From Pelagibius sp. (GTDB taxonomy: Bacteria; Pseudomonadota; Alphaproteobacteria; Kiloniellales; Kiloniellaceae), in assembly GCF_028289705.1 (NCBI RefSeq), contig NZ_JANQOI010000164.1, forward strand, positions 1 through 46,528: a DNA stretch of 46,528 bases. Reading direction: 5' to 3'. Positions 1 through 46,528 of this stretch are shown in pieces; position 1 is the stretch's first letter, and each line of letters begins with the position of its first letter. Below the pieces are notes generated by a model, which was given only the letters and a program-made list of their open reading frames with translations, was not told where the DNA came from and did no database searches. The translations under genes and the position numbers were made by a program.

Positions 1-1779
1 CTGGGCGACATGGAGCGGCTCTTCGCGGAAATCCCGCTGGAGCGCATGAACACCTCCATGACCATCAACGCCACCGCGCCCTGGCTGCTGGCGCTCTACA
101 TCGCCTGCGCGGAGAAGCAGGGTGTGGCGCGGGACCAGCTCACCGGCACGGTGCAGAACGACATCATCAAGGAGTATCTCTCCCGCGGCACCCACATCTT
201 CCCGCCGCAGCCCTCCCTGACGCTGATCACCGACGTCATCGCCTTCGCCTATCGCGAGGTGCCGAAGTGGAACCCCACCAACGTCTGCTCCTATCACCTG
301 CAGGAGGCCGGGGCGACGCCGGTGCAGGAGCTGGCCTTCGCGCTGGCCACCGCCATCGCGGTGCTGGATTCCCTGCGCGACTCCGGCCAGGTGCCCGAAG
401 AGGATTTCCCCCGCGTGGTGGGGCGCATTTCGTTCTTCGTCAACGCCGGCCTGCGCTTCATCACCGAGCTTTGCAAGATGCGCGCCTTCACCCAGCTCTG
501 GGACGAGATCTGCCGGGAGCGTTACGGCATCGAGGAGCCGAAGTACCGGCGCTTCCGCTACGGCGTGCAGGTGAACTCCCTGGGCCTCACCGAGCAGCAG
601 CCGGAGAACAACGTCTACCGCATCCTGCTGGAAACCCTGGCGGTCACCCTCTCCAAGGACGCCCGCGCCCGCGCCGTGCAACTGCCGGCCTGGAACGAGG
701 CGCTCGGCCTGCCGCGCCCCTGGGACCAGCAGTGGTCCTTGCGGCTGCAGCAGATCCTCGCCTTCGAGACCGACCTGCTGGACTATCCCGACATCTTCGA
801 GGGCTCGACCGTGATCGCCGCCAAAGTGGAGGACCTGAAAGCCGAGGCGCGGGCGGAGCTGGCCCGCATCGAGGAGATGGGCGGCGCCGTCGCTGCCGTC
901 GAGAACGCCTATATGAAGGAGCGGCTGGTCGAAAGCGCCACCCGGCGCCTGGAGGCCATCGAGGCCGGCGAGCAGATCGTGGTCGGCGTCAACGCCTATC
1001 AGGAGAGCGAGCCCTCGCCGCTGACCGAAGGGGCCGACGGCGGCTTCATGGCCCCGGATGCCGAGGCCGAGGCGGCGCAGATCGAAAACCTGACCGCCTG
1101 GCGCGGCGACCGCGATGGCGAGGCCGTCGCCCAGGCGCTGGCCGCCCTCGAAGCGGCAGCGCGCGAGGGCGCCAACATCATGGAGCCCTCCATCGCCTGC
1201 GCCCATGCCGGGGTGACTACCGGGGAGTGGGGGGAGGTCCTTCGCAAGGTCTTCGGCGAGTACCGCGCCCCCACCGGGGTCGGTGCCGCCACCTCCTTGG
1301 CAGCGGACGACGAACAGGCCCTGGCCGCCGTGCGCCGGCGGGTCGAGGCGCTGTCACGCCGCCTCGGACGGCGGCTGAAGATCCTGGTGGGCAAGCCGGG
1401 GCTCGACGGCCACTCCAACGGCGCCGAGCAGATCGCCGTGCGCGCCCGCGACGCCGGCTTCGAGGTGGTCTACGAGGGCATCCGCCTGACCCCGGCGCAG
1501 ATCGTCGGCGCCGCCCTGGAAGAGGGCGTGCACGTGATCGGCCTCTCCATCCTCTCCGGCTCCCACGTCGCCCTGGTCACCGAGGTGCAGCGGCGCATGG
1601 AACGGGCCGGCCTCACCCGGGTGCCGCTGGTGGCCGGCGGCATCATCCCGCCGGAGGACGAAGCGGCCCTCAAGGCCGCCGGCGTCGCCGCCGTCTTCAC
1701 CCCCAAGGACTACGACCTCACCGCCATCCTCGCCGAGGTCGTCGAAATCGTCGACCGCGCGACGCAGGAAGCGGCGTAG
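1..1779 (+). CDS. ecm: Ethylmalonyl-CoA mutase, 5' end missing
   Basis: Adenosylcobalamin-dependent mutase that converts (2R)-ethylmalonyl-CoA to (2S)-methylsuccinyl-CoA in the ethylmalonyl-CoA pathway of acetate assimilation. The frame is open to the left window edge, so the N-terminus is missing and 592 residues are visible. The first two thirds form the acyl-CoA mutase barrel (NATAPWLLALY, NPTNVCSYHLQEAGA, RYGVQVNSLGLTEQQPENN). The last ~130 residues form the B12-binding domain with the DxHxxG motif in KPGLDGHSNGAEQIA, then SILSGSH and VAGGIIP. The SNGAEQIA form of the B12 motif and the single-chain layout fit the Ecm/MeaA group better than methylmalonyl-CoA mutase; this rests on remembered family sequences. 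A short acidic linker (about residues 335-360) joins the domains. No pathway partner is visible in the window. Confidence 0.88.
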   Translation: MGDMERLFAEIPLERMNTSMTINATAPWLLALYIACAEKQGVARDQLTGTVQNDIIKEYLSRGTHIFPPQPSLTLITDVIAFAYREVPKWNPTNVCSYHLQEAGATPVQELAFALATAIAVLDSLRDSGQVPEEDFPRVVGRISFFVNAGLRFITELCKMRAFTQLWDEICRERYGIEEPKYRRFRYGVQVNSLGLTEQQPENNVYRILLETLAVTLSKDARARAVQLPAWNEALGLPRPWDQQWSLRLQQILAFETDLLDYPDIFEGSTVIAAKVEDLKAEARAELARIEEMGGAVAAVENAYMKERLVESATRRLEAIEAGEQIVVGVNAYQESEPSPLTEGADGGFMAPDAEAEAAQIENLTAWRGDRDGEAVAQALAALEAAAREGANIMEPSIACAHAGVTTGEWGEVLRKVFGEYRAPTGVGAATSLAADDEQALAAVRRRVEALSRRLGRRLKILVGKPGLDGHSNGAEQIAVRARDAGFEVVYEGIRLTPAQIVGAALEEGVHVIGLSILSGSHVALVTEVQRRMERAGLTRVPLVAGGIIPPEDEAALKAAGVAAVFTPKDYDLTAILAEVVEIVDRATQEAA

Positions 1780-1787
1780 ACCCAGGT

Positions 1788-1938
1788 CCCCCTCACCCAG
1801 CTCCGGCTAGGTTCGCTGCGCTCACCAAGCCTGCGCAACCCTCTCCCACGAGGGGAGAGGGATTCGAAGGGGCGCTCAACATAACCCTCTCCCCTGGTGG
1901 GAGAGGGAGGGGCCCGCGTGAGCGGGAGGGTGAGGGGG
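1788..1938. repeat. Palindromic intergenic element, copy 1 (GGGAGAGGG family)
   Basis: A 151-nt element bounded by perfect 11-bp terminal inverted repeats, CCCCCTCACCC at 1788-1798 and GGGTGAGGGGG at 1928-1938. Inside are two hairpins of the CCCTCTCCC/GGGAGAGGG type. It occupies most of the gap between the mutase gene and the TRAP receptor gene. A second complete copy with the same ends lies at 43886-44085 and a partial one at 19443-19590. No coding capacity is apparent. Confidence 0.75.
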
Positions 1939-2044
1939 CCGACCCGCCGCTAGAATTTCCGGGGGAAGGCCGCTAGGCTCGCGGCCAACGCGGTTGGCTG
2001 CCACTGCGGCGCCGAACCAGAGAGTCTTGAGGGAGGAGACAGGG

Positions 2045-3136
2045 ATGAAACGCCGGAACTTCATGAAGCGCGCGGGGCTGGCGGCGGCGGCCGGGGCGGC
2101 CTCGACCACGCTGGCGGCGCCGGCCATCGCCCAGGAGCGGTTCGAGCTGAACCTTGTCATGCCCTGGCCCAAGGGCACGCCGGGGGTGGGCGTCAATGCC
2201 GAGCGCTTCGTGCAGCGTGTGACGGCCATGAGCGGCGGGCGCATCGTCATCCGCCTGTTCGGCGCCGGCGAGTTGGTGCCGCCCTTCGAGAGCTTCGATG
2301 CGGTGCAGTCCGGCTCCGCCGACATCCTCCACGGCACGCCCTATTTCTGGGTCGGCAAGTCCAAGGCCTTCAACTACTTCACCACGCTGCCCTTCGGCCT
2401 CAACGCCATCGAGCTGCCGGCCTGGCTGACTTACGGCGGCGGCCAGGCGCTCTGGGACGAGGTCTATGCGGGCTTCGGCCTGAAGCCCTTCTACGCCGGC
2501 TCCAGCGGCGTGCAGGCCGGCGGCTGGTTCAAGACCGAGATCAACACCATCGAGGACCTGCAGGGCCTGAAGATCCGCATCGCCGGGCTGGGCGGCGAGG
2601 TGATGCGGCGCATCGGCGCCGTGGTCGTACTGCTGCCGCCGGGCGAGATCCTGCCCTCCATGCAGTCCGGCGCCATCGACGCGGCGGAGTGGATCGGCCC
2701 CTGGAACGATGTCGCCTTCGGCCTGCAGAAGGTGGCGAAGTACTACTACGTGCCGGCCTTCCACGAGCCGGGCCCGGGCCTGGAGATCACCCTCAACAAG
2801 GCCAGGTACGACGCCCTGCCCGCCGACCTGCAGGCGATCCTCCAGGCTGCCGCGGCGGCCACGGCGCAGGACACCACCACCGACTTCGCCTATCACAACA
2901 TCCAGGCCTTCGAGCCGCTGATCCAGGACTACGACGTGGAACTCAGGGCCTTCTCCGACGAGATCATCGCGCGGCTGGGGGCGGTGACCCGGGAGGTGGC
3001 GGAGGAGATCGGCGCCACCGACGCCCTGACCCAAAAGGTCCATGCCTCCTACATCGATTTCGTGCGCAAATCGGCGGCCTATCAGGGCCGCTTCGAGGAG
3101 ACCATGCTGCGCCAGCGCCGCGAGGTCTGGGCGTAG
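2045..3136 (+). CDS. TRAP transporter solute-binding protein (DctP/TakP-like)
   Basis: Periplasmic receptor of a tripartite ATP-independent transporter, probably for an organic or keto acid. The ATG at 2045 is preferred over an upstream in-frame start at 1994 because a GGGAGGAGA ribosome site precedes it and the protein then begins with a Tat-type signal (KRRNFMKRAG, cleavage near AAPAIAQE). It has 363 residues, normal for the family. The segments AGLGGEVMRRIG and DAAEWIGPWND resemble the ligand-binding core of TakP-type (alpha-keto acid) receptors. No membrane subunit (DctQ or DctM) lies nearby, so it is an orphan receptor here. The ligand is inferred only. Confidence 0.85.
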   Translation: MKRRNFMKRAGLAAAAGAASTTLAAPAIAQERFELNLVMPWPKGTPGVGVNAERFVQRVTAMSGGRIVIRLFGAGELVPPFESFDAVQSGSADILHGTPYFWVGKSKAFNYFTTLPFGLNAIELPAWLTYGGGQALWDEVYAGFGLKPFYAGSSGVQAGGWFKTEINTIEDLQGLKIRIAGLGGEVMRRIGAVVVLLPPGEILPSMQSGAIDAAEWIGPWNDVAFGLQKVAKYYYVPAFHEPGPGLEITLNKARYDALPADLQAILQAAAAATAQDTTTDFAYHNIQAFEPLIQDYDVELRAFSDEIIARLGAVTREVAEEIGATDALTQKVHASYIDFVRKSAAYQGRFEETMLRQRREVWA

Positions 3137-3176
3137 GGGGCCGGGGCGTAACGGATCGGGGCCGCGGTCCCCCGGG

Positions 3177-3205
3177 TTGACTTTTGTCCGCCGATCCATT
3201 CTGAT
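3177..3205 (+). promoter_or_regulatory. Candidate sigma70-type promoter for the ACT-like gene
   Basis: TTGACT at 3177-3182 and TCTGAT at 3200-3205 are separated by exactly 17 nt, in the 190-nt gap before the gene starting at 3327. The -35 hexamer is good; the -10 is weak. No transcript evidence is available, so this is only a candidate. Confidence 0.3.
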
Positions 3206-3326
3206 CGGTCCGTTATGGACGTTCTCCGCCTGTTCGGCATCGCCATTCGAATTACGGACCCGGCACCCAGAGGGTAGCCGGGAACAGCCGATTCGACTTT
3301 GGTGACATCCGTTCAGGGGACTGAGA

Positions 3327-3680
3327 ATGTCCTTTTCCATGACTGCCGCTTCCACGACTGCCGCGACCGCGCGGCCCCTTCCATCGCAGCACGACCTTAA
3401 ACCGGCGCCGGGCGCCGCCGTCGTCGTCTACTGCTTTTCCATCCATGCCGAAGCCGAGCCCGGCGTCATGCCGCGGGTGCTGGAGCTTTTCGCCAAGCGC
3501 GGCCTGGTGCCGACGCGCTGGCACAGCGACGTCACCGGCCCCCTGAACGGCGATCTGGCCATCGACGTCCAGGTCGAAGGACTCGACGTTCGCACCGGCG
3601 ACTACATCGCCCGCTGCCTGCGCCAGGTCCATCAGGTGGAAACCGTGCTGACCTCCCAAAAGCACATGGGGCGCGGGTAG
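3327..3680 (+). CDS. Small ACT-domain-like protein
   Basis: A 117-residue soluble protein. After a low-complexity Ser/Thr/Ala N-terminus, residues ~28-110 read like one ACT fold: a hydrophobic strand (AVVVYCFSIHAEAE), PGVMPRVLELFAKRGLVPTRW as the first helix and loop, then DLAIDVQVEGL and a second helix ending in a VETV strand. ACT domains bind small ligands such as amino acids, and stand-alone copies usually act as regulatory subunits. No enzyme it could regulate is adjacent. The start is supported by CAGGGGA six bases upstream; an internal ATG at 3342 is possible. The ACT assignment comes from pattern only. Confidence 0.65.
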   Translation: MSFSMTAASTTAATARPLPSQHDLKPAPGAAVVVYCFSIHAEAEPGVMPRVLELFAKRGLVPTRWHSDVTGPLNGDLAIDVQVEGLDVRTGDYIARCLRQVHQVETVLTSQKHMGRG

Positions 3681-3846
3681 AGCTCATAACATCGGCTTTG
3701 GGTGCCGTTTTCGGGGCCCGCTTCCGATCATTCCGTGATCCTGCTAGTCTTCTTCGGTTCACGCGGGGATGCTTCGGGCCCGGGCGCATTGCTCCGGGCC
3801 TGAAATGCAAAGAACCAACAAGACCCGAAACCATGGGAGACAGATT

Positions 3847-5094
3847 ATGAGAGTGTCGTACGCCTTGGGCGCGGCCGTGCTTTGCGGCTTCGCCGGAACC
3901 GCCGCCGCCGATACCACCGACGTCACCTGGCAGACCAAGGTGGTGCTGGAAAAGCAGGGGGAGCACTGTGTCGACGATCCCAACTGCTTCAACCGCTATC
4001 ACCCGGCGATCCCGCCGGCGGCGCGGGCCAAGCCGGGCGACATGATCGTGCTTCATACCCGCGACGCGCTTGATTCCGACTTGAATCTCGACTCCGTCGC
4101 CGACGACCTTGCGGCGGTGGACCTCAACCTGGTGCATCCCATGACCGGCCCCGTGCACATCGAGGGCGCGGAGCGCGGCGACGTCATCGCCGTCACCCTG
4201 GTGGACATCGAGCCGGATCAGTACGGCTACACCGTCATCGTGCCGGGCTTCGGCTTCCTGCGCGATCTCTACACCGAGCCCTATCTGGTGAACTGGAAGC
4301 AGTCGCGGACCCACGCGGTCTCCGACCAGATGCCCGGCGTCAAGGTGCCCTACGAGGCCTTCATGGGCTCGGTCGGTGTGCTGCCCGGCCAGCCGGAGGT
4401 GGAAAGCTGGCTGGCGCGGGAGGCGGCTCTGGGCGCGGCCGGCGGCATCGCCCTGCCGCCGCAGCCCGTAGGGGCGCTGCCCTCCGCCGTCTGCGGGCCG
4501 GAGGGCCCCCACAAGGACGAGTGCCTGCGTACCATCCCGCCGCGCGAGAACGGCGGCAACATGGACGTGCAGCAGATGCAGGTGGGCACCACCCTGCTGC
4601 TGCCCTGCTTCGTCGACGGTTGCGGGCTTTTCGCCGGCGATGTGCACTATGCCCAGGGCGACGGCGAGGTCTCCGGGACCGCCATCGAGACCGGCGCGGT
4701 GGTGACCCTCAGCGTCGAAATCCGCAAGGGCCAGGGCAGCGTCATCACCGGTCCCGAGGTGGAAGGCGGCACCCAGATCAAGGAGATCGAGCCCTCCAAG
4801 TTCTATCAGACCATCGGTCTGCCGCTGAAGGCCGCCGGCGAGGTCCCGCCGCCCCACGCCTATCTGGAGAGCGAGAAGATCGCCGACCTCACCAACCTCT
4901 CCGAGGACCTGGTGGTCGCGGCCCGCAACGCGCTGATCAAGATGATCGCCTATATCCAGCGCGAACACGGCCTCAACCGCGAACAGGCCTACATCCTCGC
5001 CAGCGTCGCCGTGGACCTGCGGATCGGCCAGGTGGTGGACGTGCCCAACTACATCGTCACCGCGGTGCTGAACGAGGACGTTTTCGAGGAGTGA
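3847..5094 (+). CDS. Exported acetamidase/formamidase-family protein
   Basis: FmdA/AmdA-family hydrolase of 415 residues; relatives hydrolyse formamide or acetamide to ammonia and the acid. Family signatures include GPVHIEGAERGDVIAVTLVDI, PGFGFLRD and, near the C-terminus, AYILASVAVDLRIGQVVDVPN. It starts with a signal peptide (MRVSYALGAAVLCGF, cleavage after AAA), unlike the classical cytoplasmic enzymes, so it probably acts in the periplasm. An upstream in-frame start at 3769 would bury that signal, and GGGAGA sits just before the ATG at 3847. Its stop codon overlaps the GTG of the next gene. The substrate is not provable from sequence. Confidence 0.85.
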   Translation: MRVSYALGAAVLCGFAGTAAADTTDVTWQTKVVLEKQGEHCVDDPNCFNRYHPAIPPAARAKPGDMIVLHTRDALDSDLNLDSVADDLAAVDLNLVHPMTGPVHIEGAERGDVIAVTLVDIEPDQYGYTVIVPGFGFLRDLYTEPYLVNWKQSRTHAVSDQMPGVKVPYEAFMGSVGVLPGQPEVESWLAREAALGAAGGIALPPQPVGALPSAVCGPEGPHKDECLRTIPPRENGGNMDVQQMQVGTTLLLPCFVDGCGLFAGDVHYAQGDGEVSGTAIETGAVVTLSVEIRKGQGSVITGPEVEGGTQIKEIEPSKFYQTIGLPLKAAGEVPPPHAYLESEKIADLTNLSEDLVVAARNALIKMIAYIQREHGLNREQAYILASVAVDLRIGQVVDVPNYIVTAVLNEDVFEE

Positions 5095-5702
5095 CCCGCG
5101 GGGATGTCCGGGGGCGTACCCGGCGCCTCGCGCGCCGGCACGTCCTGCGGCTGGGGGGCGGCTTGGCCGCCGCTCTGCTGCTGTGCGGCCACACGCCCTA
5201 TGGCCATTGGGTTGTCTATCGCAAGAAGCACCTGCTGATCGGCTGCCACAGGGCGGACCCGGAGACCTATGCCCTGGCGAAGCGGGTGGTGGCCGAACTC
5301 GCCGCGCATCTGCCGGCGGCCAAGGCGCGGCCCGCCCGTGCCCCGGATGCCCGGCGCCTCGCCAGCCTGCTGGGAACCGAGCAGATGGACGTCGCGATCC
5401 TGAGCGCCGGCGACGCCGCCGCCATGGCGGGCGGCAGCGGCCCGTTCGAACCTTACGGCGCCATCGGCCTGCGGCTGCTGACCCCCGTCGGGGACCACCT
5501 GCTGATCTGCCGCCAGGACTTTCGCGAGCGCCACGCCTGGCTGGTCACCGGGGCTCTCTCGGGAACCTCCGTGGTGCCGGCGGGAGAGACGGCGGCGGGG
5601 GGCGCCATTCCCTGGCATCCCGGCAGCCGCGCTTTTCTGGAGGGAAAACCCGAACCGGCGCCCGACCCGCCCCCCGACGGGTCAAGCGCCGATCCGGACT
5701 GA
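5091..5702 (+). CDS. Short TAXI-type solute-binding-like protein
   Basis: Begins at a GTG that overlaps the preceding stop codon (GTGA) and gives 203 residues. An arginine-rich N-terminus with RRHVLRLGGG followed by a hydrophobic stretch (residues 18-32) suggests Tat export or a membrane anchor. The residue before Cys32 is Leu, so it is a poor lipobox. The remainder resembles part of the TAXI/NMT1 substrate-binding fold (LLIGCHRADPETYALAKRVV, MDVAILSAGDAAAM, LLICRQDFRERHAWLVTGAL), but at roughly two thirds of the usual length. The tail is Pro/Asp-rich. Overlap with the amidase-family gene suggests translational coupling and a shared role, perhaps sensing or delivering an amide. The function is an inference. 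Confidence 0.6.
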   Translation: MTRGDVRGRTRRLARRHVLRLGGGLAAALLLCGHTPYGHWVVYRKKHLLIGCHRADPETYALAKRVVAELAAHLPAAKARPARAPDARRLASLLGTEQMDVAILSAGDAAAMAGGSGPFEPYGAIGLRLLTPVGDHLLICRQDFRERHAWLVTGALSGTSVVPAGETAAGGAIPWHPGSRAFLEGKPEPAPDPPPDGSSADPD

Positions 5703-5719
5703 GCGCTGGGATCGGGTAG

Positions 5720-6871
5720 TCAGCGCTTCAGCTTGCCGACGCCGGAGAAGCGGAAGGCTTCTTTTTCCAGGGCGTCGATCTCTTCCAGGCTCAACTGGTC
5801 GTGGGCGACGGTGATACGCCCGAGGAAGACCAGCGGCAGTTCCTCGGCCCGGCCCTCCATGTCGGCCTTGATGGCCTCGGCCGTCGCCGCGCCGACGTCG
5901 TCGCCCATGCGCATGGGCGTGGCGTTCAACTCGCCGCGGCGGATGGCATCGAGCTCCAGCCCGGTGCCGCCCCAGCCGGTGGAGAAGACCTCCTTGTGCT
6001 TGCCGGCGGCGACCTGGGCCTCCACCGAACCCATGGCCATGGCCGTGTTGGCGTTGTGGATGACGGTGGCCTCCGGATAGGCCTGGAGGATCAGGTTGGT
6101 GCCGTCGAAGCCGCCCTCGCGCTGGTATTCGCCATAGTGCTCGTAGGCGACTGTCCAGTTGCCCTTCTCCATGACGCAGTCCTTGAAGTCGCCGGAGCGC
6201 TGGTTGTCGGTCACCCCGGGGATGCCCCGGTTCATGGCGATGGTGACGTCCTTGCCCAGGCGGTCCAGCATGTAGCTGCAGATCACCTGCGCGCCGTAGG
6301 CCGAGGAGAAGTCGAACCAGACCGCCGGCTGCTGGTCGAACTGCTTCAGCGGGGTGTGGAAGGCCCAGACATAGGTGACGAAGCCGTCGTTCTTGGCCAG
6401 CTTGTCGATGTTGTCAGCCTGGGTCGCCAGCTCCGAAGGGCCGAAGATGACGTAGTCGTAGAGATCGGCGTCCTGCTCCACCTGGGTCGCGTAGGTCGAC
6501 TGCAGGGAGTGCTCGATCTGGCGCGAGGCGAACTCGGTGGTGTTGTACTCGATGCCGAGCTGGTCCAGGCGCTTGGTCAGGGCGAGATAGTTGCGGGCCC
6601 AGAAGTCGGAGACGTCGGCCGAGGGATAGATCAGGGCGATCTCGACCGGCCGGTCCTGAGTGCCCTTGTACGTCACGGCCTCGCCGCCGGTGGCCGCCTG
6701 CAGGGCCTCCAGCTTGCCCGGCTCGTTGACCTGTTCCGGCAGCCAGTGGTCGCGCTCCGCATCGCCCGGCAGGGCCTTCAGCGGCAGGTCGGCGGAGAGC
6801 GCCGTGGTCGCCATCAGCGCCGAGGCGGCGAGGGCGAGGCCCGTCGTCTTGATCGTTGTCTTTCTCGTCAT
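5720..6871 (-). CDS. LuxP-like periplasmic sugar/AI-2-family binding protein of an ABC importer
   Basis: 383 residues with a Sec signal (cleavage after TTALSA). It is a periplasmic-binding-protein type I (Peripla_BP_4) receptor. Compared from memory with Vibrio LuxP, it shares ADVSDFWARN, GWGGTGLELDAIRRGEL and PMRMGDDVG. Of the eight AI-2-contacting residues of LuxP, five appear kept (S88, W91, R225, W300, R321) and three differ (D86 for Gln, A170 for Asn, A277 for Asp). The ligand is therefore probably a related furanose or pentose-type sugar, not necessarily AI-2. It is the last gene of the ATPase-permease-receptor operon, 48 nt after the permease gene, with an AGGA ribosome site. The ABC partners point to uptake, not LuxQ-type signalling. 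Confidence 0.85.
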   Translation of the reverse strand: MTRKTTIKTTGLALAASALMATTALSADLPLKALPGDAERDHWLPEQVNEPGKLEALQAATGGEAVTYKGTQDRPVEIALIYPSADVSDFWARNYLALTKRLDQLGIEYNTTEFASRQIEHSLQSTYATQVEQDADLYDYVIFGPSELATQADNIDKLAKNDGFVTYVWAFHTPLKQFDQQPAVWFDFSSAYGAQVICSYMLDRLGKDVTIAMNRGIPGVTDNQRSGDFKDCVMEKGNWTVAYEHYGEYQREGGFDGTNLILQAYPEATVIHNANTAMAMGSVEAQVAAGKHKEVFSTGWGGTGLELDAIRRGELNATPMRMGDDVGAATAEAIKADMEGRAEELPLVFLGRITVAHDQLSLEEIDALEKEAFRFSGVGKLKR

Positions 6872-6919
6872 GTCATCCTCCCAGTCTTGGTTTTGTTTTC
6901 TGATTGAGTGTGTCCGCGG

Positions 6920-8035
6920 TCAGCCACTCGGGACTGAACCCGTGGAGAGCAGCATGCCGACGGCTGTGAGCAGCAGCAGGACCGCGACCAGCGCGCCGCC
7001 CAGCTTCAGCACCTTGAAATTGTCCGGGGTCATGAGGCTGTTGATGAGCCCCCGCGCGCCGTCGCGGTCCTTCTTCTGCAGCCAGGTGTAGAAGGCCACG
7101 GAGAGAATGATCACCACGCCGGAGGCCACCGACTGCCAGAAGAACTCGATGCGCAGGGTGACCAGGGCGTTGATCATCATGGAGAGCAGCAGCACGCCGG
7201 CCAGCGAGCCCAGCATGTAGGCGCGGCCGCCGAACAGCGAGGTGCCGCCCACCACCACGGCGGCGATGACATGGAGATTGAAGTAGGGCGCCGAGGTCGC
7301 CTGGATGGCGTTCAGCTTGCCGGTCAGCATCACCCCGGCGAGCCCCGCCATGGCGCCCATCAGCACGTAGGCATAGACCTTGTAGCGGTCGATGGCGATG
7401 CCGGTCATCTCCGCGGACTCCGGGTTGGAGCCGATGGCGATGGAATAACGCCCGAACCAGGTGCGCCGCAGCAGGATCGCGCCGATCACGAAGGTGGCGA
7501 GACCGACCAGCACGGGGATGGGCAGGAAGCCGGGAATGCGTCCGCGCCCCAGTTCGGTGATGAGGTCGGGAAAGCGCGCCAGCACCAGGCCCTTGGCCAG
7601 CACCAGCGCGAAGCCGCGGTAGACCAGGTCCATGGCCAGGGTGCCGATGAGGTCAGGCACCCGGAACTTGGTGATCACCAGACCGTTGATCAGCCCGAAG
7701 AGGCTGCCGATGACCAGCGCCAGGGGCAGGGCGACCCAGGCGGGAAAGCCGAACTCTTTGATGGCGAAGGCCATGATGATGCCGGTCAGCGCGGCGACCG
7801 AGCCGATGGAAAGGTCGATGCCGCGCTGGGTGATGACGAAGGTCATGGCCATGGCCATGGGCATGTAGAGGGCGGCTTCCAGCAGGATGATGTTGAGGTT
7901 GGAGGCGCGGAAGTAGCGCGCCGGCTCCGCCACCGCCATGAACAGCAGGATCAGGCCGATCATGGCCAGGGGACCGATGATCGCCAGATAGGGTTCCAGG
8001 CGCTGCTGGAGATCCCGGGGGGCCGTGTCCGCCAT
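6920..8035 (-). CDS. Sugar ABC transporter permease (RbsC/FrcC family)
   Basis: 371-residue polytopic inner-membrane protein of the BPD_transp_2 family. It has about nine to ten hydrophobic segments, starting with AIIGPLAMIGLILLFMAV. The family signatures are ITQRGIDLSIGS, the cytoplasmic coupling loop around AIGSNPESAEMTGI and VVVGGTSLFGGRAYMLGSLAG. It should form the homodimeric translocation pore for the binding protein encoded downstream. The C-terminus carries an extra segment with one more hydrophobic helix (ALVAVLLLLTAVGMLL). The ATG has a GGGGGGAA ribosome site, and the gene lies 15 nt after the ATPase stop. Confidence 0.93.
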   Translation of the reverse strand: MADTAPRDLQQRLEPYLAIIGPLAMIGLILLFMAVAEPARYFRASNLNIILLEAALYMPMAMAMTFVITQRGIDLSIGSVAALTGIIMAFAIKEFGFPAWVALPLALVIGSLFGLINGLVITKFRVPDLIGTLAMDLVYRGFALVLAKGLVLARFPDLITELGRGRIPGFLPIPVLVGLATFVIGAILLRRTWFGRYSIAIGSNPESAEMTGIAIDRYKVYAYVLMGAMAGLAGVMLTGKLNAIQATSAPYFNLHVIAAVVVGGTSLFGGRAYMLGSLAGVLLLSMMINALVTLRIEFFWQSVASGVVIILSVAFYTWLQKKDRDGARGLINSLMTPDNFKVLKLGGALVAVLLLLTAVGMLLSTGSVPSG

Positions 8036-8050
8036 GCCGCGTTCCCCCCT

Positions 8051-8815
8051 CTAGGCCGCTTCTTCCGCCGCGCCGACGATCATCCCCAGGACCTCCTGGC
8101 GGCTGGTCTCGGCGGTGCGCACCACGCCGGCACGCCGGCCGCGGCGCATCACCTGGATACGGTCGGAGACGGCGAAGACGTCGTCCAGGGAGTGGGAGAT
8201 CAGGATGATCGCCAGACCCTCCTCACGCAGCACCTCGATGAGCTTCAGAGTCCGCGCGGTCTCCTGCGGGCCCAGCGCCGCCGTCGGCTCGTCCATCACC
8301 AGCACCCTGAGGTCGGAGTGGTAGACCGCCCGCGCGATGGCCACCGCCTGGCGCTGCCCGCCGGAGAGGCTCTCGGTGGGCGCGTCCATGTTCTTGAGGC
8401 GCACGCCCAGGCGGTCGAAGAGCACGCGTTCGGCCTCAGAGCGCATCTTCTTGTTGTCGAGAAAGCGGAAGCCGAGGATCGAGGTGGTCAGCTCCGAGCC
8501 GAGGAACATGTTGGAGGCCGGGTCCAGATGATCGGCCAGGGCGAGGGTCTGGTAGACGGCGTCGATGCCCAGCGCGATGGCCTCGGAGTGGTTGCTCATG
8601 GAAAGCGTCTTGCCCTCCATCTGCACGGTCCCGCTGGTCGGCTGATAGACCCCGGTCAGGATCTTGATCAGGGTGGACTTGCCGGCGCCGTTGTCGCCGA
8701 CGATGGCCAGCACCTCCCCGGAATAGGCGTCGAGATCGACGTCCTGCAGCGCCGTGATCCCGCCGAAGCGCTTGGTCACGCCGCGCATGGAAACGATCGG
8801 GTCCTGTACCGCCAC
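8051..8815 (-). CDS. Sugar ABC transporter ATP-binding protein
   Basis: Single ABC domain of 254 residues, the FrcA-like half-length arrangement and not the double-domain RbsA type. Walker A is GDNGAGKST, the signature is LSGGQRQ, Walker B is VLVMDEPTAAL, and the switch histidine lies in LISHSLDD. The GTG at 8815 is chosen because GGAGGAGG lies four bases upstream; an ATG at 8872 would add 19 basic residues that do not belong to the domain. It is the first gene of the minus-strand operon and sits 75 nt downstream of the tandem operator palindromes. Confidence 0.92.
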   Translation of the reverse strand: MAVQDPIVSMRGVTKRFGGITALQDVDLDAYSGEVLAIVGDNGAGKSTLIKILTGVYQPTSGTVQMEGKTLSMSNHSEAIALGIDAVYQTLALADHLDPASNMFLGSELTTSILGFRFLDNKKMRSEAERVLFDRLGVRLKNMDAPTESLSGGQRQAVAIARAVYHSDLRVLVMDEPTAALGPQETARTLKLIEVLREEGLAIILISHSLDDVFAVSDRIQVMRRGRRAGVVRTAETSRQEVLGMIVGAAEEAA

Positions 8816-8889
8816 TTTGCCTCCTCCCCATCCGGTCCGGACCTTTCGTTTCGGCCGAGAGCCCTCTCGCAAAGGCCCTCACAGGTCAG

Positions 8890-8903
8890 CGTTACCGGTA
8901 ACG
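8890..8903. promoter_or_regulatory. LacI-type operator, perfect 14-bp palindrome
   Basis: CGTTACCGGTAACG is a perfect palindrome with the central CG typical of LacI/GalR-family operators (compare GntR-type TTACCGGTAA sites). It lies just downstream of the putative -10 of the ABC operon on the minus strand. The matching repressor gene is not in the window. Confidence 0.7.
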
Positions 8904-8905
8904 TT

Positions 8906-8933
8906 ACGTTACCGATAACCCATTGAGAGTCAA
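8906..8933 (-). promoter_or_regulatory. Putative promoter of the ABC operon
   Basis: On the minus strand TTGACT (8933-8928) is followed after 16 nt by TAACGT (8911-8906). The -10 is covered by the second operator palindrome and is directly followed by the first, a standard layout for repression by blocking RNA polymerase. The leader to the GTG start is about 90 nt. Confidence 0.45.
8908..8919. promoter_or_regulatory. Second LacI-type operator half-matched to the first
   Basis: GTTACCGATAAC differs from the perfect palindrome GTTACCGGTAAC at one position. Its centre is 17 bp from that of the first site, so two repressor dimers could sit almost side by side. It overlaps the putative -10 (TAACGT at 8906-8911, minus strand). 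The -35 candidate TTGACT is at 8928-8933, 16 nt away. Confidence 0.6.
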
Positions 8934-9085
8934 CCTCCACGACCGTTTCGGCCGATCCGACTTTCAGTCGGCGCCCCTGTCGCGGTGGCTCTCCTCAGCA
9001 GCGTCACGCTAGTCCCTTCGATACACGGCGAACGAGGGCGAAATCCGTGGCCAGGCTGTGCGGCAACGCGTAAGGTCCGCGCGCC

Positions 9086-10003
9086 GTGAGTTACCTTGAT
9101 CGCATTGCCCGCTGTCATCGCTGGAACCCTGAGGACTACCTGCCCTTTCTGGTGGATGGCCGGCCGCTGGGCATGGTGGCGCGGGACTCGCTCGATCTGC
9201 TACGCGGCTTTCCCGAGGTCTTTGCGGTGGCCGACGCGTCGGTGGCCCTGGCACCCAAGCTGACGGGCTTCGAGGCGCGCAGTGCCGCCCTGGCGGCGGT
9301 GCTCGAAGGGCTGCGCGCGGAGCGCGGTGCCTTTCCCAACTGGCGCGGCGAGGACTATCCCATCGCCCCGCGCTGGGGCGAGGCGCCGCTGTTCAAGATG
9401 GAGCGCGCGGCGGTGCCCTTCTTCGGTCTGCCGGCCTACGGCGTGCACGTGAACGGCTTCGTGCGGCGGGCCGAGGGCCTGGCGGTCTGGGTCGGCCGCC
9501 GTTCGCGGCGCAAGCAGACGGCGCCGGGCAAGCTGGACCACCTCACCGCCGGCGGCCAGCCCTACGGTCTGGGTCTCATGGAAAACGTCATCAAGGAATG
9601 CGGGGAAGAGGCGGGTGTGCCGCCGGCGCTGGCGGCCCGGGCGGTGCCGGTCGGGGCGGTCAAGTACCGCTGCGCGATGCCCGACGGCCTGCGCAACGAT
9701 GTCGCCTTCTGCTACGACCTGGAACTGCCGGAGGACTTCGTGCCGCAGAACCGCGACGGCGAAATGGAGTCCTTCGAGCTCTGGCCTCTGGAGCGCGCCC
9801 TGGCGGCGGTGCGCGACAGCGAGGCCTTCAAGTTCAACGTCGCCTTGGTGACCATCGACTTCGCCCTGCGCCACGGCGTCCTCGACCCCGACAGCGAGCC
9901 GGATTACCAGGCCATCGTCGAGGGTATCGGAGGGTCTATTTCTCCGGGAACAGCGGCGGGCGGTCGCCGTGCAGATAGTCGATCAGGCGCTGCGGCAGGG
10001 TGA
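9086..10003 (+). CDS. DUF4743/Nudix hydrolase with a replaced C-terminus
   Basis: 305-residue protein with an N-terminal DUF4743 region and a Nudix domain. The Nudix box lies at about residues 156-178 (GGQPYGLGLMEN..IKECGEEAGV); its EEAG core is intact and Lys replaces the usual Arg. Eukaryotic relatives (YJR142W, Tnr3) hydrolyse damaged thiamine diphosphates; that role is only an analogy. The native C-terminus appears to be [14 protein letters not shown], as kept in the orphan fragment ending at 12042. Here, after DYQAIVEG, the frame runs into an antisense copy of the DUF3137 3' end and ends in 25 unrelated residues (IGGSISPGTAAGG...). The Nudix core is unaffected, so the protein may still work. 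Confidence 0.8.
   Translation: MSYLDRIARCHRWNPEDYLPFLVDGRPLGMVARDSLDLLRGFPEVFAVADASVALAPKLTGFEARSAALAAVLEGLRAERGAFPNWRGEDYPIAPRWGEAPLFKMERAAVPFFGLPAYGVHVNGFVRRAEGLAVWVGRRSRRKQTAPGKLDHLTAGGQPYGLGLMENVIKECGEEAGVPPALAARAVPVGAVKYRCAMPDGLRNDVAFCYDLELPEDFVPQNRDGEMESFELWPLERALAAVRDSEAFKFNVALVTIDFALRHGVLDPDSEPDYQAIVEGIGGSISPGTAAGGRRADSRSGAAAG
9797..9924 (+). repeat. Duplicated Nudix 3' segment, left copy
   Basis: These 128 nt are repeated at 11893-12020 in the same orientation with about seven mismatches. They encode the last ~42 residues of the Nudix protein. Together with the adjacent duplicated DUF3137 end (9942-10009) they form the left boundary of the inserted DNA. Confidence 0.9.
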
Positions 10004-10009
10004 GTTCGA
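9936..10009 (-). pseudogene. Detached 3' end of a DUF3137 gene
   Basis: Bases 9942-10009 match 12265-12332, the 3' end of the intact DUF3137 gene, at 67 of 68 positions. The minus-strand reading gives LPQRLIDYLHGDRPPLFPEK and then a TAG at 9938-9936, so even the stop codon is present. It is fused directly after the Nudix segment, with 15 nt between the two matched tracts compared with 244 nt in the resident copy. Nothing 5' of the final ~24 codons remains. Confidence 0.88.
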
Positions 10010-10043
10010 AATATGCGTGGAGTTCTCAGTTGTCGGAATGGCT

Positions 10044-11438
10044 TTAGCTGCTAAACAACAACCGGACCATTGCTTGGATCAGGTCGATTGTACTCACCCA
10101 AGATGCGTGTGCGGTCATTACCAATCCCGGCTGTGCTCCAGCGATCAAGCCCGGTCCGATCGTCAAGAGTGCTGCTCCTCCGAAAAACCACAGCGCTGGT
10201 AGGTCTGGCCATGTGGACTGATCTGCCGCCCGTGGGTACATCTTTTCGGCGCGAAGATGAAACATGAGGATGAACAACGCCATCGCTATCCCAATCGTGA
10301 CCGGTAGATAGGTGAGTAGGTTCTGCCCATAGATTGCGAATGCGTTGACACCATCTTCACAACGCAGCTTACACAGCTTCCGCGAACCCTTGGCTAGGTT
10401 CGATATCGTAGCCATTATTGTTCCGATGGCGCCAATCGCGACGACGACCGCAATGTTGTTGAATGCCCTATCGAGCAGGCTGATTCCAAACCGTTTATCT
10501 TCATGAGAGCTATTTAATACTATCTGTACTCGAAAATTACTGCGCGGTGAAATTGCCCGAAAGACAAAGTAAAAGAGATATATGCCTTTGAGAACCATCC
10601 ATATAGAGAATGGTATGAAGAGAATTTGTATAAGAATCGCGAAGAAGATAAATGCGTAGAAATAGATATCTCCGTCACTTCCGTAATTTATCTTTCCGAT
10701 CATCGAGATATTCTTGATACTCCATTGGCTAAATTCCCCTTCTTTTATTTCGCTCAAGCCGTCGATTCTTCGTCCAGAATCTTCTATTTCCTTTAGGTTT
10801 AGGTTCTCATAGCTCGAAATAAATGGCGCTTGCAGGTACCCAAAGGCTAGATGTTTGTAGTGCCCGGTTTTGCTATTGAACTCAGTAAAGATGACAACGA
10901 AGACTACGACCGTGAGCAGAGTAGTAGAAACGACAACCCAGATGAACCGAAGTGTATTAGTGCCTACGAGGCTTTGAATTGTTGGAGCGGACTGATCGAT
11001 ACGACTAACCAGCTGTCCTCTGTCTGCCAGATCTTCGAGTGCAATTCGCGCCCTCCAAAGGAAACGAGCGCCGAAAATGGCAAACAAAGGTGCGCCAAGT
11101 AAATAGAATGCTGCGGCGTTTAGCTCATATATGTAACCGAATTCTATGCGTTTACACCTTGGTTCTATGCAGTCTTCTATCTTACTTGCCTCTATTGAGG
11201 TCCCCATATAAAATTCTATTTGAATCAAACCTGCGCCAGAAACGACGCTTAACGTTGAGGTGACAAGGGCGAGAACAAAGAAGATCAACGCTATTCGGCC
11301 ACCATTGAGGTCGCCTTCAGGTGTCAAAAAACGGGAGGCTTGCAATAGCTTTCGGATTGGGGCTGGCTTCCAATCAAATTCCGGAACAAGGGGGTTTATT
11401 TGGAAGCTACTTTGCGAAACCTGACCTTCTTGGGGCAT
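10044..11438 (-). CDS. Unknown polytopic membrane protein on the inserted segment
   Basis: 464 residues; I do not recognise the family. The ATG at 11438 is preferred over a GTG at 11447 because AAGGG lies about nine bases before it. Hydrophobic segments are near residues 48-73, 105-128, 163-187, 258-293 (probably two), 328-348, 375-394 and 413-435, about eight in all. A polar loop of ~70 residues (188-257) separates the halves. Two short loops carry cysteine pairs, C90/C95 and C356/C360; each lies between a pair of hydrophobic segments and is followed by a Tyr...Asn stretch, which suggests an internal repeat. Codon use is AT-rich, with Ile/Lys/Asn/Phe in excess, unlike all neighbours, so recent acquisition is likely. 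No catalytic motif is seen. Confidence 0.75.
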   Translation of the reverse strand: MPQEGQVSQSSFQINPLVPEFDWKPAPIRKLLQASRFLTPEGDLNGGRIALIFFVLALVTSTLSVVSGAGLIQIEFYMGTSIEASKIEDCIEPRCKRIEFGYIYELNAAAFYLLGAPLFAIFGARFLWRARIALEDLADRGQLVSRIDQSAPTIQSLVGTNTLRFIWVVVSTTLLTVVVFVVIFTEFNSKTGHYKHLAFGYLQAPFISSYENLNLKEIEDSGRRIDGLSEIKEGEFSQWSIKNISMIGKINYGSDGDIYFYAFIFFAILIQILFIPFSIWMVLKGIYLFYFVFRAISPRSNFRVQIVLNSSHEDKRFGISLLDRAFNNIAVVVAIGAIGTIMATISNLAKGSRKLCKLRCEDGVNAFAIYGQNLLTYLPVTIGIAMALFILMFHLRAEKMYPRAADQSTWPDLPALWFFGGAALLTIGPGLIAGAQPGLVMTAHASWVSTIDLIQAMVRLLFSS

Positions 11439-11892
11439 TAAGAACACCCTTCATTTGACTCCACCTCGGACTCTGAAACTGGTTGAGTGGTTCAGCAACC
11501 TAGGTTTGCAGAATGGTAGAGCAATTTATCGGATTTCGCAATTACCAAGAAACTAGGTCAAGTATCGGAGGGGAAAATTGTGATCGCGGCATTATCGAAA
11601 GACGGACCTTCCATCGCGTAGACTTCTTTTTGGGGTTGGCTGAGGACTTTAAATTCGGTGATTGGAGTACCAGCTACTTTCTGATCAGTAACGATTTCTG
11701 ACCTTGGAAGTCGGTGGCACGGTAAAGTGTTGGATGATGTCATTGCTCCACTAACTTCCCTAGTGTCTTCAGTCAGGCAAAGAAGCCACAGCCATTCTTA
11801 TAGGGTTTCGAAGTTCGGACCGCAGAATTGAAATGAAAGGTTGGAGAAGTGTCTCGGCGAGATGCACCACAGCACTGAGAGGAGTTCAGGGG
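11439..11892. other. Non-coding right part of the insertion
   Basis: About 450 nt of AT-rich sequence upstream of the membrane-protein gene. A 62-codon open frame at 11513-11701 has no clear ribosome site or recognisable content and is not called. The segment should hold the promoter of the minus-strand gene, but I cannot single out a convincing one. It ends at the start of the duplicated Nudix segment. Confidence 0.5.
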
Positions 11893-12042
11893 GCCCTCGC
11901 GGTGGTGCGCGACAGCGAGAGCTTCAAGTTCAACGTCGCTTTGGTGACCATCGACTTCGCCCTGCGCCACGGCGTCCTCGACCCCGACAGCGAGCCGGAC
12001 TACCAGGCCATCGTCGAGGGGATGCGGGGAAACGTGGCGTGA
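11893..12042 (+). pseudogene. Orphan 3' fragment of the Nudix gene (right copy)
   Basis: Encodes [20 protein letters not shown]... through [14 protein letters not shown] and a natural TGA, matching the end of the DUF4743/Nudix gene at 9797-9924. There is no start region and no Nudix domain. This copy keeps what looks like the original C-terminus and stop, and the original spacing to the convergent DUF3137 gene. Confidence 0.88.
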
Positions 12043-12070
12043 TCGCGCCAGAAGCTTGCGCTTAAGCTCG

Positions 12071-12252
12071 TCCTCCCTCCTTGCGGGGGAGGAAGAAAAA
12101 TCTTGCGCTTGGCGGCGCTTCAGCGGCGTCAAGCGTTAGATTTTTCAGGAGGGGGGTGCGGTTGGTTTCCCCCCCCTCTTGCACAATCAAGGCGTTGCCC
12201 TCGGTGAGGCCAACACCATGATTCTGCTTTCTCCCCCGCAAGGGGGGAGAGG
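12071..12252. repeat. Intergenic element D, copy 1, with nested palindrome
   Basis: Left end TCCTCCCTCCTTGCGGGGG and right part 12191-12252 (GAGGCCAACACCATGATT...CTCCCCC) match the element at 16463-16674. The middle differs between copies: here it holds a 48-nt near-palindrome at 12097-12144 (AAAATCTTGCGCTTGGCGGC and its mirror). This whole element is absent from the second Nudix/DUF3137 junction at 9925-9941. Confidence 0.7.
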
Positions 12253-12258
12253 ATCGGG

Positions 12259-13260
12259 TTAGCGCTCCGGGAACAGCGGCGGGCGGTCGCCGTGCAGATA
12301 GTCGATCAGGCGCTGCGGCAGAGTGAGTTCGACGGCCAGCCGGCGCACGTCCTCCTCGGCGTGTTCCAGGGAGCGGTTCAGGCGGCCGATCTCGAAGAGG
12401 TTCTCGCGCCGCGGGATGGCGATCAGAAAGCGGTTCTCCATGAAGGCGCAGTTGACCGCACCACGGCCGGCGGCATCTGCGATGGCCAGGAGCGAGTCCA
12501 ACAGAGCCGGCTGCAGCAGGCCGCGCGCCTCCTCCGGCCGGTCGCTGTAGACCTGATAGCGGGCTTCGAAGGCCTCCTGGCCGGTCTCCACCGCCGAGAG
12601 GTTGGTCATCTTGGCGCGCAGCCAGTCGACGATCCGGTTGCCTAGCGCGCCCTTGTCGCCGACCAAGAGCACCGTGCACGCGAACGGCTGGGGCACCGAG
12701 ATCTCGCAGAGCAGCCCGGCGAACACCGTGCGCTGGCGGCTCTTTCCCGAAGAGCGCCGGCGCTGCTTCAGCCGAGCCTCGACCATGCGGTAGTCGGTGT
12801 TGCGGTAGCGGCCGATGAGCAGGTCTTCCAGCTTGGCACGGTTGAACCCGGCGGTGATGCCGCTGCGCCTGAAGCGGTCGAGATCGAAACGCTCGCCGGG
12901 CTTGCGGTGGTACTCCAGCCCGCCGAGGAAGCGCTGCAGGGGTTCGATGACCAGCCCGCGCATGGCCTCGCGGTGGCGCCGGCTGGGCGCGGAGACCCAG
13001 AAGGCACCGCCCACGGCGCCGATGGCCGCGACCACGATGCCGATGGGCCAGGCATCGGTGAAGGCCGCGGTGATGGCCACCACGAGCGCGAGCACGAAGG
13101 CAAGGCCGGCGGCCCGGGTATAGGCGGACTGGCGCAGCTCCTTGCGCCCGGCCTCCACTCCCGGCAGGCCGGGCGCGATCTCGGCGGCGAAGAACGCGGC
13201 GAAGGATTGCTCGCCGCCATGCTGGTTGTCTGCCGGTACGGTTGAGTGGTCTTGGGTCAT
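12259..13260 (-). CDS. DUF3137-domain membrane protein
   Basis: 333 residues. Two adjacent transmembrane segments lie at about 50-68 and 73-92 (AGLAFVLALVVAITAAF, PIGIVVAAIGAVGGAFWV), then a large cytoplasmic domain with FAGLLCEISVPQPFACTVLLVGD typical of DUF3137. The biochemical function of the family is unknown to me. It starts nine bases after the gluQ stop, so the two are probably co-transcribed. Its 3' end (12265-12332) is duplicated at 9942-10009 at the left side of the insertion. The gene itself appears intact. Confidence 0.85.
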   Translation of the reverse strand: MTQDHSTVPADNQHGGEQSFAAFFAAEIAPGLPGVEAGRKELRQSAYTRAAGLAFVLALVVAITAAFTDAWPIGIVVAAIGAVGGAFWVSAPSRRHREAMRGLVIEPLQRFLGGLEYHRKPGERFDLDRFRRSGITAGFNRAKLEDLLIGRYRNTDYRMVEARLKQRRRSSGKSRQRTVFAGLLCEISVPQPFACTVLLVGDKGALGNRIVDWLRAKMTNLSAVETGQEAFEARYQVYSDRPEEARGLLQPALLDSLLAIADAAGRGAVNCAFMENRFLIAIPRRENLFEIGRLNRSLEHAEEDVRRLAVELTLPQRLIDYLHGDRPPLFPER

Positions 13261-13269
13261 AGCGCCTTC

Positions 13270-14133
13270 TTAGGCCAAGGCCCGTTGTTCGGCCAGCGCG
13301 ATGACCGCTGCCGCGCTCTGCCCCGCGTCGCGGAGGCTGCGCAGGGTGAGAGAGTCGTGGCGCTTCGCCAGGCGCTTACCTGCTTCGTCGGTCACCAGCC
13401 GGTGATGGTGATAGTCCGGCGCCGGCAGACCGAGGAGAGCCTGGAGCAGGCGGTGCAGGTGGCTGGCCTCGAAGAGGTCGGTGCCGCGGGTGACCAGGGT
13501 GACGCCCTGGGCGGCGTCGTCCACCACGACCGAGAGGTGGTAGCTGGTGCCCAGGTCCTTGCGGGCCAGCACCACGTCGCCTTCGCCGCGGGGATCGCAG
13601 ACCTGGACACCGCGTTCGCGATCGGTCCAGGTGAGGGGGCCTCCTGCGTCCGCTGCGGCCATGGCCGCAGCCAGATCGAGGCGCAGGGCGTAGCTGCGGC
13701 CTTCGGCGCGGCGCGCCTCTCGTTCGTCTTCGCTGAGGCCGCGGCAGGTCCCGGGGTAGAGCGCGGCCTGCGGGCCATGGGGCGCCGCCCCCGCTCGCGC
13801 GATCTCCGCCGCGATCTCCTTGCGGGTACAAAAGCAGGGGTAGACCAGCCCCTGGCGCTGCAGCGTCTCCAGGGCGGCCCGGTAGAGGTCCATCCGTTCG
13901 GATTGGCGGAGCACCGGCTCTTCCCAGGTGAGCCCCAGCCAGGCGAGGTCTTCGAAGATCGCCGCCTCGAAGTCCGGGCGGGCGCGGCCCTGGTCGATGT
14001 CTTCGATGCGCAGCAGGAAGCGTCCGCCGGCTTCCGCAGCGGCGCGTGCCGCGAAGAGCGCCGAATAGGCATGGCCCAGGTGCAGATAGCCGCTGGGCGA
14101 GGGGGCGAAGCGTGTCACGGCCGAAGCGTCCAT
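13270..14133 (-). CDS. gluQ: Glutamyl-Q tRNA(Asp) synthetase
   Basis: Truncated glutamyl-tRNA-synthetase paralogue of 287 residues that attaches glutamate to queuosine at position 34 of tRNA-Asp. It has the class I signatures FAPSPSGYLHLGHA (HIGH-like) and KRLAKR (KMSKS-like), and lacks the C-terminal anticodon-binding domain of GltX, giving the short length typical of GluQRS. Cysteines in YPCFCTRKE and PGTCRG match the zinc site of this group. The start at 14133 gives MDASAVTRFAPSPSG; upstream in-frame sequence is antisense to the neighbouring glycosylase gene. Followed at nine bases by the DUF3137 gene. Confidence 0.92.
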   Translation of the reverse strand: MDASAVTRFAPSPSGYLHLGHAYSALFAARAAAEAGGRFLLRIEDIDQGRARPDFEAAIFEDLAWLGLTWEEPVLRQSERMDLYRAALETLQRQGLVYPCFCTRKEIAAEIARAGAAPHGPQAALYPGTCRGLSEDEREARRAEGRSYALRLDLAAAMAAADAGGPLTWTDRERGVQVCDPRGEGDVVLARKDLGTSYHLSVVVDDAAQGVTLVTRGTDLFEASHLHRLLQALLGLPAPDYHHHRLVTDEAGKRLAKRHDSLTLRSLRDAGQSAAAVIALAEQRALA

Positions 14134-14172
14134 GCGATTGGCCCTAAGGCCTCGCGCCGCTAAAGTCCAGCC

Positions 14173-14859
14173 ATGAGCCCCGATTCGAGTCCTCCCGAGC
14201 AGGATCCACCCGCGCCGCCGCCGGACGAGACCCTGCGCCCGGCCATCGAGTCCCTGGCCGCGGCGGACCGGGATATCGCCAAGGCCTATGCCCGTTGCGG
14301 CCTGCCGCCGGTGCGCGGCAGCGAGCCGGGCTTTCCCGGCCTGATCCGCATGATCGCCGGCCAGCAGGTCTCGGTGCAGTCGGCGCGGGCCATCGTCGGC
14401 CGCCTGGAAGAGCGGCTCGATCCTCTGACCGCCGAGGGTTTCCTGGCGCTGGAGGAAAACGACCTCAAGGCCATCGGCTTCAGCCGCCCCAAGATGCGCT
14501 ACGGGCGCCTGTTGGCCGAGGAGATCGCTGGCGGCGGCCTCGACATCGACGGCCTGGCGTCGTTGGACGACAATGCGGCCATTGCCGCACTCACCCGCAT
14601 CAAGGGTATCGGCCCCTGGACGGCGGAGATCTACCTGCTCTTCGCCCTGCGCCGGCCCGACATCTGGCCGGTGGACGACCTGGCGCTTTGCATCGCCGCC
14701 CAGCACCTGAAGAGCCTCTCGACACGGCCGGACCGCAAGGCGATGCTGGTCCTGGGCGAGCCCTGGCGCCCCTTCCGCAGCGCCGCGGCGCGCTTCCTCT
14801 GGCATCTCTACCGCCACCCCGGCGTCGCCCTGGGGCGCGGCGTCAGGAAGACGGCCTGA
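14173..14859 (+). CDS. DNA-3-methyladenine glycosylase II (AlkA-like)
   Basis: 228-residue HhH-GPD base-excision repair glycosylase that removes alkylated purines. GQQVSVQSARAIVGRL marks the start of the core, LTRIKGIGPWTAEIYLLFAL is the helix-hairpin-helix, and WPVDDLALCIAAQ carries the catalytic Asp just after it. It lacks the N-terminal AlkA domain, as do many short bacterial members. A Pro/Ser-rich N-terminal ~20 residues precede the domain. Divergent from gluQ with a 39-bp gap, which must hold both promoters. Confidence 0.9.
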   Translation: MSPDSSPPEQDPPAPPPDETLRPAIESLAAADRDIAKAYARCGLPPVRGSEPGFPGLIRMIAGQQVSVQSARAIVGRLEERLDPLTAEGFLALEENDLKAIGFSRPKMRYGRLLAEEIAGGGLDIDGLASLDDNAAIAALTRIKGIGPWTAEIYLLFALRRPDIWPVDDLALCIAAQHLKSLSTRPDRKAMLVLGEPWRPFRSAAARFLWHLYRHPGVALGRGVRKTA

Positions 14860-14906
14860 TCCGTCGCCCACCCGCTTTTTTCCTCTCATCTGGAGACCGA
14901 AGCCTT

Positions 14907-15581
14907 ATGGACCTGCCACAGCTCGACGGCCCGCGCCACGGCCCGCAACCGCCGGAGACGGCCGCCCGCCTGGTGGTCTTCCTGCACGGCCTGGGGGCCG
15001 ACGGCAACGACCTCATTTCTCTGGGGCCGATGCTGGCGCCGGTCCTGCCGGAGACCGCCTTCGTCTCCCCCCACGCGCCCTATCCCTGCGACATGGCGCC
15101 CACGGGCCGGCAGTGGTTCAGCCTGCAGGACACCTCCAACGACGCCATGCTGGCGGGGGTCCAGGCTGCGGCCCCGGCGCTCAACGCCTTCCTCGATGCG
15201 GAACTGGCCAATCACGGGCTGACCGACGACCGGATGGCCCTGGTCGGCTTCTCGCAAGGCACCATGACCGCGATTCACGTGGCACTGCGCCGGCCCAAGC
15301 CCTGCGCCGTGGTGGTCGGCTTCTCCGGCGCCCTCATCAAGCCTGAGCTGCTGGCGACCGAACTGGTCAGCCGCCCGCCGGTGGCATTGGTTCACGGCGA
15401 GGCCGATCCGGTGGTTCCCTTTCCCGCCATGCCCATGGCGGAAATGGCGCTCAAGACCGCGGGGGTGCCGGTCGCCAGCCTCGCCCGCCCCGGCCTCGCC
15501 CACGGCATCGACCAGGACGGCCTGGAGTTCGCCGCCGCCGCCCTGCGCCAGAACCTTGTCGGGGAGACCGAAGCGGATTGA
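14907..15581 (+). CDS. Phospholipase/carboxylesterase family hydrolase
   Basis: 224-residue alpha/beta hydrolase of the acyl-protein-thioesterase/carboxylesterase family. The oxyanion region is VVFLHGLGADGNDL, the nucleophile elbow GFSQGT, the acid HGEADPVVP and the histidine GLAHGID. No signal peptide, so cytoplasmic; natural substrates are probably short-chain esters. The ATG at 14907 has a TGGAGA ribosome site. It follows the glycosylase by 47 nt and may share its transcript. Confidence 0.9.
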   Translation: MDLPQLDGPRHGPQPPETAARLVVFLHGLGADGNDLISLGPMLAPVLPETAFVSPHAPYPCDMAPTGRQWFSLQDTSNDAMLAGVQAAAPALNAFLDAELANHGLTDDRMALVGFSQGTMTAIHVALRRPKPCAVVVGFSGALIKPELLATELVSRPPVALVHGEADPVVPFPAMPMAEMALKTAGVPVASLARPGLAHGIDQDGLEFAAAALRQNLVGETEAD

Positions 15582-15881
15582 GCCGCCAAGCCGTTCCCTA
15601 CCGGCGCCCTTTCGCGTGGGGGATGCGGGTGTGGTGTCTCCTGGGCAATCTAACGCATAAGTAGAAGATTCTCTTACTTTTTGGAGTTGGGGTCGTGTCG
15701 TCGCGCCCGCAGCGGGTCTCGGTTTGTTCATCGGGTTCTGGTAACATGAAACTTCGATGAAGACTGAGAAGGGCCGAGCCCCTATATCTTGTATGCCGTG
15801 CTCCCTTTTAGTATCTATGGCGCGTCCACTGGCCTGGCGATACAGCCCTTGGAGACGTAGCAGAGGAGGAAAGGACCGGTC
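15582..15881. other. 300-nt gap upstream of the HNH gene
   Basis: No gene seen. A candidate promoter is TTGTAT at 15789-15794 and TATCTA at 15812-15817 with a 17-nt spacer, 65 nt before the HNH start. The region is less GC-rich than the flanking genes, as usual for a regulatory gap. Confidence 0.4.
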
Positions 15882-16442
15882 ATGACCGGTGCCGTACAGA
15901 CCCACCCGGCGCTCGTCCTCAACGCTGACTTCCGTCCGTTGAGCTACTTCCCCCTGTCCCTCTGGTGCTGGCAGGACGCCATCAAGGCCGTGTTCCTGGA
16001 CCGGGTGAACATCGTCTCCGAGTACGACACCGTGGTGCGCTCGCCGAGCTTCGAGATGAAGCTGCCCAGCGTGATCTCGCTGAAGCAGTACGTCAGCCTC
16101 GACCGGCGTCCCGCCTTCACGCGCTTCAACGTCTTCCTGCGCGACCGCTTCGAGTGCCAGTACTGCACCGAGGCGCTGCCGGCGGAGGACCTGACCTTCG
16201 ACCACATCGTGCCGCGCTCGCGCGGCGGACGGACGTCCTGGGACAACGTCGTCACCGCCTGTCAGGAGTGCAATCTGATCAAGGGCAACAGGCTTCTGGA
16301 GGAGACCTGTATGACCCTCATGAGACCGGTGGAGGAGCCGACGACCTTTCAGCTCCAGCAAAACGGCCGTGCCTTCCCGCCAAACTTCCTCCACGAAAGT
16401 TGGCGGGATTTTCTTTATTGGGACAGCGAACTGGAGACCTGA
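15882..16442 (+). CDS. HNH endonuclease family protein
   Basis: 186 residues. A conserved N-terminal part (HPALVLNADFRPLSYFPLSL) precedes an HNH fold: FECQYC, then LTFDHIVPRSRGGRTSWDNVVTAC and CQECN, giving the two zinc-binding CxxC pairs and the His-Asn-His framework. Stand-alone proteins of this type are common in alphaproteobacteria and are not part of a recognisable restriction system here; the in vivo substrate is unknown. A strong AGAGGAGGAAAG ribosome site precedes the ATG. A terminator-like hairpin overlaps the last codons (16376-16419). Confidence 0.88.
   Translation: MTGAVQTHPALVLNADFRPLSYFPLSLWCWQDAIKAVFLDRVNIVSEYDTVVRSPSFEMKLPSVISLKQYVSLDRRPAFTRFNVFLRDRFECQYCTEALPAEDLTFDHIVPRSRGGRTSWDNVVTACQECNLIKGNRLLEETCMTLMRPVEEPTTFQLQQNGRAFPPNFLHESWRDFLYWDSELET
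16376..16419 (+). terminator. Intrinsic-terminator-like hairpin inside the end of the HNH gene
   Basis: CCCGCCAAACTT (16376-16387) pairs with AAGTTGGCGGG (16397-16407) with one bulged A and a short loop, and is followed by ATTTTCTTTATT. Stem and T-rich tract look like a Rho-independent terminator, yet they end 23 bases before the stop codon. The encoded peptide (FPPNFLHESW) may be conserved for its own sake, so the hairpin could be fortuitous. Confidence 0.4.
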
Positions 16443-16462
16443 GCGCGCGCCATTCTTTTCTT

Positions 16463-16674
16463 TTCCCCCTTGCGGGGGAGGAAGAAGACCATCGCCCTCT
16501 GGCTTCTCAAATCGTCATTGCCGGACTTGTTCCGGCAATCCATCGAAGTCCGGGTCTCGCTCTGTCCATGGACCCTCGGGACAAGCCCGAGGGTGACGAT
16601 GTGGGTGGGAATGCGTTGTCCTCTGCGAGGCCAACACCATGATTTCGCTTTCTCCCCCGCCAGGGGGGAGATGG
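16463..16674. repeat. Intergenic element D, copy 2, hosting element B
   Basis: The outer parts match the element at 12071-12252 (left TTCCCCCTTGCGGGGGAGGA; right GCGAGGCCAACACCATGATT and CTCCCCCGCCAGGGGGGAG). Between them is a complete copy of element B (16516-16600), where copy 1 has an unrelated palindrome. This looks like repeats inserted into repeats. Confidence 0.7.
16516..16600 (+). repeat. Element B, two-hairpin repeat, copy 1
   Basis: 85 nt with two palindromes, ATTGCCGGACTTGTTCCGGC.. and ACCCTCGGGACAAGCCCGAG.., joined by a ~30-nt linker. The reverse complement at 43296-43380 matches at 81 of 85 positions. On the minus strand it can be read as MDPRDKPEGDD, a peptide often mis-annotated from this widespread alphaproteobacterial repeat. 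Confidence 0.85.
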
Positions 16675-16712
16675 TTCGAGGGTGCCGGGACGAACGCCTA
16701 AATCCCCGCGCG

Positions 16713-17318
16713 TCAGAAGCGTTCCGAGAGCCAGATCGCCAGGCGGGAGCCGGCCTTGACGGCGCCGCTCAGGGCCTCGTAGGCAGGGGCCTCTTCGGCG
16801 CCGTGCTCCAGGCCGATGTCGCGGTGTTCCAGCTCTTCGGCGCGGAAGGTCTCGATGGTTTCCTTCAGGGGCGCGTCGTCCTCGCCGAGCTGTTCGGCCT
16901 GGCGGGCGTAGTGCTCGTCGATGACCTCCTCCACCGCCACGGTGCAGGCCATGGCCGCCTTCTCGCCCATCAGGGCGGTGGCCGCGCCCAGGGCGAAGCC
17001 GGCGACATGCCAGAGCGGCTGCAGCGCCGTCGGGCGGACACGCTTTTCCACCAACAGGCGCTCGAAGGTCTCCAGGTGTTTCAACTCCTGTTCGTGCATG
17101 TGGCGGATGGTCGGCGCCGAGGGCGACTGGCCGAGCACCGCGAGCTGGCCCTCGTAGATGCGCCGCGCGCCGTACTCCCCGGCGTGGTCGACCCGGATCA
17201 TGCGGGCGAGGCGCTGGTCGTGAGTCAGATCGCCGGGCAGGTAAGTGTCCGCTGCGGGTCCGTCACGCTCCTCCGGCGATGGGGAGGAGGGCTGCGCCGG
17301 TGTACCTTTGTCGCTCAT
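16713..17318 (-). CDS. coq7: Demethoxyubiquinone hydroxylase
   Basis: 201-residue diiron monooxygenase that performs the penultimate ring hydroxylation of ubiquinone synthesis at the membrane. The carboxylate-His ligands are visible as DHAGEYGARRIYEGQ, EQELKHLETF, VEEVIDEHY and EELEHRDIGLEHGAE. An extra Pro/Ser-rich N-terminus of ~30 residues precedes the core. The ATG at 17318 overlaps the dsbB stop in an ATGA, indicating translational coupling. Longer in-frame upstream sequence is antisense or out of frame to dsbB and is not used. Confidence 0.95.
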   Translation of the reverse strand: MSDKGTPAQPSSPSPEERDGPAADTYLPGDLTHDQRLARMIRVDHAGEYGARRIYEGQLAVLGQSPSAPTIRHMHEQELKHLETFERLLVEKRVRPTALQPLWHVAGFALGAATALMGEKAAMACTVAVEEVIDEHYARQAEQLGEDDAPLKETIETFRAEELEHRDIGLEHGAEEAPAYEALSGAVKAGSRLAIWLSERF

Positions 17319-17827
17319 GACAGGGTCCTCTCGGCTGGGCTTTCGGGAACTCTCGCGGCCGCCCGGATGGCGAGCCCGGCGAGGACCAGCGAAGCGAGCA
17401 CGTTGTAGCCGGCGATGGAGATCCCCAACAGCGACCAGGGCACCTCGTCGCAGGGGGCGAAGGGCTGGTCGAGCAGGAGCTGGCGCAGCTCCTCCACGCT
17501 GGCATCGGAGGGCAAACCCGGGGCGGTGCAGCCGGGCAGGCCCTCCCACCACTTCTGCTCCACCCCGACATGAAAGCCCGCGATGCCGGCGCCGGCCAGG
17601 AAGGCCGCGCCGCTGCCCAGCAGGGCAAGCCGGCGCAGGTCCGGGCGATCAGCCAGCAGCACCCCCAGGCCTGCCACCGCCAGCGCCGCGCCATAGGCAT
17701 AGCGCTGATAGATGCAGAGCGCACAGGGGTGCAGCCCGCCCCAATACTGGGAGGCCAGCGCGGTCCCCAGGGCGCCGAGGCAGGCGGCGGCCAGCAGCAG
17801 CGGCCAGAAGCGCGGGTTCTGCGCCAT
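17315..17827 (-). CDS. dsbB: Disulfide bond formation protein B
   Basis: 170-residue inner-membrane protein with four hydrophobic segments (LLLAAACLGALGTAL, YGAALAVAGLGVLLA, LALLGSGAAFLAGAGIAG and YNVLASLVLAGLAI). It re-oxidises DsbA with ubiquinone. The first redox pair is CALC (HPCALCIYQRYAY), the second pair lies in the periplasmic loop (PGCTAPG and FAPCDE). Pairing with coq7 by a 4-nt overlap links a quinone-dependent oxidase to a quinone-making enzyme, though whether this is functional or mere operon packing is not shown. The start at 17827 gives MAQNPRFWP. Confidence 0.92.
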   Translation of the reverse strand: MAQNPRFWPLLLAAACLGALGTALASQYWGGLHPCALCIYQRYAYGAALAVAGLGVLLADRPDLRRLALLGSGAAFLAGAGIAGFHVGVEQKWWEGLPGCTAPGLPSDASVEELRQLLLDQPFAPCDEVPWSLLGISIAGYNVLASLVLAGLAIRAAARVPESPAERTLS

Positions 17828-17958
17828 CGAGGGGGCGGTGATCTCGGCCAGGGTCTCGATCCTCTTCGAGGTGTGTCCTCTGCCGGACAAACTTACTGCC
17901 AGCCGCCGCCTGGGCCAAGGCGCGTAGATGCCGCAGCGGGTTCGTCTCGACGGCGCCG

Positions 17959-18022
17959 GCCCGCTCCCCCGCCCGGCCACCCATAGGATGCTGGTGCTGG
18001 GTGGCCGGGCGGGGGAGCGGGC
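17959..18022. repeat. Element A, long perfect palindrome, copy 1
   Basis: A 24-bp left arm (17959-17982, GCCCGCTCCCCCGCCCGGCC..) pairs perfectly with the right arm 17999-18022 across a 16-nt loop. It is followed by TGGAACCGATGCGACGTAAG, similar to the sequence after copy 2 at 18822-18900, so the copies are in direct orientation and flank the DedA-type gene. There is no T-run, so it is not a classical terminator. Confidence 0.85.
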
Positions 18023-18055
18023 TGGAACCGATGCGACGTAAGTCGAAAACGCGCC

Positions 18056-18637
18056 CTAAAACAGATAGCGGATGGCGATGAAGCCGCCGAACAGCAGCAC
18101 GAAGAAGAGGGTCGCCAGCAGCGGCAGGTGGCGCTCGATGAAAGCGCGGATCGGCGGGCCGAAATACCAGAGCAGGGCGGCCAGCAGGAAGAAGCGGGCC
18201 CCGCGGGAGAGCACCGAGGCGATCATGAAGACCATCAGGTCCAGGTTCATGACGCCCGAAGTGATGGTGATCACCTTGTAAGGGAAGGGGGTGAAGCCGG
18301 CGCCGGCGACGATCCAGGCACCCCATTCCTCATAGCCCTGCTGGAACTCCGCATAGCGGTCAAGGTAGCCGTAGAATTCGACGATGGGCTGGCCGACGGT
18401 GTCGAACAGTAGGGCGCCGATGGCGTAACCCGCCAGGCCGCCGGCCACCGAGGCCAGGGTGCAGACCGTGGCGATCAGCCAGGCGCGATGGCGCGCCGCC
18501 AGCACCATGGGGATGATCAGGATGTCGGGGGGAATGGGAAAGACCGAGGACTCGGCGAAGGAGATCACCGCCAGCGCCAAGAGGGCATGGCGATGGCCCG
18601 CCAGATCCATGGTCCAGTCGTAAAGACGCCGCAGCAA
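18056..18637 (-). CDS. YqaA/DedA-like membrane protein
   Basis: Polytopic inner-membrane protein of the SNARE-associated/DedA superfamily, about 193 residues. The FAESSVFPIPPDILIIPM motif and GWGxxxxGAGFTPFPYKVITI-type region (GAWIVAGAGFTPFPYK) are typical of the YqaA subgroup, which is thought to act in lipid or envelope homeostasis. No ATG lies at the expected position: a TTG at 18637 gives LLRRLYDWTMDLAGHRHAL, matching the usual N-terminus of the group, with GGGGG eight bases upstream. An ATG at 18610 (WTMD) is the alternative. It is bracketed by two copies of element A. Confidence 0.82.
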   Translation of the reverse strand: MLRRLYDWTMDLAGHRHALLALAVISFAESSVFPIPPDILIIPMVLAARHRAWLIATVCTLASVAGGLAGYAIGALLFDTVGQPIVEFYGYLDRYAEFQQGYEEWGAWIVAGAGFTPFPYKVITITSGVMNLDLMVFMIASVLSRGARFFLLAALLWYFGPPIRAFIERHLPLLATLFFVLLFGGFIAIRYLF

Positions 18638-18821
18638 AAAGGCCCCCGCTTTGCCGGTTGCGCTCCGGGAGGCCCCACCACAAGCCCGCGTGCGGTCACG
18701 CGAAGGGCGCCCGGCGAGTGCCCGTGTAGCAGCGTCGCCCGGTCCGGGCAACCGGCTGATCTGCGGCTCGGTTCCGGCGGCTCTCAAAACGCTTTAGGCC
18801 CTTGAGGGCTTGGCGGCACCG

Positions 18822-18900
18822 GCCCGCTCCCCCGCCCGACCACCCATTAGGATACTGGCCCCTTGAACCAATCGGGGGGTGGTCGGGCGGGGGAGCGGGC
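18822..18900. repeat. Element A, long perfect palindrome, copy 2
   Basis: A left arm at 18822-18845 and right arm at 18877-18900 form another perfect 24-bp inverted repeat. Relative to copy 1, one base pair in the stem has changed on both sides (GGCC to GACC on the left, GGCC to GGTC on the right), so pairing is kept. The loop is longer (31 nt) and unrelated except at its start (ATTAGGAT). The same tail, TGGAACCG..TCGACGTAAG, follows. Confidence 0.85.
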
Positions 18901-18979
18901 TGGAACCGTTTCGACGTAAGTCCAAAATGCGTTAGCTTGGGAAATTCAGCCCAGTCAGGGCGCGGCTCCGCGGGACAGC

Positions 18980-19384
18980 ATGCAGGAACACGCAGACGTT
19001 CTTTTCGCCAACGACGGCTTCTACGTCGCCTTTCAGACCAAGGACCTGGAGGCCATGGACCGGCTCTGGGCGGAGGACTTGCCGGTGGCCTGCATCCACC
19101 CGGGCTGGCCGGCGATCAGGGGCAGGGATGAGGTGATGCAGAGCTGGGCGGCCATCCTCTCCAACGCCGAGGCGCCGGCCATCACCTGCCGCGGCGCGCG
19201 GGCCTACCGTTATCGCAACAGCGCCTTCGTCACCTGCTACGAGCTGGTCGGCGACAGCCTCCTGGTGGCCACCAACGTCTTCGTGCGCCAGGCCGAGACC
19301 TGGAAGCTGGTCCACCATCAGGCCGGGCCCTGCAACGCCCCGCCGGGCGAACTGCCCGAAGACGAGGAGAGCAGCGTGCAGTAA
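18980..19384 (+). CDS. SnoaL/NTF2-like protein (DUF4440 type)
   Basis: 134-residue soluble protein of the NTF2-like cone fold: an N-terminal helix ANDGFYVAFQTKDLEAMDRLWAED (pieces of it typical of DUF4440), CIHPGWPAIRGRDEVMQSW, then antiparallel strands ending in TWKLVHHQAGP. Members may be small enzymes or binding proteins; no catalytic residues can be named. The acidic tail is short. Single gene between repeats, with no obvious partner. Confidence 0.82.
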   Translation: MQEHADVLFANDGFYVAFQTKDLEAMDRLWAEDLPVACIHPGWPAIRGRDEVMQSWAAILSNAEAPAITCRGARAYRYRNSAFVTCYELVGDSLLVATNVFVRQAETWKLVHHQAGPCNAPPGELPEDEESSVQ

Positions 19385-19442
19385 GGGGTGATCGGCCACA
19401 CCCCGGCAACAGCCCTGGCCGCAGCGGAGTGGCGGACCAATA

Positions 19443-19590
19443 CCCCCTCACCCCGGCCCTCTCCCGCGTGGGGGAGAGGGAGAAACCAAGAGCCATGCCA
19501 TCCCATCCTCGTCAGGGGGACAGGGAAGCTATTGAAGCGCATAAATAAATCTCCTCCCCCCTTGATGGGGGGAGGTCGGGAAGGGGGTGA
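19443..19590. repeat. GGGAGAGGG-type hairpin cluster
   Basis: Starts with CCCCCTCACCCC and a CCCTCTCCC..GGGAGAGGG hairpin like the elements at 1788-1938 and 43886-44085, and ends with CCTCCCCCCTTGATGGGGGG and AGGGGGTGA. The right terminal repeat is degenerate. It fills most of the gap before the cold-shock gene and holds no coding sequence. Confidence 0.6.
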
Positions 19591-19680
19591 TTCTCGTGCG
19601 AGATAACCGCCTGTTTCTCTGGCCGGCAATTCTGTCCGGCCGTACGGAAGGCCGGCGCCGAAGTTGTGCGTGGCCTGCGC

Positions 19681-20175
19681 TCAGATCAGCTCGACGTGTT
19701 CCGCCATGGGGCCCTTCTGGCCCATGCGGGTCTGCAGGCGCACGCGCTGATTGGGCTCCAGCGCGCCGATGCCGAAGCGCTCCAGGGTGCGGCCGGACAC
19801 GAAGACGTCCTTGCCGCCGTTGTCCGGGATCACGAAGCCGAAGCCCTTTTCCACGTTGAAGAACTTCACCCGGCCTTCGACCACCTCCGTCGCGCCCTCG
19901 CCCATCGGCTCACCGGCCGCGGGGGCCGAGACGACGCGGTGGATCTCCGCCACCTGCAGGCCCTTGCGGCCCTGCATCAGGTCGCAGACGATCTCCGTGC
20001 CCTCGACGAAATCGCGGTTGCCCGATCGTTCCACCACCGAGATATGGAGAAAGGCGTCCGGGGCGCCTTCGTTCAATTGGACAAATCCAAAGCCCTTGGT
20101 CGCGTTGAACCACTTGACCACGGCAGTGACTTCGCGGTGAGTGATCTCCTGCGACTCGAAATCACGGTCATTCAT
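19681..20175 (-). CDS. Two-domain cold-shock protein
   Basis: 164 residues with two cold-shock (OB-fold) domains in tandem. Domain 1 spans ~16-80 with VVKWFNATKGFGFVQL and FLHISVVERSG; domain 2 spans ~98-164 with RVKFFNVEKGFGFVIP and DVFVSGRTLERFG. Both keep the RNP1 motif KGFGFV. RNP2 is altered, being DAFLHIS in the first and DVFVSGR in the second. Tandem-CSD proteins of this kind are typical of alphaproteobacteria and bind single-stranded nucleic acid. The long non-coding region upstream (20176-20911) may include a regulatory leader. Confidence 0.93.
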   Translation of the reverse strand: MNDRDFESQEITHREVTAVVKWFNATKGFGFVQLNEGAPDAFLHISVVERSGNRDFVEGTEIVCDLMQGRKGLQVAEIHRVVSAPAAGEPMGEGATEVVEGRVKFFNVEKGFGFVIPDNGGKDVFVSGRTLERFGIGALEPNQRVRLQTRMGQKGPMAEHVELI

Positions 20176-20911
20176 TCCTACGGCTACTCCACAACGCTAC
20201 GTCTTCGCCCCCAAGCCCTTGCCCCGTTTTCGAACCGGGGTCTCGTCGGCCCGTCCTTGCGGGAAGCCGTTACCCGCCGCGCCCGCCGGACGCGCATCCC
20301 CAGAGGCGCATCCTTCGGTCAGCCCATCGTTTCGCTGGAAAACAAGCGCTCAGCCGGACCGCGCCTGGGCGGGGCCGGCCGCTCGTCCCCTCTGCCACGA
20401 TTACGCCCACGATTACGCATGGTGGCGATGCCGGGTATCTTCCCATCTTGGCGCCGGATTAGCCCGCGCGGGGCCCGCGCCGGCGCCTATCCGTCATCAA
20501 ACTTCCCCAATCGTCCCGCTCTCCCGGAGGTCCGCCGTTTCGGCCCTCCTTCTGCCGGCGCCACCCTCTTAACGGGAGTGTCGCCGGGTCACGCTGCACC
20601 GCCGAACGCCGATCCGCCGCCTTCGCGGCTTGACAGATGATCAATTTGTGCCATGCGGCATGACCGTTCCATTTAAGCCTGACTCTTAACCTAGTTCCAT
20701 AGAAAAGCGTGGAGCGATGCAATCCCAGCGGTTCCGACCGCCGCAAGCCCTACAAAATGTTGGGTTTCAAGGCCTCCGAGGACCGAGACCGTGCCGCCCG
20801 CGTGCCACAGACCGGTTGCCAAGCCCGCCCGCGCGGCTATGATGCGCCGCGCCAAAACCCGGGGAGGCGCTCCCTCCTCATACGGTGGCATGCCCCTAAG
20901 GCGTGCAGGTG
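20176..20911. other. 736-nt gap between the cold-shock gene and tRNA-Leu
   Basis: No gene with a credible ribosome site or family content. Seen: an 11-bp direct repeat CACGATTACGC at 20396-20406 and 20408-20418, a TTGACA at 20630-20635 without a matching -10, and a less GC-rich stretch at 20635-20770. The part next to the cold-shock gene could be its 5' leader, which is often long in cold-shock genes. The part next to the tRNA should hold its promoter. Confidence 0.5.
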
Positions 20912-20998
20912 GCCCCTGTGGCGGAATTGGTAGACGCGACAGACTCAAAATCTGTTTCTCGCAAGGGAGTGCCTGTTCGAGTCAGGCCAGGGGCACCA
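20912..20998 (+). tRNA. tRNA-Leu (anticodon CAA)
   Basis: 87 nt with encoded CCA. The acceptor stem GCCCCTG pairs with CAGGGGC; the D-arm region is GGCGGAATTGGTAGACGC. The anticodon stem ACAGA/TCTGT closes the loop CTCAAAA, giving anticodon CAA (reads UUG). A long variable arm (class II) follows, then the T-arm GCCTG TTCGAGT CAGGC. Discriminator A73 as required for leucine. Confidence 0.97.
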
Positions 20999-21007
20999 AA
21001 CGAGGTC

Positions 21008-21030
21008 GTCCGATAAGTCTTCGGACAATT
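21008..21030 (+). terminator. Possible terminator hairpin after tRNA-Leu
   Basis: GTCCGA (21008-21013) pairs with TCGGAC (21021-21026) over a 7-nt loop and is followed by AATTTG. It lies 9 nt after the tRNA. The stem is only six pairs and the T-run is short, so this is weak. Confidence 0.3.
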
Positions 21031-21199
21031 TGACGGCAGCGCGACGGTGCGTCTCGTGGAAGGCCATCCCGTCCGCACCACCTCCACTATTGCACTTTCA
21101 GTCGCGGCTTGCTTGGAATCACCGGGCTGCGGCCTAGTTGGTTGCTGGGGTATGGGGGCCGGCCGGACGGCCGGCCTTGAGAGAGAGCGGGAGTGGGTG

Positions 21200-21829
21200 A
21201 TGAACAGCAAGGTACAGTCGGTGCGCGAGGTCCTGGCGCAGGAGCGTGAGGCGGCGGCGGCCCGCCGGCCGGACCGGGCCGAGGCGGAGGAGGCGGTGCG
21301 CACTCTCTTACGCTGGGCCGGCGACGACCCGAACCGCGAGGGGCTCCTGGCCACGCCGGAGCGGGTGGTGCGCGCCTATGAGGAGTTCTTCGGCGGTTAC
21401 CTCGTCGATCCCATCGAGATGCTGCAGCGGACCTTCGAGGAGACCGACGGATACGACGAGATGGTGCTGCTGCGCGACATCCGCTTCGAAAGCCACTGCG
21501 AGCATCACCTGGCGCCCATCATCGGTGTCGCCCATGTCGCCTATTTCCCGCGCACCCGGGTGGTTGGCATCTCCAAGCTGGCCCGGGTGGTGGAGGTCTA
21601 TGCCCGGCGCCTGCAGATCCAGGAGAAGATGACCGCCCAGATCGCCAACACCATCGAGGCGGTGCTGCAGCCCCACGGCGTTGCCGTGGTGATCGAGGCC
21701 ACCCACCAGTGCATGACCACCCGCGGCGTCCACAAGCCCGGCGTCACCATGGTCACAAGCCGCATGCTGGGCGCCTTCCGCAAGGACCCCAAGACACGCC
21801 AGGAATTCCTCGGCATGATCGGCAAGTAG
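21200..21829 (+). CDS. folE: GTP cyclohydrolase I
   Basis: 209-residue cytoplasmic enzyme that opens GTP to 7,8-dihydroneopterin triphosphate, the first step of folate and pterin synthesis. Type IA signatures: zinc ligands in [10 protein letters not shown] and HQCMTTRGV, substrate loop [23 protein letters not shown] and the C-terminal [16 protein letters not shown]. The ATG at 21200 gives [11 protein letters not shown]; a longer in-frame reading begins only 48 nt after the tRNA and is rejected. Followed after 20 nt by a FolM-like reductase gene. Confidence 0.96.
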
Positions 21830-21849
21830 ACGGCGTACGGCCCGCCCTC

Positions 21850-22692
21850 ATGCCGCACGACGTACACCCCGACAGACAGCTCAACGTACGCGAGGACCCG
21901 CAGCAAGGCGCGGCGGCGGAGCCGCCTCCCGAGCCGGCGATGCCGCGGGCGGCGCTGATCACCGGCGGCGCCCGGCGCATCGGCGCGGCGCTGGCCCGCG
22001 ACCTGGCGGCCCGGGGTTGGGCGGTCGCCGTGCACTACCGCAGCTCCGAAGGCGCGGCCAAGGCCCTTTGCCGGGAGGTGGGCGAGGCCGGCGGCGCGGC
22101 CGCGGCCCTGCGCGCCGACCTGCGCGACGAGGCGGACCTCGCCGGACTGGTGGCGGCGGCGCAACGGACGGTGGGGCCGCTGGGGCTGCTGATCAACAAC
22201 GCCTCGGTCTTCGACTACGACGACCTCGCAACCGCCGACCGCTCCTCCTGGCAGCAGCATCTGGAGACCAACCTGCGCGCGCCCTTCGCGCTCACCCAGG
22301 CCTTTGCCGAGGCCCTGCCGTCGCAGGCCCGGGGCCTGGTGGTCAACATGATCGATTCCCGGGTCTGGAACCTCTCGCCGCGCTATGTCAGCTACACCCT
22401 CTCCAAGTCCGGGCTCTGGACCCTCACCCGGACCCTGGCCCAGGCCCTGGCCCCGCGCATCCGGGTGAACGGGATCGGTTTGGGCCCGACGCTGCCCGCC
22501 AACGGCCAGAGCGAGGCGGACTTCGCGGAGCGCTGCCGCCGCCTGCCGCTGGCGCGTCCGCCCAGTCTGTCCGAGGTCTCCGCGGCCCTGCAGTTCCTGT
22601 TGGAGGCTCGCTCCGTCACCGGTCAGATGCTGGCCCTCGACGGCGGCGACCACCTCACCACCGCCGTCGGCGCGCCGGATGGCGCCGGTTGA
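21850..22692 (+). CDS. FolM/pteridine-reductase-like short-chain dehydrogenase
   Basis: Short-chain dehydrogenase of up to 280 residues. The nucleotide loop TGGARRIGAAL has the TGxxxRxG form characteristic of FolM and PTR1 pteridine reductases, not the usual TGxxxGxG. NNAS follows, and the catalytic set lies in NMIDSRVW and YVSYTLSKSG, where Asp-Ser and YxxxK match that group. With folE directly upstream, a dihydromonapterin or dihydrofolate reductase role is plausible. The start is uncertain: the ATG at 21850 adds 30 weakly conserved residues, while ATG 21940 (MPRAALITGGA) gives the compact form; neither has a clear ribosome site. Confidence 0.82.
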   Translation: MPHDVHPDRQLNVREDPQQGAAAEPPPEPAMPRAALITGGARRIGAALARDLAARGWAVAVHYRSSEGAAKALCREVGEAGGAAAALRADLRDEADLAGLVAAAQRTVGPLGLLINNASVFDYDDLATADRSSWQQHLETNLRAPFALTQAFAEALPSQARGLVVNMIDSRVWNLSPRYVSYTLSKSGLWTLTRTLAQALAPRIRVNGIGLGPTLPANGQSEADFAERCRRLPLARPPSLSEVSAALQFLLEARSVTGQMLALDGGDHLTTAVGAPDGAG

Positions 22693-22860
22693 GCCCGAAC
22701 ACTCGCGTTCGCCTCACCGCCTTGTGACTCGCTGTTGGGGGCACCGCCGGGGATGGCGCCCCAGATTCTTGCGTAGATCACCGAAAGGCCAGTGTCGCTT
22801 GGCCGCCCAAGCGGCGGCCGACCGCGGGCCTGACCGGCAACGCAAGGAAAGGAGGCAGTC

Positions 22861-23364
22861 ATGGCTGCCCATCGAACCACCGCGACGGCCCTCGGCGCCG
22901 TTCTGGCAACTTTGGTCCTTGCCCTCACCCTCGGGTCGGCGGCGCCGGCCTCGGCCGGCGTCACGCTGGGTGCCCAGATCGCGTCCGGCACGGCGACGCA
23001 TCTGCAGGACGGAGAGGTGCTGCTGCACAAGGCCCACCACCGAACCCTGCGCAAGGGGCACGGCCACAAGCACGTCAAGCGCCACGGCCACCACAGCCAC
23101 CGCTTTCACAAGCACCGCAAGTTTCACGGGGGTCATTTTCGCGGGGGTCATTTTCACGGAAAGCGGCACTTCCATGGCGGGCGCAAGCTGCACCGCAAAG
23201 GCGTCGTCCGGCACCATGGGCGCCACGCCTGCCACGATGTGGTGAAGGTCGGCGTCTATCGCGGCCACAAGGCGCTGCTCGGCGGCGTCATGTGCTACGA
23301 CCGCCACGGCCGCGGCTACATCCTGCAGGGCAGCCGCCACCTGGTGCGCTACCTTCACAGGTAG
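22861..23364 (+). CDS. Exported histidine-rich protein
   Basis: 167 residues, no recognised family. Residues 1-32 form a clear signal peptide (hydrophobic core ALGAVLATLVLALTLG, cleavage after APASA). The mature part of ~134 residues has about 28 histidines with many Lys/Arg/Gly, concentrated in 50-120 (GHGHKHVKRHGHHSH, FHGGHFRGGHFHGKRHFHGG). Two cysteines (in HACHDV and VMCYDR) could form a disulfide in the C-terminal globular end. A periplasmic metal-binding (Zn, Cu or Ni) or nucleic-acid/polyanion-binding role fits the composition but is not proven. An AAAGGAGGCAG ribosome site indicates strong translation. Stands alone downstream of the folM-like gene. Confidence 0.75.
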   Translation: MAAHRTTATALGAVLATLVLALTLGSAAPASAGVTLGAQIASGTATHLQDGEVLLHKAHHRTLRKGHGHKHVKRHGHHSHRFHKHRKFHGGHFRGGHFHGKRHFHGGRKLHRKGVVRHHGRHACHDVVKVGVYRGHKALLGGVMCYDRHGRGYILQGSRHLVRYLHR

Positions 23365-23379
23365 GAGTGTTGTTGCTCC

Positions 23380-24486
23380 TCAGACTCGAAAACGCATCAC
23401 CGGCTCGCCGAGCACGTCTTCGCGCGGGGTGATGCCGAGGCCCGACGCCCGGCTGGCGGCGAAGGTGCCCTCGGACCGCTGCGGTGCGCCCTCGGCGATG
23501 GAGCGGGTGACGTAGCTGTTGAAATCGGTGGCAGTGAAGCGAAAGGCTTCCGGCGTCGAATGGGCCAGGGCGGCGATGGCGGCCGTCGTGATGTCGCCGC
23601 CCCAACTGTCCTCGATGGTCATGGCAAGCCCCAGGCTGACGCAGAGGTCACGGAGCTGGCGGGCCCTGGTCAGGCCGCCCACCTTGCTGAGCTTGATGTT
23701 CACCGCGTCCATGGCGCCGTCGCGCTGGGCGCGCAGCAGGCTCTCCACATCGCCGATGAACTCGTCCAGCACGAAGGGCCGGGCACAGGCGCGGCGCACG
23801 CTGAGACACTCCTCGTAGCCGAGGCAGGGCTGTTCGATATAGACGTCGAGGCCGCGCACGGCATCGACCACGCGGCGCGCCTGATGGGGCAGCCAGCCGG
23901 TGTTGGCGTCGGCCACCAGGATGTCGCCGCCGGTGAGGGCCGCGGCAGCCGCCTCGATCCGCTGGATATCCTCGTCCGGGTCGCCACCGACCTTGAGCTG
24001 GAAGCGCCGATAGCCCTCCGCCCGGTATTGGGCGACCCGTGCGGCCATGGCCTCCGGCCGGTCCTGGGAGATCGCCCGGTAAAGCGACACGCTCTCGCCG
24101 AAGCGCCCGCCGAGCAGCGCATGGACCGGCAGCTCCGTCACCTGCCCCAGGAGGTCCCAGCAAGCCATGTCCAGCGCCGACTTGGCCGCCGGCTGGCCCT
24201 TCAGGGTTTGGTCCATGGTCAGATAAACCGTATCGATGCCGCGCGGGTCGGCGCCCAGCAGCGCCGGGGCCAGCTCGGCGAGGGCGGCGCGGACACCGGC
24301 GGCGAAGACCGGCAGATAGACGGGCCCCAGAGGGCAGACCTCGCCGTGGCCGGTCAGGCCGTTGTCGCAGACCAGGCGGACGACGGTGGAATCGAAGACG
24401 TCCACCGACTTGCCGCCGGCCCAGCTGTAGCGGCCCTCGTGCAGCGGCAGGTCGACCTGAAAGACGTCGATGCGGATGATCTTCAT
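23380..24486 (-). CDS. Enolase-superfamily enzyme (cis-3-hydroxyproline dehydratase-like)
   Basis: 368-residue mandelate-racemase/muconate-lactonizing family member. The catalytic base is K165 in QLKVGGD, where the first Lys of the usual KxK is Gln, so one-base chemistry is likely. Metal ligands are D193 (VADANTGW), E219 (YIEQP) and D241 (LDEF); the second base is K265 (NIKLSKVGGL). SWGGDI and the ending LGITPREDVLGEP resemble, from memory, cis-3-hydroxy-L-proline dehydratases and 4-hydroxyproline betaine epimerases. No transporter or other proline gene is adjacent, so substrate assignment is tentative. Other possible roles are a dipeptide epimerase or sugar-acid dehydratase. Confidence 0.78.
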   Translation of the reverse strand: MKIIRIDVFQVDLPLHEGRYSWAGGKSVDVFDSTVVRLVCDNGLTGHGEVCPLGPVYLPVFAAGVRAALAELAPALLGADPRGIDTVYLTMDQTLKGQPAAKSALDMACWDLLGQVTELPVHALLGGRFGESVSLYRAISQDRPEAMAARVAQYRAEGYRRFQLKVGGDPDEDIQRIEAAAAALTGGDILVADANTGWLPHQARRVVDAVRGLDVYIEQPCLGYEECLSVRRACARPFVLDEFIGDVESLLRAQRDGAMDAVNIKLSKVGGLTRARQLRDLCVSLGLAMTIEDSWGGDITTAAIAALAHSTPEAFRFTATDFNSYVTRSIAEGAPQRSEGTFAASRASGLGITPREDVLGEPVMRFRV

Positions 24487-24657
24487 GGCGGGGTCCCCTG
24501 GGTCGCGAGGGTGCCATCTTGCCGCCGGAGGGGCGCTCTTGTCACCGCCGCCGCCCCGCCGCTTGCCGCTGCGCCCCGGCGGAGCCTGCGCCTCTTAGGA
24601 ATTCAAACCGGCGTCTTTTGTGCCTATCATGACGGGTCAAGATTGTGGAGCCGCTCT

Positions 24658-25770
24658 TTGGATCAAACTAAGATGGCGCCGGGCCGCAGCCTGCTGCTGG
24701 GCGCCGAACACCAGCTACGTCAGCCGTTCAACGCCATAAGCCTTCTGATCGGCGAACTTAGCCAAGGCGTTTCCGGGCGCGACCGCGACGCCGTCATCGA
24801 GGACCTGCGTTATGCGCTGCGCCTCAGCAGCAGCTGGCTGGATTCGCTGGTCGAGCTCGAGAAGGTCGGGCAGGGGCAGATTGCATCGCAACCGCACAAC
24901 CTCCTCCTGTCCGATCTCCTGGCCCGTCTGCAGGATCACTACGTCCAGCGCTTTGCGGAACTGAAGCTCCGGTTCCGGGTGGTGCGCAGCCACCAGATCG
25001 TGCGCGCTGACGGCGCGCTCGTGCAGCGCATTCTCGCGATCCTGCTGGACAACGCGGCGAAGTTCACCCACCAGGGCGGGGTGCTGCTGGGATGCCGCCG
25101 GCAGGAGGGCGCGGTCAGGCTTGAGGTCTGGGACACTGGGCCGGGGATCGCGGCCGACATGCAGGAAAGGGTCTTCGAGCCCTTCTTCCGGCTGGAGAAC
25201 GAGGTGCGCCCGCGCGAACGGGGCCTCGGCCTCGGCCTGCCCCTTGCGCAGGGCCTGGCGGCACTGTCCGGCGCAGAGATCGGACTCACCTCCCGCCCCG
25301 GCGGCGGCAGCTGCTTTCACCTGACCCTGCCCACCGCGGTCCCGCGGCCTGCACCGCGTGCGGCGGAGGGGGGCGGTTCAGGAGATTACAACGTTTCCAC
25401 CAATCCCCTGGAGGGAACGCGGGTGCTGGTGGTGGACTGCGAGGACGCGGATATGCTGTGCCAACACTTTGCTCTGTGGGGCGCTGTGATAGACCGTGTG
25501 CCGGCGGGCCGGGCAGCCCTGGCCGACGGACTGGCGGCCGGCCCGGCCCTATTGATCTCCGAGCAGGACACCTTCGTCGCCTGCGGGGGCTGGAGTGTGA
25601 TGGCGGCGGCTCAGCGCGGGCAGATGGCGGACACGGCCCTGATCCTGCTGGGGGAACAACGCCCGGAGAGCGAACCCAAGGCGGCAAAGGGCAGACTGCA
25701 CCTGCTGGCCCGCCCGGTGAAGCCGGCCCGGCTGCGTGCCCTCAGCCTCTTTGCGATCAGTACCCGGTGA
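24658..25770 (+). CDS. Soluble hybrid histidine kinase with degenerate receiver
   Basis: About 370 residues, no membrane segment and no sensor domain. H-box: AEHQLRQPFNAI with phosphoacceptor H18. ATPase domain: LLDNAAKFT (N box), DTGPGI (G1), FEPFFRL (F box), GLGLGLPLA (G2), to ~residue 225. After a Pro/Gly linker comes a receiver-like domain from VLVVDCED to ARPVKPARL. It keeps the acidic N-terminal pocket and the Lys, but the expected phospho-Asp position reads LLISEQD (Ser/Glu), so it probably cannot be phosphorylated. The start is a TTG with GGAG seven bases upstream; ATG 24673 is the alternative. Convergent with a NarL-type regulator gene and near a second receiver gene, likely partners. 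Confidence 0.82.
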   Translation: MDQTKMAPGRSLLLGAEHQLRQPFNAISLLIGELSQGVSGRDRDAVIEDLRYALRLSSSWLDSLVELEKVGQGQIASQPHNLLLSDLLARLQDHYVQRFAELKLRFRVVRSHQIVRADGALVQRILAILLDNAAKFTHQGGVLLGCRRQEGAVRLEVWDTGPGIAADMQERVFEPFFRLENEVRPRERGLGLGLPLAQGLAALSGAEIGLTSRPGGGSCFHLTLPTAVPRPAPRAAEGGGSGDYNVSTNPLEGTRVLVVDCEDADMLCQHFALWGAVIDRVPAGRAALADGLAAGPALLISEQDTFVACGGWSVMAAAQRGQMADTALILLGEQRPESEPKAAKGRLHLLARPVKPARLRALSLFAISTR

Positions 25771-25862
25771 CTACGACCCGGTGGTCATAGCCCTGGGCAT
25801 TACCCGACGACCATTGCCACGAACCGCGGCCGATCGCTCGGTCGCCGATGCGGTGAGATTCG

Positions 25863-25877
25863 GGCCCCTAAGGGGCC
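25863..25877. terminator. Hairpin between convergent kinase and regulator genes
   Basis: GGCCCCTAAGGGGCC, a perfect 6-bp stem with a 3-nt loop, lies midway between the two convergent stop codons. There is no T-run on either side, so a terminator role is only suggested by position. Confidence 0.3.
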
Positions 25878-25881
25878 GGGC

Positions 25882-26565
25882 TCAGAAGTTGGCGGCTTCC
25901 GCCTCGTCCTCGACGGCTCTCGCCTGGGCCGCGGCGCTGATCGCCGCCTGGGTGCGGCTGTCCAGGTTCAGGCGCTTGACGATGGCCGAGACATGGACCC
26001 TGACGGTGTGCTCGGAGAGCCCCAAGGCCTCCGCCACCTGGGCATTCGACATGCCCTGACCCAAAAGCTTGTAGACCTGAAGCTGCCGCTTGGTCAGGGC
26101 TGTGGCCACGTCCTCCAGAGACTTCTCGTTGCCGAAGGCATAGACCGCCTGCTTCTTGGCCGGGTTGCGCTGTTCCAGAAGGCGCCGCGGGAAAGCGACG
26201 CCGCCGGCCAGCACGGTCTGCAGGGCGGAGGTCACTTCGTCGCTTTGCGACGACTTGGGAATGTAGCCCATGGCCCCAGCCTCGATGCAGCGCAGGATTT
26301 CATCCCTATCTTCGATGGCGGACATCACCACCACCGGCACCTGGGGCAGGCACTCCCGGATGGCGCGCAGTCCTTCGAAGCGCTTCATGCCCGGCATCAA
26401 CAGGTCCAGCAGTATCAGATCCAAGTCTGGATTGGCCGACGCCAGATCCAAGGCTTGGCGGAAGTCGGCCGCTTCCAGTAGCTCGCTGCCGCGCTCCAAC
26501 CGATCGATTAGATGTTTTGCAGCGCTGCGAGTAATCCAATGATCGTCGGCGTAAAGGACCTTCAT
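25882..26565 (-). CDS. NarL/LuxR-type response regulator
   Basis: 227 residues: a receiver domain (residues 1-120; acidic pocket ADDH, phospho-Asp D54 in ILLDLLMPG, Lys in IPKSS) and a C-terminal LuxR helix-turn-helix (about 155-215; LTKRQLQVYKLLGQGMSNAQ, LGLSEHTVRVHVSAI). It should bind DNA when phosphorylated. The gene is convergent with the soluble hybrid kinase gene, a natural cognate candidate. The C-terminal tail is Ala/Glu-rich. The start codon is the ATG at 26565; AGGA lies somewhat far upstream (about 12 nt). Confidence 0.92.
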   Translation of the reverse strand: MKVLYADDHWITRSAAKHLIDRLERGSELLEAADFRQALDLASANPDLDLILLDLLMPGMKRFEGLRAIRECLPQVPVVVMSAIEDRDEILRCIEAGAMGYIPKSSQSDEVTSALQTVLAGGVAFPRRLLEQRNPAKKQAVYAFGNEKSLEDVATALTKRQLQVYKLLGQGMSNAQVAEALGLSEHTVRVHVSAIVKRLNLDSRTQAAISAAAQARAVEDEAEAANF

Positions 26566-26937
26566 GATTTAGTCATTCCTGATTTGATTGCTGCTGCACG
26601 TGGAAGATATACCTTCCTTCCATTTTGTTATGGCCATGCCCAATTCGCGAGATAAACGAGATGGCAAGATAGCCCGCCGGGATCACGATAACCCACAACT
26701 AGCAGAGCAGTTAGTCATTCGATTCTGCAGAGCAACTATTTTCCGGTCTTTCGAAGAATTATCAACCAGAAAACATGGGTTCACCTTTGCGTTTTTTAGG
26801 AATTCCGCCAACAAACCCGATATCCACAGCCTCGGAACTCAATATATCCGGCACCTCGGGAGGCATCGAGCCTGCAACTTTTGGTTTATTTTTGACAGTT
26901 GCGCCCTTGCTGCAAACAGTGCGGTCGGACACTCCGA
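26566..26937. other. 372-nt AT-rich gap between the two regulator genes
   Basis: Markedly lower GC than the surrounding genes. An open frame of 117 codons exists at 26588-26941 but has no ribosome site and no recognisable content, so it is not called. The part next to 26565 should hold the promoter of the NarL-type gene; I see a CACGTG palindrome (26598-26603) but no clear -35/-10. Confidence 0.4.
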
Positions 26938-27363
26938 CTAGCCATTCTCGGTAAGCAAGGCAATGAATTGATCAACACTGACCGGTTTTCTCAAGAGGCG
27001 CAGGCCGGCCTCCGAAACGGCCGCCGAGATCTCGCTCGAGGAATCGCCGGTCAGGATGACGCCTCTCACACGGCCCCCCATTTGCGCGAGCACGGCCTGG
27101 GTGGCGGCAAGGCCACTTTCGTCCGGCGTGAGCCAGTAGTCCGCGACGACCCAGTCGGGTGTAAGGTCCGCTGAACGCAGCACTTCCAGTGCCTGGCCGC
27201 TGCCGGAGGCCACGACGACCTGGGCGCCGAGCCCGCGCAGCAGGCGTTCCGTCGCCCGCCTGACGAGGTCGTCGTCTTCGAACAGCACGATCGTCTTCCC
27301 GGCGAGGGGGGAGCGGTTTGGGGTTCGGTCGCTTTCTTCGCCGCTGCTGGCCACAGTCGTCAT
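26938..27363 (-). CDS. Stand-alone receiver (CheY-like) protein
   Basis: 141 residues if it starts at the ATG at 27363 (MTTVASSGEE), chosen because AGGA sits eight bases upstream; an ATG at 27372 is also possible. After a ~22-residue Ser/Pro-rich leader comes a single receiver domain: VLFEDDDLVRRATERLLRGLG, phospho-Asp D75 in WVVADYWLTPDESG, Thr in VILTGD and Lys in LLRKPVS. It lacks an output domain, so it probably relays phosphate or competes for the nearby kinase, whose own receiver looks dead. The D-Y-x-L form resembles receivers normally fused to such kinases. Confidence 0.85.
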   Translation of the reverse strand: MTTVASSGEESDRTPNRSPLAGKTIVLFEDDDLVRRATERLLRGLGAQVVVASGSGQALEVLRSADLTPDWVVADYWLTPDESGLAATQAVLAQMGGRVRGVILTGDSSSEISAAVSEAGLRLLRKPVSVDQFIALLTENG

Positions 27364-27765
27364 CCGGTCCATCCTTTCTCGCCCGATTCTCCGGCGCGCG
27401 TGGCTGGCGTCCGCCCGTGCTGCCAAGCCGGCCAATCCGGCGAGGACTATGTCAATGATACAACCTTTTGGCGTTTGGCCAAAATACACGCACGCCTAAG
27501 TCGCCGATCCGGTCCGGGCCGCCAGTGGTCCGCGGGCAAGACCAGTTGGCGATCGGACGTTTTTGACAGTGACCTTTTGTACTATAGGACAGCAAGCCTG
27601 TATTGGACCGCAAGCCTTCTTTCGGCGCCGCGCGGGTCCGCCCCAATTTCCCGAATCCGGATTTTGGCCCTCAGCCAGGTTCTTGCATTGGCGGCGAGGC
27701 TGTGAGAGGCCTTGGCCCGATTGTTCCACCGCGACGCCCCGCGGCCCGCGCAGCCGGACAGCCTG
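27364..27765. other. 402-nt gap with divergent promoters expected
   Basis: No gene seen. It must contain promoters for the receiver gene (leftwards) and the ArsC-like gene (rightwards). TTGACA at 27563-27568 is followed by TATAGG at 27583-27588, but the 14-nt spacer is short, so no promoter is called. Confidence 0.4.
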
Positions 27766-28143
27766 ATGACGCTCACTCTCTACGGTCTCAAGACCTGCGA
27801 CAGCTGCCGCAAGGCGGTCGCGTTTTTGAAGGCGCGGGACTGCTCCCCGCAGTTTCATGATCTGCGTGCCGACGGTCTTGACGAAGACATGCTGGATCGC
27901 TGGATCGGCGTGGTGGGTTGGGAAGCGCTGCTGAACCGGCGCAGCACCACCTGGCGCGCGCTGCCCGATGGAGCCAAGGAGGGACTGGACCCGGCAGGGG
28001 CCAGGCGTCTGCTGCTGGACAATCCGACCCTGGTTAAGCGGCCGGTCATCGCGCTGGGCGACCTGCTGCTTGTCGGGTTTGCTGCCGCCCAGCAGGCGGC
28101 GCTGGTCGAGGCCTTGGAGAGTCGTGGGGCGGCAGCCGGCTGA
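27766..28143 (+). CDS. ArsC/Spx-family (YffB-like) protein
   Basis: 125-residue thioredoxin-fold protein of the ArsC-like family. The N-terminal strand-loop is LTLYGLKTCDSCRKAVAFLK with a CxxC pair; the conserved arginine/proline part is NRRSTTWRALP and NPTLVKRPVI. The short YffB type is often annotated as glutathione-dependent reductase or Spx/MgsR-like; the true substrate is unknown, and no ars genes are adjacent. The ATG at 27766 removes an 18-residue extension that is not part of the fold. Confidence 0.87.
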   Translation: MTLTLYGLKTCDSCRKAVAFLKARDCSPQFHDLRADGLDEDMLDRWIGVVGWEALLNRRSTTWRALPDGAKEGLDPAGARRLLLDNPTLVKRPVIALGDLLLVGFAAAQQAALVEALESRGAAAG

Positions 28144-28270
28144 GGTTCGGGTGGCGGGCAGCGCCGCAGTTGCCGGCAGGCGATCCAGTCGCCCGTTCGC
28201 GTCCTGCTGTTGGCGCGATTCCGACAGCAGCGCCCCAGGGGCGCAGGCATAAGCGAGAGATCGAGGCGCA

Positions 28271-29569
28271 ATGGCAGGATCCCCGATGTTGGCAGCCGTC
28301 CGCTCCGCCTGGGCGCTTTTCGTCGGCCTCGGCATGATCATGCTGGGCAACGGGCTCCAGAATTCCCTGCTTGGCATCCGCGCGACGGCCGAGGCCTTCA
28401 CGACTGAAACCACCGGTTGGGTGATGTCCGGCTATTTTCTTGGCTTTCTTGCCGGGGCCGTGGTCACGCCCAAGGTCGTCGGCAACGTCGGCCATGTCAG
28501 GGTCTTTGCCGCCCTGGCCTCCACCGCGTCGACGGCGGCGTTGGTCCATGCGGTCTTCGTCGACCCCTGGACCTGGGGCTGCATGCGGGTGGTGACCGGT
28601 TTCTGCTATGCCGGGCTCTACATCGTCGCCGAGTCCTGGCTGAACGACCGCGCCACCAACGAAACCCGCGGCTCCATGCTCTCGGTCTACATGCTGGTGG
28701 TGCTGGGCGGCGTCGCCGGCGGGCAGTTCCTGCTCAACCTCTCCGACCCGAACAGCTTCGTGCTCTTCGTCCTGGCCTCGGTGCTGGTGTCTCTCGCGCT
28801 GGTGCCGATTTCGGTCTCCGTCGGGTCGGCCCCCGATTTCTCGGCCCCCACGCCGGTGGGGATCCGCGCCCTCTTCCGGGCCTCGCCGCTGGGTGTCGTC
28901 GGGTCCTGGGGGACCGGGGTTTCCAACGGCGCGCTGTTCTCCATGGGGGCGGTCTATGCCGGGCTCATCGGACTGGAGGTCTCGCAGATCGCGGTCTTCG
29001 TCGGCATGGTGATCATCGGCGGGATGGCGTTTCAGTGGCCCATCGGTCGCCTTTCCGACAAGTTGGACCGGCGCCGCGTACTGGCCGGGGTCACCTTTTC
29101 GGCGGCCTTCATCGGTTTCGTCGCGCCGATCTTCTCCGGCGGCAATCTGATCGGGCTCTACGCCATTGCCTTCCTGCTCGGCGGCATGAGCTTTCCCATG
29201 TATTCGCTCTGTCTGGCCCACACCAACGATTACCTGACGCCCAAGCAGATGGTTGCCGCCAGCGGCACGCTCATGCTGGTGAACGGAACCGGAGCGATCT
29301 TCGGACCGATCGTGATCTCGCAGCTCATGGGCCGGATCGGGCCCGACGGCTTTTTCATCCTGATCGGCATTGTCCATGCCGCCATCGGCGTCTTCGCGCT
29401 CTACCGCATGGCACGGCGCGCCTCGGTGCCGCTGCGCGAACAGGGGCCCAGCATACCGGTGGCCACCTCCTTGAACGCGCCCACCGCGACCCTGCCGATG
29501 GATGCCTACCGGGATCACAGGGACCGCGATCTGGCCGCCATGGCCGTCGGCAGCCGCCCGCGCCGTTAG
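28271..29569 (+). CDS. MFS transporter (YcaD-like)
   Basis: 432-residue major-facilitator protein with twelve predicted membrane segments. Early LGMIMLGNGLQNSLLGIR and the motif region GYFLGFLAGAVVTPKVV resemble the YcaD family. A long cytoplasmic central loop (SAPDFSAPTPVG) and a repeated motif QWPIGRLSDKLDRRRVL between TM8 and TM9 are seen. Substrate unknown. The C-terminal ~40 residues are hydrophilic. Followed by a 280-nt AT-rich gap before the MaoC-type gene. Confidence 0.87.
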   Translation: MAGSPMLAAVRSAWALFVGLGMIMLGNGLQNSLLGIRATAEAFTTETTGWVMSGYFLGFLAGAVVTPKVVGNVGHVRVFAALASTASTAALVHAVFVDPWTWGCMRVVTGFCYAGLYIVAESWLNDRATNETRGSMLSVYMLVVLGGVAGGQFLLNLSDPNSFVLFVLASVLVSLALVPISVSVGSAPDFSAPTPVGIRALFRASPLGVVGSWGTGVSNGALFSMGAVYAGLIGLEVSQIAVFVGMVIIGGMAFQWPIGRLSDKLDRRRVLAGVTFSAAFIGFVAPIFSGGNLIGLYAIAFLLGGMSFPMYSLCLAHTNDYLTPKQMVAASGTLMLVNGTGAIFGPIVISQLMGRIGPDGFFILIGIVHAAIGVFALYRMARRASVPLREQGPSIPVATSLNAPTATLPMDAYRDHRDRDLAAMAVGSRPRR

Positions 29570-29850
29570 CAGATATCCGGCTTCCGTCGAATCGGTTCCT
29601 GCCTGTGTGCGACCGGCCCATGACCGCCCCCCTGGGTCGGCGGGGTTTGCTCATGCAAATCCCTTGGGCACTGCAAAAAAATGCCTAATCCTAAGGCAAA
29701 TTTTACCAAACAGAGTGATACTTTCGCTGTCTTCGCATCCGCGAATTCGCACTTGCGAAGCGGTAAATGATCCACTAAGGTATTCATAACAATATTGCGA
29801 CACGGCTGGGTAGAAAGAAATATAATTTCAATGGTAGAGGGCGTGATCTG

Positions 29851-30321
29851 ATGAGGGAAAAGCACGGCTACTTCATCGAGGACCTGTCGGAGGGGATGAC
29901 GGCGGTTTTCGCGAAGACGGTCAGCGAGGCGGACATCACCATGTTCGCCGGCATTTCCGGGGACACCAATCCGGTGCATCTGGACCAGAGCTTTGCCGAG
30001 CAGACCATGTTTTCGGGGCGCATCGCCCACGGCATGCTGTCCGCCAGCTTCATCTCCACGGTCTTCGGCACCCGCCTGCCGGGGCCGGGCTGCATCTACC
30101 TGCGCCAGGACCTGCGCTTCAAGGCGCCGGTGAAGGTCGGCGATACCGTTGAGGCCCGGGTCACGGTCAAGGAGATCCAGGCCGAGAAAAAGCGCGTCGT
30201 CTTCGACACGGTCTGCTCGGTGGTGGGCGGTCGTGTCGTCCTTGAAGGCGAAGCGACCCTGATGGTTCACAGCCGCCAGGACCTGCCCGTCTCTCCGGAA
30301 GAACCGCAGGCCGCCGAGTAA
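29851..30321 (+). CDS. MaoC-family (R)-specific enoyl-CoA hydratase
   Basis: 156-residue hot-dog-fold hydratase, PhaJ-like. The hydratase motif is FAGISGDTNPVHLDQSFA followed by FSGRIAHGMLSAS, giving the catalytic Asp-His pair. It hydrates trans-2-enoyl-CoA to (R)-3-hydroxyacyl-CoA, feeding polyhydroxyalkanoate or other pathways. No pha gene is adjacent. A TATAAT at 29821-29826 lies 25 nt before the start and could be its -10, though no good -35 is spaced for it. Confidence 0.88.
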   Translation: MREKHGYFIEDLSEGMTAVFAKTVSEADITMFAGISGDTNPVHLDQSFAEQTMFSGRIAHGMLSASFISTVFGTRLPGPGCIYLRQDLRFKAPVKVGDTVEARVTVKEIQAEKKRVVFDTVCSVVGGRVVLEGEATLMVHSRQDLPVSPEEPQAAE

Positions 30322-30567
30322 CCCCCTCCGAGCCGTCGCAGGACCTCGTTTCTCACCCGCATCACGGCCGCGGCGCGCTCTGAAGGCTGCAAGAGCGCTA
30401 CCCACAGCCTTTCCGGCGCGCTATCTTCTCGCCGCAATCGCGAATCCGCTGGGCCGTGACGATCGCCAGGTCGGTGCCTCCTGTTTGCGATCGTCGATTT
30501 TGGTGTTTTCGTTCACGTGAGACCGCGTTCTCTCCGGTAGACTTGAGGCTCCAGGCCGGCCCAGCCC

Positions 30568-31530
30568 ATGGCAATTTTCCGACACAGCAGCGAGATTCCC
30601 GACGAGGCCAAGGGCTGCGTGGTCGTCATCGGCAACTTCGACGGCGTCCACAAGGGCCACCAGACGCTCCTGGCCGATGCCCGCCGCGCCGCCGAGGGGT
30701 TGGGCGCACCGCTGGCCGTGCTGACCTTCGAGCCGCACCCCCGCTCTGTCTTTCGGGCGGACGATCCGCCCTTCCGCCTGACCTCCCTGCGCTCGAAGGC
30801 CCATGCGCTTCAGGATTTCGGCGTCGACCACCTCTTCGTACTGCACTTCGACCGCGCCTTTTCGCAGAAGCCTGCCGAGGCCTTCGTCGAGGAGATTCTC
30901 TGCGCCGACCTGGCGGCGCGCCACGTGGTGGTCGGCTGGGATTTCTGCTTCGGGCATATGCGCCGGGGCAACGTCACCCTGCTGAAGTCCATGGGCGCCA
31001 GGCTCGGCTTCGGCCTGACCGCCGTGGACCCGGTGATGACGGCCACCGGGGATGTCCACTCCTCTTCGATCATCCGCCGCCACCTGCGCGAGGGCCGGCC
31101 GCGCGAGGCGGCCCAACTGCTGGGCCGGCCCTGGGAGATCGAGGGGCGGGTCGAGAAGGGCGACCAGCGCGGCCGCAGCATCGGCTTTCCCACCGCCAAC
31201 CTGGCCCTCGGCGACTATCTCTGCCCGCAGCTCGGCGTCTATGCCGTCTATGCCGGCCGTGACCCCGGGGTGGAGCACGGCGAGGAAACCGCCTGGGCGG
31301 CGGCGGTGGCCAACCTGGGACGGCGGCCCACGGTGGCCGGCGAGGATCTGCGCCTGGAGGTGCATCTCTTCGATTTCACCGGCGATCTCTACGGCGAGAC
31401 CCTGCGGGTGCGGCTCATCGAGTTCCTGCGTCCTGAAAAGAAGTTTGACGGACTTGAGGCTTTGCAGGCACAAATCGCCCTCGATTGCGATCAGGCCCGG
31501 GCAATTCTGGCCGAGCTGGGCCCGAACTGA
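30568..31530 (+). CDS. ribF: Bifunctional riboflavin kinase/FAD synthetase
   Basis: 320 residues. The N-terminal FAD-synthetase half (nucleotidyltransferase) has VVVIGNFDGVHKGHQTLL and VVGWDFCFGHMRRGN with the ISSTxIR equivalent SSSIIRRHL. The C-terminal riboflavin-kinase half has GRSIGFPTANL and LGVYAVYAG, ending in FLRPEKKFDGLEALQAQI. It makes FMN and FAD from riboflavin. Lies 87 nt upstream of ileS, the usual bacterial order. Confidence 0.95.
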   Translation: MAIFRHSSEIPDEAKGCVVVIGNFDGVHKGHQTLLADARRAAEGLGAPLAVLTFEPHPRSVFRADDPPFRLTSLRSKAHALQDFGVDHLFVLHFDRAFSQKPAEAFVEEILCADLAARHVVVGWDFCFGHMRRGNVTLLKSMGARLGFGLTAVDPVMTATGDVHSSSIIRRHLREGRPREAAQLLGRPWEIEGRVEKGDQRGRSIGFPTANLALGDYLCPQLGVYAVYAGRDPGVEHGEETAWAAAVANLGRRPTVAGEDLRLEVHLFDFTGDLYGETLRVRLIEFLRPEKKFDGLEALQAQIALDCDQARAILAELGPN

Positions 31531-31617
31531 GATCCAAATCCGAGACCCCGATCCAAACGGGGGAGCCGAGGCGCAGGCCGGCCTCGCCAGCACAGCCGAT
31601 TGAAGAAGACCCACGCG

Positions 31618-34479
31618 ATGAGCGTTGACTATCGACCGACCGTTTTTCTGCCGCAGACCGACTTTCCGATGCGCGCAGGCCTGGCCAAGCGGGAGCCCGA
31701 AACCCTGGCGCGCTGGGCGGAGATGGACCTTTTCGCCCGGCAGCGCGAAGCCTCCAAGGGACGGGAGCAGTTCATCCTGCACGACGGTCCGCCCTACGCG
31801 AACGGACACCTGCACATCGGCCACGCGCTGAACAAGATCCTCAAGGACGTGGTCAACCGCGCCCAGCAGATGCTGGGCAAGGATGCGCACTACGTGCCGG
31901 GCTGGGACTGCCACGGTCTGCCCATCGAATGGAAGATCGAGGAGCAGTACCGCAAGGACGGCAGGGACAAGGACGCGGTGCCGGTGCTGGAGTTCCGGCG
32001 CGAGTGCCGCGACTTCGCCGAGAAGTGGGTGGCCATCCAGACCGACGAGTTCAAGCGCCTCGGCGTGCTCGGCGACTGGGAGCGGCCCTATACCACCATG
32101 TCCTTCGCCGCCGAGGCGCAGATCGTCCGCGAACTGGGCAAGTTCCTGGAGAACGGCGGCGTCTACAAGGGCTCCCGCCCGGTCCTCTGGTCGGTGGTGG
32201 AGCGCACCGCGCTCGCCGATGCCGAGGTGGAGTATCACGACCACGTCTCCAAGACCATCTGGGTGCGCTTTCCCGTGGCCCGCGCCGGCGCGCCGCTGCT
32301 GGAGGGCGCCAGCGTGGTCATCTGGACCACCACGCCCTGGACCATTCCGGGCAACCGCGCCGTGGCTTTCGGCGAGGAGATCGCCTATGGCCTCTGGCAG
32401 GTGGAGGCGGTGGCCGAGGGCAGCCTGGCGCGGCCGGGCGAGAAACTGGTGCTCGCCAAAGACCTGGCCGAGGCGGTGCGCGAAGCCGGCAAGATCGAAA
32501 GCTGGTCGCATCTGGGCGACCTCGGGCCGGCCGAACTCGGCGGAACCGTCCTGACCCATCCCTGGAACGGCTTTGGGCCGGCCGACGGCGGCTACGACTT
32601 CGACGTGCCGGTGCTGGCCGGCGAGTTCGTCACCACCGAGCAGGGCTCCGGCTTCGTGCACATCGCCCCCGGCCATGGCGCCGACGACTGGGCCCTGGGC
32701 CTGAAGAACGGCATCGAGATCCCGCAGACCGTGGGCGGCGACGGCACTTTCTACGACCACGTGCCGCTAACGGGCGGTGCGGTGGTCTATGACGAGAACG
32801 GCAAGGCCGGCGATGCCAACGACCGGGTGGTCGCCGCTTTGGGCGAGGCCGGGCAGCTCTTGGGCCATGGCCGCCTGGAGCACAGCTATCCCCATTCCTG
32901 GCGCTCCAAGGCGCCGCTGATCTTCCGCAATACCGCGCAGTGGTTCATCTCCATGGAGACCAACCAGTTGCGCGACAAGGCCCTAAAGGCGATCGACGAG
33001 ACCCGCTTCGTCCCGGCAACCGGGCGCAACCGCCTGCGCTCGATGATCGAGCAGCGCCCGGACTGGTGCATCTCCCGCCAGCGGCTGTGGGGCGTGCCCC
33101 TGCCGATCTTCGTGAACAAAGAGACCGGCGAGCCGCTGCGCGACCCGGCGGTGATCGAGCGGGTGGCGACGGCCTTCGAGGAAGAGGGCGGCGATGCCTG
33201 GTTCTCCAGCGATCCGCAGCGCTTCCTCGGCAACGAGTACAAGGCCGAGGACTACGAGCAGGTCACCGACGTGGTGGAGGTCTGGTTCGATTCCGGCTCG
33301 ACCCACAGCTTCGTGCTGGAGGCGCGGCCCGAACTCAAGTGGCCGGCGGATCTCTATCTCGAAGGCTCCGACCAGCATCGCGGCTGGTTCCACACCTCGC
33401 TCCTGGAATCCGCCGGCACCCGCGGGCGGGCGCCCTACGACGCCGTGCTGACCCACGGCTTCATCCTGGAGGAACAGGGCCGCGAGAAGATGTCCAAGTC
33501 GCGCGGCAACGCGCTCTCGCCCCAGGACGTGGTGGACAATCAGGGGGCGGACATCCTGCGCCTCTGGGTGGTCGCCTCCAACTACGAGGAAGACCTGCGC
33601 TTCGGCCCGGAGATCCTGAAGTACCAGGGCGATGCCTACCGGCGCCTGCGCAACACCTTGCGTTTCCTGCTGGGCAACCTGGCCGGCTTCGAGCCGGTGG
33701 AGCGCGTCGCCGCGGAGGAGATGCCGGAGCTGGAGCGCTGGGTGCTGCACCGCCTGGCCGAGTTGGACCTGCAGGTGCGGCGGAACGTAGAGGACTTCCA
33801 GTTCCACGCCCTCTACCAAGCGGTCTACAATTTCTGCGCCGTCGATCTCTCGGCCTTTTACTTCGATGTGCGCAAGGACGTGCTCTATTGCGACCGGTCG
33901 GACAGCCTGCGCCGGCGCGCCTGCCGCACCGTGCTGGACGAGGTTTTCTCCTGCCTCACCGCCTGGCTGGCGCCGATCCTCTGCTTCACGGCGGAAGAGG
34001 CCTGGTGGGCCCGTGGCACGGGACCGGAGGAAAGCGTCCACCTGCGGACCTTCCCGGCGGTGCCGGAGGGCTGGCGCGACGCGGCCCTGGCGGAGAAGTG
34101 GTCTGCCGTGCGCGAAGTGCGCCGGGTTGTCACCGGTGCCCTGGAGCTGGAACGCGCCGGCAAACGCATCGGCTCCAGCCTGCAGGCCCATCCGGAGGTT
34201 TTCATCGAGCGTCCCGAACTGCTGGCGGCGCTCAAGGATGTGGCGCTGCACGATGTGGCCATCACCTCCGCGGTGACGGTGACCGAAGGCGCGGGCCCGG
34301 CGGAGGCCTTCCGCCTGGACGAGGTGGCCGGGGTCGCGGTCTCGGTGCGCTTGGCCGAGGGCAGCAAGTGCCAGCGTTGCTGGAAGGTGCTGCCGGAGGT
34401 GGGGGCTGCGGCGAACGCGCCGGAGACCTGCGCACGCTGCGCCGATGCCGTCCAGCACCTCGGCGCCGCGGCGCAGTAG
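31618..34479 (+). CDS. ileS: Isoleucyl-tRNA synthetase
   Basis: 953 residues, class Ia. HIGH motif HLHIGHALNK (preceded by DGPPYANGH), KMSKS motif EKMSKSRGN and the WSVVERTALADAEVEY, VWFDSGSTHSF catalytic-core segments. The editing (CP1) domain has IWTTTPWTIPGNRA. The C-terminal zinc-binding segment is CQRCWKVL and CARC. The ATG at 31618 gives MSVDYRPTVFL; a TTG at 31600 is less likely. Followed after 24 nt by lspA. Confidence 0.97.
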   Translation: MSVDYRPTVFLPQTDFPMRAGLAKREPETLARWAEMDLFARQREASKGREQFILHDGPPYANGHLHIGHALNKILKDVVNRAQQMLGKDAHYVPGWDCHGLPIEWKIEEQYRKDGRDKDAVPVLEFRRECRDFAEKWVAIQTDEFKRLGVLGDWERPYTTMSFAAEAQIVRELGKFLENGGVYKGSRPVLWSVVERTALADAEVEYHDHVSKTIWVRFPVARAGAPLLEGASVVIWTTTPWTIPGNRAVAFGEEIAYGLWQVEAVAEGSLARPGEKLVLAKDLAEAVREAGKIESWSHLGDLGPAELGGTVLTHPWNGFGPADGGYDFDVPVLAGEFVTTEQGSGFVHIAPGHGADDWALGLKNGIEIPQTVGGDGTFYDHVPLTGGAVVYDENGKAGDANDRVVAALGEAGQLLGHGRLEHSYPHSWRSKAPLIFRNTAQWFISMETNQLRDKALKAIDETRFVPATGRNRLRSMIEQRPDWCISRQRLWGVPLPIFVNKETGEPLRDPAVIERVATAFEEEGGDAWFSSDPQRFLGNEYKAEDYEQVTDVVEVWFDSGSTHSFVLEARPELKWPADLYLEGSDQHRGWFHTSLLESAGTRGRAPYDAVLTHGFILEEQGREKMSKSRGNALSPQDVVDNQGADILRLWVVASNYEEDLRFGPEILKYQGDAYRRLRNTLRFLLGNLAGFEPVERVAAEEMPELERWVLHRLAELDLQVRRNVEDFQFHALYQAVYNFCAVDLSAFYFDVRKDVLYCDRSDSLRRRACRTVLDEVFSCLTAWLAPILCFTAEEAWWARGTGPEESVHLRTFPAVPEGWRDAALAEKWSAVREVRRVVTGALELERAGKRIGSSLQAHPEVFIERPELLAALKDVALHDVAITSAVTVTEGAGPAEAFRLDEVAGVAVSVRLAEGSKCQRCWKVLPEVGAAANAPETCARCADAVQHLGAAAQ

Positions 34480-34503
34480 GGCTGGAGAGGCCGGCCCGCC
34501 GCG

Positions 34504-34992
34504 ATGCGCTGGACCCTCCTGATCGCTCTGGTGATCCTGGTCGCCGACCAGATCACCAAGGCGCTGATCCTCGGGGTGCTGGAGCAGCCCGGCAACCAGA
34601 TCGTGGTGACCGGCTTCTTCAATCTGGTGCTGACCCACAACACCGGGGTCAGCTTCGGCCTGCTGCAAAGCGACTCGCCCTGGCGGCCTTACCTGCTCTC
34701 AGGCGTGGCCCTGGCCATTGTCGCGGCCTTGCTGGTCTGGGTGAAACGTCAGCCGCTGGGCCTGATCCCCTATGGTGCCGGGCTCGTGGTCGGCGGCGCC
34801 ATCGGCAATGTCATCGACCGCATGCATCAGCCCGGCGTGGTGGACTTCCTTGACTTCCATGTCGCCGGGTGGCACTGGCCGGCTTTCAATGTTGCCGACA
34901 GCGCCATTGTTTGCGGGGTGGCCTTGATCGTGGTCGACGGCTTGTTTGACCACAATAGAAAGAGTAATAAAGAGGCGGGGATAGGGAGGTAG
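34504..34992 (+). CDS. lspA: Lipoprotein signal peptidase (SPase II)
   Basis: 162-residue inner-membrane aspartyl protease that cuts prolipoproteins. Four hydrophobic segments. The catalytic aspartates lie in GNVIDRMHQPGVVDFLDF and FNVADSAI; NTGVSFGLL is the other family block. Lies between ileS and a lipoprotein gene; the next gene starts only 6 nt after its stop. Confidence 0.96.
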   Translation: MRWTLLIALVILVADQITKALILGVLEQPGNQIVVTGFFNLVLTHNTGVSFGLLQSDSPWRPYLLSGVALAIVAALLVWVKRQPLGLIPYGAGLVVGGAIGNVIDRMHQPGVVDFLDFHVAGWHWPAFNVADSAIVCGVALIVVDGLFDHNRKSNKEAGIGR

Positions 34993-34998
34993 TCGACG

Positions 34999-35592
34999 AT
35001 GGATCGCACCGTGACGTTACGTTTACTTGTCGCCAGCAGCCTTCTTTTTACGCTCGCGGCCTGCGGGGGATTCCGTGAGCAGCTTGGCTTGACCAAGCAG
35101 TCGCCCGATGAGTTTCGCGTGGTTTCCCGGGCCCCCCTGACGGTGCCGCCGGATTTCGCGCTGCGCCCGCCGGAGCCCGGCGCCCCGCGCCCGCAGGAGG
35201 GCACGCCGAGCCAGCAGGCCGAACGGGCCGTGTTCCGCAACGCAACCGGGCAGCAGGCCGCGGCGACGCAGGGCGTTGCGACGCAGACCGCCATACGGCC
35301 CAACCGCTCGCTGGGCGAGCAGTCTCTGCTGAACTCCGCCGGCACCCAGCAGGCCGAGCCCAATATTCGCCTGATCGTTGAGCGCGAGACAAAACAGATC
35401 AACGAAGAGTCCGACCGTTTCGTCGATATTCTGGTGTTCTGGGACAACCAGAGCCCGGCGGGAACGGTGGTCGATCCCCAGGCCGAGTTGAGGCGCCTGC
35501 AGGAAAACGCGGCCCTTGGACTGCCGGCCACCACTGGCCCGACCCCGCAGATCATCCGCCGGCGCAAGGCGCCTCTGGAAGGGATCTTCTAG
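34999..35592 (+). CDS. DUF3035 lipoprotein
   Basis: 197 residues. The signal peptide ends with lipobox LAAC (LLFTLAACGGF), making Cys22 the lipidated residue. DUF3035 hallmark: SPDEFRVVSRAPLTVPPDFALRPPEPG. The rest is Gln/Pro-rich with little predicted fold, ending in RRRKAPLEGIF. Function unknown; a conserved alphaproteobacterial neighbour of lspA, which would process it. GGAGGTAG supports the start. Confidence 0.92.
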   Translation: MDRTVTLRLLVASSLLFTLAACGGFREQLGLTKQSPDEFRVVSRAPLTVPPDFALRPPEPGAPRPQEGTPSQQAERAVFRNATGQQAAATQGVATQTAIRPNRSLGEQSLLNSAGTQQAEPNIRLIVERETKQINEESDRFVDILVFWDNQSPAGTVVDPQAELRRLQENAALGLPATTGPTPQIIRRRKAPLEGIF

Positions 35593-35798
35593 CGCCGCAT
35601 TGCGCCTGAGGGGGCGCCCGAAGGACAGACCGGCCGCCCCAACGGGCCGGCTCAGGCCAGCAAAGGGCGCGAAGCGCGCCCGGCTGGTTCACGCCGAGAT
35701 GAACGAAGTTTCATCTCCTCGATAGGGCCGCCGGCTTGCGGCCCGTCAGGTCCGTGCCATATAGATCCCTGAGGCCAATCCTTGAGGGAAACCAGCAG

Positions 35799-37172
35799 AT
35801 GACGCTTCCACGACGCGCCGGCCGTTTTCTGGCCATCGGCCTCGCGGTTCTTGCGGCCCAGCTCGCCACTGCGCTCGGCCCGCTGCAGAGCCCGGCGGCA
35901 GCCAAGGTCTTCGATCCCGTCAGTTTCACCCTGGACAACGGCCTGCAGGTGGTCGTGGTGGTCAATCGCCGCGCGCCCATTGTGCATCACTCGGTCTGGT
36001 ACCGGGTCGGTGCCGCCGACGAGCAGGCCGGCGAGTCCGGCTTGGCCCATTTCGTTGAACACCTGATGTTCAAGGGCACCGAATCCTTGGCGCCCGGCGA
36101 ATTCTCCGAGATCATCGCCGCCAACGGCGGCCGCGAGAATGCCTTCACCTCCTGGGACTATACCGGCTACTTCCAGACCGTCGCGGCGGACCGCCTGGAA
36201 ATCATGATGAAGCATGAAGCGGACCGCATGGCCAATCTGGTCTTGAGCGACGCGGTGGTCGATCCGGAGCGCGATGTCGTGCTCGAGGAGCGGCGCAGCC
36301 GCGTCGACAACGAACCGCGGGGCCAGCTTGCCGAGCTGATCCGCGCGACCCTGTTCCTCAATCACCCCTACCGCATTCCCATCATCGGCTGGGATCACGA
36401 GATCCGCGAACTCAACACCGAAGCGGCCCTGCGCTTTTACGAGCGCTGGTATGCCCCCAACAACGCGGTGCTGATCGTCGCCGGCGACGTCGACCCGCAG
36501 GCGGTGCGCGATCTGGCGGACAAATACTACGGGCCGATCCCGGCCGGCGATTTCCCGCCGCGCCAGCGGGTGGCGGAGCCGCCGCAGAACGGCGCGCGGG
36601 AGGTCACGCTGCGCAGCCCGCGGGTGCGCGAGCCCTCCTTCTCCATCAGCTATCTGGCGCCCGGCTACCGTCAGGCGGAAGGTCCCGAGGCCTATGCCCT
36701 GCAGGTGCTGTCGGAGATCCTGAGCGGCGGCGCCACCGGCCGGCTCTACAGCCGCCTGGTGGTGGACCAGGGCACCGCCGCCTCGGCCGGCGCCGGATAC
36801 AGCCCCATGGCCTACGACTATGCGACCTTCACCTTCTTCGCCTCGCCGCGGCCCGGCGGCGCCTTGGAGCCGGTGGAAGCGGCGCTGCGCGCCGAGATCG
36901 CCTTGCTGCTGGAAGAGGGCGTCAGCGAAGCCGAAGTGGCCGCGGCCAAGAAACGCCTGAGCGCTGGGGCGGTTTTCGCCCGCGACAACCTGAGCACCGC
37001 GCCGCGGATCATCGGCGCGGCGCTGACCACCGGCAGCAGCCTGGAAGCGATCGAGGCCTGGCCGGAGCGGATCGAGGCGGTCACGGCCGAGGCTGTCAAC
37101 GCGGTGGCGAAGAAGGTGCTGCGCGAGGAACAGTCGGTGACGGCCTATCTGCTGCCCAAGCCGACGACCTGA
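35799..37172 (+). CDS. M16 zinc metalloprotease, catalytic partner
   Basis: 457 residues with a signal peptide (hydrophobic core FLAIGLAVLAAQLATAL). The zinc motif HxxEH is intact as H84-F-V-E87-H88 (AHFVEHLMFKG), with the third ligand glutamate near E164 in VLEERRSRVDN. GGATGRLYSRLVVDQG and SISYLAPGYRQ mark the C-terminal half of the pitrilysin fold. Exported, so it probably degrades peptides in the periplasm. Followed after 31 nt by an inactive paralogue; such pairs form heterodimers in related bacteria. The ATG at 35799 (GAGGGAA upstream) is preferred over 35736. Confidence 0.93.
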   Translation: MTLPRRAGRFLAIGLAVLAAQLATALGPLQSPAAAKVFDPVSFTLDNGLQVVVVVNRRAPIVHHSVWYRVGAADEQAGESGLAHFVEHLMFKGTESLAPGEFSEIIAANGGRENAFTSWDYTGYFQTVAADRLEIMMKHEADRMANLVLSDAVVDPERDVVLEERRSRVDNEPRGQLAELIRATLFLNHPYRIPIIGWDHEIRELNTEAALRFYERWYAPNNAVLIVAGDVDPQAVRDLADKYYGPIPAGDFPPRQRVAEPPQNGAREVTLRSPRVREPSFSISYLAPGYRQAEGPEAYALQVLSEILSGGATGRLYSRLVVDQGTAASAGAGYSPMAYDYATFTFFASPRPGGALEPVEAALRAEIALLLEEGVSEAEVAAAKKRLSAGAVFARDNLSTAPRIIGAALTTGSSLEAIEAWPERIEAVTAEAVNAVAKKVLREEQSVTAYLLPKPTT

Positions 37173-37203
37173 CCCGAGCCGATAACCTAATAGGAGCGCC
37201 GCA

Positions 37204-38640
37204 ATGGCCCAGCGCAATTCGAACTTGGTGAGTCGGCGTCGGCCCCTGGGTCGGGGTCGGCCCCGGGCCGTGGCCCTCACGGCCGCCGTCCTTCCGGCCC
37301 GGGTTTTGGTCCTGGCTGCACTGCTGGCCCTGCTCAGTCTGCTGGCCGCCTTTCAGGCGCGCGCGGTGGAAGTCCAGCGGGTGGTCAGCCCCGGCGGCAT
37401 CGAGGCCTGGCTGGTGGAGGACCACAGCAATCCGATCATCGCCCTGGATCTCGCCTTTCGCGGCGGCGCTGCCCTGGATCCGGCCGGCAAGCCCGGCCTG
37501 GCCTATATGGTCTCCACGCTTATCGACGAAGGTGCCGGGCCACTCGACTCTCAGGCGTTTCAGGGGGCCCTGGACGACCTCTCCATCAGCCTGCGGTTCG
37601 AGGCCGGTCTCGACAACTTCTCGGGCTCGCTGTCGACCCTGAGCGAGAACCGCGCGCGTGCCTTCGAGCTGCTGCGCCTGGCGCTGACGGCGCCGCGCTT
37701 CGATGAGGAACCGGTGGAACGGATCCGCAGCCAGATCCTCGCGCGCCTCTCCCGCGAAGCGGAAGACCCCAACATGATCGCCAGCCGCACGCTGCGCCGT
37801 CTGGTCTTCCAGGATCATCCCTATGCCCGCCCGACCCGCGGCACCGAGGCCAGCATCGCCGCCATCACCGCTGACGATCTGCGCGGCTTCGTGCGGGCCC
37901 GTTTCGCCCGCGACCGGCTGTTCATCGGGGTCGTCGGCGACATCACCCCGGATGAGCTGAAAACCTTGCTGGATACAACCTTCATGCCGCTGCCGGCGAT
38001 GGGGGAGGCCTTCGAGGTGCCGGAGGCGGCGATCGGCAATGCCGGCGATCTGGTGGTCATCGAGCGGAACATCCCCCAGTCCGTGGTCTCTCTGGGCCAG
38101 GCCGGGATCAAGCGCGACGATCCGGACTACTACGCCGCCTATGTGGTCAACTACATCCTCGGCGGCGGCGGCTTTGCCTCGCGTCTGGTCGAGGAGGTGC
38201 GGGAGAAGCGGGGCCTCGCCTATTCCGTCTACTCCTACCTCAGCCCCCTGGACCACGGCGCCCTGATTGCCGGCGGCGTGGCGACCCAGAACGCGCGTGT
38301 CGGTCAGTCGCTCGAACTGATCCGTCAGGAGTGGCAGCGCATGGCCGAGTCCGGGCCGAGCGCCGCAGAGCTGGCGGCGGCCAAGAAGTTCCTCACCGGC
38401 TCCTTCCCCCTGCGGTTCTCCAGCTCCGGGCGCATCGCCGGCATGCTGGTGGGCATTCAGCTCGAGGATCTGGGCATCGACTACCTCGACAAGCGCAACA
38501 GCCACATCGAGGCGGTGGATCTGGCGACAGCCCAGCGCGTCGCCAAGCGGCTCTATCGGCCCGAGGCGCTTACCGTGGTGGTCGTCGGCGCCCCCGCCGG
38601 CGTTGAGCCGACCCGCGAGGCCCCCGGCGACGGAAGCTGA
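37204..38640 (+). CDS. M16-family protease homologue lacking the zinc motif
   Basis: 478 residues with an extended basic N-terminus and hydrophobic anchor (RVLVLAALLALLSLLAAF). The segment aligned with HxxEH reads GLAYMVSTLIDEG, so no zinc ligands remain. The R/Y substrate-binding motif of the non-catalytic partner is present (EKRGLAYSVYSYL), as is the glycine loop ILGGGGFASRL. It likely forms the partner subunit of the protease encoded just upstream. ATG 37204 preceded by TAGGAGCG. Confidence 0.92.
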   Translation: MAQRNSNLVSRRRPLGRGRPRAVALTAAVLPARVLVLAALLALLSLLAAFQARAVEVQRVVSPGGIEAWLVEDHSNPIIALDLAFRGGAALDPAGKPGLAYMVSTLIDEGAGPLDSQAFQGALDDLSISLRFEAGLDNFSGSLSTLSENRARAFELLRLALTAPRFDEEPVERIRSQILARLSREAEDPNMIASRTLRRLVFQDHPYARPTRGTEASIAAITADDLRGFVRARFARDRLFIGVVGDITPDELKTLLDTTFMPLPAMGEAFEVPEAAIGNAGDLVVIERNIPQSVVSLGQAGIKRDDPDYYAAYVVNYILGGGGFASRLVEEVREKRGLAYSVYSYLSPLDHGALIAGGVATQNARVGQSLELIRQEWQRMAESGPSAAELAAAKKFLTGSFPLRFSSSGRIAGMLVGIQLEDLGIDYLDKRNSHIEAVDLATAQRVAKRLYRPEALTVVVVGAPAGVEPTREAPGDGS

Positions 38641-38667
38641 ATTTCTCCGGGCTTGGCCGGGAGTTCC

Positions 38668-39075
38668 CTACGCTTCGGCCCAGGGGTCGTAGCTGCCGAT
38701 GTTCCAGAGGTGGCCCTCGGGGTCGCGGCAGGAGAAGAGCCGCCCGCCGTGATCCTGGTCGGCAATCTCCATGACGATCTCCGCACCGGCCGCCTTGGCC
38801 TTGTCGTAAAGCCGGTCGGCATCGGCAACGACCACATAGGGGCTTTGGGTGGTGCCGCCCAGGGCCTCGGGGGTCGCCTGCAAGTCGCCGAAGGCGTCCG
38901 CGCGTTTGGAGCCGAGCATGATCATGCCCGGCCCCAGGGTGAGCTGGGCATGGGCGATGCCGCCGCTGCCGTCTTCGACCACGAGATGGCGCGCGAAGCC
39001 GAAGGTCTCACAGAGCCAGTCGATCATCTTCGGCGCATCCGCATAGCGCAGGCAGGGAACGATGGTGCTGCTCAT
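38668..39075 (-). CDS. VOC-family (glyoxalase/PhnB-like) protein
   Basis: 135-residue protein of the vicinal-oxygen-chelate fold, two beta-alpha-beta-beta-beta units: IVPCLRYADAPKMIDWL, VVADADRLYDKAKAAGAEIV, and the final RDPEGHLWNIGSY. It may be a dioxygenase, glyoxalase-like or resistance protein; metal ligands cannot be fixed with certainty. The ATG at 39075 is preferred over 39099 because GGAGGAGGCC immediately precedes it. Confidence 0.87.
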   Translation of the reverse strand: MSSTIVPCLRYADAPKMIDWLCETFGFARHLVVEDGSGGIAHAQLTLGPGMIMLGSKRADAFGDLQATPEALGGTTQSPYVVVADADRLYDKAKAAGAEIVMEIADQDHGGRLFSCRDPEGHLWNIGSYDPWAEA

Positions 39076-39365
39076 GGCCTCCTCCCGTGCTGACGTCATG
39101 CTGTGACCTTAGCCGAGCGATCAGGCTTCGGCTCGGATAATCATCCCATCGCCGAATTTCCGGCCGCCCGCAGTTCGCCAAGGCCAGGCTGGCGGTGGCA
39201 GCGCTGTGTCAAATGGCGCCCCCTGGCCTGCAAGCCCCGGAAGAGTCGCCGTTTGCACTTATCGCCTCACGGTTTTGGCGGTACAACGCCCTGCGATATG
39301 ACAGGAGAGGGGATGCTGGGTGCCCTGCTGCTTCGTTCTCTAGAGCATGAAGGAGAATGGATGAC

Positions 39366-40139
39366 ATGAACCGGCGGCACTTCTTGCAGGCAGGTGGGGC
39401 GATGCTCGCCTGCCCGCTCTGCGGCGCTCTCGCGGCCCGGGCAGCCCGGGCGGCGGGCAACAAGCCACACTGGTCCTATGGGGGCGCAAGCGGCCCCGAT
39501 GCCTGGGGCACGCTGGATCCGGCCTACGGCGCCTGCGGCGCCGGCACACAGCAGTCGCCGATTGACCTGAACGCGGCCGTCAGGGCCGAACTGGCCCCGG
39601 TCGGCGTGCGCTGGCAGCGGGTGACGCTCGACTCGGTCGTCAACAACGGCCACACCATTCAGGTCAACACGCCTCAGGGCGGCCATATCGAACTCGACGG
39701 CGTCCGCTACGACCTCCTGCAGTTTCACTTTCATCATCTGAGCGAGCACACGCTGGAGGGCAGGCACTTTCCCCTCGAGGTCCACTTCGTCCACAAGGCG
39801 GCCGGCGGCGACGGTCTCGCGGTGATCGGGGTGTTCTTCGAAGAGGGTGCCGAGAACCCGGTGTTGGCCCCGGTCTGGCAGGCCATGCCGAGGCAGGAGG
39901 GCGAGGGCGCGAGCGCAGCCGTCATCGACCCGGCGGCGCTGCTGCCGGCGTCGCGGGCCGCCTTCCGCTATGCCGGGTCCCTGACGACGCCGCCCTGCAG
40001 CGAGATCGTCAGCTGGACCGTTTTCGCGGCACCGCTGTCGGCCTCCGGCGGGCAGATCGCCGCCTTCGCTGAGTTGTTCCCGAACAACTTCCGTCCGGTC
40101 CAGCCGCGCAACCGGCGCTTCCTGCTGACGGCGGGTTAG
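39366..40139 (+). CDS. Tat-exported alpha-type carbonic anhydrase
   Basis: 257 residues. Twin-arginine signal MNRRHFLQAGG, then an alpha-carbonic-anhydrase domain. Zinc ligands are H121, H123 (FHFHHLSEHT) and H140 (LEVHFVHK); proton-transfer and gate residues sit in SPIDLN and SLTTPPCSEIVSW. A Cys pair (CGAG.. and PPCSE) fits the usual disulfide. It interconverts CO2 and bicarbonate in the periplasm. An ATG at 39357 is nearly fused to AGGAGA, so the ATG at 39366 (10-nt spacing) is preferred. Its stop codon overlaps that of the convergent hsp20 gene (TTAG). Confidence 0.94.
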   Translation: MNRRHFLQAGGAMLACPLCGALAARAARAAGNKPHWSYGGASGPDAWGTLDPAYGACGAGTQQSPIDLNAAVRAELAPVGVRWQRVTLDSVVNNGHTIQVNTPQGGHIELDGVRYDLLQFHFHHLSEHTLEGRHFPLEVHFVHKAAGGDGLAVIGVFFEEGAENPVLAPVWQAMPRQEGEGASAAVIDPAALLPASRAAFRYAGSLTTPPCSEIVSWTVFAAPLSASGGQIAAFAELFPNNFRPVQPRNRRFLLTAG

Positions 40140-40552
40140 CCCCGGCGCACCTCGATCTTCTTGCCCGCCGGCTCGCTGGGCGCGTGCTTGGCGATCCTCA
40201 GGCAGAGCACGCCGTCGCTGAAGGCGGCGTCGATCGTGTCGCTGTCGGCATCCGGCGGCAGCCTAAAGGAGCGCTGAAACAGCCCGTACTCGCGCTCGGA
40301 AAAGAAGAAGGTGCGGCCTTTCTCCTCGCGGCTGTGGCGCTTCTCGCCGCGGACGATCAGGTTGTTGTCGTGCACCGAAACGTCGACGTCCTCGGCCTTC
40401 ACGCCGGGCAGTTCGACGTTGATCTCATAAGTATCTTCCACCGCGGAGGCATCGGATCGCGGGGCGACCCAGTCGGCGACCTTCTGGCCGACATTGAGGA
40501 GGGGTTCGTAAAGCCGCGGCCACCAGCCGGCGGTATGGGATTGCTCGACCAT
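40136..40552 (-). CDS. Small heat-shock protein (Hsp20)
   Basis: 138-residue alpha-crystallin-domain chaperone. Conserved patterns: DTYEINVELPGVKAEDVDVS, NNLIVRGEKRH, YGLFQRSFRLP and the Ile-x-x-type C-terminus KIEVRRG. N-terminal LLNVGQKVADWVAPRS. It holds unfolding proteins under heat stress. I see no clear RpoH promoter or ROSE thermometer in the 230 nt upstream, but cannot fold it. Terminates inside the last codons of the carbonic anhydrase gene. Confidence 0.93.
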   Translation of the reverse strand: MVEQSHTAGWWPRLYEPLLNVGQKVADWVAPRSDASAVEDTYEINVELPGVKAEDVDVSVHDNNLIVRGEKRHSREEKGRTFFFSEREYGLFQRSFRLPPDADSDTIDAAFSDGVLCLRIAKHAPSEPAGKKIEVRRG

Positions 40553-40784
40553 GGATACCTCGCATCAGGAAAGGGGCATCAAGGAAGGGAGTTGTTAGTC
40601 CGATTTGATCCCGCCGCGCGTGCGGCTGCCATGATCCGCGTCAATCCGAACGTTTGTCTCTGAGCCGGCGGTCCGCTTGGTGGGCGGTCTTTTGTGCCGG
40701 CGGAGCATGGAATTGCGCTGAGTCAGGCCCCTCCCGTTCTGGTAGAGTGGATCGCATCGAATTTCATTTGAGGTGAAGATTCCC

Positions 40785-41282
40785 ATGATCGGCGCAAGAG
40801 ATCTCGCGTTCGTCGGCTGCCGCCTGCTGTCGCTCTACGTGCTTTGGGTCACCTTGACGTACCTGGCGCATAGCATCCTTCTCGTCTTTGGCGTGATGGC
40901 TTGGTCCTCTTACGCCAGCTCCAGTCTCATGTTGCTGGTGACGCATTTGGCCGTCTTCGTCGCGCTGTGGTTCGGTGCCGGCCGGATCGCGGGGATGGTC
41001 GCGTCGGAGACGGCGGCCACGTCGGAAGATCATGCGGGGGAGTGGTCGCGCCAAGCTGCCTTATCGCTGGCGGTGGTCGTTCTCGGGCTGTGGGTCCTGA
41101 TCCAACAACTCCCCATCTTCGTTAGCTTCCTGCTGCAATTCATCGGTGAGGAGAGGCGGTTTGCGCTCAATACGGATTTGGACCGTCTCGTATGGGTCAT
41201 CCTGACGACGGGCCTGGGCGTGCTCTGCGTCTTCGGATCCCGGGCAATCGCCCAATTCATCGGCAGGCTGCGGCGCTGGTAG
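40785..41282 (+). CDS. Four-helix membrane protein, unknown
   Basis: 165 residues, function unknown. Four hydrophobic segments near residues 8-28, 39-59, 90-112 and 136-156 (LLSLYVLWVTLTYLAH, LMLLVTHLAVFVALWF, AALSLAVVVLGLWVLI, LVWVILTTGLGVLCVF). The ATG at 40785 is chosen because AGGTGA lies eight bases upstream; a GTG at 40773 overlaps that site. Less GC-rich than its neighbours. Perhaps an accessory gene; no partner is apparent. Confidence 0.7.
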   Translation: MIGARDLAFVGCRLLSLYVLWVTLTYLAHSILLVFGVMAWSSYASSSLMLLVTHLAVFVALWFGAGRIAGMVASETAATSEDHAGEWSRQAALSLAVVVLGLWVLIQQLPIFVSFLLQFIGEERRFALNTDLDRLVWVILTTGLGVLCVFGSRAIAQFIGRLRRW

Positions 41283-41357
41283 CGGTCGGCTTTCCGCGAC
41301 TCCGCTTGTCCTGTTAGTTTTGCCAAGACCAAAGGCTCAACTGGAACCTCAAGCCCC

Positions 41358-43187
41358 ATGCCCATCCGCCGTCTGCCCGAGACCCTGGTGAACCGGATCG
41401 CCGCCGGCGAGGTGGTGGAGCGGCCGGCCGCGGCGGTGAAGGAGCTGGTGGAAAACGCCCTCGATGCCGGGGCGCGCCACATCGACGTGATGCTGCGCGA
41501 CGGCGGGCGGGCCCTCATCAGCGTCACCGACGACGGCTGTGGCATGACCCCGGAGGAGTTGCGCCTCGCAGTCGAGCGCCACGCCACCTCCAAGCTGCCG
41601 GACGACGATCTGGTGCACATCGCCTCCCTGGGGTTCCGGGGGGAGGCACTGCCCTCCATCGGCGCCGTCGCCCGCCTCACGGTGACCAGCCGGCCCGCTG
41701 GCGCGGATGAGGCCTGGTCCCTGGCGGTGGAAGGCGGTGCCGTCGGCGATCCGCAGCCCGCCGCCCACCCGCAGGGCACGCGGGTGGAGGTGCGCGATCT
41801 CTTCTTCGCGACCCCGGCACGGCTCAAGTTCCTGAAGACCGCGCGCACCGAGGTCGCCCACGCCCAGGACACGGTGAACCGCTTGGCCATGGCCCACCCC
41901 CAGGTGGGCTTCACCCTGAGCGACGGGGATCGTAAGCTGGTGAACCTGCCGCCGGCCGAAGGCGAGTTGTTCGACGCCCGCCTGAAGCGCCTCTCGGCGG
42001 TGATGGGCCGGGACTTCGCCGACAATGCGCTCGCCATCGACGCGGTGCGGGAGGGGATCGGCCTCACCGGCTACATCGGCCTGCCGACCCTCAACCGCGG
42101 CAACGCCCAGCAGCAGTATCTCTTCGTCAACGGCCGGCCGGTGCGCGACAAGCTGCTCTACGGCGCGGTGCGCGGCGCCTATCAGGACTTCCTCGCCCGC
42201 GACCGCCATCCTCTGGTGGCGCTCTTCGTGGAACTGCCGCCGGAGCAGGTGGACGTGAATGTGCATCCCACCAAGGCGGAGGTGCGCTTCCGCGATCCCG
42301 GCTTGGTGCGCGGCCTCATCGTCTCCGCCGCCAAGCACGCCCTGGCCGAGGCGGGGCACCGCGCGTCGACCACCGTGTCCGATCTGGCCCTGGGCGCCCT
42401 GCAGGCAGGCGGCCAGCCGGGCGGTGGCTGGCGCTATCCCCAGGGGGTGCGGGGTAGCAGCCTGCCGCGCGGCCTCGCCGAGGCGACCGCCCAGTATCAT
42501 GCACCGGTGGGCGTCGGCTCTTTGCCGGGTCTCGACCAGGCGCCGGCCGCGGCCGCGCCCAACGTCCATGGTGAGATTCCGCCGGAAGGCCGCGACGACA
42601 AGGCCGGCTTCCCCCTCGGCGCCGCCCGGGCCCAGGTTCACGCCACCTACGTGGTGGCGCAGACCGGCGACGGCATCGTCATCGTCGACCAGCACGCCGC
42701 CCACGAGCGCCTGGTTTACGAGCGCATGAAGCAGCAGCTCGGCGAGACCGGCGTGGCGCGCCAGATGCTGCTGCTGCCCGAGGTGGTGGAACTGGAGGAG
42801 CAGGCGGCGGCCCGGGTCGTCGCCCGCGCCGAGGAGCTGGCCGAACTGGGCCTGGTGCTGGAGGGCTTCGGCCCCGGCGCCGTGGTGGTGCGGGAGGTGC
42901 CGGCCCTGCTGGGCGAGGTGGACGTCGGGGGCCTGATCCGCGACCTCGCCGACGAACTGGCGGAGCTGGGGGAGGCGCTGGCTCTGCGCGAACGCCTGGA
43001 GCATGTCTGCGGCACCCTGGCCTGCCACGGCTCGGTGCGCGCCGGGCGCATCCTCAACGTCGAGGAGATGAACGCCCTGCTGCGCCAGATGGAGGCCACG
43101 CCCCACTCCGGCCAGTGCAATCACGGCCGCCCGACCTATGTCGAATTGAAGTTGGCGGACATCGAAAAGCTCTTCGGCCGGCGGTAG
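41358..43187 (+). CDS. mutL: DNA mismatch repair protein MutL
   Basis: 609 residues. N-terminal GHKL ATPase: [31 protein letters not shown]. Central conserved NGRPVRD and [13 protein letters not shown]-terminal dimer/endonuclease domain with the DQHA(x)2E(x)4E metal motif intact ([12 protein letters not shown]), plus [13 protein letters not shown] and PTYVELK. So it should have endonuclease activity, as in bacteria lacking MutH. Linker about 330-410 is Gly/Pro/Ala-rich and poorly conserved. Confidence 0.96.
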
Positions 43188-43295
43188 TCTCGTTTCGACT
43201 TGCGTCGCATGCAGGCCGGCACCGTCAAAGCCTGAGAGTCTGGCTGAAGTTAAGTGGCTTGAGTTCAATGGCTTGCCAAGGTTTTGCCGACCCCC

Positions 43296-43380
43296 ATCGT
43301 CACCCTCGGGCTTGTCCCGAGGGTCCATGGAAAGAGCGAGACCCAGACCTCGATGGATTGCCGGAACAAGTCCGGCAATA
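43296..43380 (-). repeat. Element B, two-hairpin repeat, copy 2 (inverted)
   Basis: Reverse complement of 16516-16600 with four mismatches in 85 nt. It carries the same two palindromes (GGCAAT..ATTGCC type and CCCTCGGG..CCCGAGGG type). It occupies the gap between mutL and the next small gene. Confidence 0.85.
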
Positions 43381-43455
43381 ACGGTCTGGAAAGGCCAGAG
43401 CAGGGGAGCCTTTGCCGGATGAGGTCAGGCCCTGAATGACTCTAAAGGATCACGG

Positions 43456-43872
43456 ATGGACCCAAGCCTCACCCTGCAACTGGAAGCCCTGAAGCTGCTC
43501 CAGCAATGGACGGTCTGGCTGATCACCATCTCCGCCGGACTGCTGGGCGTCATGGGCTTCGCGCTGAAGAGCCTGCAGGGCAGCCGAGCGGTCTTCGCCG
43601 CGCGGGCCGCCATCCTCTGCCACCTGCTGACGGTCCTCGTCGCGGTGGTCCTGGTCGGCGCGATCCCGGATCTGGTGCAGCGCCTGGAGCCGGACAGCCG
43701 CAGCGTCTCCCTGCTCTTCGGCTCCGACTTCGAGGGCATCTACGGCCACCGCTACCTGGGCGTTGTGCCGCTCTGGGTGCTGGTGCTGCTGCAGCGCATC
43801 GCCTTCTTCCTCGGCCTCGCCTTCATGGCCCGCTTCGTCTGGCTCGCCGTCGGTCAGAACCGCGGGGAGTGA
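43456..43872 (+). CDS. Small membrane protein, unknown
   Basis: 138 residues with three or four hydrophobic segments (WTVWLITISAGLLGVMGFAL, ILCHLLTVLVAVVLVGAI, VVPLWVLVLLQRIAFFLGLAF). A soluble loop between residues 73 and 100 is acidic. No family recognised; no operon partner. ATG at 43456 follows an AAAGGATCACGG region. Confidence 0.65.
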   Translation: MDPSLTLQLEALKLLQQWTVWLITISAGLLGVMGFALKSLQGSRAVFAARAAILCHLLTVLVAVVLVGAIPDLVQRLEPDSRSVSLLFGSDFEGIYGHRYLGVVPLWVLVLLQRIAFFLGLAFMARFVWLAVGQNRGE

Positions 43873-43885
43873 GCCTGCCCGCATG

Positions 43886-44085
43886 CCCCCTCACCCAGCT
43901 TCGCCTAAGTTCGGTCTTTGACCTCACCAAGGCTCCGCAACCCTCTCCCACGCTGGGGAGAGGGAGAAAAAAGGGCCGCTGCATTACCCTCTCCCACGCG
44001 GGGGAGAGGGCAACTAGGACGCCCCTTAGACTCCCTCTCCCCTGGCGGGAGAGGGAGGGGCCCATGAAATGGGAGGGTGAGGGGG
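43886..44085. repeat. Palindromic intergenic element, copy 3 (GGGAGAGGG family)
   Basis: 200 nt bounded by the same perfect 11-bp terminal inverted repeats as 1788-1938 (CCCCCTCACCC at 43886-43896, GGGTGAGGGGG at 44075-44085). Inside are three CCCTCTCCC/GGGAGAGGG-type hairpins where the first copy has two. The left sequence (CCCAGCTTCGCCTAAGTTCG) is clearly related to copy 1. It ends at the edge of the dehydratase gene. Confidence 0.8.
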
Positions 44086-44086
44086 A

Positions 44087-45100
44087 CTACAGCGCGCGGC
44101 CTTTGGCGATGAGGTCGGCGAAGCGCGCCTCGCCGATGGTGCTGCCGCAGAAGATGACGCCGACGCGCTTGCTGGCGCAGGCTTCGCGCAGCGGGCCCAT
44201 GACGGCGGCAGTGGCGGCGGCGCCGGCGGGCTCCAGGGCGATCTTCAGGGCGTCGTAGACCAGCGCCATGGTGCGCAGCATCGCCGCGTCTTCGATGCGC
44301 ACCAGTTCGTCGACATGGGCGCGGGCGACGGCGAAGGAGTAGGGCAGGGCCCGGGGCGCGCCCAGGCTGTCGGCGATGGTGTCGACTTTTTCCAGCGCCT
44401 GGGGGCTGCCGGCGGCGAAGCTACGGGTGAGGCTGTCGGCGCCCGTCGGCTCGACGCCGATCACCTTGCAGTTCGGCTGCAGCAGCTTGAAGGCTCGCGC
44501 CATGCCGGCGATGAGGCCGCCGCCGCCGACGGGAACCACCATCACATCGAGATCCGGCATCTGCAGGGCGCACTCGCGCCCGCAGGTGGCGGTGCCGAGA
44601 ACGGTGAGCGGGCTTTCGAAGGGATGCACGAAGCGCCGACCCTCCTCTTCGACGATGCGGTCGGCCTCGTCGAAGGCGGCATGGACGTCGTCGCACTGCA
44701 CCACCTCGGCGCCTAGCGCCTTGCAGCCGGCGACCCGCACCGGATCGGCGGCCTTCATCATCACCACCTTGGCCGGCACGCTCCTTTGAGCCGCCGCCCA
44801 GGAGACCGCCAGGGCATGGTTGCCGGCACTGACGGCGGTGGCGCCGCGCTCGCGCTCCTCGTCGCTGAAATCGAGGAGGTTCAGGAGCGCGCCGCGGGCC
44901 TTGAAGGAGCCGGCGTGCTGAAAGAGTTCCAGCTTACCGATGACCTCGGCGCCTTCCGGCAGATGCGGCGAGAGAACGTCGCTGGTGAGGGCCACCACCG
45001 GGGTCTCGATGATGCGGCCCTTCAGCGTCTCCGCCGCGGCCTCGATCTCGGCCAAGCTGGGGGCGGCCGCCGCTGCGTCCGTCAGGGCTTGATCGCTCAT
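44087..45100 (-). CDS. PLP-dependent threonine/serine dehydratase
   Basis: 337-residue fold-type II PLP enzyme. The cofactor lysine is in HAGSFKARGALLNLL; the phosphate-binding glycine loop is VPVGGGGLIAGMA; AVSAGNHALAVSWAA follows the usual SAGNHA pattern. It deaminates threonine (and serine) to 2-oxobutyrate; short length and lack of C-terminal ACT domains point to a catabolic or non-regulated enzyme and not biosynthetic IlvA. EutB-like or racemase activity is possible. Its stop adjoins the GGGAGAGGG repeat. Confidence 0.87.
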   Translation of the reverse strand: MSDQALTDAAAAAPSLAEIEAAAETLKGRIIETPVVALTSDVLSPHLPEGAEVIGKLELFQHAGSFKARGALLNLLDFSDEERERGATAVSAGNHALAVSWAAAQRSVPAKVVMMKAADPVRVAGCKALGAEVVQCDDVHAAFDEADRIVEEEGRRFVHPFESPLTVLGTATCGRECALQMPDLDVMVVPVGGGGLIAGMARAFKLLQPNCKVIGVEPTGADSLTRSFAAGSPQALEKVDTIADSLGAPRALPYSFAVARAHVDELVRIEDAAMLRTMALVYDALKIALEPAGAAATAAVMGPLREACASKRVGVIFCGSTIGEARFADLIAKGRAL

Positions 45101-45151
45101 CTCTCTTTTGCCTCTCCCGAATGCGGCGGTCCCGTGAACACGGTCATAAGC

Positions 45152-45718
45152 TCAGCCATCGAAGCGCAGGAAGATCAGCTTCGCCTTGCCGTAAGTGCGG
45201 GCGTCCAGCTCGCTGAAGCCCGCGGGCAGGGCGAAGGGCTCGCTTTTCATCAGCTCCACGGAGACCAGCGCGTCGGGCGCCATCCAGCCCGCCGCCCGCA
45301 AGCTCGCCAGTGCCTGCTCGGCGAGGCCCTGGTTGTAGGGCGGGTCGAGAAAGATCAGGTCGCAGGCCGCCGGCGCCGGCCGGGGATGCAGCACGTCGCA
45401 GGCCAGCAGCTCGGCCCGCTCGCCCTCGCCGAGGGCCGCGATGTTGGCGCGGCAGATCTCGATGGCCGGGGCGTAGTTCTCCATGAAGGTGGCCTGCTCG
45501 GCACCCCGCGACAGGGCCTCCAGCCCCAGGGCGCCGGTGCCGGCGAAGGCGTCCAGCACCCGCGCACCGGGCAGCCGCTTCATGCCCTCGTCGCTCAGCT
45601 TGCCGCTGGTCAGGATGTTGAACAGCGCCTCGCGGGTGCGGTCGGCGGTGGGCCGCACGGCGAGATCCGCCGGGGTCGTGAGGCTGCGCCCCCTATGACG
45701 GCCGGCGACGATTCGCAT
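45152..45718 (-). CDS. rsmD: 16S rRNA m2G966 methyltransferase
   Basis: 188-residue methyltransferase. N-terminal MRIVAGRHRGRSLTTP and RPTADRTREALFNIL, the SAM motif VLDAFAGTGALGLEALSRGA, and the catalytic DLIFLDPPYN. Methylates N2 of G966 in 16S rRNA. ATG 45718 starts within the last 26 bases of the upstream rluB-like gene, an overlap suggesting coupling. Confidence 0.94.
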   Translation of the reverse strand: MRIVAGRHRGRSLTTPADLAVRPTADRTREALFNILTSGKLSDEGMKRLPGARVLDAFAGTGALGLEALSRGAEQATFMENYAPAIEICRANIAALGEGERAELLACDVLHPRPAPAACDLIFLDPPYNQGLAEQALASLRAAGWMAPDALVSVELMKSEPFALPAGFSELDARTYGKAKLIFLRFDG

Positions 45719-46528
45719 GGTTCTCGCGGGTCGCATGGCTCTTACGGGTCTGTTTGCCGGCGGCCGCTTTGGGCCGTTTCGCCGGAGCAGCCTTGCCACT
45801 GTCGGTCTTCGTCTGTTCGGCCTTCTTGAAGCCGCGGCGCGAACCCGGGCGGTTGGGCTTGGGTTTCGCCTTGGCAAAGCCCTTGCCGCGTTTCTTCGGC
45901 GCCTTCTTCTCCTCCAGTCCCAGGGCCTGGCGCAGCCGTTGCTCCGGCACCTCCTCCAGGGCGCGGTTCGGCAGCTTGCCCAGGGAGAAGGGGCCGTAGG
46001 AGATGCGGATCAGGCGGTTCACCGTCAGGCCCAGGTGGGCGCAGATCTTGCGCACCTCGCGGTTCTTGCCCTCGCGCAGCCCCATGGTGAGCCAGGCATT
46101 GGCGCCGGTCTGCTGGTCCAGCCGCGCCTCCACCGGGCCGTAGTCCACCCCGTCGACGCGCACACCCTTTTCGAGCACGGTCAGGCGCGCCGGATTGACC
46201 CGCCCGCGCACCCGCACGCGGTAGCGGCGCAGCCAGCCGTTGGCCGGCAGTTCCAATTGGCGCTTGAGGGCGCCGTCGTTGGTCATCAGCAACAGGCCCT
46301 CGGAGTTGATGTCGAGACGGCCCACCGCCTGCAGGCGCGGCAGGCCCTCGGGCAGATGGTCGAAGACCGTGGCCCGGCCCTGGGGGTCGCGGGCGGTGGT
46401 CAGCTCGCCGCGAGGCTTGTGGTAGCGCCAGAGCCGCGGCGGTTCGGCCGCCGGCAGGGCGACGCCGTCCACTTCGATGCGGCTCGCGGCGGTCACCAGG
46501 GTCGCCGGGCTGTCGAGAACCTCTCCGT
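45693..46528 (-). CDS. rluB: 23S rRNA pseudouridine synthase RluB family, 5' end missing
   Basis: Reads through the right window edge; the N-terminal S4 domain is mostly outside. Visible: end of S4, then RLWRYHKPRGELTT, the catalytic Asp in VGRLDINSEGLLLMTNDG, RYRVRVRG and GKNREVRKICAHLGL. A basic Lys/Arg/Pro-rich tail of ~70 residues follows (KKAPKKRGKGF..KPNRPGSRRG). RluB-type enzymes modify helix 89/90-region uridines of 23S rRNA; E or F subtype is not excluded. Forms an overlapping pair with rsmD. A GTG at 46496 is internal, not the start. Confidence 0.9.
   Translation of the reverse strand, partial: GEVLDSPATLVTAASRIEVDGVALPAAEPPRLWRYHKPRGELTTARDPQGRATVFDHLPEGLPRLQAVGRLDINSEGLLLMTNDGALKRQLELPANGWLRRYRVRVRGRVNPARLTVLEKGVRVDGVDYGPVEARLDQQTGANAWLTMGLREGKNREVRKICAHLGLTVNRLIRISYGPFSLGKLPNRALEEVPEQRLRQALGLEEKKAPKKRGKGFAKAKPKPNRPGSRRGFKKAEQTKTDSGKAAPAKRPKAAAGKQTRKSHATRENHANRRRPS

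Follow-up and report, generated by a model that had tools for sequence, protein, structure and literature searches.

Campbell-type integration through a single crossover leaves the region of homology directly duplicated around the insert. Displaced gene ends are also left by homology-facilitated illegitimate recombination (HFIR), according to the accounts in PMC5361080, PMC2884548 and PMC3240628. The T6SS clusters of Vibrio are described as containing arrays of orphan gene ends, the displaced gene ends stemming from such imports (PMC5361080). Small variable segments of bacterial genomes that are non-mobile and lack both a recombinase and a known repeat have been ascribed to illegitimate recombination, and membrane genes are reported to occur often at such sites (PMC2884548).

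The locus analyzed here lies in the marine bacterium Pelagibius sp., on a window of 46,528 nucleotides that is one whole contig (G000:C48) of a draft genome of 193 contigs, 5.41 Mb and 2.09% contamination. It resembles HFIR and the Vibrio orphan arrays, as PMC5361080 presents them, in what appears to be a homology anchor on one side and may be an illegitimate join on the other, in the persistence of a displaced 3' gene fragment, and in copies that differ in the manner of alleles. Unlike in those arrays, two convergent housekeeping-type genes provide the anchor through their junction, one membrane gene makes up the cargo, and there is no series of strains in which the steps can be followed. A Campbell-type integration would likewise leave the homology region directly repeated on either side of the insert; the locus differs from one in that no circle, replicon or mobilization gene was found here. 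With the small variable segments, as characterized in PMC2884548, it shares the non-mobile, recombinase-free nature and the membrane gene; it is larger (1.9 kb) and carries a 0.2-kb duplicated gene junction on its flanks.

The duplicated junction and the segment it encloses

A Nudix hydrolase gene with DUF4743 and NUDIX domains (9086 to 10003, plus strand; PF15916, E = 3.7e-29; PF00293, E = 2e-5) and a DUF3137 gene (12259 to 13260, minus strand; PF11335, E = 2.4e-21) converge on the locus, and the 3' ends of both occur twice. The Nudix end at 9797 to 9927 (plus strand) recurs at 11893 to 12023 with 124 of 131 positions identical (94.7%; offset 2096) and a longest exact run of 59 bp (9845 to 9903). 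The DUF3137 end at 9942 to 10009 recurs within the intact gene at 12265 to 12332 with 67 of 68 positions identical (offset 2323) and a longest exact run of 57 bp. Alignment thus reproduced the duplication of both gene ends, at the positions at which the initial annotation had placed them. When direct repeats separated by less than 5 kb were sought throughout the window, these two offsets yielded 53 and 42 16-mer seeds, compared with 2 to 10 at each of the other six, and the two duplications are therefore not attributable to chance. The duplicated ends stand in direct order, with one Nudix and one DUF3137 gene still readable; the same homology block is directly repeated on both sides of the enclosed segment, and the spacer within the block differs between the copies.

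The left Nudix copy has lost its own stop and runs to 10003 (305 aa), entering the DUF3137 end fragment on its antisense strand; the Nudix orthologues of relatives finish near residues 278 to 281. Its tail (9925 to 9941, plus strand) is joined directly to the left DUF3137 end (9937 to 10009, minus strand, including the 68-nt repeat), which has its own in-frame stop after LFPEK. Since the left Nudix copy lacks its natural stop and the left DUF3137 end has one, this junction is a fusion in which the gene ends overlap by a few bases. The right Nudix fragment (11893 to 12042, plus strand) ends in its own stop at 12040 to 12042. Beyond the seven differences in 131 sites, the last 17 bases of the two tails agree at only 6 positions, and both tails stay open.

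In the right spacer, the Nudix stop is followed by about 47 nt of different sequence, then by a repeat element that is partly palindromic (12071 to 12253, no strand assigned; inverted arms 12073 to 12113 and 12209 to 12249), and then by 11 nt and the intact DUF3137 gene. Two further near-full copies of the element occur in the genome (90% and 89% identity; on C127 and C25), and the part at 12189 to 12250 recurs in the window at 16610 to 16671. The 244-nt intergenic repeat initially annotated at the right edge is thus a genuine repeat, but the approximately 47 nt before the element and the 11 nt after do not match it. The partial copy at 16610 to 16671 is itself adjoined by one member of an inverted 114-bp repeat pair (90% identity; 16497 to 16609 and 43287 to 43400).

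The foreign-looking segment between the duplicated ends (10010 to 11887, 1878 bp, no strand assigned) begins and ends abruptly, at 10009/10010 and 11887/11888. Its GC content is 46.6% versus 67.6% in the rest of the contig, and no other 1878-bp stretch, examined in steps of 100, fell below 0.601. Elsewhere in the window the GC content dips to 0.555 at 26001 to 27000, beside an ORF (25882 to 26565, minus strand) that we take to encode a LuxR-type response regulator. The sole ORF longer than 83 aa that lies wholly inside the segment (10044 to 11447, minus strand) encodes a membrane protein of 467 aa from a GTG start, or 464 aa from an ATG at 11438, with about seven hydrophobic segments. Its GC content by codon position is flat (0.505, 0.396, 0.499), compared with 0.753, 0.466 and 0.885 in the Nudix gene. 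The description of the segment as AT-rich foreign DNA with a single membrane-protein gene, and without a recombinase or a classical target duplication, is borne out by these values and by the finding of neither a recombinase-sized ORF nor a short target duplication in the segment.

The segment has no second copy in its own genome and no credible match among plasmids or phages. The protein belongs to no family in Pfam (the best hit, DHHC, E = 0.11, was below the cut-off), NCBIfam, PADLOC, PHROGs or the PDB sequences. Apart from its own genome, no credible homologue was found in 41 near relatives, 385 genomes of the class and 398 of the phylum (overlapping sets), nor in plasmid and phage collections. 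Among 61 genomes of the order, searched up to E = 0.1, its own genome was recovered together with two weak matches that were not counted (E = 0.02 over residues 94 to 183 and E = 0.047 over residues 6 to 55). Pattern-based searches of GTDB contigs and IMG/VR, able to find close relatives only, returned none. Structure prediction without an alignment gave a mean pLDDT of 42.6, which is inadequate for searching by fold. Promoter and terminator scans of 9900 to 12350 showed no excess over shuffled sequences (1 versus 1.5 and 1 versus 2.7), and Rfam gave no match anywhere in the window. The foreign gene is most likely a passenger that encodes a membrane protein and has its own promoter; any role assigned to it is a guess.

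The Nudix site in the genus and the five-gene cassette

Seven genomes of the same genus were compared, none of them conspecific, the nearest Nudix gene being 78% identical at the DNA level. Each of the seven has the same five ORFs after the Nudix gene, an opposite-strand GMC oxidoreductase and then DctP, DctQ, DctM and an IclR regulator, the family names being taken from the window genome's own copies. DUF3137 comes next after this cassette in six of the seven, followed by gluQ. In G004 (C295, at about 24.2 kb), all that is left of DUF3137, beside gluQ, is a stretch resembling its start and, in another frame, some 30 residues from the C-terminal part. G003 and G007, alone among the seven, share an additional ORF, roughly 500 codons long, that lies between IclR and DUF3137. 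Outside the genus, the Nudix gene adjoins gluQ in 6 of 22 short loci; the other 16 have no gluQ within their 1.5-kb flanks. The content of the site varies across the genus. A bare convergence of Nudix and DUF3137, presumed in the initial annotation to be the starting state, was absent from every genome compared, and the cassette present after Nudix in all seven same-genus genomes speaks against it.

In the window genome the cassette is missing at the Nudix site and is located on another contig (C41:539-6432), beside a gene for sulfoacetaldehyde acetyltransferase, xsc (NCBIfam TIGR03457, 958 bits, cut-off 676). Its DNA matches that of G002 over C41:609-6408 with 83% identity. The DNA upstream of xsc in G002 and G006, which were checked closely, and in G005 has no match to the cassette. 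In single-protein trees of xsc and GMC, the window genome groups with G002 and G006 (100/100); in the Nudix tree it groups with G002 only (88/91), G006 being placed elsewhere, and the DUF3137 and gluQ trees do not resolve its placement. Because the xsc and GMC trees join it to G002 and G006, which retain the cassette at the Nudix site, loss or relocation of the cassette in the window lineage would be the shorter history, on which the Nudix, DUF3137 and gluQ trees are less clear.

The gene order of the cassette, IclR-DctM-DctQ-DctP-GMC, is that of the ise cluster of Ruegeria pomeroyi DSS-3 (SPO2355-2359, iseR-M-L-K-J), whose product is described as feeding xsc (PMC4334477); the IclR regulator, the TRAP M, Q and P subunits and the GMC dehydrogenase occur in the same order. 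A point against naming the cassette after isethionate is that its GMC protein falls in the NCBIfam choline dehydrogenase subfamily PRK02106 (634 bits, cut-off 605). Because of this assignment, and because the resemblance to Ruegeria lies in the gene order, the cassette is regarded as a putative sulfonate-type (isethionate) uptake and oxidation cluster, a role suggested by that order and by the adjacency to xsc.

Origin of the duplicated junction

We consider the locus, at about even chances, to be the merodiploid scar of homology-assisted recombination with DNA that brought the foreign gene from a related lineage. DNA of the order Nudix end, DUF3137 end, foreign gene would have entered the cell and paired by homology in the Nudix or the DUF3137 end. 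At its other end, linear DNA would have been joined illegitimately; alternatively, a circle would have been taken in by one crossover. Either route would leave one Nudix gene and one DUF3137 gene readable, and for this reason the arrangement may have survived. Homology to the recipient is found at one end of the presumed import, in the form of the 131-nt and 68-nt duplicated ends, as in HFIR. The seven differences in 131 sites, the unrelated open tails and the unlike spacers support a scar of two versions, as they amount to more than point mutation of a single duplicate easily gives. Other points in favor are the direct order of the duplicated ends with both genes readable, the low GC content, the absence of the insert protein from the near-relative, class and phylum genomes apart from its own, and the variability of the site in the genus. 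No donor or circle was found in the genomes, plasmids and phages searched.

The initial annotation had explained the locus by a single crossover with a circle composed of the Nudix end, the DUF3137 end and foreign DNA. The map is what such a crossover leaves, and the copies could pair over identical runs of 59 and 57 bp; this part of the proposal stands, and a circle is one of the two routes of the scar favored above. A circle is not needed, however, as linear import gives the same map, and the segment contains no gene for replication or mobilization and none of integrase size, nor does it match a plasmid or phage. As an explanation in its own right, Campbell-type integration is therefore rather unlikely. 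The two routes share the main claim and fit the map equally, and neither is preferred.

A similarly low probability is given to a local duplication, in which a template switch or similar error made two copies of the Nudix end and DUF3137 end, with foreign DNA caught where they join; drift of the right Nudix fragment would have followed, along with either a move of the element to the right spacer or deletion of the left one. Such an origin requires no second lineage, and the repeat element in the spacer recurs elsewhere in the genome. Of the sites that allow polarization, most changed on the right, in the non-functional Nudix fragment: at 9802, 9824 and 9844 the right copy departs from all seven relatives, which is also expected from drift of a local duplicate and counts as a point against import. 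Sites 9807 and 9904 are ambiguous, P. litoralis agreeing there with the right copy, and at 9825 both copies differ from all seven relatives. Against local duplication, the tails agree at 6 of 17 positions immediately after agreement at 124 of 131, and the only DUF3137 difference is on the right, in the intact gene, where all six relatives match the left copy.

The left Nudix copy is closer to six of the seven relatives by 1 to 4 sites of 131, and the right copy is closer to one; P. litoralis is nearly equidistant (106 and 105 of 131). The proposal that the circle had lacked the resident intergenic element presumed that the right copy is the resident one, which finds no support in this affinity of the left copy. 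The left tail agrees with that of P. litoralis at 10 of 17 positions, and 9 of 2000 shuffles scored as high; this was one of 14 comparisons, which together covered all seven relatives and excluded the DUF3137 repeat bases. With five such bases included, the score was reached in 19 of 5000 shuffles for the left tail and 532 of 5000 for the right; without them the likeness is weaker. As the tail likeness is one suggestive match in 14 comparisons, it adds less weight to the argument for two alleles. Together the comparisons suggest that the two copies may be alleles of two lineages rather than a local duplication, which is a lean and not a proof.

An assembly chimera is somewhat less probable again. 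Two strains, or a free circle and a bare chromosome, could have been merged through the 59-bp and 57-bp runs, an alternative reading of the same pieces being Nudix-repeat-DUF3137 together with an approximately 2.1-kb circle. The draft state of the genome, with its 193 contigs and 2.09% contamination, and exact runs shorter than many assembly k-mers are in keeping with this. However, none of the joins (about 9942, 10009/10010 and 11887/11888) falls within a shared run, and each has to be present in some molecule; ordinary reads, moreover, usually bridge runs of less than 60 bp. Very improbable is a site-specific island in which a recombinase-driven element brought a replacement Nudix 3' end and displaced the original. 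The left copy on the gene body and the displaced 3' fragment on the right do form an attL/attR pattern, but the end of a second gene is duplicated as well and an identical core is not delimited. The segment contains no ORF of recombinase or integrase size, which makes such an element unlikely, and no integrase was seen at the Nudix 3' end in any of the seven same-genus genomes.

The merodiploid scar favored here is of a known kind, and the locus seems to be an unremarkable relic of strains exchanging DNA. New is that the site in the genus held a catabolic cassette, which in the window genome is now elsewhere. It is a long shot that the segment represents a recombinase-free cassette that moves with the two convergent host gene ends as homology arms. 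If this were true, each entry would leave both host genes readable and add one accessory gene, and the site would serve as a permanent point of exchange, as is suggested by the variation in its content across the genus. In this locus one can read how a single foreign gene may enter a genome without a mobile-element gene, at a point of gene convergence. In one species, the five-gene catabolic cassette appears to have left this site and adjoins its likely pathway partner, xsc, and the membrane protein is a candidate for study.
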